A stretch of 36,189 nucleotides of DNA. Origin: Caryophanales bacterium. GTDB taxonomy: Bacteria; Bacillota_I; Bacilli_A; RF39; UBA660. The stretch is taken from the NCBI GenBank assembly GCA_016288635.1, contig JAEEKZ010000033.1, positions 1-36,189 on the forward strand, in the 5' to 3' direction. Shown piece by piece: positions 1 through 36,189 of this stretch (position 1 is its first letter; the number at the start of each line of letters is the position of its first letter). Below the pieces are notes generated by a model. That model saw only the letters and a list, made by a program, of their open reading frames with translations. It searched no databases and had not been told where the DNA came from. A program made the translations under genes and the position numbers.

Positions 1-1
1 A

Positions 2-454
2 ACATCTTTCTTAAAATATAACTTAATTTTGTTATTCTTAACATTTTTTGCTTTGTGCTTTGCTTTGTTTTGCTTGGATTTATTTGGCGGAGAGTTATCT
101 TTTGGTTTTAGATTTGTTATTTCATTTGTAGTTTGTGCTCTTGTTGTAGAAGTTTTATATATAGTTATAACACTTATTTATTTTATTCTTAGAAAAAGAT
201 ATAGAAAGAATTCTGTTACGACATTTAAAGAAGATGGAATAGTTAGTCATATTACAAAAGATATTTCTATTATTTATGATTGGTCTAGTGTTGAATGTGT
301 AATAATTGGTCATTATTCTATTTCTATTTTTACAGATAGTCCTGTTTATTTCTATTTTGATAACAAGTGTAAAACTAAAGTATTAGAAGCTATTAATAAG
401 TATAAGCCTAAAGTAAAAGTTCTTTATATGGAAGGCGTTAAAAGTGCTATTTAG
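2..454 (+). CDS. small membrane protein, probably 5'-partial at window edge
   Basis: Frame is open upstream of the TTG at 29 to the window edge; two hydrophobic N-terminal segments; stop at 454 overlaps the next gene. Confidence 0.5.
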   Translation, partial: TSFLKYNLILLFLTFFALCFALFCLDLFGGELSFGFRFVISFVVCALVVEVLYIVITLIYFILRKRYRKNSVTTFKEDGIVSHITKDISIIYDWSSVECVIIGHYSISIFTDSPVYFYFDNKCKTKVLEAINKYKPKVKVLYMEGVKSAI

Positions 455-1166
455 AATTAGAAAAGCCGTGTTAATAATACATGGTTTTTTAGGTGGAACT
501 TATGATCAAGAAGAGCTAGCAAACTATTTAGAGTTAGATAATAATCTAGATGTTTATAGATTTACGCTTCCTGGCCATTCTCGTAATTTGAGTAAAGTAA
601 AGTATCAAGAGTGGATTGATAAAAGCGAAGAGTATGTAAAAAGATTAATCAAAAATAACTATAGTGAAATATATTTGATAGGTCATAGTATGGGTGGAGT
701 AATTGCTACGTATTTAGCAAGTAAATATCCACAGATAAAAAAACTTGTTTTAGCGGCTCCTTCTTTTAATTATTTGGGAACTGTTGAAGATAATGTAGAT
801 TTAAAAAAGACTTTAGTTTCTTCATCAAATATTATTAAAACATATGGTACTGATGAAATATTGAGTAGATTTTTAAAACTGAATAGTGCTATGATTTTTG
901 AGTTTATGGAATTAGTTAAGAAATATTATGACTACCCTTGCGAGATTACTTGCCCAATCTTAATTTTACAGGGAAATAATGATGATTTAGCTAATCCTTC
1001 ATCTTCTAAATATGTTTATGATTCTGTTAAATCCAGGAAAAAAACACTTATTTATTTAGATGGTGTAACTCATGACGTGTTTAAAAGCAAAAAAGATGCA
1101 TTAGTATTTAAAACGGTTAATAGGTTTTTAGTATTTGGATATAGGCCAGGGGTGTACTATTTGTAG
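444..1166 (+). CDS. alpha/beta hydrolase (carboxylesterase/lysophospholipase-like)
   Basis: GHSMGG nucleophile elbow, HGFLGG near N-terminus, late GNNDDLANP and THDVF; GTG start. Confidence 0.8.
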   Translation: MLFRIRKAVLIIHGFLGGTYDQEELANYLELDNNLDVYRFTLPGHSRNLSKVKYQEWIDKSEEYVKRLIKNNYSEIYLIGHSMGGVIATYLASKYPQIKKLVLAAPSFNYLGTVEDNVDLKKTLVSSSNIIKTYGTDEILSRFLKLNSAMIFEFMELVKKYYDYPCEITCPILILQGNNDDLANPSSSKYVYDSVKSRKKTLIYLDGVTHDVFKSKKDALVFKTVNRFLVFGYRPGVYYL

Positions 1167-1173
1167 TGTAAAC

Positions 1174-1199
1174 AATCAAGGAGAATCCTTGATTTTTTA
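1174..1199 (+). terminator. intrinsic terminator
   Basis: AATCAAGGA-gaa-TCCTTGATT followed by T-run. Confidence 0.8.
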
Positions 1200-1241
1200 T
1201 ATGTGTATAAGTTATACTATGGTTAGTGGTGGTGGTTTTTA

Positions 1242-2738
1242 ATGATTAGAGAAGAACATCGAGAAGATCTTACAGAAGAAGAACTAAGAGAAGGACGTTC
1301 TGAAGGAGAGCGTAGCGAAGCACACTCTGAAGAAGAACGAAGAGAAGCACGTTCCGAAGGAAGTCGTGGTGAAGCACATTCTGAAGAAGAACGAAGAGAA
1401 GCACGTTCCGAAGGAAGTCGTGGTGAAGCACATTCTGAAGGAGATCATAGAGGGGGCCTTTCTGAGGAAGAAGTTCGTGCAGCTGAAGAAGCTGCAAGGC
1501 ATAGGGATGATAGCCGTGTTAATGGAAGAAAAGTAGTTAAGAAGAAAAAAACTAAGGGAGCTGCTATTATTCTTGCTTTGACTTTGTTTTTCTTAGGTAT
1601 GTCTGGACATAGAGTGGAAGTGAAGGATGCTACTGAAGCAGCTTATATTCCGCCAACAGCAGGATATGAGCAAGTAGTCAAAGATGAAACCCAAGTTGAT
1701 TACAGACTAAATGCGGGTGTTGATGGTAGAATTTCCGCAGATGCTGTTATTGATGTGTTAAGATTACGTGATTATGCAATTAATACAAGCGGTATTGTTG
1801 TATACTCAAATAGTTTATTAAATAGAAATGCTGTAGCTTTACAAAGGTCAGAGTATCAAATTATGGGTATATCTGTTGTTGAAAAATCAACAGGAAGAAT
1901 TTTAGAATCTGCTGATTTGAATCGTGGTGTGGTATCTGAAGATGTTTTAAACTCTAATTTTGGAACATTTATTAATAATACTTTGACTAAACACAAAAAA
2001 AGTAGAGATCAAGTAAGAATTAGAATTTGCCTTGGTAATAGAGGATGGTGTGACATAGATGAGTATATTAGTCATCATTGTTATGATGAAGCTATTATAG
2101 AGAGGGCTAGATATCTAGAAGGTACTGTTTATGATTTTACAGGAGATTATCTAACTTTGAGTAGTGGGGCAACTATTCGTATCAAGGGTACAGATGGAAG
2201 ATTTTTTTCACCAGGCACAAGAGTTAAAGATTCTAATGGTTTTGAATATGAGATTGTCTCATTAAATGTTACAACAAATCGTGAGACAAGAGAAGAATGG
2301 GTAGAACATCCTGAACAATATATCCCTGCTTCTGAAGGCGGAGTTAAAGTATCTTATAAAGTTGAAAATATTCAATGGAGATTGTTGCCGGTTGGTGCAG
2401 CTGCAGCAGCATTAACATATTGGCTTCAAAATAGAAAAAAGAAAGATGACGATGAAGAGGAAGAAACTGAAAGCACTGGTGGAAGATCTGGAGATAGTGG
2501 ATCTGAGAGAAGACCTCCAGAAGAAAACCCTGAAAGAAGAAGAAAAATAAGGGAACTTAGAGCTTATGGAAGTCGTCATGATATAGACCCATATAGTGTT
2601 CCTAGAAGCGAACTTCCTCCAGTACCTATGGATCCAGATGTTTATAGAGCTACGATTGCTAAGCTTTATGGAATTCCTGATGGACGTGAAGGGTTTGATT
2701 CGGATCGTGAAGAAGGATCTGCAAGATCAAGACATTAA
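1242..2738 (+). CDS. membrane-anchored hypothetical protein with charged N-terminal tandem repeats
   Basis: 498 aa; Glu/Arg/Ser-rich 18-aa repeats, TM segment (AAIILALTLFFLGM), central domain, second TM (LLPVGAAAAALTYWL), charged tail. Confidence 0.75.
   Translation: MIREEHREDLTEEELREGRSEGERSEAHSEEERREARSEGSRGEAHSEEERREARSEGSRGEAHSEGDHRGGLSEEEVRAAEEAARHRDDSRVNGRKVVKKKKTKGAAIILALTLFFLGMSGHRVEVKDATEAAYIPPTAGYEQVVKDETQVDYRLNAGVDGRISADAVIDVLRLRDYAINTSGIVVYSNSLLNRNAVALQRSEYQIMGISVVEKSTGRILESADLNRGVVSEDVLNSNFGTFINNTLTKHKKSRDQVRIRICLGNRGWCDIDEYISHHCYDEAIIERARYLEGTVYDFTGDYLTLSSGATIRIKGTDGRFFSPGTRVKDSNGFEYEIVSLNVTTNRETREEWVEHPEQYIPASEGGVKVSYKVENIQWRLLPVGAAAAALTYWLQNRKKKDDDEEEETESTGGRSGDSGSERRPPEENPERRRKIRELRAYGSRHDIDPYSVPRSELPPVPMDPDVYRATIAKLYGIPDGREGFDSDREEGSARSRH
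1317..1440 (+). repeat. 54-bp in-frame tandem repeat (two full copies plus partial)
   Basis: gaagcaca[c/t]tctgaagaagaacgaagagaagcacgttccgaaggaagtcgtggt at 1317-1370 and 1371-1424, differing at one base; partial third copy from 1425. Confidence 0.9.
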
Positions 2739-2751
2739 ATAGGAGAGTAAT

Positions 2752-2985
2752 ATGGAAAGAATAGAAAAAGGAGAATTAATTACACTAGACGACGATAGTG
2801 AGTTTGTTTGTTATAAAAAAGTCAAATTAGATAATGTTAATTATGCTTGTTTGATTACTTCAAAGAAACCTGTTAAAATTGTTGTCGTAAGAGAAGAAGA
2901 AAAGGATGGAGAAGTAACTCTTTATTCTGTAGATGATTTAAAATTAAGAAGTAAAATTTTAGATTATGGAAAGGAAGGCAAGTAA
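2752..2985 (+). CDS. small hypothetical protein (DUF1292-like character)
   Basis: 77 aa, RBS aggagag upstream, same strand operon; overlaps start of next ORF. Confidence 0.6.
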   Translation: MERIEKGELITLDDDSEFVCYKKVKLDNVNYACLITSKKPVKIVVVREEEKDGEVTLYSVDDLKLRSKILDYGKEGK

Positions 2986-3335
2986 TGACTATTCAGGAAA
3001 AAATAGATAAAATACTAGATGAAAAAAATAGAAGAAAACTTGAAAATGCACGTCCTGTGGAAAAGAATGATCCTACTGAATTAAATCTTGATCAAATGGG
3101 AGATAAGATAATTGGGGGTAATGAAGTTTTTGGAAGAGATCCTGAATTTAAGGAAGATGTTATAAATAAAGCAAAAGAGGCTATGGGTTCAGATCCCGAT
3201 GAAATTGATCTTGATCAAGTGGGTGATAAATTTATAGGCGGTAATCCAGTTGTTGCAACAGATCCTGAATTTAGACAACAAGTCGAGGATGATGCAATAA
3301 GAGCTATGAATGGAGATGCTCCTACTAGGGGATAA
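2985..3335 (+). CDS. hypothetical protein with two internal ~42-aa repeats
   Basis: DP.E..LDQ.GDK.IGGN.V...DPEF motif occurs twice in 116 aa. Confidence 0.65.
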   Translation: MTIQEKIDKILDEKNRRKLENARPVEKNDPTELNLDQMGDKIIGGNEVFGRDPEFKEDVINKAKEAMGSDPDEIDLDQVGDKFIGGNPVVATDPEFRQQVEDDAIRAMNGDAPTRG

Positions 3336-3342
3336 TTTGAAA

Positions 3343-3375
3343 TAAAAAAAGTAATGCATATATTACTTTTTTTTG
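3343..3375 (+). terminator. intrinsic terminator
   Basis: aaaaaaagtaat-gcatat-attacttttttttt-like hairpin. Confidence 0.75.
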
Positions 3376-3403
3376 TTATAATAATTATTAGAATGGTGAT
3401 GTT

Positions 3404-4492
3404 ATGAGCAATATTATATTAACGGGTGATAGACCTACAGGTAGATTACATTTAGGACACTATGTTGGGTCATTAAAAAATAGAGTTAAATTACAAAATG
3501 AGTCTAATTATGATGATATGTTTGTAATGATTGCTGATGCTCAAGCATTAACAGATAACTTTGATAATCCAAGTAAGGTTAGAGATAATGTTATAGAGGT
3601 AGCATTAGATTATTTATCTGTTGGAATAGATCCAAATAAAGTGTCACTATTTGTACAATCAGAAGTAAGTGAATTAACAGAATTAACATTCTATTATATG
3701 AATTTAGTTACTTTATCTCGTTTACAAAGAAATCCTACAGTTAAAAGTGAGTTAAGTTTAAGAGGGTTTGAAGGATCAATACCATCTGGTTTTTTAAATT
3801 ATCCTGTTAGTCAAACAGCTGATATAACTGCATTTAAAGCTAATATCATACCTGTTGGTGATGATCAATTGCCTATGATTGAACAAGCAAGAGAAATTGT
3901 TCATAGTTTTAATTCCATTTATGGAGATGTATTAGTAATGCCTAATGCTGTTTTACCAAAGTCTACATTAGAGTGTAGATTGCCGGGATTGGATGGTAAA
4001 GCAAAAATGAGCAAATCATTGGGCAATTGTATATTTTTAGCTGACTCTGAAGAAGAAGTTAGAAAAAAAGTGTTTAGTATGTACACTGATCCTAATCATA
4101 TAAGAATTGAGGATCCTGGTTCTGTCGAAGGTAATATGGTATTTACATACCTTGATGTTTTTTGTAAACCTGGTGATTTTGAGAAGTACTTACCTGAATA
4201 TAAATCACTAGATGAATTAAAAGCTCATTATAAAAAAGGCGGTCTTGGAGATGTTGTCATTAAGAAGTTCTTAAATAACATTCTACAAGAAGAATTAAGG
4301 CCTATCAGGGAAAAAAGAAAAGAATTAGAGAATAATATTGAATATGTATATGAATCTTTGAAAAAGGGTACAAAGCATGCTAGAGAAGTTGCTTCAAAGA
4401 CTTTGAAAGAAGTAAAGGATAGCATGAAAATAAACTATTTTGAAGATCCAAGTTATTTAGAGGAAATAAAGAATAAATATAAACAACAATAA
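3404..4492 (+). CDS. trpS: tryptophanyl-tRNA synthetase
   Basis: GDRPTGRLHLGHYVGSL and KMSKSLGN class I aaRS motifs. Confidence 0.97.
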   Translation: MSNIILTGDRPTGRLHLGHYVGSLKNRVKLQNESNYDDMFVMIADAQALTDNFDNPSKVRDNVIEVALDYLSVGIDPNKVSLFVQSEVSELTELTFYYMNLVTLSRLQRNPTVKSELSLRGFEGSIPSGFLNYPVSQTADITAFKANIIPVGDDQLPMIEQAREIVHSFNSIYGDVLVMPNAVLPKSTLECRLPGLDGKAKMSKSLGNCIFLADSEEEVRKKVFSMYTDPNHIRIEDPGSVEGNMVFTYLDVFCKPGDFEKYLPEYKSLDELKAHYKKGGLGDVVIKKFLNNILQEELRPIREKRKELENNIEYVYESLKKGTKHAREVASKTLKEVKDSMKINYFEDPSYLEEIKNKYKQQ

Positions 4493-4509
4493 GTAAAGGG
4501 AGTAGACAT

Positions 4510-6924
4510 ATGGCTAGTTTAGATAATAGTTTTAAATATAATCCTAGCATCGGCATGTGTAAAGACGAAGCGGTATTTAAGGGTCAAACCTACAGAATAT
4601 CTGTTTTAACTGAGCGTCTTGTTAGATTGGAATATAGTCCAACTGGAAATTTCGTTGATAATCTAACAGCACTTGTAAAAAACAGAGTTTTTTCCATGCC
4701 TCAATTTAATACTCAAGAAGATGATAATATTTTAGTTATTAAAACTAGATATTTTGAGTTGATTTATTCAAAAGAGAGACCTTTTAAAGGAAGTGCTGTT
4801 GCTCCATTTTCAAATTTAAGAATTAAGTTAAATGGTACTGATAAGGAATGGTACTATGGACAAGCTGAAGCAAGAAGGTATAAAGCTGTACCAAAAGATT
4901 TAGATAAATACCCATTTGTTGAGTGGGAAAATGGTTTATATTCCGTTGATGGATATGTTAGTTTGAATGATAGTGAAAACTTTGTCATTGAGCCAACTGG
5001 ATATGTTAAAAAGAGAAATTCTGATTCAATGGATATATATGTATTCATGTACAAACGTGATTATGGATTATGTTTAGGTGATTATTTTGCTTTAACTGGT
5101 CATCCAACATTAATACCAAGATATGCATTGGGTATTTGGTGGAGTAGAGATAAAATATATACGTTTGAACATATTAAGAATTTATTAAGTTCGTTTAATA
5201 AACATCAAATTCCGGTTGCTATGTTCTTGCTTAATGAGTTTTGGCACATTAAAGATAAAGAAGATTATAATTTACATAAAACGGGATTTACATTTAATCC
5301 TGATTGGTTCCCTAATCCAAGAGAACTATCTGATTATTTATTGCAAAGAGGAGTTCATTTAGGTGTAAATATTGATCCTTCTGAAGGGGTTAGAAAAGAA
5401 GAACGCAGTTATCCATTGGTAGCCCAAAGTATGGGAGTTACTGATCAAAGCGTAATTCCATTTAATATTTATAATGAGTTCTTTGCAACAAGTTATGTTA
5501 ATTTCCTAATAAAGCCAATAATTTACGAAGGTGTAGATTGTTTTTGGATTGATTACAAAGGGGAGAAAGAAGACTTAGCGGCTTTAGATTATTATCATGA
5601 GGGAGCGTTTAAAGCATCCAATAAAAGAGGAATATTAATGACGAGAAATCCATTAATAGCTGCTCATAATTATGGAATATTATATTCTGGCGAAACAGAA
5701 GTTAGTTGGAAGTTATTAAAGGCTCTACCGGAGGTTAATTATAGTGCTGCTAACTTAGGAATAAGTTGGTGGAGTCATGATGTTGGTGGATATAAAAATG
5801 GTATTGAAGAAAGTGAATTGTATTTAAGACATGTACAATTTGCTACATTTAGTCCTATATTTAGATTTAGTTCTTTAAGAGGATTATATTATAAGAGAGA
5901 ACCTTGGTTATGGGATAATTATACATATATGATTGTTAAGGATTATTGTACTTTAAGACATCGTTTAATCCCATATTTATATACTGAAAACTATGCTTAT
6001 TCAGTAAATGGATTACCATTAATACAACCAGTTTATTATTTTGCTCCAGGTAATTATTATGATGATGCTGAATTAAAGAGTGAATATTTCTTTGGCTCAC
6101 AATTATTGGTAGCGCCAATAGTTAAGACGAAGAATGTAATAATGAATAGATCTGATGAAAGAGTATTCTTACCTGATGGTATGTGGTATGATTTTAAATC
6201 AGGAAAAAAATTCCCTGGAAATAATATTTATGTAATGTTTTATAAAGATGAAGATTATCCTGTATTTGCTAAAGCAGGAGCAATAATTCCTCTTGCTAAT
6301 ATTGAAACAAATATTAATAATACAAATAATCCTCAGAGTCTAGAATTCCAGATATTCCCTGGAAAAGATAATATTTATACTTTATATGAAGATGATGGTG
6401 TTAGTAAACTATATAAAGAAGGATATTATATTAAGACCGAATTGAGGTATAAATTTGAAAAAGATAATTATTCATTTAGTATTAAACCTTTTGAAGGAAA
6501 GACAGAGATAATACCTAAATATAGAACATATTTTATTAAATTTAGAAATACTAGATTACCTGGTACAGTCAATGTTACTGTTGGGGGAATGGATTTAGAT
6601 GCTATTAAATATAAAAAATATGTTGTTGATAATGATTTTGTTGTTGAACTTAGAAATATTGATACAACAAAAGAAGTAATGGTTAATATACGAGGCACTG
6701 ATATTGATATTGAAGCAGTTCATTTAATTAATGAAGATATTAATTCAATTATTAGTGACTTGAAGATAAAAACAGTGTTAAAAGAAAATATTTTTGATAT
6801 TCTATTCAGTGAAATGGAGATTAAAGATAAACGTATTGCAATTAGAAAACTAAAGACTAAAGGATTGTCTAGTCAACATATTAAAATGTTTATGAAATTA
6901 CTTGAATATATAAGTGAAATCTAA
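4510..6924 (+). CDS. glycoside hydrolase family 31 (alpha-glucosidase-like)
   Basis: WIDYKGE nucleophile region, SWWSHDVGGYK acid/base region, RFSSLRG and RLIPYLYT motifs typical of GH31. Confidence 0.9.
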   Translation: MASLDNSFKYNPSIGMCKDEAVFKGQTYRISVLTERLVRLEYSPTGNFVDNLTALVKNRVFSMPQFNTQEDDNILVIKTRYFELIYSKERPFKGSAVAPFSNLRIKLNGTDKEWYYGQAEARRYKAVPKDLDKYPFVEWENGLYSVDGYVSLNDSENFVIEPTGYVKKRNSDSMDIYVFMYKRDYGLCLGDYFALTGHPTLIPRYALGIWWSRDKIYTFEHIKNLLSSFNKHQIPVAMFLLNEFWHIKDKEDYNLHKTGFTFNPDWFPNPRELSDYLLQRGVHLGVNIDPSEGVRKEERSYPLVAQSMGVTDQSVIPFNIYNEFFATSYVNFLIKPIIYEGVDCFWIDYKGEKEDLAALDYYHEGAFKASNKRGILMTRNPLIAAHNYGILYSGETEVSWKLLKALPEVNYSAANLGISWWSHDVGGYKNGIEESELYLRHVQFATFSPIFRFSSLRGLYYKREPWLWDNYTYMIVKDYCTLRHRLIPYLYTENYAYSVNGLPLIQPVYYFAPGNYYDDAELKSEYFFGSQLLVAPIVKTKNVIMNRSDERVFLPDGMWYDFKSGKKFPGNNIYVMFYKDEDYPVFAKAGAIIPLANIETNINNTNNPQSLEFQIFPGKDNIYTLYEDDGVSKLYKEGYYIKTELRYKFEKDNYSFSIKPFEGKTEIIPKYRTYFIKFRNTRLPGTVNVTVGGMDLDAIKYKKYVVDNDFVVELRNIDTTKEVMVNIRGTDIDIEAVHLINEDINSIISDLKIKTVLKENIFDILFSEMEIKDKRIAIRKLKTKGLSSQHIKMFMKLLEYISEI

Positions 6925-6939
6925 TATAATATTTGCAAG

Positions 6940-7118
6940 CAGTTGATTAGGAAGTAGTAGGTAAATAAAAGCTTATAGAGAGTTAACGGATGGTGAAAGT
7001 TAATAGTGGAGTTTATTGAACTTATCTTATGATGTGATAGGGTGATTTCTTTATAAATCTAAGAGTATAAAATAAAGGTGGTACCACGATGAATTCGTCC
7101 TTTGGTGTCATCTTTTTT
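6940..7118 (+). promoter_or_regulatory. T-box leader, predicted tRNA-Leu responsive (specifier CUU at 7021-7023)
   Basis: gaagtagtagg, agagagtt..ggatggtg, GAA-CTT-ATC specifier context, T-box aaaggtggtaccacg, terminator arm cgtccttt, T-run; upstream of leuS. Confidence 0.9.
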
Positions 7119-7135
7119 ATTTGGAGGTTGTTATA

Positions 7136-7546
7136 ATGTTGGATGATGTTATTTTACTAGTGATTATATTTTTCTTGCTATCTTTGTTTTGGTATTTTTG
7201 TGTGATGATGCCAAAATACAAAGCGATTACAGGACAAGAAGATTCAAAGAAAAACAGGAAGAAAAAAGCTGTTAATAAATTTATTTTAGAGACTGCCTAT
7301 TTAACCAAGCGATTTGGAATTAAAAGTGAAAAACTTGTTAATAAAAAAGTTTTATTAACGTGTTCTATTATTAATGCATTTATTGTAGTGGTTATAACAG
7401 CATTTGGCTGGTTTGTTCCAATGATTTTGATATTAAGATTTTTAATTGGTTTTGTAATTGCATTTGCGTTAATATTTATAACATATGAAATATATGGAAA
7501 AATTTTGATTAAGAGAGGGTATAAAGATGGAAACAAAGAAGATTGA
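7136..7546 (+). CDS. small integral membrane protein
   Basis: ATG at 7136 preceded by ggaggt (ORF track start 7121 lies in the RBS region); three hydrophobic segments; overlaps leuS start. Confidence 0.75.
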   Translation: MLDDVILLVIIFFLLSLFWYFCVMMPKYKAITGQEDSKKNRKKKAVNKFILETAYLTKRFGIKSEKLVNKKVLLTCSIINAFIVVVITAFGWFVPMILILRFLIGFVIAFALIFITYEIYGKILIKRGYKDGNKED

Positions 7547-9941
7547 GGAAAAGTGGCAAAAATATTGGGAAGAAAACAAGACGTTCAAAACAGATATATG
7601 GGATTTTTCTAAGCCTAAATATTATGTTTTGGATATGTTCCCTTACCCATCAGGAGTGGGATTACATGCAGGTCATCCAGAAGGATATACTGCGACTGAT
7701 ATAGTTTCACGTATGAAAAGAATGCAAGGATATAATGTACTTCATCCAATGGGATATGATTCATTTGGTTTACCTGCAGAACAATACGCAATTGAAACAG
7801 GTAATAATCCTGCAATTTTTACAAAAAATAATATAGAATATTTTACTAAGCAATTAAAAGCTTTGGGTTTTGATTATGACTGGGATAGAGTAATTGCTAC
7901 TAGTGATCCAAAGTACTATAAATGGACTCAATGGATATTTAAACAGTTATATAACGATGGATTTGCTAAGTATGTTGATATGCCAGTTAACTGGTGTGAA
8001 GAATTAGGCACAGTATTATCAAATGATGAAGTTATTGATGGTAAGTCTGAACGTGGCGGATATCCAGTTATAAGAAAGAATATGAAACAACTTTGTATTG
8101 ATCAGCCTAAGTTTGCTGAGAGACTACTTGAAGGTTTAAATGAAATAGATTGGCCTGAATCAACAAAAGAAATGCAAAGAAACTGGATTGGTAAATCTAC
8201 TGGAGTTGAAATGGATGTTGATATTGTTGGTGGCGGAAAATTCTCAATTTTCACTACATGCATTGAAACAGTATATGGAATTACATTCTTTGTACTTGCT
8301 CCAGATGGTGATTTAGTTCAACAATTGATGCCTAGAATTACTAATAAAGATGAAGTAAATCAATATATAGCAGAAGTGGCTAAAAAATCTGAAATGGATA
8401 GAACTGATTTAAATAAAGGTAAATCTGGTTGTAGACTTGAAGGAGTAAAAGCTATAAATCCTGTAAACGGAAAAGAAGTAGATATATTTATTGGAGACTT
8501 TGTATTAGCTAATTATGGTACAGGTGCTGTTATGGCTGTTCCTTCACATGATCAAAGAGACTTTGAATATGCACAAGTTCATAATATTGAAATGATTCAA
8601 GTTATTGATGGAGCTGATGTTTCAAAGCAAGCCTTTGAAAAATATGATTATTTAGGAAAAGGATGTAAGTTAATTAATTCAGAAGAATTTACAGGATTAA
8701 CCGTTGAAGAAGCTAAGGAAGCAATTACTGAAAAGCTAGTTAAAATGGGTGTTGCTAGAAGAACAGTTAATTATAAATTTAGAGAATGGATATTTGCTCG
8801 TCAAAGATATTGGGGAGAACCAGTTCCAATTGTTCATATGGAAGATGGGACAGATTATGTTTTAGATGATGAAGAGTTACCATTAGAATTACCAATTCTT
8901 GATAATTATAAAGGTCAAGATGGAAAAGCTCCACTCGAGAATGCTACTGAGTGGAAGCAATATACTAGAAAAGATGGTAAGAAAGGTTTAAGAGAAACGT
9001 CTACTATGCCTGGATCTGCTGGATCTTCATGGTATTTCTTAAGATATATTGATCCAAATAATGATAAAGAATTTGCTGATAAAAAGTTACTTGAACATTG
9101 GATGCCTGTTGATTTGTATATTGGTGGTCCAGAGCATGCTGTTGGTCATTTAATGTATTCTAGAATATGGAACAATTATTTATATGATAAAGGTTATGTA
9201 ACTGTTAAAGAGCCATTTAAGAAGTTAGTCCATCAAGGAATGATATTGGGTGAAAATGGTATAAAAATGGGTAAGAGATATCCTGAATATGCTGTTAATC
9301 CATTAGATGTAATTAATGAATATGGCGCAGATACATTAAGATTATATGAAATGTTTATGGGTCCGCTTGAAGCTTCTAAACCATGGAGTAAATCTGGTGT
9401 AGAGGGTGCTCGTAAATTCTTGGATAGAGTATGGAGACTAGTTGTTGAAAGTGGTACTGTAAAAGAGGAAGAAAATAAGAATCTTGAAAAGCCATATCAT
9501 AAAATGGTTAAGAAAGTAACCAATGATTTTGAAGCATTAGCATTTAATACTGCAATATCTGAAATGATGATATTTGTTAATGCTTGTAATAAAGAAACAA
9601 TTATTCCTAAAGAATACGCTGAAGGATTGGTTAAGTTATTGAATCCAATATCTCCACATATTACTGAAGAAATGTGGGAGATATTAGGCCATAATAAAAC
9701 TATTGCATATGAAGAATGGCCTAAGTATGATGAGGCAAAGACAGTTGACACTGATGTTACAATTGGTGTACAGGTAAATGGTAAAATGAGAGCAACTATT
9801 TGTTATGATAAGGGAGCGTCAAAGGAAGACATCTTAAAGCTTGCTTTAGAAGATGAAAATGTTAAGAAACATGTCGATGGAAAAGAAATAATTAAGGAAA
9901 TTGTTATACCCGAAAAGATTGTAAACATAGTTGTAAAATAA
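7527..9941 (+). CDS. leuS: leucyl-tRNA synthetase
   Basis: MFPYPSGVGLHAGHPEGYTATDI, GTGAVMAVPSHDQRD, GSSWYFLRY, GPEHAVGHLMYSR. Confidence 0.97.
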   Translation: METKKIEEKWQKYWEENKTFKTDIWDFSKPKYYVLDMFPYPSGVGLHAGHPEGYTATDIVSRMKRMQGYNVLHPMGYDSFGLPAEQYAIETGNNPAIFTKNNIEYFTKQLKALGFDYDWDRVIATSDPKYYKWTQWIFKQLYNDGFAKYVDMPVNWCEELGTVLSNDEVIDGKSERGGYPVIRKNMKQLCIDQPKFAERLLEGLNEIDWPESTKEMQRNWIGKSTGVEMDVDIVGGGKFSIFTTCIETVYGITFFVLAPDGDLVQQLMPRITNKDEVNQYIAEVAKKSEMDRTDLNKGKSGCRLEGVKAINPVNGKEVDIFIGDFVLANYGTGAVMAVPSHDQRDFEYAQVHNIEMIQVIDGADVSKQAFEKYDYLGKGCKLINSEEFTGLTVEEAKEAITEKLVKMGVARRTVNYKFREWIFARQRYWGEPVPIVHMEDGTDYVLDDEELPLELPILDNYKGQDGKAPLENATEWKQYTRKDGKKGLRETSTMPGSAGSSWYFLRYIDPNNDKEFADKKLLEHWMPVDLYIGGPEHAVGHLMYSRIWNNYLYDKGYVTVKEPFKKLVHQGMILGENGIKMGKRYPEYAVNPLDVINEYGADTLRLYEMFMGPLEASKPWSKSGVEGARKFLDRVWRLVVESGTVKEEENKNLEKPYHKMVKKVTNDFEALAFNTAISEMMIFVNACNKETIIPKEYAEGLVKLLNPISPHITEEMWEILGHNKTIAYEEWPKYDEAKTVDTDVTIGVQVNGKMRATICYDKGASKEDILKLALEDENVKKHVDGKEIIKEIVIPEKIVNIVVK

Positions 9942-9943
9942 GA

Positions 9944-9972
9944 AGTATATTAAGTGATACTTCTTATTTTTT
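9944..9972 (+). terminator. intrinsic terminator
   Basis: aagaagtat-attaagtg-atacttctt plus T-run. Confidence 0.85.
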
Positions 9973-9988
9973 TGAACTAATTATTTTA

Positions 9989-10017
9989 TTTACATTTATT
10001 ATGCATTTTGCTATAAT
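9989..10017 (+). promoter_or_regulatory. sigma-A type promoter with extended -10
   Basis: TTTACA (9989-9994)-N17-TATAAT (10012-10017) with TG extension. Confidence 0.7.
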
Positions 10018-10051
10018 TATCTTATAGTAAAGATGATAAAGGGTGATAGAT

Positions 10052-11245
10052 ATGGTAGATAATAGTAAACTTTTAAATAGGTTATATAACCTAAGAGGAG
10101 AAGATAGTGTTGTTTTAAGACAATTAGATGATGATAACGAAGTTGCTCTTAAGTTAAAGAAGAAAAATGAGGATGAGAAAAAGGAATTAGAATCAAAGAT
10201 TAATGGTTTGAAATCAGATTCTAAAAAATTAAATACTCAAGCTGAAAAACTAACAACTTTGTTAGGGAAGTCTAAAGCAGAAGATTTTGCATTTTTAAAT
10301 GAAAAATTAGGTTTAGATTTTAATCCTGCTGAAGTACTAAATCGTCTTAATAATGGTCTACCTGGTGAACTAGAAAAGATAGATGAAGATTTGGGTAAAG
10401 GAGAGGAAAGACTAAAAGTTGTTAGAAATGACTTAAATTCTGCTGTATCTCAAATTGATGAATTAGCATTGAGAAAGGCTGAGGCTATTGAGAATCAAGT
10501 TAAATTAAATGAAATATTTAAATTGGCTTTAGAAGGATCAAGTACTATTACAAGAGATTCTGTTACATCACTTTTAGCTAAGTTTGATTTTGATGAAAAT
10601 GAACAAAGAGAAGCCGCTAAATTAATGATGTTTCCAGAAGATGGCTTATATGAATTTGATAAGAAATATGTGGCTCCTGCAGTAGTTAAAGAACCAGTAA
10701 AAGAAGAGCCTGAAGTCAAAGAAGAACCTGAAAAAGAGGAATCTAGTGATAATGGATATCTATCAGATTCTCAAGAGGAAGCCCCTTTGGTATTAGAAAA
10801 TAATGAAGCTGCTCTTAATGTTCCAAAAGCTGAAGAAGTAAAAGAGGAACCAGTTAAAGAAGAGAAAGTTAAAACTGAAAAGGTTACTAGAGAAGATGTA
10901 GAAAGATATATGGAAGAAGTAGGATTAAATCCTGCAGATTTCAATAATATTGATTTAAATAATGTAGTTAGTAAATTTGATTCTGAAGTATTGAAGAAAA
11001 ATGTTGAATATGTAAAGAGTCAAAATATTAATTTTGATATATTTGTTGATAATGTAGAATTTTTAACTGATAAAGAATTGGTTGAAAAAATGGAAGCATT
11101 GGTAAATGTTGGAAAAGATCCATTTGATATTTACTTAAATCCAAATGTTCTACTTAAATATGATTTAGAAGAGTTGAAGCAGGCTATTAATATTTTAACT
11201 GATAGTGGATTGGATCCAAAGAAAGTTCCTTTAATGGCCTTCTAA
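10052..11245 (+). CDS. coiled-coil / Lys-Glu-rich / C-terminal helical-repeat hypothetical protein
   Basis: ATG at 10052 with aaaggg RBS (upstream GTG 10043 less likely); N-terminal coiled coil, K/E/P linker, C-terminal repeats. Confidence 0.7.
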   Translation: MVDNSKLLNRLYNLRGEDSVVLRQLDDDNEVALKLKKKNEDEKKELESKINGLKSDSKKLNTQAEKLTTLLGKSKAEDFAFLNEKLGLDFNPAEVLNRLNNGLPGELEKIDEDLGKGEERLKVVRNDLNSAVSQIDELALRKAEAIENQVKLNEIFKLALEGSSTITRDSVTSLLAKFDFDENEQREAAKLMMFPEDGLYEFDKKYVAPAVVKEPVKEEPEVKEEPEKEESSDNGYLSDSQEEAPLVLENNEAALNVPKAEEVKEEPVKEEKVKTEKVTREDVERYMEEVGLNPADFNNIDLNNVVSKFDSEVLKKNVEYVKSQNINFDIFVDNVEFLTDKELVEKMEALVNVGKDPFDIYLNPNVLLKYDLEELKQAINILTDSGLDPKKVPLMAF

Positions 11246-11255
11246 GGGAGGATTT

Positions 11256-11885
11256 ATGGAAAGTTTGACTGACAAACTAAGACTTTTAAAAAAAGTAATT
11301 ACTGAAGGGGATTTATCTAGGGCAATACCGGAAATTCAGGCAATACCTTATGGTCATTTAAATGATTCTATTACAGTATTGATGTCTAATGGAATTAATA
11401 TTAAGAGTTGGATTCATATTAAATTACTGGCTTATAGTCCTGAAGAATTAGAAAGAAGAATTGTTTTAGCAAAAGAACAAGGTATAACTGATAAGATAAA
11501 GAAAAATCCGCTTTATTTAATGAATAGTTCTGTGTTTGCAGTTAAACGTACAAAAGATTCTGCAGATGAAAGGAAAACAGCGTTTAGTCCTATGGATCCT
11601 GCGTTATCCGCAAATGGAGGGCAAACAATTGATACAGCACGCTTTGACAAATTACAAACTATGACTTCATGCGTTAATGGAGTGTTCGAATTGTTAGCGG
11701 ATGAAAGTGTTTCTAAAGAAGGTGTGTTTACTAATTTAGAAAAAAATATACTAAGTGGAGATTATCCAAACGATATGGATTTGTTATTTCATACTATAAC
11801 AGATGGAAAAGGATATTCTGAAGATACATTAGGAAAAATAAAAGAGGCAGTTCAGGTAGTTTTAAAGAATATAAAAGAGAGGTAA
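11256..11885 (+). CDS. hypothetical helical-repeat-like protein
   Basis: RBS gggagg; YSPEELERRIVLAKEQGI resembles repeats at the C-terminus of the preceding gene. Confidence 0.65.
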   Translation: MESLTDKLRLLKKVITEGDLSRAIPEIQAIPYGHLNDSITVLMSNGINIKSWIHIKLLAYSPEELERRIVLAKEQGITDKIKKNPLYLMNSSVFAVKRTKDSADERKTAFSPMDPALSANGGQTIDTARFDKLQTMTSCVNGVFELLADESVSKEGVFTNLEKNILSGDYPNDMDLLFHTITDGKGYSEDTLGKIKEAVQVVLKNIKER

Positions 11886-11891
11886 TAATTA

Positions 11892-12179
11892 ATGGATTTT
11901 TTAAGTAAATTAGATTTTACTGATCAGGAAATAAAGTTATTAGATGATTGTGTTCCTGATATGATAAAAGAATTAATAAAAGAAAATCAAAAATTAGTTG
12001 TGATAAATATTAATTATTTAAAAGATTTGGGTATTAAAAATTATCGCGAAGTATTTATGAAATTTTTTGATATGTTCTTATTAGATGTTAGTACCTTTAA
12101 AGATATATTTGATAAGTATGAGACTGAAGATTTAATTAACAAAATCCAAGAGAATGTCGGAATAGTTGAATTTTTATAG
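11892..12179 (+). CDS. hypothetical protein, helical
   Basis: 95 aa, same operon, followed by terminator. Confidence 0.6.
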   Translation: MDFLSKLDFTDQEIKLLDDCVPDMIKELIKENQKLVVININYLKDLGIKNYREVFMKFFDMFLLDVSTFKDIFDKYETEDLINKIQENVGIVEFL

Positions 12180-12212
12180 AACAAAAAAACAACATATTAT
12201 GTTGTTTTTATT
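12180..12212. terminator. bidirectional terminator between convergent genes
   Basis: aaaaaacaacata-t-tatgttgttttta. Confidence 0.8.
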
Positions 12213-13009
12213 TTGTATATATTTATTGTTGGATTATTTAAAAATCTAAAGTTATATTTTTCGGTTCCCAATCCGTTTGACACATACAGTTTTGTTTCAT
12301 TTATCTCGTATTTATGATTTATATATTTATGGGCATCATTTTTAGTAATCAATCCTTTAAAATACGGAATTTTTATGATTCCTCCTAGAGAGTGGCCTGA
12401 TAGTATTAAATTGATGTCAGGATTATCATTTACTATCATATCGGCATAATCTGGTTGATGTGTTAATACTATTCTGTATTCTGGCTTCATTTCATTATTA
12501 TTTAATATTTTTTTATCATAGTTCTTATTTGTAATTCCTACTATGCTTATTGGTTTTATTGAACCATTAAATATGAAGTCTTCGGTATTGTTTAAAATTA
12601 TAAATCCTGAGCTTTCCATGATTTCTTTATAAACATCGTATTTTTTTAAATCATTGTCGCCAACAATAGCATATTTTTTAGATGCATCTAGACTTTTTAA
12701 ACCATTTATTAAAGTTTCTTTTTCTTGCCCTTTTAAAGCATATTCACTATAAATCAAATCCCCGGAATATACGATTATATCTGGATGATATTCTTTTATT
12801 CTTTTTATTATTTTATTGAATGTTCCTTCTTTAATTGTTGTTCCAAATAAGATGTCTGAAAACTGAAGAATTGTTAAATTATTATAATTACTATCTATTT
12901 TCTCGTTAATTGTTTCTTCTTTTACTGTTATGGTATTTGGACAAATATAGGTTGCGTAAAAGAATAATAAAATAAATATTAAAACTATTATTGATATTTT
13001 CTTTGCCAT
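12197..13009 (-). CDS. membrane-anchored metallophosphoesterase
   Basis: N-terminal TM; IVYSGDLIYS, VGDND, LTHQPDYAD, LSGHSLGG metallophosphoesterase motifs. Confidence 0.85.
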   Translation of the reverse strand: MAKKISIIVLIFILLFFYATYICPNTITVKEETINEKIDSNYNNLTILQFSDILFGTTIKEGTFNKIIKRIKEYHPDIIVYSGDLIYSEYALKGQEKETLINGLKSLDASKKYAIVGDNDLKKYDVYKEIMESSGFIILNNTEDFIFNGSIKPISIVGITNKNYDKKILNNNEMKPEYRIVLTHQPDYADMIVNDNPDINLILSGHSLGGIIKIPYFKGLITKNDAHKYINHKYEINETKLYVSNGLGTEKYNFRFLNNPTINIYKIKTT

Positions 13010-13016
13010 TTTACCC

Positions 13017-13628
13017 TCATAAAACCAATATTATTGATAACGCATTATGTAACATATGAAATATTATTGATGAATACATATTATCTGTCTTAACATTTGC
13101 AATAGCAAATGCTATAGCAGGCATCATGTATGGAATAATAAATATGAGATTAATGCCTTTTTCTCCTATTACATGAAGAAAACCGAAAATTAATGACGTT
13201 ATAATTACATATAAATATTTATTTGTAATTGATTTTTTAAAACTTAGTCTAAATGCCGTTTCTTCCAAGAATGGTATTAATAAAATTGCATTTATTATTG
13301 TTGGGATTTTATTGCCATTTAATTTTTCAATAACAGCATTTTGATTTTGTGGCCCACTTGATAAAAAATGTGTTAGTATCATTGCAGTTACATACATTAA
13401 AGCTAAACCTATAAGCCAACATACAAGTCCTGTTAATATTGTTTTTTTATTAATTTCTTTAATTTTAAGATATTCTTTTTTATATATAAGTATATATATT
13501 ATTGCTAAAATGATATAAGGAATGATATTTAAATTTGTTAATGCCATTAGAAATGGCGGTAATAATAAATATAATAATAATATTCCTATACTTTTCAATA
13601 TTTCCAGTATTTTTTTCATTTTTATCAC
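13017..13628 (-). CDS. CPBP family intramembrane metalloprotease
   Basis: EETAFR, FGFLH and HMLHN motifs in a multi-TM protein. Confidence 0.88.
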   Translation of the reverse strand: MIKMKKILEILKSIGILLLYLLLPPFLMALTNLNIIPYIILAIIYILIYKKEYLKIKEINKKTILTGLVCWLIGLALMYVTAMILTHFLSSGPQNQNAVIEKLNGNKIPTIINAILLIPFLEETAFRLSFKKSITNKYLYVIITSLIFGFLHVIGEKGINLIFIIPYMMPAIAFAIANVKTDNMYSSIIFHMLHNALSIILVL

Positions 13629-13716
13629 ATTTTAATATTAACATATAATTCAGTATTTGACTATATTTGATATTTGTATGATATAATAATTTTCGTTAAA
13701 GAAAAGAAGTGATTTT

Positions 13717-14334
13717 ATGAGGATGCGTAATCCAAAGGATAAAGATGAAATACTAAATTCGTGTAGTTTTTTTTATGATAAAGAAGTTGGATTTGAAAAT
13801 GATAATCCCATTTGTCTTGAAATAGGTATGGGTAAAGGTGACTTTCTTTTGGGAATGGCTTTAAATAATCCAAATATTAATTACGTGGGGGTAGAAAAAT
13901 ATTCTAGTGTTTTATCAGTAGCTATAAAGAAAATAAGAGAGTATGATTTACCTAATCTAAAGGTATTAAATATGGATGCTGCGCTATTAGGGGATATTTT
14001 TAAGAACAATATTGATACTATTTACTTAAATTTTTCTGATCCATGGCCTAAAAAAAGACATGCTAAGAGAAGATTAACTTCTGATGTTTTTTTAAAGGTA
14101 TATGATGGATTATTTACAGGAATTCCACATATTATTATGAAAACGGATAATGATAATCTATTTGCATATTCATTAGAATCGTTAAAAGAGTACGGATATA
14201 CATTAGATAGAGTTGAATATGATTTACACAAAACTGACATTTCTAATGTTGAAACAGAATATGAGCATAAATTCAGCAGTAAAGGGGTAAATATTAAATT
14301 CCTAGATGCTAAAAAGTATTCTAGAGATATTTAA
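13717..14334 (+). CDS. trmB: tRNA (guanine-N7-)-methyltransferase
   Basis: EIGMGKGDFLLGMA and NFSDPWPKKRHAKRRL motifs. Confidence 0.95.
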   Translation: MRMRNPKDKDEILNSCSFFYDKEVGFENDNPICLEIGMGKGDFLLGMALNNPNINYVGVEKYSSVLSVAIKKIREYDLPNLKVLNMDAALLGDIFKNNIDTIYLNFSDPWPKKRHAKRRLTSDVFLKVYDGLFTGIPHIIMKTDNDNLFAYSLESLKEYGYTLDRVEYDLHKTDISNVETEYEHKFSSKGVNIKFLDAKKYSRDI

Positions 14335-14364
14335 TTTTCCCTTTTTATTTGGTATAATTTAGGT

Positions 14365-15018
14365 ATGAAAAAGTATGTAAAATTTTTAGTTTTAATTTTA
14401 GTAATTTTTTTATTTAGCGGTTGTACTAACATCAAAGATTTAACTGTTGATGATATCGTAGGTACTGTTTCAAATAAAGATAAAACAACAATTAATACGT
14501 ATAGAAAAGGATATAGTTATCATCTTCCAAGAAATATGATGGTGCAAAGTTATACTCTATATAACGATGTTATACAATCTGGGAATGTTAAATACTATTT
14601 ATATGTAGATATGGTTAGTCACTTTAATAAAGTAAAGTCTACGTATAAAGAAACTGATGGCGCTTATTATTCTAAGGTAATTAATAATAAGGAAATAGAG
14701 GGATATTTGGAGATTAATTTGGTCAAAGATAATAAATATTTGATTGAAATTATGTATAATTATGCTAAAATAGAAGTGATGGTGAATAGGGAGAATATTA
14801 ATGAAAGTTTAATATATTCATTAAGTATTTTGAAAAGCATCGTCTATAATGATAGTGTTATAGAAAATATGTTAAAAGAGGATGTATTAACTTATACGGA
14901 AGAGGATTTTAATATATTTAACACTACTAGTAAAGATAGTAATTATCTAAATTATGATAATGAGTATCAAGAGGTTGATAATTCGGAAGAAAAATATGAC
15001 TCTGACTTATTAAACTAG
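14365..15018 (+). CDS. lipoprotein, hypothetical
   Basis: Signal LVLILVIFLFSGC lipobox. Confidence 0.75.
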   Translation: MKKYVKFLVLILVIFLFSGCTNIKDLTVDDIVGTVSNKDKTTINTYRKGYSYHLPRNMMVQSYTLYNDVIQSGNVKYYLYVDMVSHFNKVKSTYKETDGAYYSKVINNKEIEGYLEINLVKDNKYLIEIMYNYAKIEVMVNRENINESLIYSLSILKSIVYNDSVIENMLKEDVLTYTEEDFNIFNTTSKDSNYLNYDNEYQEVDNSEEKYDSDLLN

Positions 15019-15032
15019 AAAGGAATACAGTT

Positions 15033-15914
15033 ATGGGACTAATTGACAAGATTAAAGGTATTATCTTTATTGATGACCAAGAAGCTGATGAAGATACTGC
15101 CAAGAAAACAGAAGAGAAGAAAAAAGAGGAAGTTACTAAAAGTGAATCAAATATAGCTTATACTGAGTATAAGCCTCCAGTAGTAAGTAGAGAGGAAAAG
15201 CGATCTCAGTCAGCAGAATCTGTGATTTCTAAAATCGATGATGAAGAAGAGGAAGAAGAACCAAAGAAAGAAACTTTCCCATTTCCTGATTTTGATGAAG
15301 ATGAATTTTCTCAAGTATCTGCACCAACTATTCCAAAGAAATCTACAAATGTAATGGATTATGAAAGAGATAGATTAAAAAAAGCATCCGTTAATGAAAA
15401 ACCTAAAAAGGAATATTCAAGATTAGAAAAAGTTGAAAATAATGGAGAGAAAAAGAGATTTAAAAATTCTCCAATTATTTCACCGGTATTTGGTGTACTT
15501 AATGAAGATTATGTTATAGATGATGTAGTTAATCGTGGCGAAGAACCTGCTCGTAAGGGTGATTTAGATGTCCAAAGTGTTAGAGATAAGGCTTTTGGGG
15601 TTCTAGACGAGAAGAAACACGAGAACGAGGAAGTTAAAACGATTACAAAAGAAGAAAAAGAAGAGAAAATCAAAACAATTGATGAAATGCTTGAAGATAC
15701 TGCTGATTTAAAAATTACTATTGATGCAGAGGATGAAGAAGAAAAAGTTGACTTTAACAAAAACTTTAGAGATGAAGATGATGAAGAAAATGTTGAACCA
15801 ACTAAAGAAATTAAAGCTGTTAAAGATGATGACTTTGATGGTGAAAAAGACGTAGATAATGATTTGTTTGATTTAATGGAATCAATGTATGATTCTGGAG
15901 AGGATGAAGAATAA
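15033..15914 (+). CDS. acidic, largely disordered hypothetical protein; N-terminus faintly SepF-like
   Basis: MGLIDKIKGIIFIDDQEADED start, Glu/Asp/Lys-rich, two FGVL[N/D]E motifs. Confidence 0.6.
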   Translation: MGLIDKIKGIIFIDDQEADEDTAKKTEEKKKEEVTKSESNIAYTEYKPPVVSREEKRSQSAESVISKIDDEEEEEEPKKETFPFPDFDEDEFSQVSAPTIPKKSTNVMDYERDRLKKASVNEKPKKEYSRLEKVENNGEKKRFKNSPIISPVFGVLNEDYVIDDVVNRGEEPARKGDLDVQSVRDKAFGVLDEKKHENEEVKTITKEEKEEKIKTIDEMLEDTADLKITIDAEDEEEKVDFNKNFRDEDDEENVEPTKEIKAVKDDDFDGEKDVDNDLFDLMESMYDSGEDEE

Positions 15915-16219
15915 TGGCTTTTTTAAAAGAATTTATGCCTGTTATGATTTACATTTTATTAGCAATATTATTAGTTGCTTTGATAGTTTTTATCATTAAA
16001 TTAGTTGGAACTTTAAAAAAAGTTGATGCAACATTAGATGATGTTAATGGTAAATTAGAAAAAGTGAATGGACTTTTTTCCGCGATTGATTTTGCTACAT
16101 CTAGAATGAATACTATTACAGATAGACTTTTAGGTTTTTTAGATAGTCTACTAGGAAAAGTTCTATTTAGTAAGAAAAAAAAGCATGAAGATGAAGAAGA
16201 GGAGGAAGATTATGAGTAA
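15914..16219 (+). CDS. DUF948-like membrane protein
   Basis: N-terminal TM followed by VKLVGTLKKVDATLDDVNGKLEKVNGL amphipathic helix typical of YtxG/DUF948. Confidence 0.65.
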   Translation: MAFLKEFMPVMIYILLAILLVALIVFIIKLVGTLKKVDATLDDVNGKLEKVNGLFSAIDFATSRMNTITDRLLGFLDSLLGKVLFSKKKKHEDEEEEEDYE

Positions 16220-16631
16220 AGGTAGTAAATTAGGAGCTTTTGTTGCTGGTGCTGGTTTAGGAGTAGGTTTAGGATTATTATTTGCTCCAGCTAGTGGAGA
16301 TGAAACAAGAAAAGAACTTGGAAAGAAATTAAATGAATTAGTTGAAAATGCCAAGAATCTTGATGTTGAAGAAATAAAAGAAGCAGTTCTTATCAAAGTT
16401 GATGAAATTAAAGAAGGATTATCAAATTTCGATAAAGAAAAAGCTTTAGACGCTGCAAAGAAGAAAGCAGGAGAAATTGAGAAAAAAGCTCAAGAGTTAG
16501 TAGATACTGCTGTAAAAGCAGCTAAGCCTAAACTTGAATCTGCTGCTGAAGAAGTTAAGAAAAATACTGTTAAAACTTTGAAAGCTGCAATTAAAAAGAT
16601 AGAAAGTACTGAAAAAAAGACTGAAAAATAG
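16212..16631 (+). CDS. YtxH-like protein
   Basis: ATG at 16212 with ggagga RBS; FVAGAGLGVGLGLLFAPASGDETRKEL is a YtxH signature. Confidence 0.85.
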   Translation: MSKGSKLGAFVAGAGLGVGLGLLFAPASGDETRKELGKKLNELVENAKNLDVEEIKEAVLIKVDEIKEGLSNFDKEKALDAAKKKAGEIEKKAQELVDTAVKAAKPKLESAAEEVKKNTVKTLKAAIKKIESTEKKTEK

Positions 16632-16641
16632 TCTTTTTTTT
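16614..16641 (+). terminator. intrinsic terminator overlapping the ytxH-like stop
   Basis: aaaaaagact-gaaaaat-agtctttttttt. Confidence 0.8.
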
Positions 16642-16662
16642 ATGATTTGTTTAAAAAAACAC

Positions 16663-16691
16663 TATACAATCATCTTTTTTTTTGCTATAAT
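16663..16691 (+). promoter_or_regulatory. promoter of the tRNA-Lys-Ile-Glu cluster
   Basis: TATACA-N17-TATAAT with TGC extension. Confidence 0.6.
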
Positions 16692-16711
16692 TCGTTATGT
16701 ATTTGGTTTAT

Positions 16712-16787
16712 GTCTCCTTAGCTCAGCTGGTAGAGCAACTGACTCTTAATCAGTGGGTCTGGGGTTCGATCCCCCAAGGGGACACCA
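16712..16787 (+). tRNA. tRNA-Lys (CTT), CCA encoded
   Basis: Cloverleaf; acceptor gtctcct/aggggac; loop CTCTTAA. Confidence 0.95.
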
Positions 16788-16846
16788 AATTATGTAAATT
16801 AATGCTTGATTTTATACAGTTAATATCGTATAATCATTCTTGCAAT

Positions 16847-16923
16847 GGGCTTGTAGCTCAGCAGGTTAGAGCGCATGCCTGATAAGCATGAGGTCGGAGG
16901 TTCAAGTCCCCCCAGGCCCACCA
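16847..16923 (+). tRNA. tRNA-Ile (GAT), CCA encoded
   Basis: Acceptor gggcttg/caggccc; loop CTGATAA. Confidence 0.95.
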
Positions 16924-16931
16924 TTGTGTAT

Positions 16932-17008
16932 GGCCCGTTGGTGAAACGGTTTAACACACTGCCCTTTCACGGCAGCATTTACGGGTTCAAATCCCGTGCG
17001 GGTCACCA
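16932..17008 (+). tRNA. tRNA-Glu (TTC), CCA encoded
   Basis: Acceptor ggcccgt/gcgggtc; loop CTTTCAC. Confidence 0.93.
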
Positions 17009-17011
17009 TTT

Positions 17012-17043
17012 TAAAAATTACTAGTTTATAACTAGTTTTTTTA
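17012..17043 (+). terminator. intrinsic terminator of plus-strand tRNA cluster
   Basis: actag-tttataa-ctagt + T7. Confidence 0.8.
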
Positions 17044-17061
17044 TTGCATATTTTTAGACAT

Positions 17062-17092
17062 AAAAAAAGTTCTCTTTTGAGAACTATTTTTT
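17062..17092 (-). terminator. intrinsic terminator downstream of minus-strand tRNA-Ser
   Basis: agttctc-tttt-gagaact flanked by A/T runs. Confidence 0.75.
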
Positions 17093-17095
17093 AAT

Positions 17096-17186
17096 TGGCG
17101 GAGCAGGAGAGATTTGAACTCTCGCACCAGTTGCCCGGTCTACACCCTTAGCAGGGGCGCCTCTTCAGCCTCTTGAGTACTACTCC
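17096..17186 (-). tRNA. tRNA-Ser (GCT), long variable arm, CCA encoded
   Basis: Reverse complement ggagtagtactcaagaggctgaagaggcgcccctgctaagggtgtag...ctgctccgcca. Confidence 0.93.
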
Positions 17187-17203
17187 AAAAAGGTTACGAA
17201 AAT

Positions 17204-17232
17204 ATAATATCGTAATTCTTATGCTTTGTCAA
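17204..17232 (-). promoter_or_regulatory. sigma-A promoter of tRNA-Ser(GCT)
   Basis: On minus strand TTGACA-N17-TATTAT. Confidence 0.8.
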
Positions 17233-17233
17233 T

Positions 17234-18100
17234 TTAATTTGTGGTTGCTTGAAGGTTGTTAATGAATTCTTGCATCGTCTCTATATAATTGTCATCTGTT
17301 ATACCTTTAGTCATTGTATTCAACTCTATTTTTTTAGCTTTGTTATTTTCTACTAGAGACTTAACTAATTCACTTTCGTCATTTACATCAGTGATTAATG
17401 TTTTATATTTTCCATTATCAAAATTATGTTTAATTGTTTTTTGCCCATCTTCTGTTTGGTATCCAGGATCTTCTAGGTTTACAATTATAAATCCGTAAGA
17501 TTCTAAGAATTTATATGTTGATTTGGTAACTACTATAGTATTAGTATTATTTGTTTTTGCTTGGTTGCCAATACTTCGTAAATCTGCATCTAATAGTGAC
17601 ATAGTTTCAGCAAAATTAGCATAATTTGTTTCAACATCAGATATAATTGTTTTATTTGTTAAATAATCTTTAAAAGTATCTTTAATATTTTTGGCTAACA
17701 TTAAATAGTTATTTGGACTTAACCATAATTCTTCAATAGCATTCTTTGTTGATAACCCATATGAGACATCCATGATAAGTATATTTCTATTATTATTTAT
17801 AAATTTTTTAGCTATATTCTTTTCATTTGATAGTCCATTATAAACAAACATACTTGCTTGAGAATATTCCTTAATTAATTTGTCGGTTAATTCATAGTTT
17901 AAAGTATCAACATCATTTGGATATATACTTTTTATTGTTCCATATGTTTCGTCCGTTTCAGTACTCTTATATAATGTTTCAACAAGGTATTTGATTGGAT
18001 AATTAGTTACATATATTGTTGATCCATTTAAATTATCATTCTGTAGTGAACATCCTGATAATAATAAAATACTAATTATTAGTAATATCGTTTTTTTCAT
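17234..18100 (-). CDS. ZnuA-like metal ABC transporter substrate-binding lipoprotein (degenerate site)
   Basis: Lipobox [42 protein letters not shown], typical cluster A-I SBP spacing. Confidence 0.75.
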
Positions 18101-18320
18101 TCTTTTTATTCTCCTTTATAACAGGGTCATATCCAAAAGGACCTCCTGGCCTACATTTAGCTATTCTTTTAAATCCGAGTTTCAATCCTTTTTTTAATCC
18201 GTATTCATTTATCGCATCAATCATATATTGGCTACATGTTGGTGTAAATCTGCATGAACCATGTGATTGTAAGGGAGTTGCTTGATATAGTTTAATTATA
18301 TTAATAACAAGTCCCTTCAT
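18072..18320 (-). CDS. yidD: membrane protein insertion efficiency factor
   Basis: [22 protein letters not shown]...YG and [15 protein letters not shown] at 18320 more likely than TTG 18332. Confidence 0.95.
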
Positions 18321-18472
18321 TTTTCCACCCAAGATAATTTTACTATATTTTATTTTTTTTGTAAATCTAACAAGTTTTATTTCGCATTAATTAAATAACG
18401 CTAAATACTAGGGATAATACTATTATTTTGTTAAAATATTTGCTATAATTTATTAGGATTGGATTGATTAAA

Positions 18473-19117
18473 ATGAAATTTTTAAAAGATTTAGGAATAG
18501 ATATCAAAAATAAGAAGTATTATGATATTGCGCTAACTCATAGTTCATTTTCTAATGAGCATAAAGGTGCAGTTGATTATGAACGTCTAGAATACTTAGG
18601 CGATGCTATATTAGAATTTATTACTAGTGAATTTTTTTATTTAAATACTGATTATAGCGAAGGTATTATGACTAAAAAAAGAGCTAGCTATGTATGTGAA
18701 AATGCTCTTGCATTTTATTCAAAACAAATCGGATTACAACATTATATTAAATTAGGACATGGTCAAGTTTGCAATGATACTATAATTGCAGATGTGTTTG
18801 AAGCGATTCTTGGTGCAATTTATTTGGACCATGGTATAGATATAGCTAAAAAATACGTTTATAAAACGGTTATTCCATATATCGAGGATAATGTTGAATT
18901 TTTAAGCGATTATAAAACGGCTTTACAAGAATTTGTACAAACTGATAAGAAGTCATTAGAGTATGTTCTTGTTTCTGAAGAAGGTGCTCCACATGATAAA
19001 ACTTTTACATATGAAGTAAGAATAGATAATATAGTTTATGGTAGGGGTGTAGGAAAATCAAAAAAAGAAGCAGAGCAAAATGCTGCTTATGACGCTTATA
19101 AAAAAAGTGCCAAGTAG
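18473..19117 (+). CDS. rnc: ribonuclease III
   Basis: ERLEYLGDAILEF and DVFEAILGAIYLDHG, C-terminal dsRBD (KSKKEAEQNAAYDAY); ATG 18473 or TTG 18464. Confidence 0.95.
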   Translation: MKFLKDLGIDIKNKKYYDIALTHSSFSNEHKGAVDYERLEYLGDAILEFITSEFFYLNTDYSEGIMTKKRASYVCENALAFYSKQIGLQHYIKLGHGQVCNDTIIADVFEAILGAIYLDHGIDIAKKYVYKTVIPYIEDNVEFLSDYKTALQEFVQTDKKSLEYVLVSEEGAPHDKTFTYEVRIDNIVYGRGVGKSKKEAEQNAAYDAYKKSAK

Positions 19118-19125
19118 GTGATTAA

Positions 19126-22053
19126 ATGTATTTAAAAAGTATAAAAATTAATGGGTTTAAATCTTTTGCTGATAAAATTGATTTAGAAATCAATAAGGGT
19201 ATAACTGCTGTAGTAGGCCCTAATGGATCTGGTAAAAGTAATATAGTGGATGCAATAAGGTGGGTACTAGGTGAGCAATCAGTTAAATCATTACGTGGGT
19301 CTGAAAATATGGCTGATGTAATATTTTCTGGATCTGATTCAAGAGAAGCTCAAAAAAGAGCTAGTGTAAGTTTAGTATTCGATAATAAAGATCATTATTT
19401 AAATAGTGAATTTGAGGAAATTGAAATAAAAAGAACGGTATATATCACTGGTGAAAATGAATATTATATAAATAATACAAGGGTTAGATTAAAAGATATT
19501 ACTAATCTATTTATTGATTCTGGAGCTGGCGTAAATGCATTTAACATTATTAGCCAAGGAAATATTACAGAAATTGTTAATTCAAAACCAATTGATAGAA
19601 GAGTAATATTTGAGTCCGCTGCTGGAGTATTAAAATATAAAAAGAGAAAAGAAGAGGCACTTAGAAAATTAGAGAAAACTAAAGAAAACTTAATTAGAAT
19701 TAAGTTAGTTATTGACGAATTATCAACAACAGTTGACCCTTTAAAAAAGCAAAGCGAAATGGCTAAGAAATATCTTGCTTTAAAAGAAGAACTTGAAGGT
19801 GTTGAAATAGCTTTAATAGCATCTGATATAACAACCATAAATGATAACTTTGAAACTATTAAAAGAGATATGGCAGAACTTGAAAACAGGTTATCTCAAG
19901 TAAATGTATTCGATTCTTCTAAGTTAGAAAGATTAAAACTAGATAATATGAAACTAGATGATGAAATATCTAGTGTTAATACAAAATTAATAATGATTAA
20001 TGATGAACTATCTAAATTAGCTAGTCAAAAGCAAGTTACTCTTGAAAGACAAAAATACGGAATTGATAAATCTAATATAAGTAGTAATTTGATTAAGAGT
20101 AAAGAAGAAGAACTAGAACTAGAAAAGAATGTTAATGTTCTTAGTTCAGAAATTGATGATATTGTTAAAAAGAAACTTGATAAAGAAACCAAGTTAAATG
20201 ATGTAAGTAATGAATTATTAAAGTTTAAAATAAAAAGAACAACAATTGGTTCGCAAGTCGAAGAAAAGAATAAACAATTACTTATGTTACAAAATAAAAT
20301 TGAGATTCTAGAAAATAATATTCTTAATGAAGAAAAACTTCCTAACTCAGTTAGAAATGTTATTAATAATACTCGACTTGATGGAGTTTATAATACAATT
20401 GGAAACATAATTGAGGTTTCCGAAGATTATGAGGTTGCTATTAATATAGCGCTTGGAGCAAGTTCTAACTTTATTGTAGTAGATAATAATGAAGTTTCTA
20501 AAAAATGCATCAAGTTTCTTAATGATGAGAGACTTGGAAGAGCAACATTTTTCCCAATTGATGTAATTAAATCTCGTTATTTAGACAATAAGACTATTGA
20601 TAAACTAAAGAAGGATAAATCGTTTGTTGGAATAGCAAGTGATTTAGTTAGATATGATAGTAATTATAAGAATATTATTGAGAATCAACTCGGCAATGTT
20701 GTAGTTGTTAGTGACGTTGATGATTTAAATAGAATTTGTAAAGAATTTGATTATAAGTTTAGAGCGGTTTCTTTAAATGGAGAAATAATGCATGTTGGTG
20801 GATCTGTTACAGGAGGATATTCTCGCGGGGATTCAGTAATTAATGCTAAACAAAATTTAAGAAAAACTAAAAATGAATATCAAGAAGAATTGACTAATTT
20901 AAAGAATATTCAAATTGAACAACAAAATATTAACGATAAATTCTTTGATTTAGTAGAAGAAGAGGAAAGTTTAAATAAAGAATTAGTTGTTCTTAAAGAA
21001 GAAATTAATAATAAAACTTATAGATTAAATACTTTGAATCAATCTCTTGAAGAGAAAAAGTCTGAAATATCTGGTTCAATTAATATCATTGATAATAAGT
21101 TAGATGAAGAATTAATAAAGATACTTGAGGAATTTACTAAGAAGAGTGAAGAGAAGACTTTATTAGAAAAGAATTTGAATAACTTAAAGAATAGAAGAAC
21201 AGATTTATCTAATGATATAAATGAATTAGAATTAGAATATCAAAAGAAAAACTCTGAATACAATAAACTTCAGAATGAATTAAAGAATAAAGAAATAGAG
21301 AAGAATAGATTAGATGTTAAATTAGATAATTTATTAGTTAATTTAAGTGAGAATTACAATTTAACATATGAGGCAGCAGAAGCTAAATATCAGTTAGATA
21401 TTGACCCTTTAATTGCTAGAGACAAGGTTAAGAAAATTAAGAAAGATCTTGATTCTCTAGGAGAGGTAAATATCGGCTCTATTCAGGAATATGATAGGCT
21501 TTCAAAAAGATATGAATTTCTTGAGACCCAAAGAGAAGATTTGGAAGGAGCTAGTGAAGAATTAAATAATATCATTGATGAAATGGATGATATTATGGTT
21601 GCTAAATTTAAAGAATCATTCGAAGCTATTTCTAAACAATTTGAAATTGTATTTAAAAAGATATTCCAGGGTGGAAAAGGGGAACTTAAGTTAAGTAATC
21701 CTGATGATTTATTAACTAGTGGAATTGAAATAATTGCTGAACCTCCTGGAAAGAAGATTAATTCCACTGTGGCATTATCTGGTGGAGAACAAGCATTAAC
21801 GGCAATATGTTTATTGTTTGCAATATTAAACGTTAGACCAGTTCCATTTATTGTATTAGATGAAGCTGAGGCTGCACTTGATGAAGCAAATGTAGATATG
21901 TTTGGCAAATATATTAACGAAGCTAAGAAAGATGCGCAGTTTGTATTAATTACTCATAAGAAGAGAATGATGGAATATGCGGATTGCTTGTATGGAATAA
22001 CAATGCAAGAATCAGGTGTATCAAAAATTGTTAGTACAAAATTAGAAGATTAG
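19126..22053 (+). CDS. smc: chromosome segregation protein SMC (short form, 975 aa)
   Basis: Walker A GPNGSGKSNIVDAIRWVLGEQ, hinge GGSVTGG, signature LSGGEQALTA, Walker B FIVLDEAEAALD. Confidence 0.97.
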   Translation: MYLKSIKINGFKSFADKIDLEINKGITAVVGPNGSGKSNIVDAIRWVLGEQSVKSLRGSENMADVIFSGSDSREAQKRASVSLVFDNKDHYLNSEFEEIEIKRTVYITGENEYYINNTRVRLKDITNLFIDSGAGVNAFNIISQGNITEIVNSKPIDRRVIFESAAGVLKYKKRKEEALRKLEKTKENLIRIKLVIDELSTTVDPLKKQSEMAKKYLALKEELEGVEIALIASDITTINDNFETIKRDMAELENRLSQVNVFDSSKLERLKLDNMKLDDEISSVNTKLIMINDELSKLASQKQVTLERQKYGIDKSNISSNLIKSKEEELELEKNVNVLSSEIDDIVKKKLDKETKLNDVSNELLKFKIKRTTIGSQVEEKNKQLLMLQNKIEILENNILNEEKLPNSVRNVINNTRLDGVYNTIGNIIEVSEDYEVAINIALGASSNFIVVDNNEVSKKCIKFLNDERLGRATFFPIDVIKSRYLDNKTIDKLKKDKSFVGIASDLVRYDSNYKNIIENQLGNVVVVSDVDDLNRICKEFDYKFRAVSLNGEIMHVGGSVTGGYSRGDSVINAKQNLRKTKNEYQEELTNLKNIQIEQQNINDKFFDLVEEEESLNKELVVLKEEINNKTYRLNTLNQSLEEKKSEISGSINIIDNKLDEELIKILEEFTKKSEEKTLLEKNLNNLKNRRTDLSNDINELELEYQKKNSEYNKLQNELKNKEIEKNRLDVKLDNLLVNLSENYNLTYEAAEAKYQLDIDPLIARDKVKKIKKDLDSLGEVNIGSIQEYDRLSKRYEFLETQREDLEGASEELNNIIDEMDDIMVAKFKESFEAISKQFEIVFKKIFQGGKGELKLSNPDDLLTSGIEIIAEPPGKKINSTVALSGGEQALTAICLLFAILNVRPVPFIVLDEAEAALDEANVDMFGKYINEAKKDAQFVLITHKKRMMEYADCLYGITMQESGVSKIVSTKLED

Positions 22054-22077
22054 TTTTATAGCAACTAATCTTTTTTT
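22044..22077 (+). terminator. intrinsic terminator after smc
   Basis: gattagtt-ttatagc-aactaatc + T7. Confidence 0.85.
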
Positions 22078-22089
22078 ATGAAAACAAAA

Positions 22090-22110
22090 AGCAGAACAAT
22101 TTGTTCTGCA
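22090..22110 (-). terminator. terminator hairpin for minus-strand tRNA cluster
   Basis: gcagaacaatttgttctgc; T-run on minus strand. Confidence 0.75.
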
Positions 22111-22126
22111 ATGTTTTTATCATAAA

Positions 22127-22202
<76 letters not shown>

Positions 22203-22207
22203 ATAAA

Positions 22208-22284
22208 TGGCGGTTCCGATGGGGTTTGAACCCACGATCTTCTGCGTGACAGGCAGACGTCATAGACCACTAGACTACGGAACC
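22208..22284 (-). tRNA. tRNA-Asp (GTC), CCA encoded
   Basis: Loop CTGTCAC; acceptor ggttccg/cggaacc. Confidence 0.95.
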
Positions 22285-22286
22285 AT

Positions 22287-22364
<78 letters not shown>

Positions 22365-22382
22365 ATAAATAAATAATAACAC

Positions 22383-22475
22383 TGGCGGAGGAAAAGGGAT
22401 TCGAACCCCTGCGCCAATTGCTTGACCTCCCGGTTTTCAAGACCGGTCCCTTCAACCGAACTTGGGTATTCCTCC
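22383..22475 (-). tRNA. tRNA-Ser (TGA), CCA encoded
   Basis: Long variable arm; loop CTTGAAA. Confidence 0.94.
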
Positions 22476-22494
22476 AGTTCTCAAGTGCAAATAA

Positions 22495-22524
22495 AGTATA
22501 ACACACAAAAAAATTAAAAGTCAA
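22495..22524 (-). promoter_or_regulatory. promoter of minus-strand tRNA cluster
   Basis: Minus strand TTGACT-N18-TATACT. Confidence 0.75.
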
Positions 22525-22541
22525 CAAAATTGCTAAAAATA

Positions 22542-22569
22542 TTGATATTTTCGCTTTTTTAAGTAAAAT
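22542..22569 (+). promoter_or_regulatory. candidate promoter of bacteriocin-like operon
   Basis: TTGATA-N16-TAAAAT about 70 bp upstream of 22642. Confidence 0.45.
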
Positions 22570-22641
22570 ATTGCGTTTTTTTGAATAAAATAAAGGAATT
22601 TATCCCCGTCTTTTATAAGTATATTTGTGAAGGAGGATTAA

Positions 22642-24669
22642 ATGAAGATTGTTAAACAAAATGATTTAAGAGATTGCGGGGTTGCTTCTTTGTTGTCAAT
22701 TATTAGACACTACGGGGGAAATGTTCCAATAGAAAGACTTAGAATAGACACACATACTGATAAAGATGGAACAACTGCATTTAATTTAATTGAAACTGCA
22801 AAGAAGTATGGCTTTGATGCTTGTGGAAAAAAGATAGATAATTTATCAAGCAATCTTGTATATCCCATTATTGCACATTTAAATACTAATGGATTACTTC
22901 ATTTTGTTGTTGTATATGAGGTTAAGAAAAATAAGGTTGTTGTTATGGATCCCGCAATAGGGAAAGTTATTTATTATATGGATGATTTCTTAAATAAATG
23001 GACCGGTGTTATTTTGGAATTCTATCCCAAAGATAAAATATTGTATTTAAAAAAAGATAATAAATTACTAGATTTAATTATGGTATTTGTTAAGGATAAT
23101 AAAAAACTATTGTTTATGTTATTTATGATAAATATATTATTTGTTTTATTTTCAATTATTAATTCTTTTTTCTTTAAAGTTGGAATTAATAATCTTGAAA
23201 ATAATCTTAAATTAATTGTTATTCTTTTTTTCATAATTCTTGTTTTTAAATGTATTTTACAATTTTTAAGAGCTTACTATGAAAATTATATTAATATGCA
23301 TTTAGAAACTAGTTTGTTAAAAGAATTTATTAATCATTTATTTCATCTTCCTTCAAAGGTAATCTTCAGTAGAACTGTTGGGGAAATAGTTACAAGAGTA
23401 TCTGAAGTAGGTAATGTTAAAAGTTTATTTACAGATTTATTTATTGCTTTTTTCCTTGATTTTATTCTAACGTTGGTTACTATTCCAATTCTATATAGTA
23501 TTAATAATAAGCTTTTTTTGATTCTTTGTTTAAGTTTATTAGTGTACTTGGTTATTGGTTTATTTTACAGTAAATATCTTTATAAAAAGGTGATGCAAAA
23601 TATCGATTATAAAGATAAATATAATTCTTATTTAATTGATAGTATTTCTTGTTTTCAAAGCATTAATAATTTGAATGTCACTAATAAAATTTTAAAAGAA
23701 AATGAGTATAGAATTTCTGAATTTATTAATGATGAATTTTCAATGAACGATTTTTGTATAAAGATAGAAAGCTTGAAAAATTTTGTGTCTGAATTATGTT
23801 ATTTATTTATTAATATATTTGGTTTGTTTTTAATTAAAAATGGGTCTTTAGATTTTGTTAATCTTGTTTTGTTTAATACTTTGATTTCTTTTTTCTTGGA
23901 TCCTATTAAGAACTTTATTGATGTACTTCCTAAGTTTAATTTTTTGAAGGCATCATTTGATAAAATTAATGATTTTATAGATGTTCCGGTGGAGGAAGAT
24001 TCTTCATCAAATATTAATCTATCTAATTACAACTTGTTTATTGATAATATTAGTTTTACATATAATGATTTTATAAATATTTTATCTAACTTTTCTTTAA
24101 AAGTTTCTTATGGAGAAAAAATATTGCTTAAGGGTAGAAGCGGATGTGGTAAAAGCTCCCTCTGTAAAATAATTGCTGGTTTAGAGTCTATAAAGAAAGG
24201 AGATTTGTTTATTGGTGATATCAACTATAAGGACTTAAAAAGAATTGATTTAGTTAATAATATTTTATATGTTGGCCAATATGAAAATTTGATGAGTGAT
24301 AGTATTAAAAATAATTTGAATTTTAATAGAGAAGTGGATAGTGAATTATTTTATAAAATAATGAAGATTTGTCATGTTGATGAAATAGTAAAGAATAAAC
24401 CGCTTAGATATGAGACTTTTATAAATATGGATTCAAATAATTTATCTGGCGGGGAACGTCAAAGAATTATTTTAGCAAGGTCTCTTCTTAATTCGTTTAA
24501 TATTTTAATTTTAGATGAATCGCTTAGCGAAGTAGATTATAAATTAGAAAGAAAAATTATTTGTAATATAAAAAGAGAATATAAGGATAAAACAATTATA
24601 TATGTTACACATAAGAAGCAAGATGATTTGTTTGATAAGGTAATAAATATGGAGAGATGTTGTGAATAA
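22642..24669 (+). CDS. C39 peptidase-containing ABC transporter (bacteriocin export/processing)
   Basis: KQNDLRDCGVASL (oxyanion Q, Cys), LLHFVVVYEV (His), VVMDPA (Asp), TM domain, Walker A GRSGCGKSS, LSGGERQR, ILILDES, VTHKK. Confidence 0.95.
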   Translation: MKIVKQNDLRDCGVASLLSIIRHYGGNVPIERLRIDTHTDKDGTTAFNLIETAKKYGFDACGKKIDNLSSNLVYPIIAHLNTNGLLHFVVVYEVKKNKVVVMDPAIGKVIYYMDDFLNKWTGVILEFYPKDKILYLKKDNKLLDLIMVFVKDNKKLLFMLFMINILFVLFSIINSFFFKVGINNLENNLKLIVILFFIILVFKCILQFLRAYYENYINMHLETSLLKEFINHLFHLPSKVIFSRTVGEIVTRVSEVGNVKSLFTDLFIAFFLDFILTLVTIPILYSINNKLFLILCLSLLVYLVIGLFYSKYLYKKVMQNIDYKDKYNSYLIDSISCFQSINNLNVTNKILKENEYRISEFINDEFSMNDFCIKIESLKNFVSELCYLFINIFGLFLIKNGSLDFVNLVLFNTLISFFLDPIKNFIDVLPKFNFLKASFDKINDFIDVPVEEDSSSNINLSNYNLFIDNISFTYNDFINILSNFSLKVSYGEKILLKGRSGCGKSSLCKIIAGLESIKKGDLFIGDINYKDLKRIDLVNNILYVGQYENLMSDSIKNNLNFNREVDSELFYKIMKICHVDEIVKNKPLRYETFINMDSNNLSGGERQRIILARSLLNSFNILILDESLSEVDYKLERKIICNIKREYKDKTIIYVTHKKQDDLFDKVINMERCCE

Positions 24670-25069
24670 ATATAATTATTATAATTTGATAAATATGATT
24701 CCAAAAATAGATTGGTTTGTGGTTATTATTTCTTTATTTATCATTTGTTTTATGCCCGTTCTTTTCTTGGGTAAAATATATGAATATAAAAATGTATATG
24801 CAATATATAAAGATGATTATTTATATGTTGATATGAATGTAAATGACTCTAATTTATTAATAAACGGAGATTATTTATTAATAAATGGTAAAAAAATAAA
24901 ATACTTGATTGAAGAAATAAGTGATATTAATTTTGGGTCAAATGGTAATTATCAAACATTTAAAATAAGTGTTAATAAAGTTATGAAAAATAATGAAATA
25001 TCATTAATAAAAATATTTGGTAATAAACAAAGAATAATAAAAATAATAATGAATTATTTGGTTTATTAA
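24662..25069 (+). CDS. small one-TM accessory protein; HlyD-like minimal membrane-fusion or immunity candidate
   Basis: Overlaps transporter stop; single N-terminal TM then beta-rich exported domain. Confidence 0.6.
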   Translation: MNKYNYYNLINMIPKIDWFVVIISLFIICFMPVLFLGKIYEYKNVYAIYKDDYLYVDMNVNDSNLLINGDYLLINGKKIKYLIEEISDINFGSNGNYQTFKISVNKVMKNNEISLIKIFGNKQRIIKIIMNYLVY

Positions 25070-25080
25070 GGAGGTTTGAA

Positions 25081-25227
25081 ATGGAAATAGAGTTAAACAA
25101 TAATGAATTATTTAAAGTATATGGAGGATTTACCAAAATTGGTGCTATATCAATTGTTTCTGCTTTGGTTGCATTTATAGCAGGCCTAGTTGACGGATAT
25201 ATTAATCCTCAAAAATGTAATAAGTAA
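25081..25227 (+). CDS. double-glycine leader bacteriocin-like peptide 1 (48 aa)
   Basis: aaggagg RBS; MEIELNNNELFKVYGG|FTKIGAISIVSALVAFIAGLVDGYINPQKCNK; adjacent to C39 transporter. Confidence 0.85.
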   Translation: MEIELNNNELFKVYGGFTKIGAISIVSALVAFIAGLVDGYINPQKCNK

Positions 25228-25242
25228 AGGAGTGAGAAGAAA

Positions 25243-25392
25243 ATGTCTAATTATGAATTGTTTTGTGTAAAAGGTGGTGGCCTTAGTATTTCTAGTTTAA
25301 ATGTTATTGCAAGAATAGTAACTACATTAGTTAAACTGGGCCAGACTATTGGTTCAAATATTAGAAGAATCATTAGTGGTTCTATCTGTTAA
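25243..25392 (+). CDS. double-glycine leader bacteriocin-like peptide 2 (49 aa)
   Basis: aaaggag RBS; MSNYELFCVKGG|GLSISSLNVIARIVTTLVKLGQTIGSNIRRIISGSIC. Confidence 0.85.
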   Translation: MSNYELFCVKGGGLSISSLNVIARIVTTLVKLGQTIGSNIRRIISGSIC

Positions 25393-25425
25393 AAAAAGTC
25401 CGAACTTTGTGTTCGGATTTTTTTG
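25392..25425 (+). terminator. intrinsic terminator closing the peptide operon
   Basis: aaaaaagtccgaac-tttgt-gttcggatttttttt-like. Confidence 0.85.
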
Positions 25426-25439
25426 TAATTAGTGCTTAT

Positions 25440-25468
25440 TTGCTTTTTTCAAGGTAGTATTATATAAT
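25440..25468 (+). promoter_or_regulatory. promoter of ysxC-der
   Basis: TTGCTT-N17-TATAAT. Confidence 0.7.
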
Positions 25469-25485
25469 GATGCCGGTGATTTATC

Positions 25486-26076
25486 ATGCAAATTGAATCA
25501 GTTCAAGAACCTAAAATAGCGGTTAGAGTAAGTCAATATCCGGAAGATAACCTTCCAGAATTTTTGTTATTAGGAAGAAGTAACGTAGGTAAAAGTAGTT
25601 TTATTAACACTATAGTGGAAAGAAAAAACTTTGCTAGAACTTCATCTAAACCAGGTAAGACACAAACGTTAAATTTCTATTTGGTTAATGATAGTTTTTA
25701 TCTAGTTGATGTTCCTGGATATGGGTATGCTAGCGTAGATAAGGCTACACAAAAGAAATTTGGATTAATGATTGAAGAGTATCTTAAAACAAGATCAACA
25801 TTAAGAAGAGCGTTTTTATTAATTGATTACAGACATAAACCAACTGAAGATGACGTGTTAATGTATGATTTTTTAAAGTACTATAATATTGATGTTACTG
25901 TGGTAGCTACTAAGTACGATAAGGTTTCTAAGAATGCAAGAATAAAGCAAGATAAATTGATAAATGAAACATTGAAGTTGGGAGAAAATGAATCATTTAT
26001 TCCATTTTCAATTATTACCAAAAAAGGAAAAGAAGATGTATATAATATTATAGAAAATATTATAAAAGGGGAGTAA
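25486..26076 (+). CDS. ysxC: ribosome biogenesis GTPase YsxC/EngB
   Basis: GRSNVGKSSFIN, KPGKTQTLNFY, DVPGYGYA. Confidence 0.95.
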   Translation: MQIESVQEPKIAVRVSQYPEDNLPEFLLLGRSNVGKSSFINTIVERKNFARTSSKPGKTQTLNFYLVNDSFYLVDVPGYGYASVDKATQKKFGLMIEEYLKTRSTLRRAFLLIDYRHKPTEDDVLMYDFLKYYNIDVTVVATKYDKVSKNARIKQDKLINETLKLGENESFIPFSIITKKGKEDVYNIIENIIKGE

Positions 26077-26078
26077 AT

Positions 26079-27383
26079 ATGGAAACAGTTTGTTTAGTAG
26101 GAAAACCTAATGTTGGTAAGAGTACTATTTTCAATAGACTGATTCATGAAAAGAAAGCCATAATATTGGATACTCCTGGTATAACAAGAGATAGAATATA
26201 TGGAACCGTTACTTATAATGATAAGAAGTTCCATTTAATTGATACAGGCGGTATTTTTTCTGATGGATCTAGTGTAAATGATAATATCATTGCTCAAGCA
26301 CAATTAGGGATTGAAGAGGCAGATAAAATTTTATTTGTTGTTGATGGAATGAGTGAACTTGATTCCAGTGATTATTATGTTAGAGATTTATTAATGAAAT
26401 CTCAAAAAAAGGTATATGTTGTAGTTAATAAATTAGATAATGATAAGAGAAATGACAATGTATATAATTTTTATGAATTAGGTTTTGGCGATTTATATCC
26501 TGTTAGTGGTGTTCAAAATTTGGGATTTGACAAATTATTAGATGATATTACTAAAGATATGCATGAAGTGGAAGAAAAAGCAGATGATACATTAAAGTTT
26601 TGTTTTATAGGTAGACCAAATGTTGGAAAAAGCAGTTTGGTTAATGCTTTATTAAATGAGAATAGAGTAATAGTAAGTGATGTTGCAGGAACTACAAGAG
26701 ATGCAATTGACACTAAGTTTAGATATGAAGGAAACGAGTATACAGTTATTGACACAGCTGGTATGCGTAAAAAAGGTCATATTTTTGAAAATGTTGAAAA
26801 ATATAGTTTACTTAGAAGTTTAAAAGCAATGGAACGTAGTAATGTATGTGTGCTTGTTGTTGATGCTTCAACAGGAATAATCGAACACGATAAACATATT
26901 TTGTCTTATGCAATTGAAGCTGGTAAAGGTGTCGTTATTGCAGTTAATAAATGGGATACTGTAAGTAACCCTGATATGGATTTAAAAACTTGGAAAATAA
27001 ATATGGAAGAGTATTTCAAGTTTGCACCATATGCAAAGGTAGTTTATTTATCCGCAAAAACTAAGAAAAGAATGCATACATTAATGCCAGAGATAATTAA
27101 AGCATATGAAAATAATCGTAAAGAGATACCTACAAATTTATTAAATGATTGTATAGAGGAAGCTTATTTAATGCATATTGCCCCTTCATACAAAGGAAAA
27201 AGATTAAAAATATATTTTGTTAAACAAACAGATAAGTGTCCACCTAAGTTTACATTACAAGTTAATAATAAAGGATTAGTTCATTTCAGTTATGAAAGAT
27301 ATTTGGAAAATGAATTAAGAAAGGCATTTGATTTAGAGGGTACACCAATAATATTACAATTTAAAAATAAAGGTGATGAATAA
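26079..27383 (+). CDS. der: ribosome biogenesis GTPase Der/EngA
   Basis: Two G domains (GKPNVGKST; GRPNVGKSSLVNAL), KH-like C-terminus. Confidence 0.97.
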   Translation: METVCLVGKPNVGKSTIFNRLIHEKKAIILDTPGITRDRIYGTVTYNDKKFHLIDTGGIFSDGSSVNDNIIAQAQLGIEEADKILFVVDGMSELDSSDYYVRDLLMKSQKKVYVVVNKLDNDKRNDNVYNFYELGFGDLYPVSGVQNLGFDKLLDDITKDMHEVEEKADDTLKFCFIGRPNVGKSSLVNALLNENRVIVSDVAGTTRDAIDTKFRYEGNEYTVIDTAGMRKKGHIFENVEKYSLLRSLKAMERSNVCVLVVDASTGIIEHDKHILSYAIEAGKGVVIAVNKWDTVSNPDMDLKTWKINMEEYFKFAPYAKVVYLSAKTKKRMHTLMPEIIKAYENNRKEIPTNLLNDCIEEAYLMHIAPSYKGKRLKIYFVKQTDKCPPKFTLQVNNKGLVHFSYERYLENELRKAFDLEGTPIILQFKNKGDE

Positions 27384-27385
27384 TA

Positions 27386-27410
27386 AAACTACTTCGTGTA
27401 GTTTTTTATT
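27386..27410 (+). terminator. intrinsic terminator
   Basis: aaaactac-ttcgt-gtagttttttatt. Confidence 0.8.
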
Positions 27411-27449
27411 TTGTGCTATGTTAAAATAAAGGCATAAGGGAAGATAATT

Positions 27450-28382
27450 ATGAGTAAAAATATTAAAGTGGTTTTTATGGGAACTCCTGAGTTTAGCGTT
27501 CCTGTTTTAGATATGTTAATTAAGAATACAAATGTATTAATGGTTGTCACTCAACCTGATACATATGTTGGTAGAAAAAAAGTTTTAACAAAATCTCCAG
27601 TTAAATTATTAGCTGAGGCAAATGGTATTCCTGTTTTTCAACCAGAGAAAATTAGAAAAGATTATGAGGTATTAAAAGAACTAGATTTTGATTTGTTAGT
27701 TACATGTGCATATGGACAAATATTACCAAAGGAAATATTAGACATGCCTAAATATGGTCCAATTAATGTACATGCTTCATTGCTTCCTAAATATAGAGGT
27801 GCATCTCCAATCAATTTTGCTATTTTTAATGGTGAAGAAAAAACCGGAGTAACTTTAATGTATATGGATGAAGGCATGGACACCGGGGATGTAATTGTTC
27901 AAGATTCTTTAGATATTAATGGTGATAATTATGGTGAATTGTATAAAAGATTAAGCGTTTTGGGTGCTAACCTTTTATTTGAAAATCTTGACTATTTGGT
28001 AAGTGGTAATGTAGAACATTATAAACAAAATAATGAGGAAGCAACCTATACAACTCTAATAAAGAGAGAATTTGAACATATAGATTTTAATGACAATGGA
28101 GTAAATATAATTAATAAAATAAAAGGATTAAATCCTGAGCCATTGGCTAATACTATCATTAATGGATTAGAATTAAAAATAGTTGATGCTCATTATGAAG
28201 AAGCAAAAGTAGATGAAGTTGGTAAGATAATCGAAATATCTAAAAATCAATTTAAGATTACATGTAAAGATGGGAATATTTGCTTAGATATTGTTAAACC
28301 ATTTGGTAAAGGTGTTATGGTTATTAATAGTTATATAAATGGGTTAAAAAAGGAAAATATAATAAATACATTTGTACAATAG
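27450..28382 (+). CDS. fmt: methionyl-tRNA formyltransferase
   Basis: FMGTPEFSVPVL, INVHASLLPKYRGASPI, TGVTLMYMDEGMDTGD. Confidence 0.96.
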   Translation: MSKNIKVVFMGTPEFSVPVLDMLIKNTNVLMVVTQPDTYVGRKKVLTKSPVKLLAEANGIPVFQPEKIRKDYEVLKELDFDLLVTCAYGQILPKEILDMPKYGPINVHASLLPKYRGASPINFAIFNGEEKTGVTLMYMDEGMDTGDVIVQDSLDINGDNYGELYKRLSVLGANLLFENLDYLVSGNVEHYKQNNEEATYTTLIKREFEHIDFNDNGVNIINKIKGLNPEPLANTIINGLELKIVDAHYEEAKVDEVGKIIEISKNQFKITCKDGNICLDIVKPFGKGVMVINSYINGLKKENIINTFVQ

Positions 28383-28435
28383 TAATTTTTTTAAAATTTT
28401 CAAAAAAATATAGTTAGAATAGAGAGGTAGCTTAA

Positions 28436-29686
28436 ATGACTAAAAGAAAAATAAATAAGAAATTTTTTAGATTGGTTTGTATTATCTTTGCATGGGTTGT
28501 GCTAATAGACATTTGTCTTGTTACTTACCATTTTTTCTTTAAAGAAAAATTTAAGACATTTTATATAGAACTTGTAGGAGCACCAGAAATGACTATAGGA
28601 TATGGAGATACATATTCTGATCCTGGGTTTGTGGCATATGATGCAAAAGACGGAGATTTGACTGCCAATGTGGTTACAGATGGAAGTGTCGATACATTAA
28701 AACTTGGTCAATATACATTAGTTTACAAAGTCACTAATTCAAGAAATAAAGAAGATAGTGTTAGCAGAGTGGTAAACGTTGTTGATAATAAAATCCCTGA
28801 AATGACATTAAATGGGGAAGAGAAAATTTTTATATTTAATGGAAAGAAATATGAAGATGAGGGATGTATAGCACTTGACAATTATGATGGTGATTTGAGT
28901 GGTAGCATTGTTGTAAATAACGATATTGATTATGAAAAAGCAGGTATATATACAATTAAATACGAAGTAAAGGATTCTTCGGGAAACGAATCGTCTATTG
29001 AAAGAAAAATATATATTGATACAATGGACGATAGTTCAGTTGATAATTATGTAATCAGTTTAGAAAAATATATCAAAGCAAAAAACTATAAAGTGAGTTT
29101 AGGATACTATAATATTGAAAATGAATATACTTATAAATATAAAAATGAAACTGTTTATTATGGTGCTAGTTTAATTAAAACTTTAGACGCTTTATATATC
29201 TATGAAAATAATATGATTACAAATACCACAAGAAATTGGGTAAAAGATGCTATTTCGGTTAGTTCGAATTCTGCACATGCTAATTTGATTAAAACAATAG
29301 GATTTCAAAACTTAAAGAAGTATGGAAATAATCTAGGAACTAAATATACCCTTATCGGAGGAGACAATTATGGTAATACTACCGTTGATGATCAACTTGT
29401 CGTATTTAAAAAGTTATATAGTTTTTTAGAATCTAGTGAATATGGTGACGAGCTTAAAGGATATTTTATAAATGATTATAGTAATTATTTAATATATGAA
29501 GGACTTCCAAAAGTGGCTCATAAATATGGTTGGTTTGATGTTTATTATCATAACGTTGGTATAGTTTATGATGAACATCCATATATAATCGTTGTATTAT
29601 CAAATGGGAATTATTCTAGTAAGCCAGAAATATTTAGAGACTTATCTAAAAAAATATATGAATTACATAAATTGATGCATTATTAA
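28436..29686 (+). CDS. membrane-anchored protein: two Ig-like DUF5011 repeats plus class A beta-lactamase/transpeptidase-fold serine hydrolase
   Basis: N-terminal TM; YGDTYSDPGFVAYDAKDGDLT and YEDEGCIALDNYDGDLS; SxxK (SLIK), SxN (SSN), HKYG. Confidence 0.8.
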   Translation: MTKRKINKKFFRLVCIIFAWVVLIDICLVTYHFFFKEKFKTFYIELVGAPEMTIGYGDTYSDPGFVAYDAKDGDLTANVVTDGSVDTLKLGQYTLVYKVTNSRNKEDSVSRVVNVVDNKIPEMTLNGEEKIFIFNGKKYEDEGCIALDNYDGDLSGSIVVNNDIDYEKAGIYTIKYEVKDSSGNESSIERKIYIDTMDDSSVDNYVISLEKYIKAKNYKVSLGYYNIENEYTYKYKNETVYYGASLIKTLDALYIYENNMITNTTRNWVKDAISVSSNSAHANLIKTIGFQNLKKYGNNLGTKYTLIGGDNYGNTTVDDQLVVFKKLYSFLESSEYGDELKGYFINDYSNYLIYEGLPKVAHKYGWFDVYYHNVGIVYDEHPYIIVVLSNGNYSSKPEIFRDLSKKIYELHKLMHY

Positions 29687-29746
29687 AAATTGTTGATTAA
29701 TGCGCATTTTTGTGTATAATAATAGCCATTCGAGGGGTGATTTTTA

Positions 29747-30580
29747 ATGAAACCAGAAGTAAAGGAAATATTAAATAATAGAATTGAAGAACATAAAATT
29801 CTTTCTTTAAGAGCTTTAAAAATATTAGTGTATAGAGCTCGTGTTGCACTGTTACAAACAAGAAGCTCAAGACGTTATTCTAAAGAGAAAAGAGAAATGC
29901 TAAAAAAAATGCTTTCTAATTTGAGAGCAGAGAAGCAAAACTTAAAAACATTTTATGATTATATAAGTTCAGGCGTTAATGAAGGAAAATTTAATGAATT
30001 TTCTGTTTCTGAATGTTTAAAATCTTTAAAAGAGAGAAATAAAGAAATGTTTGAAAAATATACCCAATATTTAGAATCAAAATTTTATAAAGTTGAACCA
30101 ATCGGTATGCCATATACATTGGAACCGGGATATGGAAATGATGTTGGATCTTTAGCTATTACAAAAGAGGATGTTAAACGTCATTTAAGTTATATGAGCC
30201 CTGAATTTTGGGAATATATGGAACGTACTGAAAGCGTATATCCTTGTGATGATGCAAAATCTGTTTCGCAAGCTTTTGGTGCTACGAGCGTTCGTTCAAT
30301 AGATGGGAAAACTATATGTGAGATAAAATCTATTGTTCCACATATACATGATTTAGCTTCTGCGAAAGAAGCAAGTAGAGTGTATGTAAAAGCATATGAG
30401 ATTTATAAATGCTTAGGAGAAGAAAAAGTAGATCCTTCACGTTATAGTGATGCAAAAGAGATTTCAGAATATTTTGAAAGTCAATATTTAGGATATGCTC
30501 CTGAAAGAGTAAGATTAGCAACTAGATTAAAAAATGCTAGAAGAAAAGATTCAGTAAAAAAAGAAGCAAGAATATATTAA
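29747..30580 (+). CDS. hypothetical protein
   Basis: 277 aa, RBS gaggggtg, basic coiled-coil N-terminus. Confidence 0.7.
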   Translation: MKPEVKEILNNRIEEHKILSLRALKILVYRARVALLQTRSSRRYSKEKREMLKKMLSNLRAEKQNLKTFYDYISSGVNEGKFNEFSVSECLKSLKERNKEMFEKYTQYLESKFYKVEPIGMPYTLEPGYGNDVGSLAITKEDVKRHLSYMSPEFWEYMERTESVYPCDDAKSVSQAFGATSVRSIDGKTICEIKSIVPHIHDLASAKEASRVYVKAYEIYKCLGEEKVDPSRYSDAKEISEYFESQYLGYAPERVRLATRLKNARRKDSVKKEARIY

Positions 30581-30597
30581 TATTTTTGCTTTTTTAT
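30561..30597 (+). terminator. intrinsic terminator overlapping the stop region
   Basis: aagcaagaatatattaatatttttgctttttt. Confidence 0.7.
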
Positions 30598-30619
30598 TTA
30601 ATAATCTTTTTGGCAGTGG

Positions 30620-30666
30620 TATAATTAAGAAGAGCCCGTGGTTCTCAAGTTGGAGGACTATTTTTT
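30620..30666 (+). promoter_or_regulatory. extended -10 promoter and short structured pyrG leader
   Basis: TGGTATAAT (TATAAT 30620-30625); hairpin 30632-30644 (GAGCC-cgt-GGTTC) overlaps hairpin 30641-30658 (GTTCTC-aagttg-GAGGAC) that contains the RBS. Confidence 0.6.
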
Positions 30667-32271
30667 ATGACTAAATATATTTTTGTAACTGGTGGTGTTG
30701 TATCTGGATTAGGTAAAGGAATTACAGCATCAAGTATTGCGCTCCTTCTTAAAACGAGGGGATATAAAGTTTTCATGCAGAAATTCGATCCATACATTAA
30801 TGTTGACCCTGGAACAATGAATCCTGTTCAACATGGTGAAGTTTTTGTTACTTATGATGGATGTGAGACAGATTTAGACTTAGGCCACTATGAAAGATTT
30901 ATTGATGAAGAATTAAATTATACATCAAATATTACTAGTGGAAAAATATATTCGACAATAATTGAAAAGGAAAGAAGAGGAGAGTTCTTAGGAGCTACTG
31001 TTCAAATGATTCCTCATGTAACAAATGAAATCAAAAATAAAGTATATGAAGCAGGGGTTTCATCTGGAGCGGATTTTGTAATAACAGAGATAGGTGGTAC
31101 TGTTGGAGATATTGAGTCTACTGTTTTTATTGAGGCATTAAGACAAATTCAATACGAAAAAGGAAGCAAAGAAACTTTCTTTGTTCATACAACATTAATT
31201 CCATTTATATTTGGTTCAGATGAACTAAAGACAAAACCAACGCAAAATAGTGTTAAGGAATTAAGAAATATGGGTATTAGAGCGGACGCTTTGGTATGTA
31301 GAACACCAATTCCTACTCCTAAAAATATAAAAGAGAAATTATCACTTTATTGTTCGGTACCGGTTACAAATATAATAGATTCAGTTGATGTACAAAACAT
31401 ATATGATATTCCAATTAATTATTATAATCAGAAATTTGATGAAATAATTTTAAAACAATTTGATATGCCGCTTAAGAAAGCAAATTTGAAAGAATGGACG
31501 AACTTAATTGATAAAGTTGATCATTTAACAGAAGAAGTGGAAATAGCTTTAGTTGGTAAATATGTTGAATTACATGATGCGTATTTATCAGTAAAAGAAG
31601 CTTTGATGCACGCAGGATATGTTTATAATACTAAAGTTCATGTTAATTGGATTGATTCAGAGTCTTTGGAAGACTCATCGGTTGATCTAAAAAAAGTTTT
31701 TAAAAATTCAAAAGGTATATTAGTTCCTGGTGGATTTGGTTCTAGAGGCATAGATGGTAAAATAAAAGCAATAACCTATGCAAGAACTAATAATATTCCT
31801 TATTTAGGAATATGTTTAGGTATGCAACTTGCTGTTATAGAATTTGCTAGAAATGTATGTGGGATAAAGGGAGCATCGTCAAGAGAATTTGATGTAACAT
31901 GTAAAGATCCTGTTATTGACTTAATGGCTGATCAAAAAGCAATTGTTAATATGGGTGGTACATTAAGATTAGGAAATTATGATTGTTCTATTGAAAAAGA
32001 TACGTTAGCATATAAGTGTTATGGTGAAAGGCATATCTTGGAAAGACATAGACATAGGTATGAATTTAATAATGCATATAAGGAAGAGTTAGAGAAGAAG
32101 GGATTAGTCTTTTCGGGGATTAATGAAAAGAGTGATCTTGTAGAGATTGTTGAGAATCCAAATTTAAAATTCTTTATTGCTTGTCAATTTCATCCGGAAT
32201 TTAAATCTAGACCAACACATGCGCATCCTTTGTTCTTAAATTTTGTTAAGGCTGCAATAGATAATAAGTAA
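30667..32271 (+). CDS. pyrG: CTP synthase
   Basis: FVTGGVVSGLGKGITASS, GTVGDIES, GICLGMQ, CQFHPEFKSRP. Confidence 0.98.
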   Translation: MTKYIFVTGGVVSGLGKGITASSIALLLKTRGYKVFMQKFDPYINVDPGTMNPVQHGEVFVTYDGCETDLDLGHYERFIDEELNYTSNITSGKIYSTIIEKERRGEFLGATVQMIPHVTNEIKNKVYEAGVSSGADFVITEIGGTVGDIESTVFIEALRQIQYEKGSKETFFVHTTLIPFIFGSDELKTKPTQNSVKELRNMGIRADALVCRTPIPTPKNIKEKLSLYCSVPVTNIIDSVDVQNIYDIPINYYNQKFDEIILKQFDMPLKKANLKEWTNLIDKVDHLTEEVEIALVGKYVELHDAYLSVKEALMHAGYVYNTKVHVNWIDSESLEDSSVDLKKVFKNSKGILVPGGFGSRGIDGKIKAITYARTNNIPYLGICLGMQLAVIEFARNVCGIKGASSREFDVTCKDPVIDLMADQKAIVNMGGTLRLGNYDCSIEKDTLAYKCYGERHILERHRHRYEFNNAYKEELEKKGLVFSGINEKSDLVEIVENPNLKFFIACQFHPEFKSRPTHAHPLFLNFVKAAIDNK

Positions 32272-32299
32272 GATTTTGTCAAAAATCTTACTTTTTTTG
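32266..32299 (+). terminator. intrinsic terminator after pyrG
   Basis: aagtaagatttt-gtc-aaaaatcttactt + T-run. Confidence 0.85.
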
Positions 32300-32371
32300 T
32301 TAATAAAATGTAAATTATTTGACAAATCTGAAAGAAAAAGCACAAAAAGGCAAAAATAAGTATAAATATTA

Positions 32372-32400
32372 TTGAAAAAGCGGGCATTTTTTGGTAAAAT
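32372..32400 (+). promoter_or_regulatory. sigma-A promoter of rsmC-like/rpoB unit
   Basis: TTGAAA-N17-TAAAAT. Confidence 0.7.
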
Positions 32401-32433
32401 GTTGGGGTATTTATCAAAAAGGAGACCTGGCCT

Positions 32434-33027
32434 TTGGAACACTATTTTACGAGTAACGAAAACTTAAAAAGCGAGTTTAGATTAATAGAATATGAGTACA
32501 ACAATATTAAGTTGTCTTTTTTAAGTGATTTGGGAGTTTTTTCTAAAGATAAAATAGACTACGGGTCAAGATTTTTGATTGAAACTTTTTTAAAAAATAA
32601 TGATAGAACTTTTAACAACGTTTTAGATGTTGGATGTGGTTATGGATTTATGGGATTAACCATCGGTAAAGTATTACATTGTCATGTAGATATGGTTGAC
32701 GTAAATAAACGAGCGGTTCATTTGTCGGAAATGAATATTGGCAGAAACGAAGTTGATGCAAAAGCGTTTGTAAGCAATGCTTATGAAAGCATTACTGATA
32801 AGTATGATTTGATTATTACCAATCCTCCGATTCGAGCGGGTAATAAAGTACTTATTGATATTTTAGCAGGTGCTGAAGAACACCTTAATAAAGATGGGGA
32901 ATTATGGTATGTGATGCGTAAAGATCAAGGAGCTAAATCCTTTGTTAAAAAACTAAATAATGTTTATAATTTGGAATTGATAGAAAAAAGTAAAGGTTTT
33001 TATGTTTATCGGGCAAAAAAGCATTGA
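32434..33027 (+). CDS. class I SAM methyltransferase, RsmC/YbxB-like
   Basis: MEHYFTSN start (TTG), VLDVGCGYGFMG, IITNPPIRAG; precedes rpoB as ybxB does in Bacilli. Confidence 0.88.
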   Translation: MEHYFTSNENLKSEFRLIEYEYNNIKLSFLSDLGVFSKDKIDYGSRFLIETFLKNNDRTFNNVLDVGCGYGFMGLTIGKVLHCHVDMVDVNKRAVHLSEMNIGRNEVDAKAFVSNAYESITDKYDLIITNPPIRAGNKVLIDILAGAEEHLNKDGELWYVMRKDQGAKSFVKKLNNVYNLELIEKSKGFYVYRAKKH

Positions 33028-33122
33028 CTTTAATTTTTATCTAAGATAAAATTATAAATTGGTAATTCGTCGCCTTTAGGCGAATTTATAGTCTATAAAA
33101 TTATAGTGTATGGGGTGATATC

Positions 33123-36100
33123 GTGGCTTATAAAGTAGAAAAATTTGGAGACTATCGCGAAAGAAGAAGTTTCGCAAAATCAAAAAACACCTTAGAATTA
33201 CAAGATCTTTTGGAAATTCAAAAAAAGAGTTATCAAGACTTCCTTGAAACAGGTATCAAGGAAACTTTTGAAGATCTTTTTCCTGTGGAATCATTTACGG
33301 GAAATATTTCTTTAGAATTTGGTAACTATTATTTTGATCAACCAAGATACTCAATCTTGGAAGCTAAGGAAAGAATGGTTAACTATGCTTGTCCTTTAAA
33401 GGTTGAAGCAAGATTATTTGTTCATGAAACTGGTGAAGTTAAAGAACAAACAATTTTCTTAGGTGATATGCCTTTAATGACAGATGCTGGTACATTCATC
33501 ATTAATGGGGCAGAAAGAGTTATCGTTTCTCAATTGGTAAGAAGCCCATCTTGTTATTACAAGAGAGAAGTAGATAAAAACGGACGTAGAATCATTACAT
33601 CAGAAATTATTCCTAATCGTGGTACATGGTTAGAGTATGAAACAGATGCTAAGGGAGTAGTATACGTAAGAATTGATAGAACAAGAAAAGTTGCGGTTAC
33701 AACTTTCTTAAGAGCATTAGGTCTATCTAGTGATGAAGACATTATTGCTTTATTTGGTGATAATGAATATATTAGAGCAACATTAGAAAAAGACTCTTCT
33801 AAGAATACTGATGAAGCTTTAATTGAAATTTATGAAAAATTACGTCCAGGTGAACCAGCTACATTAGATTCTGCAAAGAACCAATTAATTACTAGATTCT
33901 TTGATAGATTTAGATACGATTTAGCTAAAGTTGGTCGTTATAAATTCAATAAGAAATTAAATGTAGTAGATAGATTAATCGATTGTACATTAGCAGAAGA
34001 TATTAAACTTAAAGGTAAAGTATATGCTAAGAAAGGTACAGTTGTAGATAAGACTACTTTAGAGTCAATTAAAGAAGCATTCTTAGATGGTTTCAACATG
34101 GTTGATGCAACTATAAATGAAGAATTAGATGATATTAAGAAAATACAAACTATTAAGGTATATGATAAAGAAGATAGTAAGAAAACATTTACTATTATTG
34201 GAACAGATCCTTCTTGTTTAGAAAGAAGATTAACTATTCCTGATATTTATGCTTCATTATCTTATTATATAGGATTACATTTTGGTTTTGGCTTCGATGA
34301 TGAAATCGATAACTTAGCCAATAGACGTGTAAGACAAGTTGGAGAATTAATTGGACAACAATTTAGAATTGGTATGTCAAGAATGGAAAGAGTTATTCGT
34401 GAAAGAATGACTACTCAAGAATTAGAAACAATTACTCCAAAGACATTAATTAATATTAGACCTGTTACAGCAGCATTAAAAGAATTCTTTGGTTCATCTC
34501 AATTATCAAAATTCATGGATCAAATTAACCCAATTGCTGAGTTAACAGATAAAAGACGTTTGTCAAGCTTAGGACCTGGAGGTCTTTCAAGAGAACGTGC
34601 TGGTATGGATGTTCGTGACGTTAATCCTTCACACTATGGAAGAATATGTCCAATTGAATCACCAGAAGGTCAAAATATTGGTTTGATCACATCATTAGCA
34701 GGTTATGCTAAAGTAAATGAATATGGATTCATAATGACTCCATATAGAAGAGTTGAAAATGGTAGAGTAACTGAGGATATCGAATATCTAACAGCTGATG
34801 AAGAAAAAGATTATTATATTTCTCAAGCTACTATTAAATTAGATGATAAGAAAAATATTGTTGATGATGAAGTAATGGGTAGATTAAACGGCGATACTGT
34901 TATGATACCTAAGAACAAAGTTAACTATGTTGACGTTGCTCCTAGTCAAGTTGTTGCTATTACAACAAGTTGTATCCCATTCCTTGAATTCAACGATGCA
35001 AACCGTACATTGATGGGTGCAAACATGCAACGTCAAGCTGTACCTCTATTAAAATCTGAAGCTCCAATTGTTGGAACAGGTGTTGAAGCTATTGCAGCTA
35101 AATATTCTGGATCTACTATTGTTGCTAAAGCAGATGGTGTTGTAGAGTATGCAGATTCATTAAAAATTATAGTTAAGACAAAAGATGGAAAAGATACATA
35201 TAGTTTAGCAAATTTTGAAAGATCAAATGCTGCTTCATGTATTAACCATATTCCTCTAGTAAGAGAAGGAGATAAAGTTCGTTTAGGACAAGTTATCGCT
35301 GATGGACCTTCAACTGATAAAGGTGAGTTAGCATTAGGAAGAAATATGACTGTTGCTTTCATGACTTTCGAAGGTTATAACTACGAGGATGCTGTTATAT
35401 TAAATGAAAGATTAGTTAAAGATGATGTTTATACATCACTTCAAATTGATCACTATGATATAGAATGTCGTGATACTAAATTAGGACCTGAGGAAATTAC
35501 TAGAGATATCCCTAATGTTGGTGATGAAGCTAGAAAGAACTTAGATGCTGATGGTATTGTTAAGATTGGTACAGAAGTTAAAGAAGGAGATATCTTAGTT
35601 GGTAAGATTACTCCAAATGGCGTACAAGAAGTAACAAGTGAAGAAAAATTGTTACATGCTATATTTGGTGATAAAGCTAGAGAAGTTAGAGATACTTCTT
35701 TAAGAGTAGAACATGGTGCTGGTGGTATAGTTCACGATGTTAAGATCTATACAAAAGCTAACTCAGATGAGTTACCTGCAGGTGTTTCTAAAGTTATAAG
35801 AGTATATATTGTACAAAAACGTAAAATCCAAGTTGGAGATAAAATGTCTGGTAGATATGGTAATAAAGGTGTTATTTCACTTGTATTACCAGAGGAAGAT
35901 ATGCCTATTATGCCAGATGGTAGACCAGTTGATGTAATGTTAAATCCACAAGGTGTTCCATCACGTATGAACATTGGACAAATTTTAGAATTACACTTAG
36001 GTATGGCTGGTAAGAGATTAGGTGTTCATTATGCTACTCCTGTATTTGATTCAGCTAGTTGGGCTGACATTCAAGAGGAAATGAAAGAAGCAGGAATGGA

Positions 36101-36189
36101 CCCAGATGGTAAGATGTGGTTAAGAGATGGTAGAACTGGAGATTACTTTGATCACAGAATTGCTGTAGGTGTTATGTATATGGTTAAAT
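33123..36189 (+). CDS. rpoB: DNA-directed RNA polymerase subunit beta (3' truncated by window)
   Basis: GTG start; frame open to window end; [59 protein letters not shown]; not in ORF track because no stop in window. Confidence 0.97.

What the first reader, a model, noticed from the sequence alone, without database searches (positions are those of the whole stretch)
22642..25425. Compact candidate two-peptide bacteriocin operon between a tRNA cluster and ysxC-der
Seen: C39-peptidase ABC transporter with intact Cys/His/Asp motifs, an overlapping one-TM protein, two adjacent short peptides with strong RBSs and GG leaders, then a strong terminator. Established: C39 ABC transporters (PCAT/LcnC/ComA family) cleave after GG leaders and export class II bacteriocins or pheromones. 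Inference: a self-contained processing, export and peptide unit inserted next to a tRNA array in a housekeeping region of a lineage resembling host-associated Bacilli/Mollicutes. No lanthionine or radical-SAM modification gene lies in the interval, so the peptides are probably unmodified.
Basis: partly seen in the sequence, partly recalled or inferred. Interest (0 to 1): 0.88.

Follow-up and report, generated by a model that had tools for sequence, protein, structure and literature searches.

The report
Family-wide two-peptide bacteriocin-like export operon
The window holds a small operon that makes, cuts and exports two short partner peptides resembling two-part bacterial toxins, and instead of being a local insertion it turns out to be a near-universal, single-copy, exclusive trait of a whole family of uncultured, small-genome bacteria related to gut genomes, which makes its real job a sharp open question.

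Summary
22642-25425 encodes a C39-peptidase ABC exporter, an overlapping one-TM protein, two GG-leader peptides (A, B) and a terminator. The two-peptide idea is strongly supported: 84 loci carry A and B, in that order, behind the exporter; both cores have a conserved GxxxG motif and, in 81 of 83 untruncated pairs, one Cys near the C-terminus.

The "inserted cassette" idea is not supported. B is found in 57/58 genomes of the same family (51/54 in a second sample) and, over its full length, in none of 341 class genomes outside it; A is in 19/19 family members and 0/373 others. Divergence tracks the housekeeping protein Der; the usual neighbour is rpsU-yqeY, not tRNAs. The one-TM protein is probably an exporter part: mycoplasmas have the same ABC/one-TM pair without A or B. 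A minority of loci add a small membrane ORF overlapping B that copies B's LGxxxGxxxR motif: a candidate immunity peptide, absent in the window.

Best reading: a class IIb-like two-peptide system, probably membrane-permeabilising, with a predicted inter-peptide disulfide. It is a new variant of a known kind, notable for being a fixed lineage trait. Killing activity, disulfide and targets are untested.

The parts
22642..24669 (+). C39-peptidase / ABC exporter (675 aa): N-terminal Cys protease 22645-23034, TM domain, NBD
   Evidence: only C39 gene found in the genome assembly
24662..25069 (+). One-TM accessory protein (135 aa, GTG start, overlaps ABC by 8 nt): TM helix plus compact beta-rich extracytoplasmic domain; relative of the MAG1140 family of mycoplasmas
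   Evidence: AF2 mean pLDDT 91.3; NCBIfam MAG1140 in 14/23 homologs; same ABC/one-TM pair in mycoplasmas
25068..25074 (+). RBS of peptide A (AAGGAGG)
   Evidence: sequence
25081..25227 (+). Peptide A precursor (48 aa): leader MEIELNNNELFKVYGG, predicted core FTKIGAISIVSALVAFIAGLVDGYINPQKCNK; GxxxG and C-terminal Cys
   Evidence: TIGR03949 22.4 bits against cut-off 21.5
25226..25232 (+). RBS of peptide B (AAAGGAG)
   Evidence: sequence
25243..25392 (+). Peptide B precursor (49 aa): leader MSNYELFCVKGG, predicted core GLSISSLNVIARIVTTLVKLGQTIGSNIRRIISGSIC; GxxxG and C-terminal Cys
25399..25425 (+). Intrinsic terminator (CCGAAC-TTTGT-GTTCGG + T tract; palindromic, may work in both directions)
22542..22569 (+). 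Weak promoter candidate TTGATA-16-TAAAAT upstream of the ABC gene
   Evidence: number of such sites no higher than in shuffles, so only a suggestion

Best explanation
The operon makes two precursor peptides, A and B. The C39 domain of the ABC exporter cuts each after its double glycine and the transporter exports the cores, probably helped by the overlapping one-TM protein as a small extracytoplasmic partner. A (hydrophobic helix, GxxxG, then a [R/N]PxxC tail) and B (amphipathic cationic helix, GxxxG, C-terminal Cys) pair through their GxxxG faces as class IIb two-peptide bacteriocins do, and I propose that the C-terminal cysteines lock the pair with an inter-peptide disulfide. The likely effect is permeabilising the membrane of other bacteria, presumably close competitors. 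Shown by comparison: gene set, order, conservation, distribution, motifs, selection. Inferred: cleavage, export, pairing, disulfide, target and killing. The operon is an inherited core trait of its family, not a recent insertion.
For: Exporter closest to PCAT1/ComA with invariant catalytic residues. A and B occur together in 84 loci in a fixed order. GxxxG in 75/79 A and 78/79 B cores; the B without it is truncated, and its full copy on another contig has it. TIGR03949 class IIb family matches 24/28 A and 6/30 B; lactococcin G-beta model 12/28 A, G-alpha model 5/30 B. Literature: class IIb peptides carry a GxxxG or GxxxG-like motif and permeabilise membranes (PMC8538875). Cys near the C-terminus of both peptides in 81/83 untruncated pairs; the two exceptions, both in one genus, lost the Cys-bearing tail from both partners together. 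Purifying selection. B in 57/58 and 51/54 family genomes; A in 19/19.
Against: Near-universal, single-copy presence is atypical of bacteriocins, which are usually patchy (own knowledge). No immunity gene is recognisable in the window, and the candidate immunity ORF is found in at most about a third of loci. Most class IIb peptides have no cysteine (PMC10100652), and a disulfide would have to form in what is probably an anaerobic habitat. Bacteriocin HMM support for the window's own B is nil. Nothing has been assayed.
Confidence: 0.66

Rival explanations
1. A and B are a conserved non-killing pair: a lineage-specific signal or cell-envelope factor exported by a bacteriocin-type machine and kept because every member needs it.
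For: Present in about 98% and 94% of family genomes in two samples and, over its full length, in no genome outside the family, in ~1 Mb genomes where genes are lost; single copy; divergence follows Der (Mantel r 0.55 ABC, 0.42 A, 0.42 B; no permutation of 2000 reached it); no obligatory immunity gene; no expanded arsenal in the genome.
Against: No receptor or histidine kinase is part of the conserved cassette; sequences of A and B look like membrane-active class IIb peptides; some loci carry a B-mimicking small membrane ORF that looks like immunity; one genome has a duplicated, diverged pair, as weapons often do.
Confidence: 0.24
2. Recently acquired mobile bacteriocin cassette inserted beside the tRNA cluster.
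For: tRNA genes lie next to it and relatives have it at other places.
Against: Family-wide single-copy presence, restriction to the family, correlation of divergence with Der, a usual alternative place at rpsU-yqeY, no integrase seen in the interval.
Confidence: 0.04
3. A and B act separately (two one-peptide bacteriocins or pheromones sharing an exporter) and do not pair.
For: Each has its own RBS; pairing is not demonstrated; the leaders are alike so the exporter could take unrelated substrates.
Against: Invariant co-occurrence and order, GxxxG in both, joint loss of both C-terminal Cys tails, correlated divergence of A and B (r 0.49; a shared tree explains part of this).
Confidence: 0.06

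Closest known systems
Class IIb two-peptide bacteriocins (lactococcin G / enterocin 1071, lactobin A / cerein 7B family TIGR03949)
   Same: Two adjacent GG-leader peptides of similar size, GxxxG in both, C39 ABC exporter, one hydrophobic and one amphipathic cationic peptide; A matches TIGR03949 and the lactococcin G-beta model.
   Different: One conserved Cys at the C-terminus of each peptide, [R/N]PxxC tail in A, no conserved immunity gene, near-universal in one bacterial family; B matches these models weakly or not at all.
Gallocin A (Streptococcus gallolyticus) and its immunity peptide GIP
   Same: Two-peptide system in which disulfides matter, with a small immunity peptide that resembles the toxin peptides (PMC10100652); our ORF 'C' likewise resembles B.
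   Different: Gallocin peptides each have two Cys and an intramolecular bond; here mostly one Cys per peptide, so only an intermolecular bond is possible; the window has no GIP-like ORF.
PCAT1 / ComA / LcnC-type C39 exporters (TIGR01193)
   Same: Same domain order, catalytic residues and substrate leader type; E 1e-86 to PCAT1.
   Different: 354 bits, below the TIGR01193 cut-off of 523.85; has an overlapping small one-TM partner rather than a full LcnD-type accessory protein.
Mbov_0121 family exporter and MAG1140 family protein of mycoplasmas (NF045998 / NF045999)
   Same: ABC gene overlapped by a ~130-150 aa one-TM ORF in the same order; homologs of the accessory match MAG1140 (best E 2e-5, 14/23).
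   Different: Mycoplasma loci show no A or B peptides beside the pair; the window ABC is at 320 bits, under the family cut-off of 500.

Membership tests
Class IIb two-peptide bacteriocin | Two adjacent precursors with double-glycine leaders | tested here: met
   84 loci with A then B; GG invariant in the aligned sets
Class IIb two-peptide bacteriocin | GxxxG (or GxxxG-like) motif in both helices | tested here: met
   75/79 A, 78/79 B; feature stated in PMC8538875
Class IIb two-peptide bacteriocin | Dedicated C39 exporter | tested here: met
Class IIb two-peptide bacteriocin | Dedicated membrane-associated immunity protein | tested here: inconclusive
   None recognisable in the window; candidate ORF C among 15 ORFs found by a strict motif-free test, 28 by HMM
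Class IIb two-peptide bacteriocin | Antibacterial activity requiring both peptides about 1:1 | not testable with these tools
   needs synthetic peptides
Lactobin A / cerein 7B family (TIGR03949) | HMM score at or over the curated cut-off | tested here: met
   Window A 22.4 bits against 21.5; B not listed for the window
TIGR01193 bacteriocin ABC subfamily | Score over cut-off 523.85 | tested here: not met
   354 bits; same architecture, so it works like one but is not filed as a member
Mbov_0121 family (NF045998) | Score over cut-off 500 | tested here: not met
   320 bits
MAG1140 family (NF045999) | Score over cut-off 35 | tested here: not met
   11.9 bits for the window protein; 14/23 homologs match at E up to 1, best 2.3e-5: distant relative only
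Gallocin-type class IIb | Two Cys per peptide forming an intramolecular bond | tested here: not met
   One Cys in 70/79 A and 72/79 B cores, window included
HlyD/MacA-type adaptor (accessory protein) | Significant fold match to adaptor proteins | tested here: not met
   Foldseek PDB: no match at E <= 0.001; MacA E 0.11-0.32

The most novel reading that the evidence does not exclude
A disulfide-locked A/B heterodimer that is a universal, exclusive core factor of one bacterial family: a bacteriocin-type system domesticated into a conserved lineage function (for example a signal, an envelope component, or obligatory lysis of neighbours for nutrients by auxotrophic cells) rather than a patchy weapon.
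Probability: 0.3. Interest if true: 0.82.

Novelty: new variant of a known kind. Interest (0 to 1): 0.62.

Why it matters
Bacteriocins are normally accessory and patchy. Here a two-peptide system is as widespread as a housekeeping gene across a whole family of uncultured bacteria with ~1 Mb genomes, yet was seen nowhere else in the class or phylum samples. It is a candidate signature trait of that group, it offers a ready set of natural variants (84 pairs) for testing how two-peptide bacteriocins pair, and the conserved Cys pair makes a precise, checkable structural prediction. The exporter/one-TM pair shared with mycoplasmas suggests an older export module whose mycoplasma cargo is unknown.

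Tried and rejected
Mobile insertion at the tRNA array: rejected on distribution, synteny and divergence. Accessory ORF as the immunity protein: disfavoured because mycoplasmas keep it with the ABC but lack A and B, though some family loci lack it. Accessory as a truncated HlyD/MacA adaptor: plausible by topology, but no significant fold match. MAG1140 family search in the mycoplasma-like family f4: no match over the cut-off; the right clade was f15. Peptides against the PDB: only the leader of the PCAT1 substrate CtA, weakly. A published description: text searches for RF39 + bacteriocin gave nothing on this system among the 15 papers listed; a class II bacteriocin atlas of gut genomes exists (PMC12648078) and may list the precursors; its data were not available. 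The first count of 48 loci with both peptides was corrected to 47: one hit (L050) was a cross-match of A to the B model.

Full report
OBSERVATION. On the plus strand are a 675-aa C39-peptidase ABC exporter (22642-24669), a 135-aa one-TM ORF overlapping it by 8 nt (24662-25069, GTG), peptide A (25081-25227, 48 aa) and peptide B (25243-25392, 49 aa), each with a strong RBS and a GG leader, and a palindromic terminator at 25399-25425. tRNA-Phe, Asp, Met and Ser are at 22127-22475 on the minus strand; ysxC and der follow. C39, ABC membrane and ABC ATPase domains are all present; the nearest solved structure is PCAT1 (E 1e-86), then ComA. Cys12, His87 and Asp103 are invariant in 18 homologs. It is the only C39 gene found in the 1.14-Mb assembly, which is about 90% complete.

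THE SAME CASSETTE IN RELATIVES. At E <= 1e-60 the ABC occurs once per genome in 49 of 58 genomes of the same family (window included) and in one genome of another family. I fetched these loci and looked for small ORFs. Of the 50 loci, 47 encode both A and B downstream; two others are cut by contig ends (L066, L070); in the third (L050, genome G015) A is shortened and B lies on another contig. As a hold-out test, models built on these loci were run on 38 further family loci chosen by B alone: A was found directly upstream of B in 37, the exception being cut by a contig end, and the ABC in front of it in nearly all. That makes 84 A-B pairs. In the 79 pairs with clear starts the order is ABC, A, B in 78; the exception is a contig that begins at A. 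The A-to-B distance is mostly between -15 and +22 nt.

DISTRIBUTION. The B model matches 57 of 58 family genomes; the miss is 79% complete. In an even sample of 395 class genomes it matches 51 of 54 family members, and outside the family only fragments confined to the leader half of the model. The A model matches 19 of 19 family members and none of 373 other genomes in a phylum sample at E <= 1e-5. The system is therefore close to universal in, and restricted to, one family in these samples. Named members are uncultured Bacilli MAGs, several with rumen or gut sample names.

INHERITANCE. Over 47 family genomes, ABC distances correlate with those of the housekeeping GTPase Der (Mantel r 0.55), and over 44 genomes A and B distances do too (0.42 each); A with B 0.49. 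No permutation of 2000 reached these values. This fits vertical descent but does not exclude some exchange. Just under half the neighbourhoods have rpsU (39) and yqeY (38) nearby, nearly always downstream; spoIIIAH, gerE-type and Germane-domain genes, or ylbF-like/rsmD genes, are common upstream. The window's place, between a tRNA cluster and ysxC-der, is the unusual one. No tRNA was found within the short der regions of 29 relatives.

THE PEPTIDES. Both leaders fit the (L/I)xxxEL-x2-(I/V)-x-GG pattern. Invariant in the aligned sets: A, GG, the second G of GxxxG, P and C; B, GG, both G of GxxxG and C. GxxxG is in 75/79 A and 78/79 B cores, the one exception in B being truncated. Cores average 32 and 39 residues, net charge about +1 and +3. 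A is the more hydrophobic, B the more amphipathic. In 81 of 83 untruncated pairs both peptides have a Cys near the C-terminus. The two exceptions, in one genus (L041, L219), lack the Cys-bearing tail in both partners (A keeps a Cys only inside its GxxxG); L041 also carries a second A/B pair in which both have the terminal Cys, and a third member of that genus (L204) has both. This joint loss, in a single clade and so one or two events, is the main sequence hint for a disulfide between A and B. Within-genus dN/dS of 0.04-0.61 indicates that both ORFs are translated and constrained.

THE ONE-TM PROTEIN. AlphaFold2 gives a confident model (pLDDT 91.3): one TM helix, a compact beta-rich domain and a C-terminal helix. 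No solved structure matches significantly; MacA is among weak hits. Fourteen of 23 homologs match the mycoplasma MAG1140 family at E <= 1, best 2.3e-5. In mycoplasma-like genomes (TGA read as Trp) the Mbov_0121-family ABC is overlapped by a one-TM ORF of similar size, recognised by my accessory model in several loci, beside ybeY and cdd or era, with no A or B. The protein therefore most likely belongs to the exporter, not to immunity. It was found in 58 family loci and is missing in about two dozen, so it is not indispensable everywhere.

CANDIDATE IMMUNITY. A search that ignored sequence motifs for 36-75-aa ORFs right after B found 15; 11 have LGxxxGxxxR-like motifs against 0.1 expected from shuffles, and most begin 12-15 nt inside B. 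A profile finds such an ORF in 28 loci. Mimicry of the toxin by the immunity peptide has been proposed for gallocin A (PMC10100652). The window has no such ORF.

MECHANISM AND NOVELTY. Most likely a C39-processed, exported, class IIb-like pair acting on membranes, with a predicted inter-peptide disulfide. What is new is its status as a fixed, exclusive trait of a family, the Cys pair, the exporter partner shared with mycoplasmas, and the immunity-like ORF in only part of the family. Because near-universality is odd for a weapon, a non-killing function remains a serious rival (0.24). I file it as a new variant of a known kind. Peptide A by itself passes an existing class IIb model, so parts of this are probably already annotated automatically; I found no description of the family-wide pair in the papers searched.

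Noticed in passing
L320-L331 (mycoplasma-like genomes of family f15), about 3449-3913 in each locus: A C39 ABC gene overlapped by a ~130-150 aa one-TM ORF, next to ybeY and cdd/era, with no GG-leader peptide nearby: an export pair of unknown cargo shared with the window's family.
   Followed up: partly
L197:4039-4431 (minus), genome G060; similar 139-aa frames in G072, G151, G228: In reduced genomes of family f4 a lone ~130-aa protein with a GG leader (MQKLKDNELKDIKGG) lies far from the genome's single C39 gene: possible unrecognised exporter substrate.
   Followed up: partly
L041 (genome G045), 407-980 nt after the end of the ABC gene: Duplicated A/B pair: one pair keeps the C-terminal Cys in both peptides, the other has lost it in both.
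   Followed up: partly
L067 and L202, start of peptide A: Peptide A has a good RBS but no ATG/GTG/TTG at the expected place; the start may be an ATT- or ATA-type codon.
   Followed up: no
L058 (genome G016), between A and B: A methyltransferase-like gene of about 700 nt sits between A and B, the only such interruption seen.
   Followed up: no
L043, L045, L063, L076, L204, L208 and others: The cassette often lies beside spoIIIAH, gerE-type and Germane-domain genes and upstream of rpsU-yqeY-(yqfC/yabP-like)-yqfD, so it sits among sporulation genes in many relatives; regulation not examined.
   Followed up: partly
window 28436-29686: Predicted surface protein with two repeated ~75-aa domains followed by what looks like a serine-hydrolase (beta-lactamase-like) domain; not analysed.
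   Followed up: no
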